Below, one piece after another: positions 1 through 64,000 of a stretch of DNA of 64,000 nt. A program made the translations under genes and the position numbers. Within the stretch, counting starts at the first letter, position 1. Each line of letters starts with the position of its first letter. The notes under the pieces are model-generated. The model saw only the letters and a list, made by a program, of their open reading frames with translations, ran no database searches and was not told the origin of the DNA. Origin of the DNA: Candidatus Hepatoplasma crinochetorum (GTDB taxonomy: Bacteria; Bacillota_I; Bacilli_A; Mycoplasmatales; Hepatoplasmataceae); assembly GCA_001179805.1 (NCBI GenBank), contig CWGI01000001.1, forward strand, positions 186,001 through 250,000, read 5' to 3'.

Positions 1-36
1 ATATTGTTTAAATAAGATTTTTGTATAATAATACAT
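1..36 (-). CDS. possible start of a further gene (partial)
   Basis: An ATG at 34-36 on the minus strand follows a purine-rich stretch (GAGAG, about 6 bases upstream) and lies 24 bases after the stop of the double ABC ATPase. The twelve codons that remain in the window are open and give a hydrophobic, Tyr-rich start (MYYYTKILFKQY). It could be a further gene of the same operon, but too little is visible to assign it. Confidence 0.3.
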   Translation of the reverse strand, partial: MYYYTKILFKQY

Positions 37-60
37 TTCTTTCTCTCTTTTTACCTATCT

Positions 61-2520
61 TTATAATTTTATTTTCTCTTTGTCAATTTTATCAGAGATA
101 TTATAATTATTTTCTACAGTATCTGATTTTAAATTTAATTTATCTAAATTAATAAATTTATTATTAACATCTTTATAAATATCAATAAAAACTTTTCTTA
201 CATTTGCAAGTGTCATTTTTTTAACATTGTGAATTTGTGAAACTTTTCCATCTTTTAAAATCACAAGTTTATCGACCAAACGATAAACTTCACTTGGATT
301 ATGACTAATTAAAACAAGATTAGCATTTGTTTGATCTAAATAATATTTAATATATTGATTAATTTCTTGAATTGATTCTACATCAAGACCAGTTGAAATT
401 TCATCTAAAATTAATAGACTAGGTTGTTTTAAAAGTGCAATTATTACATTTAATCTTTGTCTTTCTCCTCCTGATAAAATATCACCATTTGATTTTAAAA
501 TATGATCTAATTTAAATATATTTACTAATTTTCAAAGTTCTTCTTCTGAAATTGCTCACATCGATGTGTTCAAAAATAAAAGTAAGATATCTTTTACTTT
601 CAAATCAGATGGAAATTTTGATTCTTGAAATTGCATTCCAATTTCATGTTTAGCAATTGATTTTGTCGGAGCAAAATAATATTTTATTCTTCCGGTTGTG
701 CTATTCAAAGTAGTTGCTAATATTTCTGTAAGTGTTGTTTTCCCGCTTCCATTTGGTCCCGTAATAGCTACTCTTTCTCCTTTATTAAAATTAAGCATAA
801 CTCCGTCAACAGCAGGCTTTATTCCAAAATATTTTTTAACGTTAATGATTCTTATCTGTTCTTTTTGATAATTTCTATAAAGTTCATTATTAAAAATTTG
901 TGAATATTGTTCAGGAATTTCTTTTAATAAATTATATTGATCATTTAAATAAATTTTATTTTCTTCTATTATTTGCTTATTTTCAGAAATTTCTTTTTCT
1001 ATTGTCGTAATATTTTCCTGATTTAAAATTATTCTCTTATCTTTTCTTGCTGCTTTTTTCTGTTTATTTAATTCAAGTTTACTATTTTTTTCTTTTTTTA
1101 ATAAATGAGTGTTTTTGGTTTTATTTTCATCAAATATTGCAATTAATTTCTGATATATATCAACAACTTTTTCTTGAATTGAATAAACCTTATCATCTAT
1201 TTTATTTAATTTTGAATTAACTTTTCATATTTTTCGATCAACTCTTCTAATTTTTTGGTCAATTAAATTTTTTGTTCGTCTTTTTTCTTTGTCTAATTCA
1301 ATTGTTTTTTCAATTAATGTATCTTTTTTTTCATTTAAAATACTTATTTTTGTTTTATATTTATAGATTTCAGATTTAATTTTAATAATTTTTGTATTTT
1401 TTTGATCAATATAAACTTTAAATTTTTCAACTTTATCATATTTTTTTTTGATATTTCCAGTTAATCGAAATATTGAATCATAAAATCTTCCCTTAACATA
1501 TTTTTTTTCTATATTAAATTTAAAATCAAAACTTATTTCTTCTTCATTTCTTTTAATAAAATCAAAAAAATTTGTTTCTGTTAATTTTGTAGAAGGCATT
1601 TCAAGCGAAATTTGTCCATTTTTTAATAAAAAAACCTTATCTGTAAGTGATTTTATTTCTTCAAGATTATGCGAAATTAAAATAACAGTTACATTATTTT
1701 CTTCAATATATCTTTTAAATAAATCAATAACTCTTTCATAAATATCAATATCAAGACCTGTTGATAATTCATCTAGAATTAATAATTTAGGTTTTTTTAT
1801 AAATGCAAGAAAGAGATTGATACGTTGTTTTTGTCCACCTGAAAGAGAAATCAAAGTTGAATTATAAAATTTATCTATTCCAAATTCTTTTATTAAAATT
1901 TTTAACTCTTGATTAGAATAACGAATTTTTTTACTAACCATTCTATTAAAAAAAGCAATAATTTCACTTACTTTATATCCTTCTGGATAATTTAATTTTT
2001 GAAATTGAATTCCAATACTATCTCCCAAATCTTCTCTTGATTTTCCAAAATAATAAATAAGTTCACCAGATGTTGCATTTTTAACTGCCGAAATAATATC
2101 AGCAAGTGTTGTTTTTCCTGAACCATTATGACCGATAATTGAAACACGATCACCTTTTTTAATTTTTAAATTAACTCCTTTTAAAACTTCTCTTTTTCCA
2201 AAATTTTTATGGATATCCTTTAATTCAATAAAATAATTATCCTTAAAAATATTTTCAAATTTTTTAATTTGCTCAAAATAATAATTTTCCTGTTCATTAT
2301 TTAAATTAATTTTATTCTCTTCTGTTTTTGATAAATTATCTTTATTATCTGGCTTATTAATTTTTTTTTGTAAATTATTTTTATTATCGATTATTTTTTT
2401 ATATTTATGTACAACTTTTAGATATTCGACATTTAAAAAAACTGTTTTAAAATCACTTTTTTCTTTTTGTTTAACTTCTTCTTGTTTATTTTGTTTTTCG
2501 TTTTCAAATTTGCTTTTCAT
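61..2520 (-). CDS. Double-domain ABC transporter ATP-binding protein
   Basis: An 819-residue protein when TGA is read as Trp (TGA codons near 1225 and 556 split it otherwise). It carries two complete ABC ATPase domains. Domain 1 (about residues 95-320) has Walker A GHNGSGKTT at 130-138, signature LSGGQ, Walker B LLILDE and the H-loop ISHN. Domain 2 (about 550-800) has Walker A GPNGSGKTT at about 588-596, LSGGERQ, LLILDE and ISHN. The two domains resemble each other closely, including a shared pattern around IGxQFQ, so they look like an internal duplication. A Lys/Glu/Asn-rich linker of about 200 residues, probably coiled coil, joins them. The gene is last of a unit with two multi-spanning permease genes just upstream, so it should energise that transporter from the cytoplasm. 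Export is likely from the ABC-2-like permeases; the substrate is unknown. Confidence 0.85.
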
Positions 2521-2590
2521 TTTCTTAAAATTAAATAGAATACCACTTAATAAATATTTTACATTTTTTAACTTTTATTTAATTTAAAAG

Positions 2591-3937
2591 TTAATAAGAT
2601 TCCTTTTTAAAATAAGATATAAAAAATCCTAATAATCAATATAAAATGATATAGATATAAGGAAATGTTAATGTTAATCATCATCCAGCATTTGTCGCTC
2701 TAAATGGTAAAAATTCAATATCTGAATATGTATCAACGGCATTTAAATTAACAATATCAATATCATCTGTTTGCGGATTTAATGTAAAAAGAAAAATATC
2801 AGTATAATCAGGAAAAGTAGAATCATTTATTGGTGGAATATAATTTGGATCATATGGAATTATATTCATATCATGATAAAAAGCACTAAATAACATTTGA
2901 TTTATATGATAAAAAGGATAGATTTGGGAAAGAATTCATAAAAATGATTTTGTATTTAAATCACCAAAATTTGTAACTTCATAATAGCGATAATTTATAA
3001 TTGTCATCTCATCTTCAGAAATATATGAAATATCATGTATTGCAACTTGCGAAGGTGAAATACTTATTAAATAAGGATCATCAATCGTTCCCGATCCTGT
3101 TATTTCAACATAATTAGAATTTGGATTTATAAAAAAACCTTTATATTCGTTTTGCAAAACACCATTTGAATTATATTGACTATAGTCAATTTTTGATCCT
3201 TCAAAATTAGGTCCAAAAGCAAAAAATAAACATCCCCCAAAAATTAAATTTAATAAAATTATTCCTGAAGTAATTACAAAAAAACCTTTAATGCTCTTTG
3301 AATTAACTTGAATTGCAAATGATAATGCAAAACAAATTGTTGTAATTAGTAATAAACAATATATAATAACTCCTCAACCAATATTTATAAAAGAATAATC
3401 AACAGAAAAAAATTGTTGACCTTGAAATCTTGGAACTCCAACAGGATAAGGAAAAACAGGTCAGATAACACCTATTCAATACATTAAAGAGGTAAAAACA
3501 ATCGTAAATAACATTACAATCATATTAGAAAATATCATTAATAAAAAAATTGAAGTATATATATAAAATCTATATTTACGACTTATTGAAAAATTATTAT
3601 AAAAGGTTGAATTACGAATATTATAAAAATATATACCATAAACCAAAAATCCGCTTATTAAAAAATTAAATGCTAATGTCGGTGTTATACCAAAAAAAGG
3701 TGGAAATATTAGACACATTGTAACTAACATTATTAAACAAATTATCAAGATATAAATTGTTGAAACAGAGGTAAAATATTTTCGAAAAAACAATCAAAAA
3801 ATATTTCAAAAATTTTGCTTGGAATTTTGTAATTCTTTATAGGCTTTAATTTCAGAATCTAAATTTAATGAAATTTCTTTTTCGATCGTTAATTTTTGCT
3901 TTTTATTTAAATTTGAATTCTTTTTTAATTTTTCCAT
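2591..3937 (-). CDS. ABC transporter permease-like membrane protein
   Basis: A 448-residue protein (TGA read as Trp) with a charged, cytoplasmic-looking N-terminus of about 45 residues, then hydrophobic segments, a long polar presumably extracellular stretch (about residues 245-420) and a final hydrophobic segment at the C-terminus. It begins 6 bases after the stop of a second membrane protein of similar architecture and is followed by the double ABC ATPase, which is why it is called a permease subunit; no diagnostic motif was seen. The ATG at 3935-3937 is the first in frame. The ATPase has two nucleotide-binding domains and there are two permeases, so a heteromeric complex is plausible. Confidence 0.65.
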
Positions 3938-3943
3938 GATTAT

Positions 3944-5059
3944 TTAATTAGATCGATAATAAAATCATTTTACCATTTTAATTTGTTTTTTTATAAAAAA
4001 GAGTTCTATTAAAAAAGAGTATATTGAAATTACTATAAAAGAACCAAATAAAATAAAATCTCAAAGAATATTACTAAAATAAAAATAATCAATTTTCACT
4101 TCTTGACCAATATAAGAACTGCCTATAAGAGCATTATTATTAAGTAAAAGATTTATATATTCTTGAAAATTATTATAATGCATCGAGATATTTGAAAACA
4201 TAAATCTTGTTAATACATTTATATATCAAAAAGGACATAATAAGGAAAAAACGAAAGGAACAATATTATCTTCATAAAGTATTTGAGGTTCGACAATAAT
4301 TAAATTACTACTCGGATCATAATAACTTTCAGAATTATAAATTGGACTCGGATAAAATCAAGGTTGAAGCACACCCCCAAAACAAAAAGTATAAAAAAGA
4401 ATGAAAACAGTAATAAAAAGAAATTTTGCTTGACTTTTTACAAAAAGCGTAAAAAATAAGGCAATCAAATATGTAATTATTGTTGTAGCAAAGAAAAAAT
4501 ATACAAAAAGTCCTCAGTTTATCGAATTAAAAGTTGTTGTAATTTCAGTAAGATTAATATTGTAATTAAAAAATCAATCATTATATATATATCCTATTTG
4601 AGTCAAAATAAATATCAATAAAGTTACATAAACTGTAATTAAAAAATTTGAAATAAAAACAGTAATTAAAGTAGATATATACAAATTTTTTAATTTTATT
4701 TTATGATATTTTATTAAAGTAGATGATTTAATTCTAAAAAAACATGTAGAAAATACAAAAAAAGTAGAAACAATTAATGAAGAAGAATATATTCCTGCTG
4801 TAAGTAAATAAATTGGAGCAATTGTACCAAGAAATACAATAAAAAGAACAGGAATAAAATATAAAAAAAATGTAGTAAATGAAGTAAAATATTTTTTAAT
4901 ATGAAAATATAACATATCAAAAAAATCTATATTTCTATCAATATAGATATTGGATTTTATAATTTCTTGTAAATAAATAAAATCAAAATCAGCTTTCCAT
5001 TTTTGAATTTTATTATTTATTTTTTTATTAGTTTTTTTTTTTGTAACTTTTTTATTCAT
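3944..5059 (-). CDS. ABC transporter permease-like membrane protein
   Basis: A 371-residue protein with a Lys-rich N-terminus of about 20 residues, a pair of hydrophobic segments at about residues 55-100, further ones at about 125-160 and 170-215, a polar loop of about 80 residues, and a last hydrophobic segment near the C-terminus before a basic tail. The start ATG overlaps the stop of the upstream DUF2779 gene in a TAATG arrangement, which implies translational coupling. Layout and neighbours (second permease, then double ATPase) suggest an ABC-2-type permease subunit. The substrate cannot be inferred. Confidence 0.65.
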
Positions 5060-7026
5060 TAATTATATTCACTTATAAAATTAATTTTTTCTTTTGTTAA
5101 TAAATTAAAATTATAGTCATTATTTTTTACAAATTCTTTTAATTTTTGAAAAATAGCAACCATTAATAATGTATCATAACAACAATATTTAAGCATTGCT
5201 TCTCGAACATTATGTCAACTCTCATCATAATAACTATTATTTTGAATAAGTCAAATTTTTGCTTGCTTTGCTGATTGATCACCTTTTTGCACTCTTTTAT
5301 CTAAATTTTTATAGCTAATATCTGAAACAAAATGAGGTCCAATTACTTTTATTGAATAAGAACCTAAAAAATCAGGAGAATAATATCAATAATTAGAAAA
5401 TGGATCCATCATATCTAATGTTTCATTTCATATTTTTATTAAAAACAAATAATCAGGATTTTTTTGATTATTTTCAATGCGATTAATATAATTTAAAATA
5501 ATTCCTTTTTCAAATTGCTTATTATATGAAACATAACTTCCACTCCCATATTTTTGCATATCTTTTATGAAATTTTTTCAAAATTCTTCATAAAAATTTT
5601 TATTATTAGAAGCTAATCATTCTAAATGAACAACATTTTTTCCTGTTTTAAAATCAAAGTCTTCTTTATCCAAAATTACATGAATTGAATACTGATAAGG
5701 CACTTGTTCATATGTTGACATATTTTTAATTCGCGGAATTGCTTGTGAAACTGTTTCAAAATCATACATATAAATTATTTTTTGATATTCATTTAAATGA
5801 ATCTTTATTTTATCAAGCAAATTGAATTTTTTATTTGTAAGAATTGAATTTTTTTGAATAATTCTTTTATATTTTTTAGCATTATTGTCTTTTTTTAAAA
5901 AATTTATAAAATCTGCATTTTGTAAAATTTTTAAATTCTTATTTTGTAAAATTGTTTTTATTTTTAAATTGGTATTTTTAAATAAAGAAGGAGAAATAAG
6001 ATCTAAATTTTCTATTTGATCAATCTCCCTAATTTCATTATTAAATAGATTGCCTTTTTTTTTATTATTAAATCAACTATCTCCACCCAATAAAAAAATG
6101 CTTTTATAAATAGATACACCCATATATTTTAAAAAAAATGAAAAATATTCTGAATCTAAATAAGAAAAGTTTCGTTCTTCAAAATAATTTTTTTTTGGTA
6201 AATTAGATTTTCGTTGATTTAATTTTATTTTTTCTAAAAAATTATCAAAATTAGAAAATATATCATAATATTCTTCTTTATTAAAAATTTCCTTTATTAA
6301 AAATCCTTTTCCTTCCGAAAGGGATTTTTTTAAGTTTTTCGGTTTTGACTTAAAATAACAATTATGTTCTTCAAAAAGATTCAATAAATTAAATTGAATT
6401 AAATCATCTATTTCAACTTGATTATTATTTGAGTATAATTCAAAATTATTATTTAAAATTGTTAAGCGAAAAATTCAATCTTCAATTTTATAATTAAGTT
6501 TTTCTAAAATTTTAGCTTGAAACATAATATCAAGAGCATGATAATCTAAACAATTTGTAATTGCTTTTACTTCACAAAGTTTAAATTTTTGATTATTCTT
6601 AATTATTACATCGGTTCTAATTTTAAAATCATTATAAGAAAAGGCACCTTCAAAAATAATTATATTTCCTTCTTCTTTTAAAATTTTCTCTGTTTTATGA
6701 GCAATTATTTCAAAACTTGCTTCTTCTAAACTAAAATCATAAATTTTAAAATTCTGATCTTGAAATTTTTTTTTGTAATATTCTTTTGATCAAAAAGAGA
6801 CATCATTTCCATCGATAATTGTTGTTGGTAATTCTAATTCTGAAATATTTAAATCATGATTTTTTAAACGTTTATATCGATAATAAGATAAATTTTGTAG
6901 ATCTTTGTATTTTTCTGCTGCTTTTAAATAATTGTTATCATCTGTAAGTCAAGCAAAAAATTCTCCTTTTAAGTAATTTAAAAAAGTGTATTTAGTAAAA
7001 CTTTGCTTTCTATTATTAAAATTCAT
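5059..7026 (-). CDS. DUF2779 domain protein, putative nuclease
   Basis: A 655-residue protein in one frame when TGA is Trp. The first half contains a CEVKA motif near residue 145, typical of the lysine-containing strand of Cas4/RecB-like PD-(D/E)XK nucleases. At about residue 425 comes YDFETVS followed by AIPRI and a YEQVPYQYS block, the hallmark of DUF2779, where DFE is likely the first acidic motif of an RNase H/DEDD-type exonuclease fold. Later Asp residues in the C-terminal part (KYCCYDTLLM) could complete the site. This family is widespread in mollicutes; its role is not established to my knowledge, and nuclease activity is inferred from the motifs. The stop overlaps the ATG of the downstream permease (TAATG), placing it first in the transporter operon. 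Confidence 0.75.
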
Positions 7027-7047
7027 TATATTTTCTTTTGAAATTTG

Positions 7048-7071
7048 ATTATAATTAGTATTAATTATAAT
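7048..7071. promoter_or_regulatory. Palindromic divergent promoter between rpsT and the DUF2779 gene
   Basis: A perfect 10-base inverted repeat (ATTATAATTA, 4-base spacer, TAATTATAAT). It contains one TATAAT on the plus strand (7066-7071) and one on the minus strand (7048-7053), each suitably placed as a -10 box for rpsT and the DUF2779 operon respectively. No clear -35 was found for either. It would give about 15 bases of leader for the minus gene and about 65 for rpsT. Confidence 0.5.
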
Positions 7072-7142
7072 AGAATTTATTTTAATGACTAGAAGTTTTT
7101 ATTAATTAAATAAAAATAAGCAATTTAATAAATGGAGAATTA

Positions 7143-7388
7143 ATGGCTAATATAAAATCCAAAGAAAAACGCAGAAAACAAGATGATAAAAAACATCTAA
7201 GAAACAAAACACAAAAATCTAAAATCAAAACAGCAATAAAAAAAGCAAAACTTGATCCTACTGAAAAAAATAAAAATTATGCTGTAAAATTAATTGATCA
7301 AGCAGTGACATTAGGATTATTTCATAAAAATAAATCGGCAAGACTTGTTGCTCAAATTCAAAAATTAGAAACTAAAAAAGAGAATTAA
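7143..7388 (+). CDS. rpsT: 30S ribosomal protein S20 (bS20)
   Basis: An 81-residue, Lys-rich protein beginning MANIKSKEKRRKQ, the typical start of bS20, and continuing with the family pattern NKTQKSKIKTAIKKAK and a C-terminal part rich in Lys/Ala (KNKSARLVAQIQ). bS20 binds 16S rRNA in the body of the small subunit. Length is normal for the family. A GGAGAA ribosome binding site lies about 5 bases before the ATG. It is a single-gene plus-strand unit with its own promoter and is closed by an intrinsic terminator overlapping its stop codon. No TGA codon is used. Confidence 0.97.
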   Translation: MANIKSKEKRRKQDDKKHLRNKTQKSKIKTAIKKAKLDPTEKNKNYAVKLIDQAVTLGLFHKNKSARLVAQIQKLETKKEN

Positions 7389-7405
7389 ATATTCTCTTTT
7401 TTTTA
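7374..7405. terminator. Bidirectional intrinsic terminator, rpsT / GntR gene
   Basis: The sequence AGAGAAT, five-base loop TAAAT, ATTCTCT forms a 7-bp stem extended by A-tracts on the left and T-tracts on the right, so it works as a U-tailed hairpin in both directions. The rpsT stop lies in the loop (7386-7388), and the convergent GntR gene ends at 7403-7405. Confidence 0.8.
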
Positions 7406-8092
7406 TTTATTATTATCCATTTTTTTTATTTGTTCATTTTGATAATAATTAGGAAATATCTTTATCAAACTTATTCCGATTAATTTTTCATTTTTATCAA
7501 AATAATAATTAAATGTTGTAGGATAATACTCATTATTATCATTAAAAAGAAATCTGTCAAATTTTGTTGGTTTTGTAAGAATATTTTTTTGATAAATTTT
7601 TTTTATTAATTTACATTCAAAAATTTTTCTTTTCCCATTATTAAGTAACTCTTTTTCTGTTAAATTTAATATATTTTCAGTTAAAATTCAATTTATTGTG
7701 TAAAAAATTGTTTTATCTCCTTTAAAATATAATTTAATATATTTTAAACTCTTTTTACTCTCGTAATTAAAATTAAAAGGAAAATTTTCTTTTACAATTT
7801 TTGGAATTTTATAATTTATTGGATGACGGGAAAATGTCGCTAGTCTTGCCTCATCTTTAATTGTTCTTAAATTAAATTCAAAATTAAAAAATTGTGAAAC
7901 AAACACACCTTTTCCTTGTAAGGAAAATAGAAAATTTTTATCTACTAATTGACGAATTGCCTTTCTTACCGTTTCTTTTGAACAAAAAAATTGTTCGATT
8001 AATTCTTTTTCAGTTGGTATTTTATCACCAACTTTATACTTCTTTTTTCTTATATCAATAATTATTTTTTCTACTATTTCTTGTTGTTTCAT
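7403..8092 (-). CDS. GntR-family transcriptional regulator (HutC/UTRA type)
   Basis: A 229-residue protein. The N-terminal 70 residues are a GntR winged helix: KYKVGDKIPTEKELIEQF, then KETVRKAIRQLV and the wing LQGKGVFV, all at the expected spacing. The remaining 150 residues are of the length and predicted beta-rich character of a UTRA effector domain, although conservation is weak. It lies just downstream of the PTS glucose gene, separated by a terminator and with its own promoter, and is the obvious candidate regulator of that operon. Related HutC-type regulators bind phosphosugars; the ligand here is not known. One TGA (near 7688) is read as Trp. Confidence 0.88.
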
Positions 8093-8113
8093 ATTGTAAT
8101 TTATTTTAATTGT

Positions 8114-8150
8114 AAAATTTAGACATTAAAATTATAACATTCTTAAATTT
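8114..8150 (-). promoter_or_regulatory. GntR gene promoter with putative autoregulatory operator
   Basis: A TATAAT on the minus strand (8131-8136) lies 38 bases before the GntR start. It is flanked by an inverted repeat AAATTTA...TAAATTT, and the downstream arm reads TGTCTAAATTTTA, which recurs exactly at the promoter of the ptsG operon (10667-10704). A shared element at the regulator gene and at the neighbouring operon is what an autoregulated GntR operator would look like. Confidence 0.5.
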
Positions 8151-8153
8151 AAT

Positions 8154-8182
8154 AAAAATAACCTTAAAATAAGGTTATTTTT
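8154..8182 (-). terminator. Intrinsic terminator after the PTS gene
   Basis: A perfect 12-bp stem (AAAAATAACCTT, loop AAAAT on the plus strand, AAGGTTATTTTT) located 20 bases after the stop of ptsG and 62 bases before the GntR start. On the minus strand it ends in a T-rich tract, so it should end or reduce transcription between ptsG and the GntR gene. Confidence 0.8.
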
Positions 8183-8201
8183 ATTCTTTTTTATTACTTT
8201 A

Positions 8202-10154
8202 TTATTTATTATTTTTTTCTCATTCTTTATAAGTAAATCCTTGTTTTTTAAGCATTTGTAATTCTGCTTTAAATGTGTCTGCTTCAGCACCAAAGATAAT
8301 TTGCATTGAAATTCCACCAGAAAATTTAACGATTCCTTTTGCGCCCAATTTTTTCTTAATACTTTCTTCATCAACTTTTGTAGGATCAACAACTGAAAGT
8401 CTCAAACGCGTAATACAAGCGTTAATTGATTTTAAATTGTCAAAATCACCCAAATACCCAAGTAAACTTACTGTTCTCTCAAAACGAGGATTATTTTCAT
8501 CAAATTGTCCTCTTTTACTTGGAATAGAGGTAGATTTTTGCTCTTTTTTCGATTCTTTGGCTTCTAAATAATCTTTTTTACTTACAAGTTTCATTTCTTC
8601 ATCATTATCACCACGACCAGGTGTTTGTACATCAAATTTTAAAATATATCAACGGAAAAAGAAATAATAAATAGGCATATAAATTATTCCAATCGGAATA
8701 ACAACTCAAGCTGTTGTATTATATCCTGTTGCTAAAGGTAAAATTCCATATAAACAATAATCAATTATTCCACCAGAAAAAGTTAAACCAATTGAAGCTC
8801 CTAAAAGATCATCAACTCAGAATGAAATTCCTGCCATCAGTACATGAAATATATAAAGCATTGGTGCTAAAAATAAAAATGTAAATTCAATTGGTTCTGT
8901 AATTCCTGTTAAAAATGTTGTAAGAACTGCTGCTCCAATTAAAGATGTCGCCATTTCTCTATTCTCTTTTTTTGCACACATTATCATTGCAAATCCTGCC
9001 GCAGGAAGTCCAAATATCATAAATTGATATTTACCTTGTAAATACTGCCCTGGATTTGCACCCTCTGTTATACAATACACACATTCATTAGTCCCACTTT
9101 GAAAATCTAAACCTTGAACGGGAAGAAGATAATTATTAATATCTGTTGATGTACCTCCATTTCCGCTTGGATCAAAAATTCAATATCCATTTAAATTAAT
9201 AATATTTGATATTGCATCATTTTGTGTAACTCAATATTCTGTAGCTAATGAATTATAATCAAGTCCATAATTTTGAATAGCAAATCACATACTTTCATCT
9301 CCAGCAGCGACGACTAATTTCTCTCCTGTACTTGGATCAACAGCTATTATTTGCCCCCCCACCGATGTAAATCATAATGGTGTATAAAAAGCATGATGTA
9401 ATCCAAATGGAACCAATGCTCTTTCAATAATTCCAAAAAGTAAAGCATCAAATCCATAATTCATTCCTAGTAATAATTGACCAAACGAATCTAATCACAT
9501 TCCAATTAAAGGCCAAGTTACCAAGAATGCAAAAGCAATTAAAGGCATAAACATAAATGCAATAATTGGAACAGATCTTGTTCCATTAAAAAATCCTAAA
9601 AAATTTGGTAATTTTAAAGTATGAAAACGATTATATAATCAAGCAGCAACAAACCCAACAGTAATACCTCCAAATACAGATGTTTGTAAAGAGGTAATTC
9701 CCAATGTTGTTCCGACAACAGAGGTAGGCACATCATTATATCAAAGAATCTGATAACTAGTTAAAATACCATTATTATCAATATTTTCAAATATCAAAAC
9801 AGATTGTGTAACACAAAAAACTACATAACCTAAAAACCCCGTAAAAGCAGCAATTCCCGCTTCATCGGTATATGCAATTGCAATCGCGACAGCAAACAAA
9901 GCTGGTAGTGTTGCAAAAATAATATTACCTATATCTCGCATTATTATCGGAATTAAATATCACGCATTTGTTTCTTTATCTAAACCAACCGTATCCATAA
10001 TATTAATGATTCCCGACCCTACTCCTAAAAATAGACCTGCAATTGGAAGAACTGCAATGGGAAGCATTAATCCTTTAGAAAGTTTAGATAAAAATCCACG
10101 AACCCCTTCGCTCTTATAATCTTTTTTACGAGTATATTCTATATTTTTATCCAT
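8202..10154 (-). CDS. ptsG: PTS system glucose-family transporter, IIC-IIB subunits
   Basis: A 650-residue membrane protein (several TGA codons read as Trp). The N-terminal IIC domain opens with LSKGLMLPIAVLPIAGL and has about ten hydrophobic segments, the HHAFYTPLWF block, and GITEPIEF, the conserved sugar-site motif of the glucose superfamily. A long loop of about 80 residues before GANPGQYLQGK is typical of PtsG relatives. The C-terminal IIB domain has ACITRLRL at about residue 579, in which the Cys carries the phosphate. No IIA domain is attached, so IIA must come from elsewhere. AAAGGGA precedes the ATG by 6 bases. It imports and phosphorylates glucose or a related sugar. A small membrane gene lies 29 bases upstream, and a GntR regulator lies downstream. 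Confidence 0.92.
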
Positions 10155-10183
10155 TGTATCCCTTTATAAAATTTTAATTAAAA

Positions 10184-10612
10184 TTAATTAATTTTTTCTA
10201 CTTGTTTTTTTTCTTTTTTTGAATCATTTTTTATTTTTTTTTTGTTTAAAGAATTAGTTTTAACAACTGAATAATTTCTTCATTTTGCAAAATATTTTTT
10301 CATAAATATTGCAATAAATTGAAAAAATATGTAAAGAACTCCACAAACTATTATTGCAACTCTATGAATTTCATCATCATTTAAAACTACATTGTAGGCA
10401 TCAACACCAATTAAAATAATAATTGTTGGAAATATGATCATAAATAAAATACGTGAAAAAATATTAAAAAATCGATATCAAAAATATCCTGTTTTTGGTT
10501 TTATTTTTTTGTCAATTTTTTCAATAAAATTATTTATTGAATTTTTAATCTTAAGATAAGATTTTTTTATTTTTTGTTTTAAATTGACAAAAAATTGTTT
10601 AAATTTTGACAT
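10184..10612 (-). CDS. Small two-span membrane protein upstream of ptsG
   Basis: A 142-residue protein: a basic N-terminal region of about 45 residues, two hydrophobic segments at about residues 52-75 and 85-108, and a Lys-rich C-terminus. Not recognised as a known family. AAAGGA is well placed before the ATG. It is the first gene of the putative ptsG operon, directly after the palindromic operator region, so it may be co-regulated with glucose uptake. Function unknown. Confidence 0.7.
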
Positions 10613-10666
10613 TTTTTTCCTTTAATTTATTAAAAATATATTTTTTTAAAAAAACAATATCTAATA

Positions 10667-10704
10667 AAATTTAGACAATATATCTATATTTGTCTCAAAA
10701 TTTA
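10667..10704 (-). promoter_or_regulatory. Inverted-repeat operator at the ptsG operon promoter
   Basis: An imperfect palindrome centred on ATATCTATAT: left arm AAATTTAGACAATATA, right arm TATATTTGTCTCAAAATTT. It lies 55-92 bases before the first gene of the PTS unit. On the minus strand a TTGAGA within it could serve as -35. The TGTCTAAATTTTA half-site also occurs at the GntR promoter, suggesting that the adjacent GntR protein binds both. Confidence 0.55.
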
Positions 10705-10722
10705 ATTTATTGTTTTCTTTTT

Positions 10723-11025
10723 TTAAACAAAAGCACTAATAGCAAGATAAAATAATCCCAGTCCAACAAGTAAAAATAGAAAGCCTGTAAAAATTATTAT
10801 ATGATATTTATATTCATATCAAAATCCCCTAAAAGAACCAATTGACTTATTTTCTCTATCTCTTCTAACTCTTGAATTTCATTGATCTCTTTTTTGTGAA
10901 AAATACATTCAAAAAAATCAAACAGTCAATGCAAGAAAAACTACCGCTAATATTATTTCTACAATCGCAACTGTTTGATCTTGATTTTCTAAATTTTGCG
11001 CAAAAAAAAACCAACTTATATTCAT
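10723..11025 (-). CDS. Small two-span membrane protein
   Basis: A 100-residue protein with an N-terminal hydrophobic segment (about residues 15-42), a basic loop with WNSRVRRDRENK, and a second hydrophobic segment near the C-terminus ending in AFV. The ATG at 11023-11025 is preceded by TTGGAA. It is the last gene of the long minus-strand block and comes 74 bases after the OppF-like gene. No family was recognised. Confidence 0.65.
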
Positions 11026-11099
11026 TTGTATTCCAAGAAAAAACAATAATTTAATTTTACATAAATTTTAATTTATTCAATCAAAATCAATCAAAATTA

Positions 11100-13337
11100 T
11101 TACCTTGTATATACAACATGATTATCTTTAAATTTCTTATTTTTTCCATTGCTATAATTATTTGCAATAAATCTTTCACCTATTGGTTTATAAACATTAA
11201 AAAAAGAATGACTTTTTAATGAATCTTTTGAAATATAAAATAATAAATCTTTACTTTTTGAATTTTTTAATTTATTAATTCAATCCTTTGAAATATTTAT
11301 TGTTTCTAAATATTTCCCTTCATAAAAAAAGGTAATTCTTTTTGCAAATAATTGAATAAATTTTAGATTATTCACAAAAAGAAAAATTGTAAATTTATAA
11401 TCTTGATTTATTGTATTTAAATTTCTAATTACCTCTGATAGTTGAATATTAAAATCATTTAACAAATAATCATCAACGATTATTAATTTACTATTTATAA
11501 TCAATAGATTTAAAATTTGAACTAAAATTTTTTCATTTACATTTAACTTTTTATATTTTTTTGTCCAATTTTTTTCATCAAAATTTAAGTAATTAGAAAA
11601 ATTTTTTAATCTTTTGATAAATAAATTTTTCTCATATTTATTAAATTTTTCTTTTTTAAAATCCTCATATTTCTTATAAGTTTGACTTAATTCTTCTTTT
11701 AATTTTAAAATTTGCTGATTTTTATTTAAAAGCGCTTTTTCACTAAATTTATCCTCTTGACTTTGACTTTCGTTAATTGTGTTTTTTAAAAAAATTTTTT
11801 TTCGTTCATTAAAAAATTGCTTACTTTTATTTATCAATAAACGATTTTTAAATAATAATTCATTTAAATGATTTTTCCTTTTTTGATAATTTATTATTTT
11901 TTCATTTAATTCTTTTTTTAAAATGTATTTTTGTAATTTTTTTCGATCCCAAGAACTTTTAATTTGTCAATCATAATAATTTTTATACTTAAAATAAATT
12001 TCTTTTATTTTTATAAAAATAATTTTGTGAAATTTTTGCAAATAATCAAGATCATAAAAAAAATAAGTATTATTAAAAAAATCAACCAAATCTATAAAAT
12101 AATTCCGTAAATTTTCTAAAATAAAAATTTGATAATTATAATGTCTTAAATCAGCAATATATAAATTTATTTCAAATTCGTCTCTATTTTTTAAATTTAT
12201 ATCTCCTTGCGTTTTTTTAATATCAAAGATTAAATATTCTACTTCTTTTATTTTATTTCTTACATATTGACTAAGATAATTATATGTAAGACGATTAATT
12301 TTGGTATTTATAATACTTTTTTCAAATAAAAGATTATTAATATAATTTTTAAAATTTTCAATTTTTTCTTTAATATTTTCTTTTATTTTATCTTCATTTT
12401 TGCCAATAATATTTAAAACATTTTTTCACACATATTCAATTCTAGATTCTGAAATATTTTCTTTTTCCAAATTTTTTATCTGTAAAAACAAATGCATTCT
12501 AATTGGATTTGTCAGTAAAAAATTATGTTTTTCTCCACTTTCAGATATTAATAAACGCACAAATCTTTTTATTTCATTTTTAATATTATTAAAATCTCTT
12601 TGATCCAAAGAATATTTTTTAATTAAATTAAATTCTTTTAAGCTTAATGAATATCATGATTTATTAAGATTTCTAAAAAAAAGCAAAGTTTCTTTTCATT
12701 CTATTTTCTTATCTTTTAATTGATTAACATTAAAAAAATATTTTTTATTGATATATTTTAAATTTCTTTTATAAAAATTTTTATCTTTTTTAATATTTAA
12801 ATTAATTATTTTAATTTCATCTAAAATTTTAATTAAATCAAAATTATTATTTTTAAAAAATTTTCTTTTTTCATCTTTAAAAAAATCATCTATTAATTCT
12901 TTTAATGAAATATTAGATTTTGGTAATTGATATCTAATTACTTTTATTTTTTTTTCAAGTTTATCTATTTCTTCTTTCAATTCATGAATTTTTAAGTTAT
13001 ATTCTTTTCTTGCATAATCAGATTTTATAAACTTATAATATAGATTAGTATCAACATTATGTCGATTGGAATAATTTTTATTTAATAATAAATTTGCTCT
13101 TGAATATCTTAATCCTTGATCAAAGATAAATTCTTCTGTTCGTTTTCTTTCATTTAAATTTTCAATAAATAATTGTTTTAAACTCTCTAATTGAACTCTA
13201 TCATTACTTAAAAAAGCATGAATTTCACCATTTTTTATATTTAAAGTGAAATCATTAATAATTAAATTAAGATTTTTATCACGAAAATCAAGATTATTAA
13301 TTTTCAAAAATAAAGATTTATTTAATTTTTGCTTCAT
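11100..13337 (-). CDS. Degenerate OppF-like ABC ATPase with long insertion
   Basis: A 745-residue protein in one frame with TGA as Trp. The N-terminal 60 residues follow the start of an ABC domain (LKINNLDF... LNIKNGEIHAFLSND), but where the Walker A GxxGxGKS/T should be, the sequence is LSNDRVQLES. About 500 Lys/Asn/Glu-rich residues, largely helical and probably coiled coil, follow. The ABC fold resumes near residue 590 with NEKILVQILNLL, a Walker B-like LIIVDDYLLND, and the end of the domain; the H-loop His is absent (LFVNNLKF). Mycoplasma OppF proteins are known for large insertions, and the neighbour upstream is OppD-like, so an Opp origin is likely. The lost Walker A argues against ATP hydrolysis. 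AAGGA precedes the start. Confidence 0.6.
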
Positions 13338-13347
13338 TTTAATTTCC

Positions 13348-14253
13348 TTATTGATCTATTTTAGGTTTAATAAATTGCGTTAAATTCAAATCACTATATA
13401 ATCAAGAATAGACAAAATGATTTTTAGTTATATTTTTCTTTACTGGCAAAATTAAAAGTTCAATGTTCAAAATATAATTTTTATTAAAATCAAATAAATT
13501 TTTATTAAAATCATATTTTAGATCTTTAAAATATGAGAAAAATTTATCATAAATTAAATCTTGGCTTTTTAAAACTATTTCTCATGTAATTGGGTGATAA
13601 GGATCTTCTATAATTTCTTTAATATCCCCACCTTCTACAATTCTATTGTCAAAAATAACAATACACTCATCAACAATTGAACTTAATCAAGCAATATTTT
13701 TTGATGTAATAAAAATTGTTAATTTACCATGAAATCTATTGATAAATGATTTTAAATCAAGAATTTCATTAGCATTTAATTTTTGATCAATATTATCTAA
13801 AATAATTAATTCTTTTTTTAAGATCAAGGCTTTTAAAATTGCCAATTTTATAAGTTCAATTCTTTTGAGATCTTTATAATGCTTATGATGATATGATGTT
13901 CCTATTTCTCAATTAATCATTACATAAAAATCAATTAAATTTTTATTAGCAAGATCTCTATCTAATTTAAAATTTAATAAAAAAAATAAATAAAGTTGTC
14001 TTCCAATTTTAATTTTTTTATTAAAAGAAAAATTGTTATTTTCTGAAATATAAATATAATTAATTTTTTTAAAAATATTTTTATCCTTATTTAATTTGAA
14101 AAAATTAGTAAAAAAATGATCGTTTTCAACCTGTAAAAATCCAAAATAAGAATTTTTTTTAACTCTAAAATCAAGATATTTGATTGTTCTTTTTTGGTCT
14201 TTAAGATTAAAATATTTATAATCTTTTACATCCAAAATAATTTTTTGTTCCAT
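13348..14253 (-). CDS. Degenerate OppD-like ABC ATPase
   Basis: A 301-residue protein. The C-terminal element EIIEDPYHPITWEIV matches the DPxHPYT block that follows the ATPase domain in OppD/OppF-type importers, and KRIELIKLAILKALIL then LIILDNIDQ occupy the places of the ABC signature helix and Walker B. However the Walker A is gone (FGFLQVENDHF), the LSGGQ is not recognisable, the Walker B Glu is Asn, and the H-loop reads ITSKN. It stands 10 bases upstream of the OppF-like gene and 46 bases after an ECF S-component-like gene. No OppB/OppC permease is in the window. It may be a relic, or a non-hydrolysing subunit of something else. Confidence 0.6.
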
Positions 14254-14299
14254 AAGCCAAAATTTGTAAATTCATTAACACTATAATTATCCTTAAAAA

Positions 14300-15166
14300 T
14301 TAATTTAAATAACCATTATTTTCCATTTTTAATTTTATTGCATAACTACAAGAAATTATAAATAAAAAAGTTACAAATATTTTACTAGGAACTAAATAAG
14401 TAGAACTGAATACTCTTTCATAAAATTCTAATTTAAATGGAATATCAAAAGCATAAAATTGCGAATATGGTCTTATTATAAAACCAGTAAAAATTCTTAC
14501 AATAATAAAAATAAGCGTGAGATATACAAGCAAACTCAAATTTTCTTTTTTATATTTATAAATATAAAAGAAAAGAAATTCGAGCAAAATTACAAAAATA
14601 GGCGAAATTATTACAAGAATTAATAATGAGCTTTTCAAAAAATTCTCTTCTTCTCCCGTTCGCCCAAGAAAATAAACAAGAATAAAACAAATTGCAAGAA
14701 AGGAAAGTAAAGCTATTTGAAAAATCCAAAATTGTGTCTTTATACTTAATTCTTTTTTCTTATTACGATAACTTTCACCTAAAATTCCTGCTATTAATCC
14801 TGTAAAAGGAAAAATCAAAAAAGGCAATGGCAATGGAACTCATCCATTTAATAAAGTTCTTGATAAATCTGCTATTGCCCCGTAAACAATTGCTTCTATC
14901 GGCCCAAATAAAATACCGGTTGCAACAATAGTAGCATCATCAAAACTTAAAGGAATAAAATCCCCCGCTTGAGGAATTATTCTTGTAAGAAAAGCTTGCA
15001 ATAAAAAAATTCCATAAAAAAAAGCGAATATGGGAATTTTATAAATTGTTAATGCTTTTCGACCCTCTTTTTTATAAAGAATAAAATAATAAATTAAAGC
15101 AAAAATAATAATAAAGGAAAATGAGAGAAATAATATTCATCAAATTAAAGTGTAATTTGTATCCAT
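14300..15166 (-). CDS. ECF transporter S component-like membrane protein
   Basis: A 288-residue integral membrane protein with about eight hydrophobic segments. The section at about residues 65-115, with PLSFDDATIVATGILFGP followed by a GAIADLSRTLL and a FPFTGLIAGIL segment, has the spacing of the folate-family S components of energy-coupling factor vitamin importers. S components bind a vitamin and dock on the EcfT/EcfA module, whose genes are not visible here. The gene starts 3 bases after the whiA stop. Substrate not determinable; folate-like is a guess from the pattern. Confidence 0.6.
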
Positions 15167-15169
15167 GAT

Positions 15170-16054
15170 TTAATTTAAATTATCAGCAATTTCTTTAATT
15201 TTTTTTAATCAATTATTTACCGTTGATTTTGAAATATTTTTTTGATAATTTAAATAAAAATAATATTTTAAATCTTCAAGTGAACTATCTTTATAATCAA
15301 GTCTTAATTTTGCTAATTTAATTTGCCCTTCGGTCAATTTGTTAAATTTTTTTTGATCCTTTAAAACTAATTTAATAGCTTCAATTTGTTTTAAAGAATT
15401 ATTTATAATTTTTTCTTTGTTGAATTTTTCAATTACCTCTGCTCTTTTTAGATTTAAATTCATCTCTTTAATAATTCGATTTTCTTCAAAATCAATTAGA
15501 GAATCTGTTGTTTTAATATATTTTAAAAAATCAGAAATATAAATTGCTTTTTTCAGATAAAAAAAATTATTTTTATCTGAAAAATTAAATTTAAAACTTA
15601 GTTTATTATTAATTTTACAAAAAATTCTATAAATTTCCTCATTATTTATTTTATTTAATCTAATTTCTAAATAATTATTCTTCGCGTCATAATTACTAAT
15701 TGAACCTTTTATTAAAAAAATTGCTGCAACTGTTATTTGATATAAATTTTTATTATTTAAAATTTCTTCTTCAATTGATAAAAATTTATATTTTAAATCA
15801 TCAAAAAAATTTTTATCAATAAATATTTTTTGATCTTTTTTTATAAATTTTATATAATAATTTTTTTGATTTAACTTTTTTAAATTTGTAAAAATAAATT
15901 TAAAAAGATCCTCATTTTTTATCTTTCGAGTAAAAAATAAATCTTTTTTATTTTGAATAAGTAAAGATAACGAAATATAAAATAAGATTTGTTGCTCTTT
16001 TTTAGTTCAATTTAAATTTAATATTTCATTTTTAATTTGTTTTGAAAAATTCAT
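15170..16054 (-). CDS. whiA: WhiA-family DNA-binding protein
   Basis: A 294-residue protein. The C-terminal third has the WhiA pattern NLKRAEVIEKF, KQIEAIKLVL, QIKLAKLRLDYKDSSLEDLK and a helix-turn-helix with ISKSTVNNWLKKI. The N-terminal part is the much weaker LAGLIDADG-derived domain. WhiA binds DNA and influences division and chromosome segregation in Gram-positives. Its location one base after trxB, in the hprK-lgt-trxB-whiA order, supports the call. Confidence 0.88.
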
Positions 16055-16055
16055 T

Positions 16056-16982
16056 TTATAAAGTATCGATATATTTTTTAGCTGATAATGCGGCATTTGT
16101 TCCATCTGAAACAGCACCGCTTACTTGATGATATTCTTTTGTAGCAATATCTCCTGCCGCGAAAATACCTTTAATTCCTGTGCTTCCTGTTTTAAAATTA
16201 ATTGTAATAAATTTATTTTTATTTAAAACCCCAATATCTTTTAAAAAGCCACTCGCTGGAATTCATCCAATATATGAAAAGACACCGCTTACTTTTATAT
16301 CTTCTGTTTTTTTTGTTTTCGTATTTTTAATTGTAATTGAAAAAATTTTTTTACCATCACCATTAATTTTAATTAATTCAGAATTATATTTTAAATGGAT
16401 ATTTTTTGTTTTTTCAATACTATTTCTTACACTATCAACAACATCTAATTTATCAAAAAGATTAATGATGTAAATATTTCCTACAATATTTGATGCAAAT
16501 AAACTTTCTTCGGAAGCAGAAGTGCCTCCTCCAATTACAGCGATATCTTTATTTTTATAAAATGCGCCATCACAAACAATACAAGTTGAAATTCCATGGC
16601 CAAAATATATATCATATTCTTTTAATGGTATTTTTTTTGGATTCATCCCTGTTGCTAGAATAATCGCTTTTGTTCTATATTTTTTATTTGATGCTAAAAT
16701 TACGGTTTTATAATCCTTTTCGATATCATCAATTTTTAAAACCTCATCACCTTCAATTAAAGCCCCCAAAAATTTAGCATGATTAATAAATTTTATTGCA
16801 AGATCAGTTCCTGAAAGTCCTTTAAAACCAGGATAATTATCAATTTTATGTGTATTTAATAACTTTCCCCCAGGAACTCCTTTTTCTATTACTACTGTTT
16901 TTAAATTTGCTCGTGCTCCATAAATTGCAGCAGCAAGACCAGCAGGTCCTCCGCCTACTATAAGTAAATCTATTGTTTCCAT
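16056..16982 (-). CDS. trxB: Thioredoxin reductase
   Basis: A 308-residue flavoprotein. It has the FAD-binding GGGPAGLAAAIYGARA at about residues 10-25, the redox-active CIVCD (Cys134 and Cys137), a second nucleotide-binding GGGTSASEES for NADPH, and the C-terminal FAD motif GIFAAGDIATKEYHQ. Length is normal. It reduces thioredoxin with NADPH in the cytosol. One TGA at 16263 is read as Trp. The stop is separated from whiA by a single base. Confidence 0.96.
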
Positions 16983-17007
16983 TTATTTCCTTTATATTTA
17001 TAAGAAT

Positions 17008-18009
17008 TTAATAATCTTTTTTATATTTTTTAACTACATCAAAATACTCATTTTGTGGATAGAATTTCTTAAAATTATTATAATTTAAATTATTTTGATT
17101 TATTAAATTTTTATATTTTTTATTATATTTATAATTAAAAATATACATTGTTCATAATTTAAAATTTTTTCTCTTTATTTCGTAATAAAATTTTCCATAA
17201 GTATGATTAAAAATGGCGATTCTTTCAAAATAATATTGATAATAAATCATTAAAATAATTCCATAAAAAAGAAAGAAAAAAGAAAGAATAAACGAGGTTG
17301 GAACATCTCCAATTTTCATAATATATTTATCATCACGCAATAATTCCATACTAACTCTTACCGTTCCATATCAAAATAAATAAAATCCTCCATGAACTCC
17401 TGCTTTTATTTTAGTTGAAGTTTTAAGAAAAAGCGCAATTATGATCCAACCTAAAAAATCAAGAATAGATTCATATAAAAATAAGGGTTGTCGATAATAG
17501 CCATCAATAAACATATGATCACTAATAAAGTCCGGAAGAAAAGCCAATTCATTTGTTGCAATCTGACCATAGACATTTTGATCAAAAAAATTACCCCATC
17601 TTCCAATAGCTTGTCCAATTAAAATATTTGGAACAATAATTGAAAAAGAGATTCTAAATTCAATATAACTCGCAAAATAAGTTGTGTAAATATAAAGTCA
17701 AATTAAAATTGCAAAAATTGATCCTAAAATTGATCTTCCTTCTCCAATTTGAAAAAGAGAGATAAAACCATTAAAATCTTTAGGATTAAATAATAAATAT
17801 CATCACCTAGCACCAAAAATAGCGACAATTACACCGACAAAAAATAAAAGAAATAAATCAAATGTTTTATATTTTTTCTTTTTTCATTCGATATAACTAA
17901 TAAGAAAAACAAATATAAAACCCAATAAAAGCATTAAACCATATCATGGAATTGGAATAGGACCTATTCAAAAAGCAATTGCAAAATCTGAATTAACTTC
18001 TGTTATCAA
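17008..18009 (-). CDS. lgt: Prolipoprotein diacylglyceryl transferase
   Basis: A 333-residue membrane enzyme. PIPIPWYGLMLLLGF near the N-terminus and IGQAIGRWGNFFDQNVYG, the Lgt signature, are present, followed by PLFLYES. It transfers diacylglycerol from phosphatidylglycerol to the lipobox Cys of prolipoproteins. No in-frame ATG lies before the first conserved segment; the only reasonable start is TTG at 18007-18009, because the ATG at 18016-18018 is out of frame and runs into TAA. The C-terminal 70 residues are an extended Lys/Tyr/Asn-rich tail, often seen in mollicute Lgt. It starts 10 bases after hprK. Confidence 0.93.
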
Positions 18010-18019
18010 TTTTTATCAT

Positions 18020-18952
18020 TTATTTAATTTTATTATTTAATTTGATACGATTATTTAAATCTTCAAGCGGAAAATACTTATCATATTTCTTTTGTTTAAA
18101 ATTCATCACTGCTATTTCAACAAGTTCAGCTATATTTCGCCCAACTAAAATTGGTAATTGAATGATTGGAATTTCAACTCTCTTAATTGTTTTTGTTGAA
18201 AAATTATTTCCTAATCGATCGTAATCTTTTTCTTTATTTGAATTTGTAAAATTAATAATAAAATCTATTTTTGATTCTGGTTTAATGATTTGCGTTCCTA
18301 AAAGCTTTTTAATATTTATAATTCCAATTCCTCTTACTTCTAAAAATTCCCGTGTAATTCTTGGGCTTTTACCATAAAGTTCACCGGCCACACGAAAAAC
18401 ATCGATTGCATCATCACCTACAAAAAGATGTTTTCTACTGATTAATTCTAAAGCGACTTCACTTTTTCCAATTCCACTTTCTCCTGTTAATAAAACACCC
18501 ATTCCATATACAATAAGCATTGTAGCATGGATTCTTTCAGGATTCTGTGTAATTTTTACAAGATAAGGTTCAATTGCTGCTCTTATCTCAGTTGATGGTT
18601 GATTTGTTTCTAAGATAATAAAACCTATCGTTTTTATTATCTTAGAAATCTCTTGATCCGTTTGTTTTTTATTTAGAACAATTATTTTATTATCTTTAAA
18701 AATTTTTTTAAGTCCATCAATAAATTTTTCTTTTCCTAGAAATGCAAAAATTTGATTAACTTTGGTATCAAAAATAATTAATTTATCTTTTGATTGTGAA
18801 ATTAATAAAATTTCCAAATTTCCCGAAGTTGTTCCGACTGCATTAAATTGATAATTTTCAAAATTTTCATTTTGAGAAAAATTATCAATTTTTAGATTAA
18901 ATTTACTAATAAATTTTTTTAAAGATATCTTACGCATAATAAAATTATACAA
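18020..18952 (-). CDS. hprK: HPr kinase/phosphorylase
   Basis: A 310-residue protein with the Walker A GESGIGKS at 157-164, the preceding IHATMLIVYGMGVLLT with the catalytic His142, and the signature RGIGIINIKKLLG. It phosphorylates and dephosphorylates Ser46 of HPr, linking glycolytic state to sugar uptake. The start is probably TTG at 18950-18952, which has AGGA 7 bases upstream inside the thiI stop region; the first ATG (18935-18937) has no binding site and would remove five residues. Lies between thiI and lgt. Confidence 0.95.
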   Translation of the reverse strand: MYNFIMRKISLKKFISKFNLKIDNFSQNENFENYQFNAVGTTSGNLEILLISQSKDKLIIFDTKVNQIFAFLGKEKFIDGLKKIFKDNKIIVLNKKQTDQEISKIIKTIGFIILETNQPSTEIRAAIEPYLVKITQNPERIHATMLIVYGMGVLLTGESGIGKSEVALELISRKHLFVGDDAIDVFRVAGELYGKSPRITREFLEVRGIGIINIKKLLGTQIIKPESKIDFIINFTNSNKEKDYDRLGNNFSTKTIKRVEIPIIQLPILVGRNIAELVEIAVMNFKQKKYDKYFPLEDLNNRIKLNNKIK

Positions 18953-18956
18953 TTTA

Positions 18957-20138
18957 TTATCCTAATTTAATTTTCCGAGTATATCTTTCGAAAATTTCTT
19001 CTAATATTTTTGGATAATTTTCAATTTGATTTTCAAAATAAATCGTCTTTTCTAAAGTAGGTTTTGTTTTTGGGTTTTTAGGTGTAAAAAGAGAACACAT
19101 ATCTTCCCCTTTTAAAATTGAAAGTTGATAAGTTTCGATTTTTTTTGCTTTATTTATAATTTCTTCTTTTGAAAGCGCAATAAGTGGTCTCATCGTAAAT
19201 AAATCAACTGCCTTGTTAATTACTATTAAGGATTCTAAAGTTTGACTAGAGACCTGACCCAAAGAATCACCTGTTACAATTAATTTTTTATTTTCTTTTT
19301 CTGCAAGAATATTTGCAAATTTAAAAAAAGCTCGTCTTAACAAAATGGTGCGATATTCAGTTCCTTTTAATTTTGCAATTGCTTCTTGCATTTTTTCAAA
19401 ATTAATTAAATATAAAAAATGATCTTTTCCATTAAATTGATTAATTTTCTCTGCTAAAAGTTTTATTTTTGTTAAAGTTTCTTTTGTTGATGTAGTAGAA
19501 GTTAAAAATGAAATAAAACTTAAATTTATTCCTCTACAAATTGTAAGATAACTCGCAACAGGAGAATCAATTCCTCCCGAAAGCATCGATAATCCTTCTC
19601 CATTTATACCCGAAGGAAGTCCAATTATTCCATTATATTTTATTACATTTAAATGGTATTTATTTTCTGCAGTAAAATTAAATTCAAAATTATAATCAAA
19701 ATTTTTAAGATCTACTTTTAAATTATTATTAATCTTAAAAATTTCTTTTGCTATAAAAATAATCGCATCTTGATTTGAAGAAAAAATCTTTTTTGCAAAT
19801 CCAGAATTCTTAATTGTTATTCTAAATTTAAAATTAGTTCTGATATTAGCAATTATTTTTTCAAGATCAGAAATTATATTTTCAATTGTTATTTTTTGAA
19901 TATAAATTGGAGCAAAAGAGTGAATTCCAGGAATATTTTGCAAAATTTGATAAATCTCATCTTCACTTTTTAAATTTTTTGCATTTAAAATTGCGTGATC
20001 ATATTTCTTTATAATTTCATAATTAATATTATTTTTGTCTAGTCGATATTTAATATTATCAATTAATCAATTTATAAATTGATTACGATTTTTACCTTTT
20101 AATGTTAATTCAGAGTATTTAATTAAAATTGTTATCAT
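18957..20138 (-). CDS. thiI: tRNA 4-thiouridine synthase ThiI
   Basis: A 393-residue protein. The N-terminus ILIKYSELTLKGKNR begins the ferredoxin-like/THUMP region, the PP-loop LSGGIDS lies at about residue 187, and the C-terminal part has GEDMCSLFTPKNPKTKP with the conserved Cys. As in Bacillus there is no rhodanese domain, so a separate cysteine desulfurase would supply sulfur. It adenylates U8 of tRNA for thiolation. One TGA is read as Trp. It follows the ezrA-like gene by 6 bases, as ezrA and thiI are near neighbours in Bacillus. Confidence 0.95.
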
Positions 20139-20144
20139 TTCTAG

Positions 20145-21761
20145 TTATCTATTTATGCGATAAGAAATAATTGTTTTATAAGCAATTCTTAAAGCTTCAA
20201 TTAAATTATCCTCCTGATAAAAAGATTCAATTTTTTCTTTTAAGAAAACAATTTTTTTATCAAAGCGATATTTATTTAATATAAAAATTATCTCATTTAA
20301 ATAAAAAATCAAAAAAGCATCTTTAAAAATTTGTTGATAAAGAGTTATTATTTTTTCTTCAAATTTTAAGTAAAAATTTTTAAAAGCTTTATCTTTGAAA
20401 TTTTTATTTTGATTTAAAATAAATTTGAAATTTTTTTTAGCTTCTATTAATTTTTCATGATATTTAATTTGAAACTTATTAGGAAAATCAGTGAATAGAT
20501 CTTCCATCTTATTAAAAATAAAATTTAATTTTAAAAAATCTTGATCTTTTTTTTCTAAAACACTTTCGCTTAAAAATATTTTTTGATAATTTTTTAAATC
20601 TTCATAAATTAAAATTATTTTTTGATATTTATTTTCAAAGATATTATTTTTTTCTTCTTTTTCTATATTTTCATACTCACCAAATTCCTTAATAATTTTA
20701 ATTTCTAAATTTATTAAATTTTTGATATTTATTTTATCTTCTTCAATAAATAAAGAAAATTTATATCTTATAAAATCTTTGTAATCATTAATATTATCAA
20801 TAAATAATCTTATATTTTCAGTTATTTTCTTCATAAATTTGAATTTATTAATAATAATTTTTGTATTAAAATAGAGAAAATTTATATCATTTACAATTTT
20901 TGTGTTTATTTTTTTTGCTTTTTTAAAATTAAAATTTAAAAAATATGTTTTTAATTTTGCAAATTCATACTGAATATTACTATATATTTTTTTTGATTCT
21001 TTAAGATAAAAAAGAGGAATATTTTTATTATTAATTAATTTTCTTAAATCACTTAGAATTTTCTTATATTCAAAATCTAAATATTTTTCAATATCTAAAT
21101 AAAAATTAAAATCCTCATTTGCATCTTTTATCTCTTGATTTATGAATTTTATTTTCTGAATAAAATCATCAAGATCAATTTTTTTTATTGCTAGATTTTT
21201 AATTTTTAAATTTATTTTTTGAATTTGCTCTAAATATTTTTGTTCTCTTAATTTTTTTTGATCAATTGAATTTTTTACTAAATTAAAAAAATTTGTAAAA
21301 ATTTCGCTTACTTCAAAAATTAAATTTTCTTTAATTTCATTGATTAAATTAAGTTCATTAATTCTAAATTTTACTTTAGCATAAGTTATTTTATAATCAA
21401 ATTGCAATTTATCAAGTTTCAAAATTTTTTGTTTAAAAACTTTTTTATTAAAATAAAATTTTAATTTATTTTCTTTTTCTAATTCTTGATAAAAAATTTT
21501 TAATTTATTAAAAGAAACATAATTTAAATTTTTAATAGTATCTTCAAGATCATTAAAAATCTCTTCTTCAAGAAATTTATTTTCTTTTTTAAATTGAAAA
21601 AAAAGTTTGTACAAATCTTTAATTTGATATTTACTTAAATCTGAATAATAAATATTTAAAATTTTTTTATTATTTTGTCTTTTTAAAATAAAAAAAAACC
21701 AAAAACTTACTATTCAAAATAGAATAAAAATCAAAATTAAAAAAACCGCTAATATTTCCAT
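20145..21761 (-). CDS. ezrA: EzrA-like membrane-anchored coiled-coil protein
   Basis: A 538-residue protein with one N-terminal hydrophobic helix (MEILAVFLILIFILFWIV) and then a nearly all-helical cytoplasmic body rich in Lys, Asn, Glu, Ile and Phe, as in EzrA (usually about 560 residues), a regulator of FtsZ ring formation. Sequence motifs are weak, so the call rests on architecture, length and the position directly before thiI, which matches the Bacillus ezrA/thiI neighbourhood. A generic coiled-coil protein is the alternative. Confidence 0.65.
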
Positions 21762-21775
21762 AATTAATCTTATTT

Positions 21776-26225
<4,450 letters not shown>

Positions 26226-26238
26226 ACATAAATTTTGC

Positions 26239-26718
26239 TTATTTTATATTATAAAAGGAATTATTAATTAAAATTAATAAATAATTAAAATTTCTTACCC
26301 TTGCTTTTAAAAGAGAATCTTTTAAATTAAGATAAATTTTTAATAATTGATGTCCTTTTATAGCATCAAATTCCTCTTGATTTTGATTATTAAAATAAAA
26401 ATTTAAAAAAATTTTTAGTTCACTCATATAAGAACAATCTCTATGATAAAAATTAAATAATTTAATTATAAAATCAAATCGATCTTCAATCTTTAAATTT
26501 AAAACTTCTTTATCAATTAAATCATAAAAATTTTCTTTTGTACTTTTTTTTGTTTCAATTTTAAAAATATAATATTCAAAAAAATATTTGTTAAATTTTT
26601 TTTCTCTGTAATCAAAATTAATTAAATTTGTAATAAATGAATCTTTATAAAATTTATCGTTTTTTTTTAATCATTTTTTAAAATCTTGATCTTTTTTAAA
26701 ATTTGTTGAATTACTCAT
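26239..26718 (-). CDS. Hypothetical protein
   Basis: A 159-residue, Lys/Asn/Phe-rich soluble protein, probably mostly helical, with no recognised motif. It is unbroken only if one TGA (26671) is Trp. It starts 1 base after the YneF-like gene and ends 13 bases before parE, so it is co-transcribed with them. Confidence 0.6.
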
Positions 26719-26719
26719 C

Positions 26720-26959
26720 TTATTTTCGTTTTTTATAAGTTTGACGATTTTTACCTTTTAATGCATTCATTGTATTTCGAATTTGTGCTTCAGAAGGTTT
26801 TCTTCCCATTGATTGAAACATCGCTCTTATTTGTTGTTCAGAAATTGGTGGATTTTTTTTGATCTGTCTTTCGATTAATTTTTTTGTAAAGTAAAATGTA
26901 AAAAATATTGTAATCGGTAAGAGACAGATAAAAACAATTGCTGTAATCTCTCAAGCCAT
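26720..26959 (-). CDS. UPF0154 family membrane protein (YneF-like)
   Basis: A 79-residue protein with one N-terminal hydrophobic helix followed by KKNPPISEQQIRAMFQSMG and RKPSEAQIRNTMNALKG, which is the UPF0154/YneF pattern (NPPI, MMQMG, KPS). Function unknown in the family. GGAGAAATAAATTT precedes the ATG. Confidence 0.9.
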
Positions 26960-26963
26960 AAAT

Positions 26964-27455
26964 TTATTTCTCCTTCTTATTTTTTTTTGTTTTTTCTTTC
27001 CCTTGAGTTTTTGTTTTCTCAGTTTTAATTTGTGCTTTTAATTCTTTTTGCTCATTTTTTAATTGAGTTTTTAATTCTTTACGTTCTTTTTTTGTCTGAA
27101 CTTTTTCTTGTTGTTTAATATTTTTCTGCTCAATTTTACTCTTTAAATTTTCAACATTTTTTTGATAATTAATCTGTTCTTTATGAATCGATAAAAGTTC
27201 TTGTGCTGATTGTGCTTTTTGTTCTTTTACTTTTAGTTGATTTTGGAATTCAACATTTTCAATAATAGCTCCTCTTTGAACTTTTGGTTTATCTTTATCA
27301 AAAATTGTTTTTGATTTAACTCTTCAATTTTTAATTTTATTATTTAATTTTGGTCCATAAATATGTCAACGCGCAAAAAGAATAATAACAATTAATAATA
27401 TTATTATTCCTAAAAAAAACATATGCAATAAAAAATATTGTAGTCACATTTCCAT
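26964..27455 (-). CDS. Membrane-anchored coiled-coil protein, unknown function
   Basis: A 163-residue protein with an N-terminal membrane helix (about residues 5-28) and then a soluble region dominated by Lys, Glu and Gln in heptad-like spacing (LKSKIEQKNIKQQEKVQTKK), ending in a KKNKKEK tail. No family recognised. It starts 3 bases after the patatin gene and is followed after 4 bases by the YneF-like gene. Confidence 0.65.
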
Positions 27456-27458
27456 AAG

Positions 27459-28475
27459 TTAATTATACATTTTTTCAATCCCTTTATAATACTTTGCATT
27501 TTGTCCGGATTTTATAAATTTAACAAGATTTTCTTTGTTTTGAGATCAATAAATTTTCGAATAATTGATAAAATTTTTGTCAATATAACTAACTTTAATA
27601 TCCGGAATTTTTTGTTCAGGAGAATAACGAAAATAATTTTCCCTTAATAAAATAGAAGCACAAAAACTATCAAAGTTTTGATTTACAAGTAAAGATGAAG
27701 AAAAAAGGGATGAAAATTGATTATTTCTCATACTATCAAAATTAATTATTTTTTTGATTTCAAATTCAAGGTTTTCAATATAATTTTGTCCAAATGAAAG
27801 AACTTCAATATCTTCAATCTTAATTTTTAAATCACCCAACGCAAGAATTACACCGACCATTACAGGATTATTGGCTCACAATCCTCCATCAGCAAAATAA
27901 TCTTCTGTAAAAGATGATTTAATTGGCTCAAAATAAAAAGGAGCCGCGCTTGAAGCATAAATTGCATTTCTTACTAATTCTTTTCGATGTTTTTGATTTA
28001 CACTTTCAAATTGTTTAGAAGCAAACATAACCGGTTTACCATTACTTACGTTTGAAGCGCAAAAAACAAAACTTTTTTTCACTTTTTTTTCAAAGTCATC
28101 AAAATTAAGATCACCTAATTCTTCATCCAAAGTTTTTTTAAATTCTCCTGAATCAAATTGAGGAAAAAAAGGTTTTCTTGTCTGTGATAAAATATCTAAT
28201 CTTTTAGAAAAAATTCGATTAGGAATCTGTTCATATTCTTGATGATACTTTTCAATATCTAATTTAAGTAAAATTAAAATTGCAATAATTGCCCCTGTTG
28301 ATGTACCGACTATCATATCAAAATAATCATATAAATCAATTTTATATTCATCCATTAATTTCTTAATCGCATGAATTGTAAAAAAACCCTTTACTCCTCC
28401 CCCATCGATCGCAAGAATACGAAATTTCTTCGAAATTTTAATATTTCTATTTATATTTTCTTCATTATTATTCAT
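27459..28475 (-). CDS. Patatin-like phospholipase
   Basis: A 338-residue protein with the oxyanion-hole motif DGGGVKG at about residue 24, the nucleophile elbow GTSTG, and the second catalytic element DGG with the Asp near residue 197, i.e. the Ser-Asp dyad of patatins. These enzymes release fatty acids from phospholipids or lysophospholipids. No signal peptide is seen, so it should act at the inner face of the membrane unless exported otherwise. Its start overlaps the end of aspS by 8 bases. One TGA codon is Trp. Confidence 0.9.
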
Positions 28476-30192
28476 TTTTAAGATCCTCTTCCTTTATTTT
28501 TGTTGGTCCACCCATCATTTCATCTGTTCCTTTAGAAGATTTAGGAAAAGGAATTACTTCTTTTATGCTATCGATTTTTAACATAACCGCTAGTAAACGA
28601 TCAAGTCCTAAGGCAATTCCTCCATGGTTTGGTACACCATAGTTTTGAGCTTCTAATAGAAAAGAAAAATCATTTTTAATCTCTTCTTCATTTAAATCTA
28701 AAAGTTTAAAAACTTTAGTTTGAATTAAAGGATCTGTAATTCGCATCGCTCCCCCACCAATTTCAATCCCATTTAAAACAATATCATAGGCTTCTGAATT
28801 TAATTTAAGTAATTCCTTTTTATTTTTACCCTCTAATTTTAAAAATTTATTTAATTCACTTTTTTTAGGAGCTGTAAAGGGATTATGCATTGGACTTAAT
28901 TTTGAATCTTTAAGTAATTCAAATAAAGGAAAATTTTCAACTCATAAAAATGAAAATTGTTCTTTTTTCATTAATTTATTTTCGTTTGCTATTATAATTC
29001 TCAATTTTCCTGCAATTTCTTTTGCTATTAAATCATCATTTTCAATAATTAAAATTGAAAATTGTTCTTCTTTTAAGATATTTAATTTTTGCTTATTTAA
29101 AAAATTTAAAATATTAATTTGATTTATATTTTTTAAATTTGAATTTACTATCTTTTCTTTTTCAAAATTAAAAAAATAAAAATTTGTTTTTATTTCTTCT
29201 TTTTTAAAATAATCTTTAATTTTTTTTTCATTAATAAATTTAGGAGAAATTAAAGCGAATAATGATTTATTTTTTTCTAAATTAAGTTTTAATTGATCTT
29301 TCAAGGGATTAAAATTGTAAATTTGTCCTTCATATCTTAAATCTGGTTTATCTGTTCCAAAATTATCAATTGCTTCTTGATATTTTAATCTTTGAAAAGG
29401 AATTTTTAATTCAATATCTAAAAGATTTTTGAATAAAAGGAATAATAATTTTTCGATTATTTTTTTAATTTCTTTTTTTGTTGTAAAGGCTTTTTCAAGA
29501 TCTAATTGCGTAAATTCAAGTTGTCGATCTTTTCTTAAATCCTCATCACGATAACATTTCGCTATTTGATAATATTTATCAATACCCCCATACATTAATA
29601 ATTGCTTATAAATTTGAGGTGATTGTGCAAGTCCATATTCATAACCAAGATGATTTTTTGATAAAACTTTAAATTCGCTCGCCCCACCAAAAGTTATCTT
29701 TGTAATTGTCGGTGTTTCAACTTCGATAAAATTTAATTTATCAAAATAATTACGGATTATTTTATTAAAATTAGAGCGAAATTTGATAATTTTATAGATA
29801 TTTTCTCTTCTAAAATCAAGATAACGATATCGCATTCTCAAAGCTTCTAATCCATCAGTCTGATTTGCAATAATAAAAGGTAATATTTTTGCTTTGCTAA
29901 TAAGTTCAAGATCAGAGGCAATTAATTCAATCGATCCTGTTGATAAGTTTTTATTAATATTTTTGCGCTTTTTAATGATTCCTTTTACTAAAATTACATC
30001 TTCTTTTGTTAATTTTTTAGCTATTTGATAAATTTTTTGATTTTGATTAGTAATTACAATCTGAATGATTTTTTCTGAATTTCTTAAATCTAAAAAAATT
30101 AAATCACCTAATTTACGAATCTTGGCAACTCAACCAGATAATTTAACCTTCTTGTCAATTGATTTTTCGGTTAGATTAAAATTATTATTCAT
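28468..30192 (-). CDS. aspS: Aspartyl-tRNA synthetase
   Basis: A 574-residue class II synthetase. It has an OB-fold anticodon-binding N-terminus, motif 2 CYRDEDLRKDRQLEFTQLD, an insertion domain, the flipping region NEEEIKNDFSFLLEAQNYG and motif 3 GGIALGLDRLL. Length is typical. It charges tRNA-Asp; whether it also charges tRNA-Asn cannot be told here. It starts 17 bases after the DJ-1 gene and overlaps the patatin gene by 8 bases. Confidence 0.95.
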
Positions 30193-30209
30193 AATAACAA
30201 TTATATTTT

Positions 30210-30770
30210 TTAATTAAAAAAAGTTACTAATTTGTCTGCAAATTTAACGGCTGTTTTAAAATCAAGTCCAGTCATAATATTATTATCAATAACAACGGAG
30301 CAATCTTGGTCTGCTTTACAACTTAAGTTTTTAATTTTTGCTCCATTTGCTATTAGAATGCTTTGATATTTTTTCGCAGGATAACAAATTGCATATTTAT
30401 CTTTTAAATAACCTCTTTTTGCTAAAAGAACTGGAGCCGCACAGATCGCTCCTATTTTTTTATTTTTAGTAATAAAATGTTCGATTATTTTTGAAGTATA
30501 TTCTGATTTATCAAGTCTTCAAACATTTCCATCCCCTCCAGGAATCATTAGATGATCATAATTATCTAATTTAGGAGTGATTGATTCCAAGGTTTCTTTT
30601 ACCATTACATTCAATCCACAAGCAGATGTAACATATTTTTTGCCTTCTTGTAAAAGATAAGCAACATCAACATTAAATCCTCATCTTTGTAAAATATCAA
30701 AAGATGCTGTGAATTCTAAATCCTCATAGCCATCAGCGGCAATTATTAAAATGCGATTATTTTTACTCAT
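30210..30770 (-). CDS. DJ-1/PfpI family protein
   Basis: A 186-residue protein of the DJ-1/PfpI fold: an N-terminal LIIAADGYEDLEF with the conserved Glu, MIPGGDGNVW, and the nucleophile elbow IGAICAAPVLLA with the reactive Cys. Family members act as deglycases, glyoxalases or peptidases; the specific activity cannot be read from the sequence. Its ATG overlaps the end of the upstream 63-residue gene by 8 bases. Confidence 0.88.
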
Positions 30771-30954
30771 TTCGATCCTTTTCATTTAAATCTTTTTCAA
30801 GATATTTTTTTTCGTCTTCTTTAATTTGTTTTTTTTGTGATTTTTTTACGATGAAATTAAATAAAAGATAAAAGAAGATAAATATAACGATAAAAATTGC
30901 TAATGCAATTATTATATAAACTGCAGGGTTAATACTTTGATATTTTCTTCTCAT
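30763..30954 (-). CDS. Small single-span membrane protein
   Basis: A 63-residue protein: short N-terminus, a strongly hydrophobic helix (about residues 10-37, PAVYIIIALAIFIVIFIFF) and a charged Lys/Glu tail. The ATG overlaps the preceding stop as TAATG and the 3' end overlaps the DJ-1 gene, so it is translationally coupled on both sides. No family recognised. Confidence 0.65.
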   Translation of the reverse strand: MRRKYQSINPAVYIIIALAIFIVIFIFFYLLFNFIVKKSQKKQIKEDEKKYLEKDLNEKDRNE

Positions 30955-31310
30955 TATTGTTTTTTATTTTTTTGATCTTCATCTAGTTGATTTTGCTGTA
31001 CTTTTTGAATTTGCTTTATCTCTTCTGGTGTTAATTTCATTGAAGCATTTACTAAATTAGCATGAAATTTGATAACTGCACTTTCAGCTTTATCAATCTC
31101 TTCTTTGCTTTCATCTTTTGGCTTAACTGAAAAAACACGATAATATGCTTCATCATAATTCATTAAAATCTTAACTTCAAAAGTCTTTAAATCAGCACGA
31201 ATTTCTCTAATTTGATCATAACTAAAAAGCTGTGCCGCAATCTCAACATCTCCCTTTGCTAATAATATCAAAGAATGCTTAGACATAAATATTCTTCTAA
31301 AATTTTCCAT
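30954..31310 (-). CDS. Hypothetical protein
   Basis: A 118-residue soluble protein with a charged, helical C-terminus ending in Gln/Lys-rich KVQQNQLDEDQKNKKQ. TAATG overlaps join it to hisS upstream and to the 63-residue membrane protein downstream. No motif recognised; a second ATG eight codons in is a possible alternative start. Confidence 0.65.
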   Translation of the reverse strand: MENFRRIFMSKHSLILLAKGDVEIAAQLFSYDQIREIRADLKTFEVKILMNYDEAYYRVFSVKPKDESKEEIDKAESAVIKFHANLVNASMKLTPEEIKQIQKVQQNQLDEDQKNKKQ

Positions 31311-32572
31311 TATAATTTATCAATTGATATTTCCTTTTCTGTTTTTGATTTAATATCTTTCAATACAATTTTATTATTTTTTATCTCTTTCCCAACAATT
31401 ATTACAAAATCAAAATTACTTTTTATAGCTTGCAATAACTTTTTATTAAATTTTTGGTCATTAAAATTAAAATAGATATTTTTATCTTTATTTCTTAAAA
31501 ATTCAGTAATTTGATACGCTTCTTCAATATATTGGTTGCTAACAGGTATTACTGAATAATAAATATTTTTTTGATAATTTTTATCTATATAATCACTTGC
31601 GGAGAGAATTAATCTTTCAATTCCTAATGCAAAACCAATCGCTTTTGCATTTTTTGTTTGATCTAAATCATTTACAAGATAATCATATCTCCCTCCACCG
31701 ATTATTGTTTTTTGTGTTCCGAGAGAATTTTTATCAGCTTCAAAGAACTCAAAAACTAAATCATTATAATAATCCAATCCACGCACTAAAAAAGGATTAA
31801 TTTTATAATTTATTTTTTTTGCCTTTAGATGATTTTCAATATTATTAAGATTATCTTTTTCTTTTTGATCAAGATAATCAATAATCTTGGGTGCATCTTT
31901 TAAAAGTAAAATATCATTTTGATTTTTTGTATCTAAAATTCTTAAAATATTTTTTTCAAAGCGAACTTTAGAATCAATTGATAATTGATCTTTTACTTTT
32001 GTAAGATATTTCTTTAAATCTTTAATATAATTTTTTCTTGTTTTTAATGAACCGATTGAATTTAATTCTAAACAATAATTATTTATTTTAAATTGCTTTA
32101 AAATAGAAATCGCAAAATCTAAAATTTCATAATCTGCATAGATAGAATCAGCATTAATAAATTCTACCCCAAATTGAATAAATTCACGCTGTCTTCCTTT
32201 CTGTGGTCGTTCATAACGAAACATATTTTCTAAATAATAAAAACGTAAATCATTCTTATTTGTATCGAGTAATTTGTTTTCTAAAATTAAACGCATCGTT
32301 GATGCTGTTCCTTCTGGTCTAAGAACAATATCACGTCCCTTTCGATCTAAAAAATGATACATTTCCTTATTTACAATATCAGTCTCTTTTCCAACCGTTT
32401 TTTGAAATAAATTCTTATATTCAAATATCGGAAATTTGATCGGTTTAAAAAAGTAATTAGTTGCTAACTTTTCTAATTTTTCTTCGACAAATTTAAGTTT
32501 TAATCCCTCTTCTAAATAATAATCTCTTGTTCCCTTAATTTTTTGGTAGGCAAATTTTTTCATATTAATCAT
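31310..32572 (-). CDS. hisS: Histidyl-tRNA synthetase
   Basis: A 420-residue class II synthetase: KGTRDY near the N-terminus, class II motif 2 FRYERPQKGRQREFIQFG, His-specific LVRGLDYYNDLVFEF and GGGRYD, and a C-terminal anticodon-binding domain. Two starts are possible, ATG at 32572 or ATG three codons later; AAGGA sits 4 and 13 bases before them. It overlaps the end of secDF by 8 bases. Confidence 0.95.
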   Translation of the reverse strand: MINMKKFAYQKIKGTRDYYLEEGLKLKFVEEKLEKLATNYFFKPIKFPIFEYKNLFQKTVGKETDIVNKEMYHFLDRKGRDIVLRPEGTASTMRLILENKLLDTNKNDLRFYYLENMFRYERPQKGRQREFIQFGVEFINADSIYADYEILDFAISILKQFKINNYCLELNSIGSLKTRKNYIKDLKKYLTKVKDQLSIDSKVRFEKNILRILDTKNQNDILLLKDAPKIIDYLDQKEKDNLNNIENHLKAKKINYKINPFLVRGLDYYNDLVFEFFEADKNSLGTQKTIIGGGRYDYLVNDLDQTKNAKAIGFALGIERLILSASDYIDKNYQKNIYYSVIPVSNQYIEEAYQITEFLRNKDKNIYFNFNDQKFNKKLLQAIKSNFDFVIIVGKEIKNNKIVLKDIKSKTEKEISIDKL

Positions 32573-35500
32573 TTATTCCTTCAATTATTTCCTCGATCAC
32601 AACATCCTCTTGTTTTGATAATATATGATCTTTATCTTTTCTTCTTTTTTTACTAATTTTAAATCTTCGATCTAATTTGATAACAATTGTAGGAAAAACA
32701 AAAATAGTAGTGAAAATTTCGATAATTATAAATATTGAAATATAAACAAATCCAATTAAGCAAATTTTACCAAAAATAATCATCGCAAAGATTGAAAAGA
32801 TAAAATTTAAAAAGACTGATTTAAATAAAAATAAAGTAAAATTTTCCCTAAATTGAAATTCTTGGTTTTGATCTTTTTTGATCAGTATTAATTTTGTAAA
32901 TAAGCTTGTAAAAATTGAAATTAAAATCACAAAAGCAATCATATTTGAAAAAGGTGTAAATAAAAGTAATGTAAATGTAAGAGTAAAAATAACCTCCAAT
33001 AAAGTTGTTGCTAGTACTGCAAATGTAACAGCAAAACGATACATTATAGATCCAAAAAATAAAATTGCAATAAAGATAATCAAAATTGAAATAAAGATAT
33101 CTAAGGTGTGATAATTTAATGTCGTATTAGAAAGATTAGAAACGAAATAATCAGTAATATTTGTTAAATTAAAATAAATTGGTGGCGCACTAATATTACT
33201 ATCATTTAAGTCTAAAGCATAAGCATAATTATCATAAGTATCACGGTAATAATCTCTTCAATTTTGATCACTGATTGAGATTGAAGATGTTGGAATTAAT
33301 TGATAATAATAATCATAATCATAATAATAAGGGGAATTTTGTAATTGATCAAAATAAGCGTATTTTAAATTATAATCTTCATCATTTGTATTATATTGAT
33401 TTTGATAGAGATCGTTATTGATATCAATAAACATATCTGCTGTAATTTCTGTTTCAGAATAAACTGAAATTCCATATGTAAATTGATAATCATAATTAAC
33501 GATTGTACTTACTTGATTTTCATCAGGTTTATAAGTTTCTTGATAAATTAATTTATCATATCGAATTATTTGATAATGATCAATATTTACATCATTTTCT
33601 TTTAGTACATTTAAAATATCATTAATATTTTGTTTTATTTCTTCAAGATGGCCTATTTGATTCTGTGGATCTTGGAGACGCTCATCACCCGTAATTATTT
33701 GATCATCTAAGCTATCATAACTTGAATATGTATCTTTAGTTGAGGTTTGGTATGTTTTTACAATATCATAACGATAAAGTGAATCATTTAGAAAATTTTT
33801 GTTTATTCCACTACCATTTTGGTAATAATTTAAAGCAAAAACAGCCCCAAACAAGACAGAACTAAAAATTGTAATAATAAAAATAAATTTAAAATTATTA
33901 TTATTCCGTTCTTTAAGTAAATTTTTATTGTCAAATAATTTTTTATTGTTAAATAATCGATCTTGGTTTAACCCGACAAAATAATTTCAATATTTATCAC
34001 TATCTTTAAATGTAAAATTTGTAAAATTTGTCGCCAAATCAATGACAAAAAAAAGGAAAAGTAAAATAAGATAATTTATCAATAAGAAAAAAACAATTCC
34101 AAAAATTAAAAAATAAACAAAAATTTGAATTTCAATCGGAAGAAAAAATCCACCTATTAAAAAAGAGATTAAAATTACAAATAATGAGGGTAAAAAAGAA
34201 ACAGAAAAATCTTTAAAAATATTTTTATATTTTGTCTTTGCATTCCATAATTTATTATCAATATCTTTATATTTTTTTAACGCATAAAAAGTAAAAAAAC
34301 TCGTAATAAAAGTTATTAAAAATAAAGCAAATAATAGTGCGAACGATATTGGAAGGGCAAATAAGTAAATAAAATAACTAAAAAGTAATCCAAAAAGAAG
34401 ATTATTCGATGTTGCAATTAATCCTAATAAACCAAATCAGAAAACAAAAAAGAAACCGACCAATATAATAAAGGCGATAAATAATCAAAATACTCAACTT
34501 AAATCTTTTATTGAATTACTGTTGTCAACAAGATTATAATTTTCAATACTTAAATCAAAATACTGTGCGGTATCAGAAAAATTAATTCTTCTTACAATAT
34601 TATTAGCTTTTGCTACACTAAAATCACCCGTAATTGCAAAATAATCATTATAGACACTTGTATTTTGATTTGAAATTTCACTGATCGTAACAAAATAAGG
34701 TTCAGCAATTTTCTTTGTAACTTCATCTGTTAAATTACCTTCATCATCTGTATGTGTATATGTATAGACATTTACTTGCGTTTGTTCTCCCGTTGGATCA
34801 TAATCTACAGGAACATAATCAAAAATACCATTATCTGTTCCTTTTAGTAAAATATTTTCTAATTGATTATAATCAAATCATACAGTTCAATAATTTGAAT
34901 TAGGATCAGATGAGGTTGCAGCTTCTGATTGTTGTTGATATCAAGTTAAAGCATCACGAAAAATCGTCGGATCTTTAGGATAAATTTTAACATAGGGATT
35001 ACCTTTATAATAATCAACTTCTGCTTTATCAATTAAATTTCCCTGTGAATTTGAAACACTTGCATTAACACTTGAATCATCGGTTGTAACAGCAGGGGCG
35101 ACAAATTCAGTTCCATTGGGAAATAATAATTCACCATTATAACTACGAAATTCTAAATAACTTTGATTGATAAGAGTCGCTTGTAAATAGATAATTTCTT
35201 CAAGCAAAGCCTCTTGTGCTGGATCAGAAAATGGTTTATTTATAAGATCATCCCCATAATTACCATTTTGAATTGAAATTATGGGAATATCAATTAAAAT
35301 CGTATCGTTATCAACAATATAAACTTGACTATTATAATAATTTTCATCTTCAGATAATTGCTGATTAAAATAATCAGCTAATTTATTAATTTCTTCTTTT
35401 TGATTAATTTGTTGATCTTTTCAATCGACGCTTATCTCAAATTGATAATAATTTTTAAAATTATTTCCAATCTGATAATCATTTGGATTATTAAAATTCA

Positions 35501-35633
35501 ATAAACCAAAAGTAGAACCTATTAAAATTAATATAAAAAAGAAAGCAGAAAAAAATGCTGTAATTATTTTTCCTCTTTCTTTTTTATCTTTATTAAAATT
35601 TTTTTGTTCTGCTTTTTTTGATTTATTTTCCAC
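32565..35633 (-). CDS. secDF: SecDF-type protein translocase subunit, divergent
   Basis: A 1022-residue membrane protein in one frame, with TGA as Trp at several sites. It has an N-terminal membrane helix, a large external domain containing the SecD-type element FAITGDFSVAKANNIVRRI near residue 340, a block of hydrophobic segments (about 375-560), another helix, a second external domain of about 230 residues very rich in Tyr, Asp, Asn and Gln, and a final block of hydrophobic segments. That D-then-F duplicated layout is SecDF, which aids secretion using the proton motive force. The start appears to be GTG at 35631-35633; no ATG precedes the first helix. A CTCTTT-AA-AAAGAG palindrome lies 17-30 bases upstream. 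Confidence 0.8.
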
Positions 35634-35700
35634 AACTTTAAAGATAAAACTCTTTAAAAAGAGATTTATTAATACTTATATTATAAATAAATTTTTAAAT

Positions 35701-36654
35701 TTATTTTATTGCCTCAAATGCCTTTTCTGTTGTTTTTTTTAATATTGAAACAGATTTTTTAAATTGCATTAATTCTTCTTTTGCAAGCGGAAATTGATAA
35801 GTTTTAATAATTCCCTTTCTTCCTATAATTGAAGGAATTCCTGCATAAATTCCTTTTTCCCCATATTCACCATTTAAAAGTGAACCAACAGAAAATACTT
35901 TTTTTTCATCACGTAAAATTGATTGTGAAATTTCTGAAAGAACAGCCCCAATTCCATAAAAAGTGGCTCTTTTTCTATTGATAATTTCATATGCTTTCAT
36001 ATAAACATATTTATGAATCTCGGCTTTTTTTGCAGCATCAATTTTATTAATAGAATAATATTCTTTTAAAGGAATCCCATTTAAAGTTGCATTCTCAATT
36101 GTTGAAACAGATGAATCACCATGTTCACCCATTACAAACATATTTAATTCTTTTGCATTAACATTAAATATTTTGGCAAACTCAATTTTTAATCTATTTG
36201 TATCTAATGTACAAGATGATGAAATAACTTTTTTAGGATCAAATTTTGTCACAAATTGATAGATAGTTGTCATTACATCAACTGGATTTGATGCGATTAA
36301 AGTAATTCCATCAAAATTTGTCTTTTTAACTTCTAATGCGATATTTTTCATAATTTTTGCATTATCAGCGACCATTTCTAAACGCGTTTCCCCGGGTTTT
36401 TGTGGACGCCCAGCAGTAATTATTAAAAGATCAGCATCTTTTAAAAGATCATATCCACCACTTTTTACTAAATAAGGATATGAAGATGATGGTGAAGCAT
36501 CTTCAAAATCCAATTGTTGTCCCTTTGCAGCTTCTTTATTTATATCGATGATTGCATATTCTTCTGCAATCCCTTTAGACATTGATCAATATAAAAAAGA
36601 AGTTCCAACTGCTCCTGCTCCGATTAGAGCGATTTTATTTGTTGTTTTTTTCAT
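35701..36654 (-). CDS. ldh: L-lactate dehydrogenase
   Basis: A 317-residue protein: Rossmann GAGAVG at the N-terminus, TAGRPQKPGETRLEM with the loop Arg, the substrate-binding DTNRLKIEFA and the catalytic His in MGEHGDSS, all diagnostic of L-LDH rather than malate dehydrogenase (Gln/Arg specificity loop PQKPGETR favours lactate). It regenerates NAD by reducing pyruvate. One TGA near the N-terminus is Trp. The palindrome at 36678-36700 lies between the likely -10 box and the start. The GGGAG upstream is about 17 bases away, further than usual. Confidence 0.95.
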
Positions 36655-36677
36655 AAATAAAATTTCTAAATTCTCCC

Positions 36678-36713
36678 TTCATTTATAATCTATAAATGAA
36701 ATTTATAATTATA
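36678..36713 (-). promoter_or_regulatory. ldh promoter with perfect palindrome
   Basis: TATAAT on the minus strand (36708-36713) is followed 7 bases downstream by a perfect inverted repeat, TTCATTTATA-ATC-TATAAATGAA (36678-36700). It would act either as a repressor operator at the transcription start or as a leader hairpin just before the GGGAG at 36672-36676. It does not match the Rex consensus (TTGTGA...TCACAA). Confidence 0.55.
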
Positions 36714-36784
36714 TTTTAAAATAAAAAGGCAATAAAATATAATTTATTGTTAAAAGATATAATTTTAATAATGAGTATTTAGTA

Positions 36785-37207
36785 ATGGCATTTAAAAAAA
36801 TTTACAACAATAAAACTCGGTATTATTTTTTCGTAAAAAATAAGGACACTGAAATTTATCTAACAAGAATAATTAATTTTCATGATTATAGAAAAAATTT
36901 AATTAAAATAAAGGAATTTCCTGCTAATTTTGGTTATTTTATTTTTAAACCAAAAGGATTTAATTCTTTCTTAATAAGCGAAAAACTTGATATTATTTTT
37001 ACAGATTGAGATAATAGAGTTTTTTATTTAGAAAAAAGCTTTAAAACAAATAGTTTTACAAAAGGATTTAAGAATGCTAAATTTATCTATATATTGCCCA
37101 AGAAAACGATTGAAAATTTTGATATCGCAAAAAATGATATTATCTCTCATCGAAGAATGTCCAATAAAAAATGAAGAAAAATTGAATTTAGAAAAATTAA
37201 TTATTAA
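36785..37207 (+). CDS. DUF192-like protein
   Basis: A 140-residue protein (TGA at 37007-37009 and one further TGA read as Trp). The order of elements, GYFIFKPKGFNSFLISEKLD, IIFTDWDNRVFYLEK, then KFIYILPKKTIENFDIAKND, follows the DUF192 pattern (an aromatic/hydrophobic strand, DIIFLD-like strand, then a YVLELP-like strand and a xIxxGD end), though identity is low. Function unknown in the family. TATAAT hexamers lie at 36738-36743 and 36758-36763. It is convergent with the first nucleoside kinase and the two 3' ends overlap by 4 bases. Confidence 0.55.
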
Positions 37208-37848
37208 ATTCTTTTTGAAATATATTTAATAATATTTTCGGTCACTTCATCGATTGTAAGATAATCAGTATCTAATTCAACATATTTTTTTGAATATTTA
37301 CGGAAAATATCTTTATTTGCTTTTTTAGAATAATAACGATAATAAAGATCTTGTCAATATTCTCGATCAAATTTTTTTTCTTCTGAACGATTTCTTTTTT
37401 GCATTCTCTCCATTATTACATCAAAAGAAGCACGAAGAACGATGAAAAAATCTGGTTTCTCGAATAAATTAATCTTATCAAGCATTGAATTGTAAACATT
37501 TTTATATGCTTCGTCCAATAATTTTGTTCTTCCTTTTTTGATAAGTTTTAGTTCAGAAAATATTTTATCTTCAATAAAATGTCGATCATAAATAATTATA
37601 ATATCCTTATGATCTTTGTATTTTTGTTCAATTTCAATAAATTGATGAAATCTTTCGAATAAAAAATCAAGTTGAGCAAGAAAATTTCAAGTTGAAAAAT
37701 TATTAAAATATAGATCAAAATAAGGAGAATAAACTAAAATTTCTCCCATTATAATTACTTTTTTGCCTTTTTTTTGATAATAATTTTTTAAATTATTAAC
37801 TGCTGTGCTTTTCCCAACTCCGGTTGTTCCACTGATAACTATTTTCAT
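37204..37848 (-). CDS. Deoxynucleoside kinase, third tandem copy
   Basis: A 214-residue kinase of the dCK/dGK family: P-loop GTTGVGKST at the N-terminus, the DRHFIED (DRS-like) motif at about residue 97 and the Arg-rich lid with RMQKRNRSEE. It phosphorylates deoxynucleosides for salvage, which mollicutes need because they lack de novo nucleotide synthesis; base specificity cannot be read here. It is the last of three adjacent paralogues. AAGGA precedes the ATG, which lies inside the preceding gene: the two coding regions overlap by 53 bases in different frames. Confidence 0.92.
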
Positions 37849-38482
37849 AAATATTTCCTTTCTCTATTATTTGTAAAATATCATTTAAAATTTTTTCTTT
37901 GCTTTGATCTGCATCTATTAAATAAAAGTAATCACTATTTTTTTTAAAATATTCTCTTATTTTTGAATCACTATAATATTTTTGATATAACTCTTTTCAA
38001 TATAAATTAAGTTTTGAATCTAATTCTGCTTTTCTTCCTCTTTTTTTAATACGATCTAATGTTATTTGAAAATCACTTATCAAAAGAAAAAGATAAATTT
38101 TTTTCTTTTGATAATTAATTTTTTCAAGAAACTGTTGATTAAGTTCTTTGTAGATATTAAAATTTAAAGTTGACATCGATTCTTTTACAAGATAAAGAGA
38201 TGAAAATACATAATCATCGAGGAAATGCCGATCATAAATATTTATGAAATCATTATCTTTATTTAAAAATACTCCTTTAAATCTCAATCTTAAAAAATCA
38301 ATTTGGGTAAGAAATGATCATTCCTCCTTATTTTGATAATAATAATCAATATAAGGATTTTCTTCCGTAATTTCTTTAATTAAATTAGTTTTTAATTTAT
38401 ATTCATTTTTTAACTTTAAATAAAGCATTTCAGAAATCGTTGATTTTCCAACACCAACAGTTCCACTTATTATGATATCCAT
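37796..38482 (-). CDS. Deoxynucleoside kinase, second tandem copy
   Basis: A 228-residue paralogue with P-loop GTVGVGKST, DRHFLDDYVF and a lid containing RIKKRGRKAE. It shares the YYYQNKEEWSFLTQIDFL-type segment with the first copy. Its C-terminus runs 53 bases into the next kinase gene in another frame, adding about 17 residues (ending WEKHSS) beyond what its relatives have, which suggests loss of an original stop codon. One TGA at 37997 is Trp. Confidence 0.92.
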
Positions 38483-38493
38483 ATTATTAATAA

Positions 38494-39159
38494 TTATATT
38501 TGTTGTTCTTTTTTTAAATAAGAAATAATTTCTTCTTTTACTTTTTCAGGAGTTTTATTGACCGTATCAATAATAATCATTTTTTCAACATTTCTTTTAA
38601 AATGATTTTGAATCATCGGTCTTTGATAATAATTATAATAGAGATCTTGTCAATATTTTAAATCGACATCTTGTTCTGTTTTTCGATTACGTTCTTTAAG
38701 TCTTTTGATAACAATATCAAAATCAGCGGTTAGTAAAAAGAAATAATTTGGTCTAGCTTTTAAAAAATTCATTTTATCGATTAATTCTTTATAAATTGCT
38801 TGATATGTAATTGAATTTATATTTGAAATATTTTCTTTAATTGTATGCAATTCAGCAAAAACATAATCATCAAGGAAGTGACGATCATAAATTGTAATAT
38901 AATTTTTATTACTATTTTTTGCAAAAGTTTCTCGTTTTTTTTCATCTAATAATCATTGTTTAAAACGGCCCAATAAAAAATCTAATTGTGAAATAAAAGC
39001 TCATTCTTGTGGATTTCGATAGTAATAATCAAGATAAATTGATCTTACTGTCTCTTCTTTTAATAAATTTAATTGATTATTTTTTTTTAGTTCTTCGAAC
39101 AAAAGATTCGAAACAGTTGATTTTCCAACACCAACAGTTCCAGAAATTACAATTCTCAT
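38494..39159 (-). CDS. Deoxynucleoside kinase, first tandem copy
   Basis: A 221-residue paralogue with P-loop GTVGVGKST, DRHFLDDYVF and lid RLKERNRKTE. It is closest to the second copy; the third is more different. A GGAG motif lies about 20 bases before the ATG, which is far. The efp gene ends 38 bases upstream, so all three kinases may be read from the efp side. Confidence 0.92.
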
Positions 39160-39197
39160 AATAATATATATTTATATTCTCCTTTGATTAATAGTAT

Positions 39198-39767
39198 TTA
39201 AGAAATTTTTGAAACATATTTTTTTGTTTCTGTATTTATCAAAATTTTATCATTTACATTGATAAATTGTGGAACATCGATTGAAAGTCCGGTCTCCAAA
39301 ATAGCTCTCTTTGTTGCATTTGTTACAGTATCTCCTTTTACTGCATCGGTAGTCTCAATTATCTCCAAAATTATATTTTTTGGAATTTCAATATCCAATA
39401 AATGATCTTCATAAAATATTAAATTAAAAATAATCTCCGTTCCTAAAAAATCACGATTTTTTTCAATTCGTTCATCATTTATCTCTATTTGATCAAAATT
39501 TTTTGTATCCATAAAAAATGCTTTATTCCCTTCAAAATAGAGAAATTGAACACTTTTTTTAGAAATATAAGCTTTCTGAACTTTTTCACCACCGATAAAA
39601 GTTAAATTTTGTAAAGAACTTGTAAAGAGATTTTTGGCCCTTACTTTTACATGCGCTTGTCCACGACCAGATTTTGCATGATTTGCTTCTAATACTTGAT
39701 AAACTTGATTATTTTTCAAAAAAGTCATACCTTGTTTAAATTCATTTACATTGATTTGATCAGCCAT
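39198..39767 (-). CDS. efp: Translation elongation factor P
   Basis: A 189-residue protein with the three-domain EF-P layout: KOW-like N-terminal domain with KSGRGQAHVKV, then FLGTEI and the C-terminal GDTVTNATKRAILETGLSIDVPQFI, the family signature. It relieves ribosome stalling at polyproline. The tip of the modification loop is Arg (GRGQ) rather than the Lys that is modified in Bacillus and E. coli. AGGAGA precedes the ATG by about 6 bases. Confidence 0.96.
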   Translation of the reverse strand: MADQINVNEFKQGMTFLKNNQVYQVLEANHAKSGRGQAHVKVRAKNLFTSSLQNLTFIGGEKVQKAYISKKSVQFLYFEGNKAFFMDTKNFDQIEINDERIEKNRDFLGTEIIFNLIFYEDHLLDIEIPKNIILEIIETTDAVKGDTVTNATKRAILETGLSIDVPQFINVNDKILINTETKKYVSKIS

Positions 39768-39842
39768 ATTTTCTCCTGTTTATTTCGTATTAATAACAAA
39801 ATTATTATTACATTTTCATTTAGATTTAAAAAATATAATGAA

Positions 39843-40895
39843 TTATATTTTTAATCCAATTGGAGAATTATTTAAAACTTGATGTCCTTTTTCAGTGATT
39901 AATACATCTTGTTCCAAACGAACCCCAAATTCATTTGGAAGATATATTCCTGGTTCAATTGTAATTATCATTCCTGGTTCTAAAATTAAATTACTTCTCC
40001 CACTAATAACCGGTTCCTCATGAATATTTAATCCTACCCCATGTCCTAAAGCATGGATAAAATACTTATCATATCCTTCTTCTTGAAAAATTTCTCTTAT
40101 TACTTTATCTAGTTCTTTTATTAAAACTCCAGGTTTAATAATCTCAATTACCTTATTTAAACCATATTGAACAAGATCAAAAATCTTTTTTTGCATCTTT
40201 GTTACATCATTGCCGATTAAGATTGTTCTTGTCATATCAGATTTATAACCCTTATAACTAACACCAAAATCAATTACGACTATATCACCCTTTTTAAGGG
40301 TACTATTTGTCGGTTCGATGTGAGGATTTGCACTATTTTTACCGGCCGCAATCATCGGATCAAAAGCAAATTCACAATCCTTATATTCAATCAATAATTT
40401 ATGCATTTTTTGCTTGATATCTTTTTCTGTTTTCCCTGCTTTTATATATAATAAAAGTTTCTTATAAATTTGATCGGTAACAAAAACAGCCTTTTTAATT
40501 AATTCAATTTCACTTTCATTTTTAAGCATTCTTAAATAATTAAAAGATTCTGATTTTATTTTAAGCAAAGGATAATTTGCTTTTAAATAATTAAATTCTT
40601 TTAAATTTAAGAATTCATAATCTACAGATAATGGTTTTTTTGACTTTAAAATTTCAGGAACTAAAATATTTTTAAAAGGAGAATCGTTGACATTAAGAAT
40701 ATTAATTCAAATCAAATCCTTTTTTGCTTGATTATAATATCTATCGTCTGTTATTCCGTATCATTTTTTATCTATATAAAATAAATTTAAATTTGAAGAT
40801 TTAAATGATGTTAAATAATAAACATCATCGGGATTTTTAAATCAAACATTTTTATTACTTATTAATTTTTTTAATTGATGTTCATTTATTTTCAT
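39843..40895 (-). CDS. M24B family aminopeptidase (Xaa-Pro type)
   Basis: A 350-residue metallopeptidase. The creatinase-like N-terminal domain of about 120 residues is followed by the pita-bread domain with all metal ligands visible: VIDFGVSYKGYKSDMTRT (two Asp), HALGHGVGLNIHEEP (His), TIEPGIYLP (Glu) and VRLEQDVLI (Glu). It removes N-terminal residues before proline. Its start lies 41 bases inside the preceding NadD-YqeK gene. Confidence 0.92.
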
Positions 40896-42063
40896 AATCA
40901 CCTTTGGTATTTTGATAATATTTTTTAATATTTTTATCTGATTTCAATTTTAAAACATAGCGAAGATAAGCATCTTTGGTATTTTGATCTAACTCTTCAA
41001 ATTTGATTCCCTCATCTTGTAATTTTTCAACCTGTCTTTTAAGTAATTTTGCAAAAGTAAAATTAAGATTTCTATAAGCTTGTTTTCGCTCATGTCCGAT
41101 CTTTTTTCCTTTACGATCTGATGCAATCTTATCTGCAACATAAACAATCTTATCAAGTTTAGTCATTTTTTTTGCTGCCGTAGTATGTTTTTTTACAGCA
41201 TTTAAAAATTTTTGATCTTTTAGTTTGTATTCATTTTCCAATCAATACGAGGCGGCATATCCATGTAATGCAGGAAAAGGAGGTAATTTTTCATTTTCTT
41301 TTAAATTTTTACTTACATATTCAATTAAATAGTTTCTTGGATGATATTTAAAAAGGTCGTGTACAAGTCCTGCAAAATAAGCCTGTTTTAAATTACGATA
41401 GCGATTGTTTTTGGCTAATCTTTTAGCATGCGAGGCGACCGAAACTGAATGTTGATATCTTTTGAATTTAAGATTATTAAAGACGATTGTTTTTAAATAA
41501 AAATGTCTTTTTGCAAGATATTTTTTTGTTGGTTCTAAAAGCTCATCTCACCTTAAATTTTGCAAAATATCAGTAGATGAAATATCATAAATAATTTCAT
41601 CATAAAATTCGATAAATTTTTCATCAATAAATTTATTATGATAAGATCCACTGATAAATCTTCGATAAACGATAATATTTGCGAGTTTTTGAATTTCCTG
41701 ATATTTATATCAAGTGTGAAAAGTTTGATATCTATCTTCTCCCATAATAAAATAAAATTGATTATCAGGATATTTTTCTTTTAATTTTAATAATGTTTCA
41801 TATGTATATGAAACATTATGATTTTTAACTTCGATATTTAATAATTTAATTCAATTTATTTTAAGTTTTTTTAAGGTATATTTAATTATTTTATATCGCT
41901 CTTGTGCAGAAATATTTTCAATTAAAAAAACCTTATCTACAGTAATATAAGTAGGAATTATTCAAATTTGTTTTAAACCAAATTCCTTTTTAATATTTTT
42001 TACAATACTAAGGTGTCCTCTATGAAAAGGATTAAAAGTTCCTCCCAATATTCCAATTTTCAT
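40855..42063 (-). CDS. nadD: Nicotinate-nucleotide adenylyltransferase / YqeK HD-domain fusion
   Basis: A 402-residue two-domain protein. Residues 1 to about 190 are NadD: GGTFNPFHRGHL and SSTDIL, the nucleotidyltransferase GxFxPxHxGH and ISSTxIR motifs. The rest is a YqeK-type HD phosphohydrolase with HSVSVASHAKRLA, LVHDLFKY (the HD pair) and LHGYAAS. NadD makes nicotinate adenine dinucleotide; YqeK relatives hydrolyse Ap4A. The two are separate neighbouring genes in Bacillus and fused in mycoplasmas. A TGA near the 3' end is Trp, which extends the protein into the peptidase gene by 41 bases. Confidence 0.93.
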
Positions 42064-42065
42064 TT

Positions 42066-42779
42066 TTATCCTAAATTTGTGTACACATTTTGTATATCGT
42101 TATTATCTTCTAACGAATCGATTAATTTTTGAACCTTAATTAAATTTTCTTCTGAAAGATTAATATAAGAATTAGGAATTTTTGTAATCTCAGAGGATAA
42201 GTATTCTTTTATTCCCTTTTTTTCAAGATTTTCCTTTATTTTAATCAAATTAGCCGGTAATACATCAATTATTATTAGCTCATTTTTAGTAGAAAAATCT
42301 ATAATATCAAATTCTAATAATTTTGTAAAAACATCTTCGGAATCATACTTTGTTTCATCTAAAATAATTTGACCTTTTACTTTAAATAAATAAGATACTG
42401 AACCACTTGTACCTAAATTACCACCTAATTTATTAAAAACTGATTTTACAAAAGATGCTGTTCGATTAATATTATCGGTAAGACACTCGACAAGAAAAGC
42501 GACACCGAAAGGACCATAACCTTCATATGTAACTTCAGTAAAATTTGTTGGATCTTTTTCACTTCTTGATAACAGTTTTTTAATATTATCATTCGGCATA
42601 TTTCTAGCTTTTGCTTTTTCAATCGCCAATCTCAATCTTGCGTTTTTGTCAGGATCATTCCCGCCTGCTTTGATCGCAACCAAAATCTCTGTTGAAAACT
42701 TTTGAAAAAGATTTGATCTTTTAGAATCTTGTGCTGCTTTTTTATGCTTAATATTTGCTCATTTTGAATGTCCAGACAT
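42066..42779 (-). CDS. yebC: YebC/PmpR family transcriptional regulator
   Basis: A 237-residue protein starting MSGHSKWANIKHKKAAQD, the invariant YebC start, with NARLRLAIEKAKARNMPNDNI and the YEGYGPFGVA motif. Members are reported as DNA-binding regulators or, more recently, as translation factors at proline stretches. Two TGA codons near the start are Trp; without them the first 32 residues would be missed. It ends 2 bases before the NadD-YqeK gene. Confidence 0.95.
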
Positions 42780-42811
42780 AATTTTAATATCATCCTTTCT
42801 TTATTATTTTA

Positions 42812-43480
42812 TTAGTAATCGCTTTTTCCTTCTAATCCTCTAATAATATCAATTCCGTTCGATGTTCCGATTCGATCAGCACCAGCTTTAATTAATTCTT
42901 GTGCTTGTTTTAAATTTCTAATACCACCTGATGCTTTTATTTTTGCTCGTCCATTAATTATTTTTTTCATTAATTTAACATCTTCTGCTGTTGCTCCTGT
43001 TGTATTTACAGCTGTTGATGTTTTGATAAAATTAAATCCGGCCTCTACTCCTAATGTTGTCGCAAGTTCTTTTTCTTCTTTATTTAAAAGTCCTGTTTCA
43101 ATGATAAGTTTTATTGTTTTATTTTTTGTTACTTTTCTTAAAAGTGATAATTCTTTTTTAAGATAATCTTGATCTTTTTCATGTAATTTACTTGCATTAA
43201 TAATAAAATCAAGTTCATCAACTCCATCTTTTATTGCTTTTTTAGCTTCAAAGGCTTTTGTTTTCATTGATTGTTGACCATAAGGAAAACCGATTACTGT
43301 AACAACTAAAACATTATTCTCATGTAATATCTTACTTACATGAGAAATTCAAAAGGGTGCAATACACAATCCTTTAAATTTATATTTAATTGCATCATTT
43401 ACCGCTTGATCTATTTCTTTAGTTAATACATCTCTTTTTAATAAAGTATGATCGATATATTCATTTATATTTTTTTCCAT
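42812..43480 (-). CDS. deoC: Deoxyribose-phosphate aldolase
   Basis: A 222-residue TIM-barrel aldolase: YIDHTLLKRD at the N-terminus, GVDELDFIIN, KLIIETGLL and AKIKASGGIRN, in which the Lys forms the Schiff base. It splits deoxyribose-5-phosphate into glyceraldehyde-3-phosphate and acetaldehyde, feeding nucleoside carbon to glycolysis. AGGTG lies about 7 bases before the ATG. It has its own promoter with a palindrome (43513-43537). One TGA at 43268-43270 region is read within the N-terminal part. Confidence 0.95.
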
Positions 43481-43512
43481 TCTTAACACCTAACTTATAG
43501 TATTTTTAAGTA

Positions 43513-43537
43513 ATAATCTTATGTTAATAAGATTATA
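43513..43537 (-). promoter_or_regulatory. deoC promoter with palindromic operator
   Basis: The minus strand shows TATAAT at 43532-43537 embedded in a perfect inverted repeat, ATAATCTTAT-TAAC-ATAAGATTAT (43513-43536). It lies 33 bases before the deoC start and downstream of the small-RNA terminator, so deoC appears to have an independent, repressible promoter. A DeoR-type control would fit but no deoR gene is in the window. Confidence 0.55.
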
Positions 43538-43568
43538 CATAAAATAATAGCAACTTTCGATTAAGCAT

Positions 43569-43596
43569 AAAAAAAGGCACAAGCAATGCTTGCACC
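43569..43596 (-). terminator. Intrinsic terminator of the small RNA
   Basis: On the minus strand GGTGCAA-GCAT-TTGTGCC-like stem (GGTGCAAGCA / TGCTTGTGCC, about 8-10 bp including G-C pairs) followed by seven T residues. It ends before the deoC promoter begins. Confidence 0.88.
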
Positions 43597-43716
43597 TATT
43601 TCTAAATTTTTTAGTACTTATCTCTTGATTGAGTTACCATCTATCTGCGTTCTAAAATCTAAAATCTACAAAATTCTGCGTTCTTATGGTTATCTTCTAA
43701 TCTACTTCCCAATCAA
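43569..43716 (-). ncRNA. Candidate structured small RNA of about 150 nt
   Basis: The segment has no credible reading frame on either strand, is visibly less AT-rich than other spacers, and is bounded by a promoter (43722-43750) and a strong intrinsic terminator (43569-43596). The predicted 5' end starts with UUGAUUGGG (43708-43716), which pairs over 9 bp with CUCAAUCAA (43625-43633). Inside that stem ACCAU can pair with AUGGU, and the motif AGAACGCAGA occurs twice, 31 bases apart (43644-43653 and 43675-43684). A short hairpin CUAAA/UUUAG follows before the terminator. It does not show the conserved bases of SRP RNA, RNase P RNA, tmRNA or the purine riboswitch. The closing stem and internal loops could fit a 6S-like RNA, but that is only a guess. 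Confidence 0.6.
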
Positions 43717-43721
43717 CATTT

Positions 43722-43750
43722 ATTTTAACATAAAAATTAAATAATTCCAA
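43722..43750 (-). promoter_or_regulatory. Promoter of the small RNA
   Basis: On the minus strand TTGGAA (43745-43750), a 17-base spacer and TAAAAT (43722-43727), close to the sigma-A consensus. The -35 box begins 3 bases after the stop of the zinc-ribbon gene. The predicted start of transcription is at about 43715-43716, at the first base of the closing stem. Confidence 0.65.
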
Positions 43751-43752
43751 AT

Positions 43753-44046
43753 TTATTCTTCTATTATTTCTTGTGATTTTGAAGAAACTTTACTTCATCT
43801 TTCAAGTTCAGGTAATTTTTTATTATACATATTAATCATAAAATTTGGGAAATGTTTTTGTTTCATCATTTCTTTATTTTTATTTTGCATATCTTCTACA
43901 GTAAAATTTGGAAAAGTAAATTCTCCATCTTTATAACAATGTGAACAATATTTTTCTGATGGTGAACCATCTTTTTCTTTTGCCGGACCATTTTGATCTT
44001 TTTTTAAAGACATTCCACAAGACTGACAAATTTTTTTGTTATTCAT
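43753..44046 (-). CDS. Zinc-ribbon domain protein
   Basis: A 97-residue protein with ICQSCGMSL and KYCSHCYKDGEF, two CxxC pairs in the arrangement of the putative zinc ribbon family that also has the trailing CYKDG. The rest is a short helical tail ending in IIEE. Start ATG at 44044-44046, with AAGGAAG 4-8 bases upstream. Function unknown. It stands between dnaI and the small RNA. Confidence 0.85.
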
Positions 44047-44091
44047 TTTCTTCCTTTTTGAGTAAATTTTTTTCAATTTAATTATATTAAA

Positions 44092-44991
44092 TTAATTTGA
44101 AAAATCACGATAATTTTTTCCCTCTAATTTAATTTCTCCATAAAGTAATCCTTTTATTCTCTCGATTACACGCATGATATTTTTTTTCTCAAAAATATCA
44201 TTTTGTCTTTTATTATTCATCTCATTTAATAAAATTTTTTCATATTGAATTAAAGAATAATTAGAAATAAAAAAAGTTAATTTATTTGCTTCTAATCGAT
44301 AATTAATAACTGGAAGCAAAAAATTATTACGAATTCAGCTATTTGATTTCTCAGCTCCAATATCGTCGATAACTAAAACATCAGCCATTTTTAAATAGTT
44401 AAATTTTTGTGCACTTGAAATTTCACTTGAATTTAATGAAATATTATTTTGATAATCAATTATAAAATCTGGTCAAAAAATATAAGCGACTTTAAAATTT
44501 AAATTTTTAGCAACAAAATTTAAAAAAGATAACATAATATAACTTTTACCAACACCAAAATCACCCGAAATTCAAAAACCTTTATTTTTTTCTTTATTCT
44601 TTAATTTATTTAAAGTTGTAAAGAGATTTTTTTGCAAAATTAATCTTTCCTTATCTCAATAAATATCTTTATCAATATCAATTAAATAATTACTTTTAGC
44701 GGGAAGGGGAAAATAATAATTTCTTGCAACCTTGCTTATCAATAATTCTTTGTTTTGTTCTAAATCTTTAATTGAAAAATTAAAAACAAATTGTCCATTT
44801 TCAATTGAGAGATTCAAATTATATTTTCCTAAATTTTGATTTGTTTCTTCAAATTGATCGATATATTTTAATAAAATATTTTGATTTAAAATAATTTCTT
44901 TTTCTGAAATATCATTACTTTTAATTGATAAAAATAAATTTTTATCAAATTTTTCTATTTTTTTTAATAAGTATTCTGCGTTATTTTTCAT
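44092..44991 (-). CDS. dnaI: Primosomal protein DnaI (helicase loader)
   Basis: A 299-residue AAA+ protein: an N-terminal region of about 110 residues, Walker A GDFGVGKS at about residue 145, Walker B VLVIDDIGAE, and sensor 1-like FFISNYS. In Bacillus DnaI loads the replicative helicase together with DnaB and DnaD. The upstream gene is DnaB-like and the two overlap by 11 bases, which matches the Bacillus dnaB-dnaI pair. Two TGA codons are read as Trp. Confidence 0.9.
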
Positions 44992-46186
44992 TTTTAATTA
45001 AAATGTCCTTGAAAAGATTTTTGTTTTCTAAAGAGACATTATTTAATTCATTATTAAGACTAAATTGTCCTCATTTAATTTCCTTTGTTTTTGCTATATT
45101 ATTATTTTTTAAACGAAAACTTTGTTTTAAATAGTTAATTAAATAAAATGGATCTTTAATGTTTTCTTCTTTAATTGAATTTGCTATTTTTAAAATATAA
45201 TTTTTTACAATTTGATGATTATTTACTAAATAAGAATAATCTAATAATATATTTATAAAATAATCAGAAAAACTATACTTTTCTCTTAGAATTATAATTA
45301 ATTTTTGATGAGAATTGATTAAATTATCGATATTTAAAAGATCTAGTAAAAATTTTTCTGGTGTTATTATTTGTAAATGATTCCATTTTAATTTTTCTCT
45401 TTCAACAAAAGAATTATAATGATTGTCTAAAATTCGCTTTTGATAATTTTTTGTGATAATTTCTTTAAATTTTTCAATATTAAAGCCATTTAAGAAATCA
45501 TAAGCTTCTGATATAATTCTTGCAAATTCAAAATTATCTAAACCATAAATAGTTGCAAATTCATTTAGTAATTTTTTTAATTTTAAATCAAAAAAGAGCT
45601 CATATTTAATACCTTTTTGTTTTAAAAGTAAATATAATACACTAAAATTATATTGATCTTTTTCTTTTTGATTTAAATAAAAAAAATCATTTTTATTAAA
45701 ATTTTCTTTATTTTCAGAAAAATCATTTATTAGCTCAAAATTTTCTATTTTTTTTGTAAAAATTTTTTCCTGTAAAAATTTTAAATTTAAATCATAATTT
45801 TCCTTTCCTATTTTAGCAAGTAAAAGATTTGAAAAATAAGTATTTTCAAAAAATTCTTTACAATCTAGCGGTTTTTTTAATTCATAGATATATCGATTTT
45901 TATTTTGATCAAAATATATATTTATGAGATTTAATTTTTCAATTAAAGAAAAATCTTCGATTAATTGATTTTGGTTTAAATTTAAACTCTCAGAAATTCT
46001 TAAAGAAGGAACAAACAGATTATTAATTAATCTATTTTCTCCTTCTGCAAGCAAAAAAGAAAATAAAAAATATCCTTCTGTCCCAAGTAATAAAAGATAT
46101 GTATAACTAAAAAAAATTTCATTTAAAACTGCCCGGGAATAAGGAAGGTAAATTTTATAAGTAGAATTACATTTAAATGTTTTCAT
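44981..46186 (-). CDS. dnaB: Replication initiation protein DnaB-like (DnaB/DnaD family)
   Basis: A 401-residue protein of the Gram-positive DnaB/DnaD type (not the helicase): an N-terminal winged-helix region with LLLLGTEGYFLFSFLL, a central region with NEFATIYGLDNFEFARIISEAYDF resembling the DDBH2 helices, and a basic C-terminus. Identification is by overall pattern and by its place immediately upstream of dnaI and downstream of coaE. It helps remodel the origin and load helicase. Confidence 0.8.
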
Positions 46187-46188
46187 GA

Positions 46189-46734
46189 TTATTTGTTTTT
46201 TAATAAATTTTTAATATATTCAAGATCTTGATCATTTATTTGATCTGTTGTATCAATTACATAATCAAACTTAATATTTAATTTATCTCATTGATTGATC
46301 ATTTCTTCAATAAAAGGATAATAAGAATTATTGCTTTTTGCTCTTCTAATAATTTCTTCTTTGTTAGCTTTTATTAAGATTAATTTATCATAATTAAACC
46401 TAATTGGAGAAGAAGAAATAATCGGTAATTCAGCAACATAATTATCTTTTCCTTCTAAATGATTTTTAATTATTGGATGAATAAGTTCATTTAATTTTCT
46501 TAAATTCTCAGTATTTTTTGTAACAAATATCCCTAATTTTTTACGATCAACCGCTTGATCTGTAACAAATTTTTTTCCGAAATATTTCTCAATTAATTTA
46601 TATCCCTCTCCCCCTTTAAGATATATTTTTTTAACAAAAGAATCCGTATGAAAAATTTTAATATTCTTTTTTTGCAATTTTTTTAAGATTGTTGTTTTTC
46701 CAGCAAAAGGTGAACCGGTGAGTGCGATAATCAT
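46189..46734 (-). CDS. coaE: Dephospho-CoA kinase
   Basis: A 181-residue P-loop kinase starting MIIALTGSPFAGKTT, with HTDSFVKKIY (the DxD-like base site), VDRKKLGIFV and LIHPIIK, all CoaE features. It phosphorylates dephospho-CoA in the last step of CoA synthesis. The ATG at 46732-46734 is preferred over the one four codons upstream because GGAG lies 7 bases before it, inside those codons. It precedes dnaB by 2 bases. Confidence 0.92.
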
Positions 46735-46820
46735 TTTAATCTCCATTTAAAAAATATCTTTAATTATATAATAATTAAACAAATAAAAGAATTTAATAAA
46801 TTAATTATTATAATTTTTTT

Positions 46821-47660
46821 ATGTATTTAACAATTAAGGCTTATTCAAAACAAAGTTATTTCCAATTTTATAATAAAATTGGGGGAGCAAAAAAGGATTT
46901 TAATAAAGAAATTCTTTTTGACAGAATTATATATCAAAATGTAAAAATTAATTTTTATAATAATCTAACTATTTTATTTAATTTTGATAATGATTTAGGT
47001 CAATTATTAGAAGAAGAGATTGAAATTTTAATAGACCATAATATTTACGTAGGAAGCGATGAGGTCGGAGTTGGCGAAAAAATCGGTCCGATTATCGTTT
47101 GTGCTACTAAATTTTTAAATTTTAAAGCAAAAAAAGATGCAATTTTGGAAACAGGAGGAATTAAAGATAGCAAAAAACTAGATGCAAAAAAAATTTCAAT
47201 TATAAGTGAAAAAATAAAAAAATATCTTGATTATAAATGTATTGTATTGGAACCAAGTAAATATAATCAATTTTTAAAAGAAGGAAAAAACACAAAAGAA
47301 ATCAATGCTCTTATGCATCATCAATTACAAAAACATTTTTTAAATAAAAAAAGACCAGAAATTTTTGTAATTGATCAGTTTGTAAATAAAAGTAAATATT
47401 TTGAATATTTAAAAAGAAACAATCAAGCAGATATAAATATTGAAATTGTACTGCAAGAAAAAGGAGAAGAAAAATATCTTGAAATTGCTTGTGCTGCAAT
47501 TATTGCAAAAAGTAAATATAATAATTGAATTTATGAGTATTTTAAAAATAAAAATCTATCTTTTTTAATTAAAGGCAAAAAAATAAATACGATTGATATC
47601 GTAAAAAATATTGAAATGAATAGAAATGATTTTGAAAATTTATTTAAAGATTGAAATTAA
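46821..47660 (+). CDS. rnhC: Ribonuclease HIII
   Basis: A 279-residue protein. The N-terminal 80 residues resemble the TBP-like substrate-binding domain of RNase HIII, and the catalytic part starts at GSDEVGVGEKIGPIIV (DE of the active site), with GIKDSKKL, VIDQF and EIACAAIIAKSK. It removes RNA from RNA-DNA hybrids. Two TGA codons near the end are Trp. The gene runs opposite to its neighbours, and its stop overlaps that of the NCS2 permease by 4 bases. No clear ribosome binding site. Confidence 0.93.
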
Positions 47661-49078
47661 AGCGTACTTTCAAGAACGATAAATAAAATTAAAATCGGGG
47701 TTACAAATGCAAGAATTGAATCTAATTCTTTTCATCTTTTTGTAAATATCATCATCAATACATAAAAAATCAAACCAAAAATAATTCCATCACCGATCGA
47801 ATAAGTTAGAATTGAAAAAATAATTATCGTAAAGGTAGAAATTAATATTGCACTATCTTTTAGATTTATTTTTGCAATATTTTTGAACATTAAAAACCCA
47901 ACAATAAATAACGCTCCGATTGTAACCGCATCTGTTACCAAATATTCAAAAAAGGGAATAAAAGGAATAATTAAAAGAAAGAGAAATCCTGTTGTGATTG
48001 AAGTTAATCCTGTTCTTCCTCCATATGCTACTCCTGTTGCTGATTCAGCATATACGATTGTATTGGTAGATCCTATCAATGAACCTGCTGCAATCGCAGA
48101 TGAATTTATAAAAAAAGTTCTTTTACTTTTCTTTTGATCTTTTTGATAATTAGGATCATCTTCTAATTCTTTTTCAATCATAAAAATTGTTCCTGAACTA
48201 TCAAGTAATGATATTAAAAATAAAATAAATATTACGATATAAAAATCAATATTCGTTCAAGTTGCTTTATCTGTTAACCCATCAATAAACAACAGACTAA
48301 AATCACCGATACTATTAAAAGATGCTTTATATCCATCAAAATCAAAATTAATCCATGGTAAATCATCATTTATTTCTGAAGTATAATATAAAATTAAATT
48401 CATAAATAAACCCAAAACGATTGCAAATATAATACCATAGAGAATCGCTCCTTTTATATTATAAGCTCAAAGAATTGTTGTAAATATAATCGTAAGTAAA
48501 GCAAGTAAAGCAACAAGACTATATAAATCACCAAGCTCTGTAGGTGTTCCTTCTCCTTGTGTAATAATCCCAGTATTATAAAGTCCAACATAAAAAATAA
48601 ATGCTCCAATTCCGACTGTAATTGCTAATTTTAAATCATCAGGAATTGCTTTTAATAATCTTTTTTGTGCTCCTGTGAGTGAAACTATCATTAAAAAAAT
48701 TCCTGAAATTAAAATTGCAAGATAACTAGCAAAAGGACCAATTAATGAAATTGCACTATAAGCAATAAAGGCATTTACTCCCATTCCAGCAGCAATTCCA
48801 ACAGGAAATTTAGCAAAAAGACCGATCATAATCGTTGCAAATCCAGCGACTATTGCTGTAATTATCATAATTGAACCCTTATTAAAATTTAAAACATCTT
48901 CAGGGTTTGCATCATTTCAAATTGTTATTCCCTCTGATAAAATACTAGCTTGAACAAAAATAATATAAAGCATTGAAATAAATACTATTAATCCAGCAAT
49001 TAATTCTTTTTTAATATTTGTATTATTTTTTTTTAAATTAAAATAATGATCAAAAGAGGAATTTATCTTATCAAACAT
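47657..49078 (-). CDS. NCS2 family purine permease (AzgA-like)
   Basis: A 473-residue protein with about 12 hydrophobic segments. Family markers: FPVGIAAGMGVNAFIAYS near the first third, LDSSGTIF, and AGSLIGSTNTIVYAESA followed by GGRTGLTSI, the AzgA-type signature for adenine/guanine/hypoxanthine uptake. Purine salvage is essential in organisms lacking purine synthesis. The start overlaps the end of mutM by 11 bases, so it is the last gene of the fakA-to-mutM block. Confidence 0.92.
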
Positions 49079-49922
49079 TTTCTTTATTACTCTTTAATAT
49101 TTGTTCTAATGGACAAAAATATGTTCCTCTTCCTGCAACAACGATTTTTTCAATCTTAGCATTGCAAATCTTACAATTTAATCCTTTTCTTCCATGAACC
49201 ATTAATTTTTGTTGAAAATTTCCTTTTGTCCCAAAAGATTTAAAGGTTTTAATTGTTGATCCTCCATCTTCAATTGAGGCTTTTAAAATCAAAATTGAAG
49301 CATCAATTATTTTTTGAAATTGATCCTTTGTAATATTTTTTGAAATCTCCTGTGGATGAATTTTTGTTCGATATAAGACCTCGTCTACATAAATATTTCC
49401 TAATCCTGATAAATGTTTTTGACTTAAAAGCAAACTTTTAATGGTACTTCTATTATTTTTAATTTTTTGATAGAACTTCTTAAAATCAATATCCCAAGGT
49501 TCAGGTCCTAAATTTTTAAAAAAAGTATGATCTTTAATCTGTTTATTATTATCAAAAAGATCGACTGTCGCAAATTTACGATGATCATCAAACAATAATC
49601 AATTATCACCATTTAATTTAAAACTTAAAATCGTATGTTTTAAATCATTTTGATTTAAGATTGCTTTTTTTAATAATTTAAAATTCCCTTCCATTCTAAG
49701 ATGAAGAACAAGATATTTTTCTTCCGCTTCAATAATTAAATTTTTTGCAATTTGAAAGACATTAATTATTTTAAAATCCCTTAAATTTTCTAATTTTGTT
49801 TTTTCAACATTTCTTAATGCTTTATCGCAATAAAGATTCATATAATTAACTTTTTGATTTTCTTTTAATAAAATTTCTTTTAACTGTTTTGCAACTACAG
49901 TAACTTCTGGTAATTCAGGCAT
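49068..49922 (-). CDS. mutM: Formamidopyrimidine-DNA glycosylase
   Basis: A 284-residue DNA repair enzyme. It begins MPELPEVTVV, with the catalytic N-terminal Pro and Glu, and has LHLRMEGNFKL, SGLGNIYVDEVLYRTKIHP and a C-terminal zinc-finger region. In the finger, CKIC is followed by YFCPLEQ where CPxCQ is usual, so the fourth Cys ligand is replaced by Glu. AGGAG stands 8 bases before the ATG at 49920-49922. The final TGA (49071-49073) is Trp; the stop is TAA at 49068-49070. Confidence 0.94.
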
Positions 49923-49933
49923 CTTCAAATCTC

Positions 49934-50860
49934 CTAATTTTTTTGATCTAGATCATTAATTTTAAATATTTTTTTAAATCTTTCAGCCAAACTGAAGACT
50001 TCTTTTTTTGTAAAAAAATCAATTAATGCCTTTATATCTTTTGGATTATGATAAAAAAAATCATCCAATTCAAATTTAAAATTTTGATCTTTTATTTTAA
50101 TTGTTGCTAATTTTTTATCTCTTAATGCTAATTCTTTTTGTTCTTCAATTTTTTTACTTAAATTTTTAGGTAATTGATCAAGATTTAAAAGTAACGTTTC
50201 TAAATTATTATAATAATTTAATAACTTAATCGCTCCTTGTGGTCCAATTCCTTTTATTCCCAAAATATTATCAGACTTATCACCGGCGATTGATTTAAAA
50301 TCCGGAATTTGAACCGGACTAAGATTATTAAATTTTCTTGCAAAATTAGAGATATTAAATTCTTCTAAATCTTGTACTCCTTTTTTTGCAAGATAAACAG
50401 TTACATTTTCATCAACTAATTGTAAAAAATCATAATCTGTTGTCACAATATTTACAATATAATCATTTTTCTTTGCTTTATCTGCAATGATACCAATTAA
50501 ATCATCGGCTTCATTATATGGATCATTAGCAGCAATAATTCCATATAATTTTAAAAATTTATAGACCATTGGAATCTGTAAAATTAATTCATTTGGCGTT
50601 CCCTTACGATTAGCTTTATAAAAATCATATTGGTGTCGATATGTTTTTTTTTCTTTGGAATCAAATGCGACAAAAATAGCTTCTGAGGTTTGAAAAATTT
50701 GTTGCAATTTTAAAATCATCAAACTAAAAGCTCTTAATGCGTTTACCGGTTCTCCTTTAGAATTAAAACCTTTTTTATTTTCAAGCATTTTATGTGTCCC
50801 ATAATATGCTTTAAAAAGTAAAGAATTTCCATCTATAAGTAATATCTCTTTATTTTTCAT
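49934..50860 (-). CDS. 5'-3' exonuclease (stand-alone PolI exonuclease domain)
   Basis: A 308-residue protein equal to the N-terminal exonuclease domain of DNA polymerase I: LLIDGNSLLFKAYYG, FVAFDSKEKKTYRHQ, NEADDLIGIIA, TTDYDFLQLV, and the helix-hairpin-helix GDKSDNILGIKGIGPQGA. The polymerase part is absent, which is common in mollicutes. It removes RNA primers and flaps. The stop is TAG. Its pairing with mutM matches the polA-mutM order of Bacillus. Confidence 0.93.
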   Translation of the reverse strand: MKNKEILLIDGNSLLFKAYYGTHKMLENKKGFNSKGEPVNALRAFSLMILKLQQIFQTSEAIFVAFDSKEKKTYRHQYDFYKANRKGTPNELILQIPMVYKFLKLYGIIAANDPYNEADDLIGIIADKAKKNDYIVNIVTTDYDFLQLVDENVTVYLAKKGVQDLEEFNISNFARKFNNLSPVQIPDFKSIAGDKSDNILGIKGIGPQGAIKLLNYYNNLETLLLNLDQLPKNLSKKIEEQKELALRDKKLATIKIKDQNFKFELDDFFYHNPKDIKALIDFFTKKEVFSLAERFKKIFKINDLDQKN

Positions 50861-50874
50861 AATTAATAAATAAA

Positions 50875-51642
50875 TTAACCGACAAGAACCAAAACACCAC
50901 CAGCAAGCGAACAAAATAAACCCAAAATTCCAGCAGCTGTTTTATATTTTGTGTTTCCTTTAAGTAATGTAATATTTAAATAAATACAAGGAATTGTATA
51001 AAAAAGTGTAAATATAAAAATACTAAATAGACATCCAACAATAATATTAAGAATCGCTCCAGCTTTTACAGCTCCTGAAATTTCATCTGCATAAAATGTC
51101 TGTTGATGATTATATTGTTCAAAATTACTTTGAACTCTATTAGGATTTTTTAAATCATCTTCATTTAATAATTTAAGCATCTCTTCACGTGTTATCTTAC
51201 CTACTTCAAAAGGTATTTTTCGTAAAATTAATTGCTCTAGTAATTGTTGATCGGTTAAAACATCATAATTCATAGTTGATGATGTTTTTCCAATATTCCT
51301 ATTAGGATTTTTTAAATCATCTTCATTTAATAATTTAAGCATCTCTTCACGTGTTATCTTACCTACTTCAAAAGGTATTTTTCGTAAAATTAATTGCTCT
51401 AGTAATTGTTGATCGGTTAAAACATCATAATTCATAGTTGATGATGTTTTTCCAGTATTCCTATTAGGATTTTTTAAATCATCTTCATTTAATAATTTAA
51501 GCATCTCTTCACGTGTTATCTTACCTACTTCAAAAGGTATTTTTCGTAAAATTAATTGCTCTAGTAATTGTTGATCGGTTAAAACATCATAATTCATAGT
51601 TGATGTTGTTTTCCCCATATTCATAATTGTTGATTTTTTCAT
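50875..51642 (-). CDS. Membrane protein with three identical 54-residue N-terminal repeats
   Basis: A 255-residue protein. Residues 10-171 are three almost identical copies of a 54-residue unit (DVLTDQQLLEQLILRKIPF, then a KITREEMLKLLNEDDLKNP end). Each unit has two helices joined by an extended stretch, similar in outline to SAP or HeH/LEM-like nucleic-acid- or protein-binding domains; this similarity is weak. The C-terminal 80 residues have two or three hydrophobic helices (GAILNIIVGCLFSIFIF; GILGLFCSLAGGVLVLVG). The repeats would lie on the cytoplasmic or external side of a membrane anchor. It is inserted between ylxM and the exonuclease gene, where Bacillus has nothing equivalent. Function unknown. 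Confidence 0.75.
   Translation of the reverse strand: MKKSTIMNMGKTTSTMNYDVLTDQQLLEQLILRKIPFEVGKITREEMLKLLNEDDLKNPNRNTGKTSSTMNYDVLTDQQLLEQLILRKIPFEVGKITREEMLKLLNEDDLKNPNRNIGKTSSTMNYDVLTDQQLLEQLILRKIPFEVGKITREEMLKLLNEDDLKNPNRVQSNFEQYNHQQTFYADEISGAVKAGAILNIIVGCLFSIFIFTLFYTIPCIYLNITLLKGNTKYKTAAGILGLFCSLAGGVLVLVG
51139..51624. repeat. Three tandem 162-bp in-frame repeats
   Basis: Units at 51139-51300, 51301-51462 and 51463-51624. They are nearly identical at the DNA level; differences seen are a few bases at unit edges (for example the last unit reads GATGTTGTTTTCCCC where the others have GATGATGTTTTTCC). Identity at silent sites means recent duplication or ongoing homogenisation, and the copy number is likely to vary. 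Confidence 0.95.
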
Positions 51643-51676
51643 ATAAATATAACAAAAAAATTATAACTTAATGTAA

Positions 51677-51997
51677 TTAATATTTTTTTAATAAATTAAA
51701 AAAATCATCTCTTAATTTTTTATCCTCTATTTTATCAATTAATTTTATTAATTCTTCATTTATTTCATTCAATTTTAATTTATTTTCTAGATCAACAAGG
51801 TTTCTTTCTGCTGTTTTTAAAATATCATAAACAGATGTTCTACTAACATTATGAAAGGAAGCAATTTCTGTAAGTGAATAATCTTTAAAATAATAAAGTT
51901 CGAATAATTGTTGTTGCTTTTCTGTAAGTAGTAATTTATAAAGATCAAAATATTTTGTTAATTTTGATAATTTATTTATTTTCTTGATATTCATCAT
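51677..51997 (-). CDS. ylxM: YlxM family helix-turn-helix protein (UPF0122)
   Basis: A 106-residue protein with LLLTEKQQQLFELYYFKDYSL followed by the helix-turn-helix EIASFHNVSRTSVYDILK, the YlxM pattern. In Bacillus ylxM lies between ftsY and ffh and is linked to the SRP pathway. The start overlaps the ftsY 3' end by about 25 bases; either of two consecutive ATG codons may be used. ffh does not follow here. Confidence 0.92.
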   Translation of the reverse strand: MMNIKKINKLSKLTKYFDLYKLLLTEKQQQLFELYYFKDYSLTEIASFHNVSRTSVYDILKTAERNLVDLENKLKLNEINEELIKLIDKIEDKKLRDDFFNLLKKY

Positions 51998-53009
51998 CCT
52001 CTAAGAGATCAGAAAGTAAAGCCAATAAATATTGATTTAAATCAAATTTTGCAAAATCAGTGATCTTTTCTCCCATTCCAATAAATTTAACAGGAATATC
52101 AAATACATCTTTAATAGCAAGAATAATTCCACCCTTTGCACTCGAATCGGTTTTTGTAAGTATGATTCCTGTGAGTTTAAGTAATTTGTCAAATTCAGCA
52201 GCTTGATTTATTCCATTTTGACCGATCGTTGAATCTAATACTAATAGTTTTTCTTGTGCACTTTTATTACATAATTTTAAAATAACTTTATCAATTTTTT
52301 CAAGTTCTTGCATTAGATTTGTTTTATTTTGTAATCTTCCTGCGGTATCAATAATCAAAACATCTGCTTTTATTTTTTTTGCCTCAAGAATTGCTTTATA
52401 AACAACAGAAGCTGGATCTTGTCCTATCTTATCAGGAGTAACAACATCAATATTTATTCTTGCCCCTCAGATTTTTAATTGTTCTACTGCCCCTGCGCGA
52501 AAGGTGTCAGCAGCAGCAAGAACGATTTTTTTATTTTCTTCCTTTATTAAATAATTAGCAATTTTTGCAATTGATGTTGTTTTTCCTGTTCCATTTACAC
52601 CGATAATTAAAATAATATTTAAATCATCTTCTAAATTAAGTGTTAATTTGGCTTGATTTTTATCTTTTTCTAAATAAGAATCAAATAAATAATCAATTAT
52701 AAATTGATTAATTTTATTAGGATCATTAATTTTTTTAATTTTTACATTATCTTTTATTTTATCAATTAAAGTATTAGCATAGATTGCCCCAATATCTGCT
52801 TCAATTAAAATACTTAATAATTCATCAAAATATTCTTGATCAATTTTAAATTTTCTTGATGCTAGTTTTTTTAATCGATAAGCAAATAATTTATTAGATT
52901 TTTTTAATGCTTTTTGATATTTTTCTTGAATTTGATCTGCTTTTTGTTCTTTTATCTTTAATAAAACTTGGTCTTCTTTTTTCTTTTTTAAAAATTTAAA
53001 TATTGCCAT
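51972..53009 (-). CDS. ftsY: Signal recognition particle receptor FtsY
   Basis: A 345-residue GTPase: charged N-terminus, helical N domain, then the G domain with [36 protein letters not shown] and a C-terminal [13 protein letters not shown]. It docks SRP-ribosome complexes at the membrane. The membrane-targeting acidic A domain is nearly absent, as in other mollicutes. AAGGA lies 6 bases before the ATG. One TGA is read as Trp. Confidence 0.96.
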
Positions 53010-53018
53010 ATTTTTTCC

Positions 53019-55862
53019 TTAATTAATAAATTCTTCTTTAATTTTATCTAAACTAACATTAAAAATACTTGTAATTCCTTTTTCTTGCATCGTTACTCCA
53101 TAAAGAATATCTGCTTTTTCCATTGTTCCTGGTCGATGAGAGACAATAATTAATTGTGTTTGATTATTTAAAATTTTAGCAAAATTAGCAAATCGCTCTA
53201 CATTTGCTTCATCAAGCGCAGCTTCCACTTCATCTAAAAGTAAAAGCGGAAGATTCCGAATTTCATTAATTGCAAAGATTAATGAAAGTGCAATTAATGA
53301 TTTCTCTCCTCCTGAATATAAAGAAAGATTTTTTACAGCTTTTCCAGGAGCAGAAGCTTTAATTTCAAGTCCTGATTCTAGTAAATTTTCTGGTTCTAAA
53401 AATTCCAAACGTCCATTCCCTCCTCTAAACAATGTTTTAAATATTGCATCAAAACGATCATTTATTTTTACAAATGTCTTATTGATTCTTTTGATCATTT
53501 CTTGATCCATAATTTTAACAGTAGAATTTAATTTAGCTTTAGCTTCACTTAAATCTGAAACCTCATGATTTAATTTTTGATAATCTTTTTCTAATTTTTG
53601 ATATCTTTCAATTGCCTCTTGATCAATATAACCAATTGCTCTTAGTTCTTTTCGATATTGCTGTTGATTTTTAATTATTTCTTCCAATGGTTCTTTTAAT
53701 TTGGGGAATTCTTTTTCTTCTAAATTTTGATATGTTAATTGATAATCTTTATTCAAAATGTCAACATTTTCACTTATTACTCTGATCAATTTATCAAGAT
53801 TAATTTCAGAATATTGAATCTTTTGTAAAAGTTCTTGTCATCTTTTATTTTGCAATTGTTGATCATCTTGAGCATCGATTATTTTAATTGACAATTGATG
53901 CTTTTGTGCATTCAAACTTTTAATTTGATTAATTATTTTTTCAAGTGATAATGGTTTTTCTGTTTTTATTTTTGTCTCTACTTTATTAAGATCAAAATCT
54001 TCCTTAAAAATAGTTTGATAATTTTCCAATAATTGTTGAAATTCTCAATCTAAATGATGAAGTCTTTCTGCATTTCGAATAATTTCTTTCTGTACTAAAT
54101 CTCTTTTTGCATTGAAATCTAAAATATTTGTTTCCAAATTATCAATCATCATCTCATTTTTTTTGATAATTTTTTCTAATTTTTCTTGTCCTAATTGATA
54201 TTTTTCAAGTTCAATTTTCTTGCTTATTTTATTATTAAAACCACCCTTTACAGTAAATCCAGGATAAATAATATCACCTTCTAATGTTACGATAGGTAAT
54301 CGATATTGAATAAATTTTGCTGCAATTAAAGCTGAATCTAAATCCTCAAATATTGCAATATTTCCGCCCAAAGAGAGGGCAACATTTTTAAATTTAGAAT
54401 CAATTTTAATTACATCACTTAAAATTGCAGTAAAACCATTTATTTTTAAAATGACATTTTTAAGTTCGCTGATAATTGTTTTTTCTTTTACATTTTCTGC
54501 AGGAATAAAGGTTGCAACGCCTAATTTATTTTTTTTAAGAAAAGAAATTGCATCTTTAATTGTTTTTTCATTATTTACAACGATATTTTGGAATTTATTT
54601 GCAACCGCTGCTTCAAGTGCTAATTCATATTTTTTTTCAACTTTGATAATATCTTTTACCGTTCCATAAATTAAATTAAAAATTAATTTATTATCTAAAA
54701 TAGATTTTACGGCACGATTATAATTCTTATCAGCATTTTTTAAATGTTCTAATTGAAATTTGATTTGATTTGACTTTCCGATATAATCTTCTGTCTCTTG
54801 TCTTAAATCAGACATTTTAATCTTAAAACTACTAATTTCTTTTGTTAAATTTTGTTCTTCTTTTTCTGCTTCTTTAATAATTTCTTTTAAATCATTAATA
54901 CTATAAAGAGAGTGTTTAATTTTATTTGAAAATTCCTTTTTATCACCTGAAAAATTAATTTTTTTATTCAAATTATTCTGTAGATCAGTTTGTTTTGTAT
55001 GCAAAACCATAATTTCTTGATCTAATTTAAGAAGATTTGCTTGATTTTCTTTTAATTCTTTTGCAAACTTATCTAAATTTTTTTCAATAATTTCTTTTTC
55101 TTTTTTTGATTTTTTTTCTGTTTCTATAAGTTCTTTCTGCTTATGATATGAATCTTTTAAAATAATTTGAATAAGAGGTAATTCTATTTTTGTCAATTCT
55201 GCTTTTATTTGTAAATAATTTTTTGCTTGTTCACTTGCTTTTTTTAAGGGTTCAATCTGTCTTTTTAAAGCATTTAATTTTACTTCAAAAATATCTAAAT
55301 TTGTTTTTACCTTATCAAGTTTTAGAAGAGCTTCTTTTTTATGGATTTGATATTTACTAACCCCCGATGCTTCATCTAAAAGAGATCTTAAATCCTGTGG
55401 TCTTGCTTCTGCTATTTTTGCAACCGATCCTTGCGAAATAATTGAAAGATCGGTATTTCCTAATCCCGTATCTAAGAAAAGATTTCGAATATCTTTTCTT
55501 CTCACTTTTTCCTTATTGATAAAATATTTATTTTCATTCTGATTACGATAAGATTTTCTCGTAATAATTACTTCTTGTTCTTGATGCTCTAAAAGTTTAT
55601 TACTATTATCAAAAAAAAGACTAACCTCAGCATAATCTGCTGCATTTTTTGTAACTGTGCCACTAAAGATCATATCGTCAGTTTTTTTTGCTCTTAATGT
55701 TTTTTTTGAAGTTTCACCCAATACTCACTTTAAAGCATCATTTATATTTGATTTTCCTGAACCATTTGGACCGACTATTACCGTAAGTCCCTTTTTAAAT
55801 TCAATTGTTGTTGGAAAAGCAAATGATTTAAAACCCTTTAATTCAATTTTTTTAAGAAACAT
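53019..55862 (-). CDS. smc: Chromosome segregation protein SMC
   Basis: A 947-residue protein (TGA codons as Trp). N-terminal Walker [10 protein letters not shown] in [19 protein letters not shown], two long coiled-coil arms, a hinge at about residues 400-520 ([19 protein letters not shown]), and the C-terminal head with [17 protein letters not shown] and [15 protein letters not shown]. At 947 residues it is about 20 percent shorter than Bacillus SMC but normal for mollicutes. It condenses and segregates chromosomes. The ATG overlaps the rnc stop (TAATG). Confidence 0.96.
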
Positions 55863-56554
55863 TATTTTAAATCCACCCTTTTACTAATTGCATTTTTGGC
55901 CGCTTCTTGTTCTGCCTCTTTTTTTGAATTACCGACCCCTTCTCCTAATTTATTATTATCATGAAAAACAGCAACAGCAAAAAAATTCTTATTTTTCTCT
56001 CTTCATTGCTTGGTAACTTTATAAAAAGCGGTATTTCCGCCATCTGATTGTAAATTTTCTTGTAATCTTGTTTTATAATCTTTAAATGTTGATTTTTTTC
56101 GCAAATTTTTTTTGATATCAATTAAAATATTTTTTTGCACAAATTTTTTTGTTATTTTCAAACCAAGATCAAGATAAATCGCAGCAACAAAAGATTCGAA
56201 TACATCTTCGTAGACTGAATTAGAAGGTTTATTTTTTATCTCTCCTAATCCACGATAAATATATTTTTCAAATTCTAATTTTTTTCCAATCTTAGATAAA
56301 TTAGCTTTATCAACATGTTTGGAACGAATCAAAGTCATCTCCCCTGGTGGTAAATTATGAAAATTTTTATATATATATTCACCGACAATATATCCTAAAA
56401 TTGAATCTCCAAGGAATTCTAAGCGTTCATAACTTTCAGCTTTATCTTTTGATTCATGACTAAAAGACATATGTGTAAAGGCTGTTTGATAATATTTAAT
56501 GTTTTTAAAATTAATTTCATTTTTTAACAAGAAATCTTCAAGATTATTTTCCAT
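55862..56554 (-). CDS. rnc: Ribonuclease III
   Basis: A 230-residue protein: catalytic [12 protein letters not shown] and [14 protein letters not shown], followed by a double-stranded-RNA-binding domain ending [13 protein letters not shown]. It processes rRNA and other structured transcripts. Gene order plsX-rnc-smc-ftsY is the Bacillus order. The start overlaps plsX by 11 bases. Confidence 0.96.
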
Positions 56555-57533
56555 TTTTAAGTTTTTTTTGAATATTTTCTAATAAATGATTTTCTAATAA
56601 TTTCTTTCCTAAAATTAAGGAATTTAGAAAATATTTTGTATCAGATCCCCCATGAACTTTAATTAATAAGTGATTTAAACCAAGAACAATCGCCCCCCCG
56701 ACATCGCTTGCACTAAAAGCTTTTCTAAATTTTGTTCGCATATTTTTTGCTAATAATAGACCAATTTTAGTAGAAAATGATTTATCTGCACTTTCTTTCA
56801 TAAGATTATAAACAATATTAAAAGATCCTTCATAAGCTTTAATTACGATGTTACCATTAATTCCATCGGCGACGATGATATCTTCATCCGCATAAAGTAT
56901 TTTATCAGCCTCGACATTTCCTAAAAAATTAATTCTCTTTTCATTTTTAAGTTTGATAAAAGTTTCTTTTAATAAGGCATTTCCTTTTATTTCTTCTTCC
57001 CCAATATTTAATAATTTTACACGAGGACGATTTGAAATTCCTAATGCTTTAAAATATTCTGATCCCATAATAGCATAAGTTACCAAAGTATCAGAATCAG
57101 GATTGGCATTTGCTCCCGCATCAATTAAAACCTTTTTGTCACCAAAAATATTGGAAAAAAGAGGAGAAAAGGCCGGTCTTAAATCTTTTGTAATTGTTCG
57201 AAAATAGATATAACCGGCCGCAACTAAAGGACCAGAATTAGCAGCAGAAACAACAAAATCTGCTTTCTTATCAAGAACTGATTTGATCGCTTTTATAAGC
57301 GTAGAATTTTCCTTGCGTTTAATTTGCATCGGTCCATCAGTCTGCAAGATAATTTCTTTACATTCCATAAATTCAATATTTTGATTGTAAACGCTAGGAA
57401 TTGAAAACTTATTAGTTATAAAAGCTAAAATTTTATAATCCTGATTTTTTTGTAAAAATTGTTCTGCTGCCTGAAAAGCCGGTTCAGCCCCTTTATCACC
57501 AGACATAAAATCAAATGCAATTACTTTTGCCAT
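56544..57533 (-). CDS. plsX: Phosphate acyltransferase PlsX
   Basis: A 329-residue protein: IAFDFMSGDKGAEPA near the N-terminus (PlsX has DxMGGD), VVSAANSGPLVAAG, LIDAGANANPDSDTL and DGINGNIVIKAYEG. It converts acyl-ACP to acyl-phosphate for phospholipid synthesis. Here the neighbour fakA can supply the acyl-phosphate directly from exogenous fatty acids. It starts 2 bases after fakA. Confidence 0.95.
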   Translation of the reverse strand: MAKVIAFDFMSGDKGAEPAFQAAEQFLQKNQDYKILAFITNKFSIPSVYNQNIEFMECKEIILQTDGPMQIKRKENSTLIKAIKSVLDKKADFVVSAANSGPLVAAGYIYFRTITKDLRPAFSPLFSNIFGDKKVLIDAGANANPDSDTLVTYAIMGSEYFKALGISNRPRVKLLNIGEEEIKGNALLKETFIKLKNEKRINFLGNVEADKILYADEDIIVADGINGNIVIKAYEGSFNIVYNLMKESADKSFSTKIGLLLAKNMRTKFRKAFSASDVGGAIVLGLNHLLIKVHGGSDTKYFLNSLILGKKLLENHLLENIQKKLKNGK

Positions 57534-57535
57534 AT

Positions 57536-59194
57536 TTACTCCATAAATAATAATAGATGATAGATATCTTGGCCACCATAAGATAACTCAAATTCTACAT
57601 CTTTAAATTTTTTAAAAATTCTCTTTTCCATTTTTTTAAGATCTTCTTTTGCTATTTCGTCATTATAAAAAACGGTAACAACTTCTATTTTAGGATCAAT
57701 TAAGAAATCTAAAACTTCCTCTAGTAAAATAAATAAATCTTCATTTGAATTAATAATTTTTTTCTTATTTATCGCAATAAATTGATTCTTTTTTACATTT
57801 ATTTTATTTTGCTTTGTATCTCTAATTGCTTTTGTGATCGTTACTTCTTTTAAAGCACTAATCTTTGTCTTAAGTGAATTTTGATATTTCACAAAATCAA
57901 CCATATTATCTTTATTTATATTATAAAGAGCAAAAATTCCTTGTTGAATTGTTTTTGTTGGTAAAACAAAAATATTTTTATCATCGACATTATTTTTTAC
58001 AGCTTCAGCAGTAAGAATGATATTTGAATTATTTGGTAAAAGTAAAATATTACGATAATTTAAACTATTAATTTCATCGATAAAATCATTAACAGAAGGA
58101 TTATAAGATTGTCCCCCATTTATCACAATATCGACTCCAAGATCTGAAAATTCCTTATCTAATCCAATTCCGCTCGAAACCGATATAATTGCTAATTTAT
58201 CATTGATTAAATTATCATCCTTATTTTGAAATTTTGTTTTTCCTTCTAAGGTTACAATGTGACCCGCTGCTTCTGCTTGTAAAGCCATATTATCTGCTTT
58301 TATTTTTGTAAATTCACCATATTTTTGTGCAATATTAAATATTTCACCCGGTTCTTTTACATGAACATGGACTTTTAAAATATCATCCTCTTGAATCATG
58401 ACCAAAGAATCACCGATTCTTTTTAATTGTCCTTTAAATCTATCATAAGGAAATTTAGTTGGGTTTTTTAAAGTCAAGATAAATTCAGTACAATAACCGA
58501 TATTTTTATTTGGATTCGCTTTTGATGTAACTTTCTTAATTTTTTGTTTTGAAACATGTGATATCGGACCTTTTGCTTTAATTGTAAGTGGTTTCCCCTC
58601 TGCAGCACGCAAAACTCCCTCTAAAAATATAAGAACACCGAAAGCACCAGAATCAACAACACCGGCATCTTTTAAAACTTTAAGTTGATTTGGTGTATTA
58701 TCAACGGCTTTTTTTACGATATCTCTCAAGCTTCGAATGGCTGAAACAAAATCCAATTGCTCTTCTTGAAATTCATTTTCCATTGCTGTAGCAATAGAAA
58801 GAATTGTTCCTTCAACCGGTTTTGAGACGGCTTTATATCCATAATCTTTTACTGATTTTAAAATTATTTTTAAATCATTAATTGAAGTTGAAAATTTACC
58901 AACTTTTTTAACCCCTTCTACTAGTCCTTTAATTAATTGTGAACTAATAACACCAGAATTCCCTCTTGCTCCAAGTAATGCTCCTCGAGCAAAATCAGTA
59001 AGGATTTCAATATCAGTTTCAGAATTTTCATTTATGTTATTTCAGGCATTAACTAATGTTCCAATCATATTAGAACCTGTGTCACCATCAGGAACAGGGA
59101 AAACATTTAAATTGTTTATTTTCTCTTCATTTTGCTGGATATTTGCAATTCCTGATTCAAGTATACTTAAAACTGTTTCCTTATGTGATTTCAT
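57536..59194 (-). CDS. fakA: Fatty acid kinase catalytic subunit FakA (DAK2/YloV)
   Basis: A 552-residue protein, like Bacillus YloV (553). The N-terminal DhaL domain has NVFPVPDGDTGSNM, GARGNSGVISSQL and DAGVVDSGAFGVLIFLEG; middle and C-terminal domains follow (HVHVKEPGE; LLPNNSNIILTAEA). With a fatty-acid-bound FakB it phosphorylates fatty acids taken from the host, feeding plsX next door. One TGA is Trp. It is divergent from rpmB as in Bacillus. Confidence 0.95.
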
Positions 59195-59294
59195 TTATAG
59201 CACTATTTCTCCCTCAAAATCTATTTTATTTTTTATATAAAAAATACAGACATTTAAAAAATTATAACATTATTATAAAATTATTTTTTTTAGC

Positions 59295-59330
59295 AAAATA
59301 ATATTAATATCGCTTTTTTGATATTATTTT
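59295..59330. promoter_or_regulatory. Inverted repeat just before rpmB
   Basis: A perfect 10-base inverted repeat AAAATAATAT ... ATATTATTTT with a 16-base centre, ending 3 bases before the rpmB ATG. The right arm contains TATTAT, which could be the -10 of rpmB, making the leader extremely short. It could be an operator for the divergent fakA and rpmB promoters or a leader hairpin. The fakA side has its own TATAAT on the minus strand at 59261-59266. Confidence 0.4.
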
Positions 59331-59333
59331 AGT

Positions 59334-59549
59334 ATGTCTAGAAAATGCGATATTTTAAATAAAGGTCCGCAGTATGGAAATAGTAGATCAAAATCATTGA
59401 ATGCTAGAAGAAAAAAATGAAATGCTAACCTTCAACCTATCAAGGTAACTATTAATGGAAAAGAACAGAAATTAATGTTATCAACTAAAATGATAAAAAC
59501 AATAAAAAATAAAGGACAAGAAAACATAGCTTTAGTAAGTTATAAATAA
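59334..59549 (+). CDS. rpmB: 50S ribosomal protein L28 (bL28)
   Basis: A 71-residue basic protein: MSRKCDILNKGPQYGNSRS, then the RRKKWNANLQPIKVTING block, whose Trp is encoded by TGA; L28 has RRWNVNLQ there. Length and motifs are typical. It would be missed under the standard code. No ribosome binding site precedes the ATG. It is divergent from fakA, as in Bacillus, and ends at an intrinsic terminator. Confidence 0.95.
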
Positions 59550-59550
59550 A

Positions 59551-59577
59551 AAAACAAGCAGATCTGCTTGTTTTTTT
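59551..59577. terminator. Bidirectional intrinsic terminator after rpmB
   Basis: AAAACAAGCA-GATC-TGCTTGTTTT: a 10-bp stem with a 4-base loop and a T-run on the plus side and an A-run on the minus side. It can serve rpmB and the converging surface-protein gene, whose stop is at 59580. Confidence 0.88.
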
Positions 59578-59579
59578 AT

Positions 59580-61370
59580 TTATTTATCTCGTTGAATCTC
59601 TTGCGGTAAAAGTGATCCATATTGATCTTTAAGATCTCCTTGTAAAACAAGATAAAATCCTTCATTATTTCAATGTGTATATGCACTTGACAATAAAGTA
59701 TCTTTTTGATTTATATAAATTGAATAAACAAAATAATAAACAACATCTTCCAATGGATAAGTTAAAGTATTACCATTACTTATATATTGTTCATATAATA
59801 CATCAAACAAGAGTGTTGATTGATTATCTAAGGTTTCATCATAAGGAGAATAAGTACCATCCCCATTATCAATAACTTTTAATTGATAAAAATATTGCTG
59901 TACATTTTGACTATCATCATGATAGTTTTCTGCAAATACAAATGGAAACATCGGATAGTATATATATGAATATCCGGTATATTTTCCAATATCAGATGGT
60001 AAATCAGTAAGATTTGTCTGTGAAACAGTATCTGTTCCATCATCTGGAGTATCATCAACTTTTATTTTAACAACCGTTCCATTGGCGGTTGTTTTTCATG
60101 TCTCATCTTCAGGAGAATAAAAATAATCTGGTTTATAAATATTTAATTTACCAAATTGATTTTCTTTATCAGCTGAATCGGTAATTAAAGATACCTGTTC
60201 AATCCCATCATTATCATTTACATCGTATTTATAATTATAATATTGATTAAAATCAGTAAATGATGATGATGTATATAAATTGGCAGTAGAAGTACTGACA
60301 ATTCCTTCAAATCCTCTTAGAGATTGATCATTATTTTCTAAATAACTTTTTTGATAACTTTTATTAATCTCATCAAGGAAAGCCGTTGATGTTCCATCAC
60401 TATTCGCATACGTTCCATCATATGGATATATGGTGTTTCAATTATCTACAGTAATTTCATCTGTTGGCTGATTTGATCTTGAGATATTATCATATTCAAT
60501 ACTTCAAATAAACATTGGACGATCAAAATACATTTCCTCTGTTAAAAAATAATCAAAATCATCTTTAGGATCTTTTTGTCAAAGATAACTATAAACAAAA
60601 AGTGATTTTGCAATTTCTGTTTGATATTCGATTGTATTATTTAAAAATGATAATAATTGTTGATAAGATGCTTGATCATTATTATCTTCATAATAATTTA
60701 AAACATCTCAGACATTTTTGGGAAATTCAGTTGTTACAAAATCAATTATTCCAGGAATATTGATCATATCATAATATTTTGTTGCAAATGCTTCAATATA
60801 TTGATACATATCTTCACTTGTCGGTAAGGTTGTATCAAAAAATAATTTTATTTTTGCAAAATGATCTGTTAATTGATAATAAATATCATATTCATAATTA
60901 GGAGTATTTATATATTCAGATGTAAGTCAATCATCGTCCTCAGTTGGATTTAAAATTGATCCTGGTAATATTTCAGTATTTTCATCAACTTCACTTAAAA
61001 AATCAGCTCCTGTGAGCGAAGTTTGTAAAAATTCTTTCAAAATAATTGCAGCATATTCTTCTGATTGAGTGCTATATTGATAAACATCAGTAGAAGAATC
61101 TGAATCTTCACCATCACCTAAATTATAAAAAGAAGATAAATTAGAATTGCTTTTAGGAAAATATTCTTGATCTTTTTTTAATAAAAATTTATTAACTTCT
61201 TTTTCAGAATAAACTTTTTCTTCATTTGCAAAATGAACGGTTAATTGAGAACTATTATTTTTAACATTTTTACCAAAAGAAAATGATAAGCTAAGTATCA
61301 AACTAACAAATATTAATCCTAAAATAATTAATGTAATAATAAATCTTTTTGTTCAAAATTTTTCTTTCAT
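59580..61370 (-). CDS. Large membrane-anchored extracellular protein A
   Basis: A 596-residue protein with a basic start (MKEKFWTKR), one hydrophobic helix (about residues 9-33) and a long polar exterior rich in Tyr, Asp, Ser, Thr, Asn and Gln. No lipobox Cys follows the helix, so it is probably anchored by an uncleaved signal. The stretch EEKVYSEKEVNKFLLKKDQE after the helix resembles the KCYTKEAIQEYIDKQ stretch of the next upstream protein, so the two look like distant paralogues. A SurA/PrsA-type chaperone N-terminus is a possibility; function is unknown. Confidence 0.65.
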
Positions 61371-61382
61371 AATCTACTCTTT

Positions 61383-63683
61383 CTAATTGCTTAAATTTCC
61401 TGAATTATATAATTGATCGATTGTCTTAAGTTCATACTTATCACCATCAAATGAAAAATATGATAATAATTGATGTAAACTTGCATCTCAATTATTAATA
61501 TCAAATCCATCTAAGTAGATGCTACCGTAAGTATCAAAGAAATTATTTGATCTTGCCACTTGTGATGTTGTTTTTGAAATATCATCTCATAAAATTTGAT
61601 TATAAAATTGATTTAAAATTGAATTTGGATCTGATTTTAAATCTCAATCTAAATCTTCTCCATTTTTAAACTCATTTACTTCCTCATCACTAAATTCACC
61701 ACCATCAAAATTATAAGTATCATTAATATAATTTAAATATTGGTTAAAAATAATATCATTTGCCTCTGAACTTAATCAAGATTGATAACTTGATAAAATA
61801 TCATAATCATATTGATACAATTGATAAATTGAATTTGGATTATTCTCTAATAATTTTTGATCAAGTTGATAAGCAAGCATAACCTGTGCATCACTTATTT
61901 CTGCAGGATCATTTTCATTCAATACATTATTATGAACTAAATGAATTCCATCGATTGATTGTGTAAGATAATAATCTTCTTCAATAATTAAATCATTATC
62001 TATTAAATCATTATCAATAATATCAGCTTTGACATTGTTGAATGTAAAAGTAGTTCCATCGTAACTATAATGATTAATAGTTGGAATTTGTAGATGATAA
62101 AAAATTTGTCGATCAGTTTCGCTTATTAAATTAGTTGTTGAATCAACTTTTGCATAAAATCCCTTATTAACCTGTGCAACAACTTGACTACCTGCTGTTG
62201 TGCCTGTTAAATTGCTAATGTAAGTATCAGTATTTTCACCATTAAAAGTATCATCAATTGAATTATATTTATCAAAATCTGTAATCGGCAATGAATCATC
62301 AGTTCAAGTTATTCCATCTGTAGTTTCTGATCCATAAGCGGGAATAAAAAATTTATCTTTATTAAGAGCTGTAATTGGTAATGTTTCACCATAAGCACTA
62401 TAAATATCTTTAAATACATCACGATATTCAAGTGCTAATTCTTCATGAAAAGAATAATAATAATCAAACATTCCTGATTGTGAATTATAGATAGATGTAT
62501 CAAAATCAGGATTTGTATAATTTTGACTAATTAAATTACCATAAATTTCCATCAATACTAGTGAAACTGTAGAACTATTGCCGATACTACTTGATAAATC
62601 AGTAACACCAGAATCAGTAAATGTCGGTGTTGAAACATAATCGGGATTTTTAAAATCTAAAAATTCTCAATCATCAATCCCTGATCCATTTACAGCTTGA
62701 TAAGAAATAACCGCAAGATCAGAAAGAAATATTCAAACGTCATCGATATTATCGGCTGTAAGTGCAAATGATTGTGTTTCACTAACTAATCCATTTTTAA
62801 TTGGTGATTCAAAAGTAAAAGGAATTAAAATATCTTCATAAGAGATCGGTTGATAAATTTTTTGATAAAAATCAAAAAGAAATTGATGATTTAAAACTGT
62901 TTGGTTTAAAATTGGATCATCATATAAAATTTCTTGCTGATTATAATCACCATTCAAAGCATAATATCTTTTCGATGATTCTGTATCTAATGTTGAACGA
63001 TATTTTTTTGTATTTGGATCTGTATTATCATCAAAATAAAGATATGTATCTGAGGTGATGATATTAGAAATCGATGATAAAAGAGAATTTGCAATTAAAT
63101 TACTACGATATTGTCCCTCTGTATCAAATCCCTTTGATAAAAGATTTTCATCTCACTTATCTTTTCAATCATCCCCATATTGATCACGATAAGTATCTTT
63201 TTCATCACTTATTTGATTATCTGCTTTATTTTCAGCATCATCTAAATTTTTTTGTGAACCTAAATCATCATCAATTAATATTTGATAAGCTCAAATTACA
63301 GAATTATCTTTTAAATATTTTGTTTCATATTGAGCAGGATTACTTTGTTTATCAATATATTCTTGAATAGCTTCCTTTGTATAACATTTACCACCAATAC
63401 AGATTCTATCTAGTGATTTTTTATTTGATAATCCTAATCCAAGTCCCAATCCAAGAGCTAACAAAATAATAAAAATAATAAAGATAATAATAATTGCTTT
63501 TAAATGTCTTCTAAATCAACCTTTATCTGAATTATTTTTATCCTCATAAAAAGAATGATCATTTTTCTCTTTATTTGATTCCTTTTCTTTTATTTCGGTC
63601 TTTTTTTTACTTTGTTCATCTTTATTTTTCAAAATGTCTTCATTAAAAATAAGTGAATCTTTTACTTCTCTATGCTGAGCCAT
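61383..63683 (-). CDS. Large membrane-anchored extracellular protein B
   Basis: A 766-residue protein: a charged cytoplasmic N-terminus of about 55 residues, one hydrophobic helix with LALGLGLGLGL at about 62-88, then about 680 external residues rich in Asp, Asn, Tyr, Ser and Thr. Just outside the helix lies CIGGKCYTKEAIQEYI, with two Cys five apart. The order resembles a PrsA/SurA-type foldase or a mollicute surface protein, but no diagnostic domain is seen. The stop is TAG; protein A starts 12 bases downstream. Several TGA codons are Trp. Confidence 0.65.
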
Positions 63684-63749
63684 AATTATTATTATTATAA
63701 TAAAAAAAAAATTATGTTTTATAAAAATAATGATTAAATAACAAAATTA

Positions 63750-63778
63750 AATCTAAAATAGTAAAATTATTTTAGATT
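63750..63778. promoter_or_regulatory. Perfect inverted repeat between surface protein B and pgi
   Basis: AATCTAAAATA, a 7-base centre, TATTTTAGATT: an 11-base perfect inverted repeat about 66-94 bases before the pgi start and 67-95 bases before the surface-protein start. There is no T-run on either side suited to termination, so an operator for one or both divergent promoters is more likely than a terminator. Confidence 0.45.
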
Positions 63779-63843
63779 ATAAATATTTTTAAATGCACTT
63801 AGTTTAATATTAGATTTTATTATCAAAAAAATTAAGGTAAAAA

Positions 63844-64000
63844 ATGATCAAACTTAACTTAAAATATGCAAAAATTGCAAACAAAATACAAAAATATCAA
63901 TCTCAAATTGATAATATTCACCAGATGATTATAAATCGTACTGGAAAAGGAAATGAAATGCTTGATTGATATGATTGAGCAAAAAAAATTACAAATACAG
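63844..64000 (+). CDS. pgi: Glucose-6-phosphate isomerase (5' part)
   Basis: The first 52 codons are visible; the gene leaves the window. The start MIKLNLKYAKI, then YQSQIDNIHQMIINRTGKG and LDWYDWAKKI, follow the N-terminus of the Gram-positive Pgi family (about GTGxGxDxLGWLDWP), with both Trp codons TGA. It interconverts glucose-6-phosphate and fructose-6-phosphate, directly after PTS uptake. AAGGT lies 6 bases before the ATG. Confidence 0.85.

Follow-up and report, generated by a model that had tools for sequence, protein, structure and literature searches.

A conserved, predicted small RNA with a heptad array of AGA triplets upstream of deoC in Hepatoplasma: a possible protein-binding RNA

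Locus and Genomic Setting

The window considered here is the whole stretch of 64,000 nucleotides that was analyzed. It comes from the genome of Candidatus Hepatoplasma crinochetorum Ps (G000), which has 621,166 bases in two contigs, uses genetic code table 4, and contains no Cas9. The published draft of this genome is likewise of 621,166 nt in 2 contigs, and is described as being without CRISPR-Cas (PMC4536667). The locus sits on the minus strand, with a zinc-ribbon gene upstream and deoC downstream, and its parts are collected in Table 1. The comparison includes Ca. H. scabrum Ps-JP (AP027133; G003), Ca. H. crinochetorum Av (G002), and a fourth Hepatoplasma genome (G001). The species that carry the RNA described below, Ps, Ps-JP, and Av, are all closely related symbionts of the isopod gut.

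Elsewhere in the window, three tandem related reading frames (37204-39159) look like deoxynucleoside kinase paralogues. A protein encoded at 50875-51642 has three near-identical copies of a segment of ~53 aa (GKTSSTMNYDVLTDQQLLEQ...NPNRN), followed by a membrane-like C-terminal part.

Table 1. Features of the small RNA locus and its neighbors (window positions; 5′ to 3′ along the minus strand)
Feature	Positions	Strand	Details	Basis
Zinc-ribbon protein gene, upstream neighbor	43753..44046	-		PF12674
Putative sRNA promoter	43722..43750	-	-35 TTGGAA (43750-43745), 17-bp spacer, extended -10 TG.TAAAAT (43727-43722)	scan; TATGNTAAAAT kept in Av and Ps-JP
Predicted small RNA gene, ~147 nt	43570..43716	-		promoter/terminator geometry; homologs in Ps-JP and Av with the same neighbors
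P1, 5′ strand (predicted)	43708..43716	-	UUGAUUGGG	pairs with 43625-43633
P2, 5′ strand (predicted)	43687..43690	-	ACCA (AUCA in Av)	one compensatory C-G to U-A change in Av
Six AGA triplets, ~7-nt period	43644..43684	-	AGA starts 43684, 43677, 43667, 43660, 43653, 43646	holds both AGAACGCAGA copies
P2, 3′ strand (predicted)	43636..43639	-	UGGU (UGAU in Av)	compensatory change in Av
P1, 3′ strand (predicted)	43625..43633	-	CUCAAUCAA	partner of 43708-43716
Linker, 30 nt	43596..43625	-	AGAGAUAAGUACUAAAAAAUUUAGAAAUAG	invariant across the three species; predicted largely unpaired
Intrinsic terminator	43569..43597	-	10-bp GC-rich stem, T7 tail; hairpin 43597-43575	scan; stem changes on both sides
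Separate deoC promoter	43514..43560	-	extended -10 TATGTATAAT; palindrome TAATCTTATTAACATAAGATTA (43514-43535)	conserved in three genomes
deoC (deoxyribose-phosphate aldolase), downstream neighbor	42812..43480	-		PF01791

Promoter and Terminator

The score of the sRNA promoter is by itself not above chance, 6 sites being found in the region as against 3.1 ± 1.6 expected. The promoter is credible because TATGNTAAAAT occupies the matching position in both Ps-JP and Av. The terminator is well above regional chance (1 found, 0.1 ± 0.3 expected), and its energies are −12.8, −16.9, and −12.3 kcal/mol in the three species. In Av, both strands of its stem have changed in such a way that the pairing is kept, with the upstream RNA nearly constant. 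The promoter of deoC lies downstream of this terminator, and its extended -10 is conserved in the three genomes. The first-pass annotation had proposed, without knowledge of these relatives, a near-consensus promoter with 17-base spacing, a GC-rich intrinsic terminator, and a promoter for deoC after it, and all three hold up in the comparison. From this anatomy and its conservation, we infer that the RNA starts near 43716 and ends in the T-run of the terminator.

The palindrome at the deoC promoter is perfect and spans the -10 region. It is perfect only at deoC in the three genomes and is absent from the fourth one. It is likely the operator for a repressor of deoC.

Distribution and Conservation

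BLASTN matches to the sRNA are found only in Ps-JP (89%) and Av (82%), with the same gene order as in the window. Promoter, RNA, and terminator are thus kept as a unit between the same flanking genes in the three genomes, so that conservation in relatives, which the earlier reading had put forward as a check, is found. When the family and 320 genomes of the order were searched with a covariance model, the three known members came up and nothing else convincing; among the weak matches (E 0.008-0.9), those inspected by sequence resemble coding or chance AT-rich matches. A pattern scan with the linker gave Ca. H. scabrum as the sole match in GTDB genome contigs and no match in IMG/VR viral contigs. 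The RNA is absent from G001, where a synteny search finds deoC, the zinc-ribbon gene, and a DnaI-like gene apart from each other, with no RNA beside them. An Rfam scan, also suggested earlier, gives no family at the gathering score, and the best sub-threshold match (E 0.25) reflects merely a terminator-like similarity to an sRNA.

A peptide gene is ruled out, since no open reading frame is conserved among the three species; neither the 9-codon ATG frame nor the 52-aa antisense frame of the window persists in the relatives. With its own promoter, its own terminator, and no conserved coding frame, the locus has the properties of an intergenic sRNA gene.

Intergenic DNA is generally well conserved among these Hepatoplasma species. 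Genome-wide, invariant runs of at least 30 nt occur in some 22 intergenic stretches, among them rRNA and tRNA, in a list where the gap of the sRNA itself is masked by the spurious 52-aa frame. As an invariant run of 30 nt is not exceptional alone, it is the way the sequences change, and not their identity, that carries the argument.

Predicted Fold

Once the terminator is left out, the core is no more stable than its dinucleotide shuffles (z −0.13, 0.21, and −0.87 in the three species), and the earlier description of the locus as clearly structured was overstated. The 9-bp closing stem that had been proposed (P1) is present in the window, and its inner 7 bp form in all three species; the single change there is one-sided, from A-U to G-U, which is compatible with the stem and does not prove it. 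As to covariation, for which the first-pass annotation had envisaged a check, the terminator shows both-side changes, P2 one compensatory change, and P1 only the one-sided change. RNAalifold favors a rival 5′ hairpin (UGAUU/AACCA), which an A-C mismatch interrupts in the window. Three sequences cannot firmly separate this hairpin from P1 with P2, although the latter combination is predicted to form in all three. The linker contains a weak predicted hairpin of 5 bp (CUAAA/UUUAG).

The AGA Heptad Array

The AGA triplets start at core positions 35, 42, 52, 59, 66, and 73 in the window genome, at 36, 43, 50, 56, 63, and 70 in Ps-JP, with one 6-nt step, and at 35, 42, 49, 56, 63, and 70 in Av. The 10-nt step in the window genome coincides with a 3-nt insert after the second array unit, found in this genome only. 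The triplets are mostly UAGA and always NAG. In the three-species alignment, none of the 18 AGA columns varies, as against 14 of the 24 spacer columns, a count made by eye whose hypergeometric value of 3.7e-5 is post hoc. The doubled AGAACGCAGA motif pointed out earlier does occur in two copies in the window, inside this array. Its exact doubling is private to the window genome, the copies in the relatives being AGAACGCAGA/AGAACGAAGA and AGATAGTAGA/AGAATGAAGA, and it is the longer heptad array that persists.

The exact pattern (AGANNNN)6 occurs once in the Av genome, where about 5e-5 would be expected by chance, and the array of Ps-JP is unique in its genome when spacings of 6-8 nt are allowed. 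Across the 320 genomes of the order, the exact six-fold pattern is found 3 times, the other two cases being simple tandem repeats. UAGA is present 7 times in each RNA, compared with 2.3-2.7 times in dinucleotide shuffles (P 0.0015-0.003). Three successive UAG at 7-nt spacing are seen at a single place in the window genome and at two overlapping ones in Av, always within the sRNA. In the predicted ensembles, the AGAs of the array are mostly unpaired (0.61-0.68, compared with 0.50-0.55 for the whole core). TRF detects 2.6 perfect copies of (TTTTAGA)n in the array, which could be a decayed tandem repeat of this unit.

Relation to deoC and to Known RNAs

Judged from its sequence and conservation, the locus is best read as a free small RNA that has both a promoter and a terminator to itself and lies outside known families. 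In each of the three genomes with the RNA, deoC follows directly downstream, as would be expected if the RNA were a leader or a riboswitch-like attenuator of that gene. We nevertheless consider this very improbable. The conserved separate promoter of deoC comes after the terminator, and G001 carries deoC without the sRNA. Moreover, the sequence of the terminator stem is wholly changed in Av while the upstream RNA is not, which leaves no conserved antiterminator partner. With a terminator stem that is kept by compensatory changes and otherwise free to vary, and a nearly constant RNA ahead of it, the locus offers no conserved antiterminator through which deoC could be attenuated. The first-pass preference for a free RNA over a leader is accordingly upheld: the unit is conserved in three species, deoC keeps a promoter of its own, and the terminator covaries with no sign of a constraint imposed by an antiterminator partner.

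The size of ~147 nt and the presence of Cas9 in two of the three species could point to a diverged known RNA (6S, SRP, RNase P, or tmRNA) or to the tracrRNA of the Hepatoplasma Cas9 system, a reading to which we give almost no weight. The SRP, RNase P, and tmRNA genes are found elsewhere in the window genome (Rfam; for tmRNA also ARAGORN), so the exclusion of these three in the first-pass annotation was correct, and no Rfam family, 6S included, matches the RNA. The long imperfect hairpin with a central bubble that is typical of 6S RNA does not agree with the weak fold. A role as tracrRNA is rejected, as the window genome has no cas9 (PMC4536667), the duplex energy with the CRISPR repeat equals that of shuffles, and a tracrRNA-like gene is located elsewhere in all three genomes.

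In the Ps genome, this tracrRNA-like gene is syntenic with those of Av and Ps-JP. Ps also has a short CRISPR array with the same repeat and no Cas9, and thus an orphan tracrRNA and array (G000:C1:45290-45470 and 53421-53633; locus L061, outside the window). The MCS4 RNA of M. capricolum is a U6-like RNA.

Proposed Function and Alternatives

Rows of identical short single-stranded triplets at a fixed spacing are what oligomeric RNA-binding proteins read. The six AGA triplets at seven-base spacing suggest that the RNA captures an RNA-binding protein rather than switching deoC. We tentatively propose, with somewhat less than even confidence, a decoy sRNA that binds protein in a multivalent way and has, as a second segment, an invariant and single-stranded stretch of 30 nt. 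RNA polymerase would start at the extended -10 promoter and stop at the intrinsic terminator to give an RNA of ~147 nt, in which a weak basal stem (P1, perhaps with P2) would present a mostly single-stranded loop carrying the triplets. The array could then act as a multivalent landing strip for an oligomeric protein, which the sRNA would titrate or deliver in the manner of the CsrB/RsmZ decoys, although the motif differs. Lying between P1 and the terminator, the invariant segment may be a second contact site, for a protein or for a target RNA. The analysis establishes the conserved unit, the pairing of the terminator, the constraint on the AGAs, and the lack of Hfq, CsrA, HutP, and Cas9 matches in the window genome; protein binding, decoy action, and any particular partner are inferred. 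Weighing against the decoy are the number of homologs, only three, two of them close, the recognition of the motif after looking, the 3-nt insertion that breaks the period in the window's own genome, and the chance that the array is a tandem repeat in decay.

Ranked second after the decoy or scaffold RNA is a trans-acting antisense sRNA, in which the invariant linker (or the purine-rich loop) pairs with mRNAs, the AGA array being incidental or else structural. Seed regions usually lie in such a place, a perfectly conserved single-stranded segment beside a terminator, and mycoplasmas are known to have lineage-specific sRNAs (PMC5088518). However, when targets were predicted for the linker and the 5′ loop at the start codons of 404 orthologue triples, the best three-species score of the linker was matched by 15 of 40 shuffled sequences and that of the 5′ loop by 35 of 40. 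Hfq is not encoded, and the invariance of the linker is unexceptional next to the other intergenic runs of that length. Antisense action is, in our estimate, rather unlikely. The closeness of the species, the absence of the gene from G001, and a core fold no more stable than chance are also what would be expected of a neutral or decaying relic, a conserved transcription unit without present function whose heptads derive from a decayed tandem repeat. This is improbable in view of the pattern of change, since promoter, linker, and AGA columns are unchanged while the spacers and the terminator stem turn over with pairing kept.

As regards the partner of the proposed decoy, the checked small proteins restricted to the RNA-bearing species have no Pfam match, and no partner emerged from them. 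Neither Hfq nor CsrA has a match in the window genome, and the RNA does not qualify as an Hfq-dependent sRNA. HutP (PF09021) is absent from the three RNA-bearing genomes, in the window genome even at E 10, with the B. subtilis control being found. A 70-aa protein (G000:C1:277658-277870) occurs in the three RNA-bearing species and not in G001, has no Pfam match, and is a possible candidate. Other genes that accompany the RNA and are absent from G001 appear, from a look at their sequences, to encode a ribonucleotide reductase, a thymidylate synthase, a dUTPase-like protein, and a purine/uracil permease-like protein; a link of this set to deoxynucleotide metabolism is possible.

Near-minimal mollicutes lack the usual sRNA chaperones, and RNA regulation in them is poorly known. 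A conserved sRNA whose triplets are strictly spaced offers a definite candidate motif for binding, from which a new RNA-binding regulator of arthropod symbionts might be found. Should the RNA bind no protein, it would be one more lineage-specific sRNA.

Comparison with Known Systems

The lineage-specific sRNAs of mycoplasmas are similar in being intergenic, lineage-restricted, and of mollicute origin, a likeness of description and not of sequence; they are reported as antisense regulators on the basis of predictions, with RT-PCR for some (PMC5088518). The CsrB/RsmZ decoys, which bind CsrA at GGA, are also free intergenic RNAs in which a short single-stranded motif recurs in constant number amid drifting surroundings. 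Their GGA motifs lie in hairpin loops, whereas the Hepatoplasma sRNA has AGA/UAGA at a 7-nt period. With one GGA per RNA and no CsrA in the genome, it is not a decoy of that type. The sites of TRAP, with 11 G/UAG triplets, resemble the array in being UAG triplet repeats, meant for a ring protein in the case of TRAP and possibly here too. Their spacers are of 2-3 nt, compared with ~4 nt here.

The geometry is similar to that of the HutP sites in the hut antiterminator of B. subtilis, where NAG triplets recur at a 7-nt period; Kumarevel et al. are said to have described, in 2005, sites with 4-nt spacers and hence this period. The array, with six clustered NAGs, shows the same geometry, apart from the one 6-nt step in Ps-JP and the one 10-nt step in the window genome. 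The hut sites form two separated clusters in an mRNA leader, while the Hepatoplasma sRNA is free and has one run of six. As HutP, Hfq, and CsrA are not encoded, the sRNA works like such a site at most and is not a member of these systems. A more specific version of the proposal, which we regard as doubtful, would make this a new regulatory pair of a multivalent sRNA and its protein in a near-minimal bacterium: a genus-restricted decoy whose six NAG heptads would be read by a ring-shaped protein whose sites have a HutP-like geometry, with these three proteins all missing from the genome.
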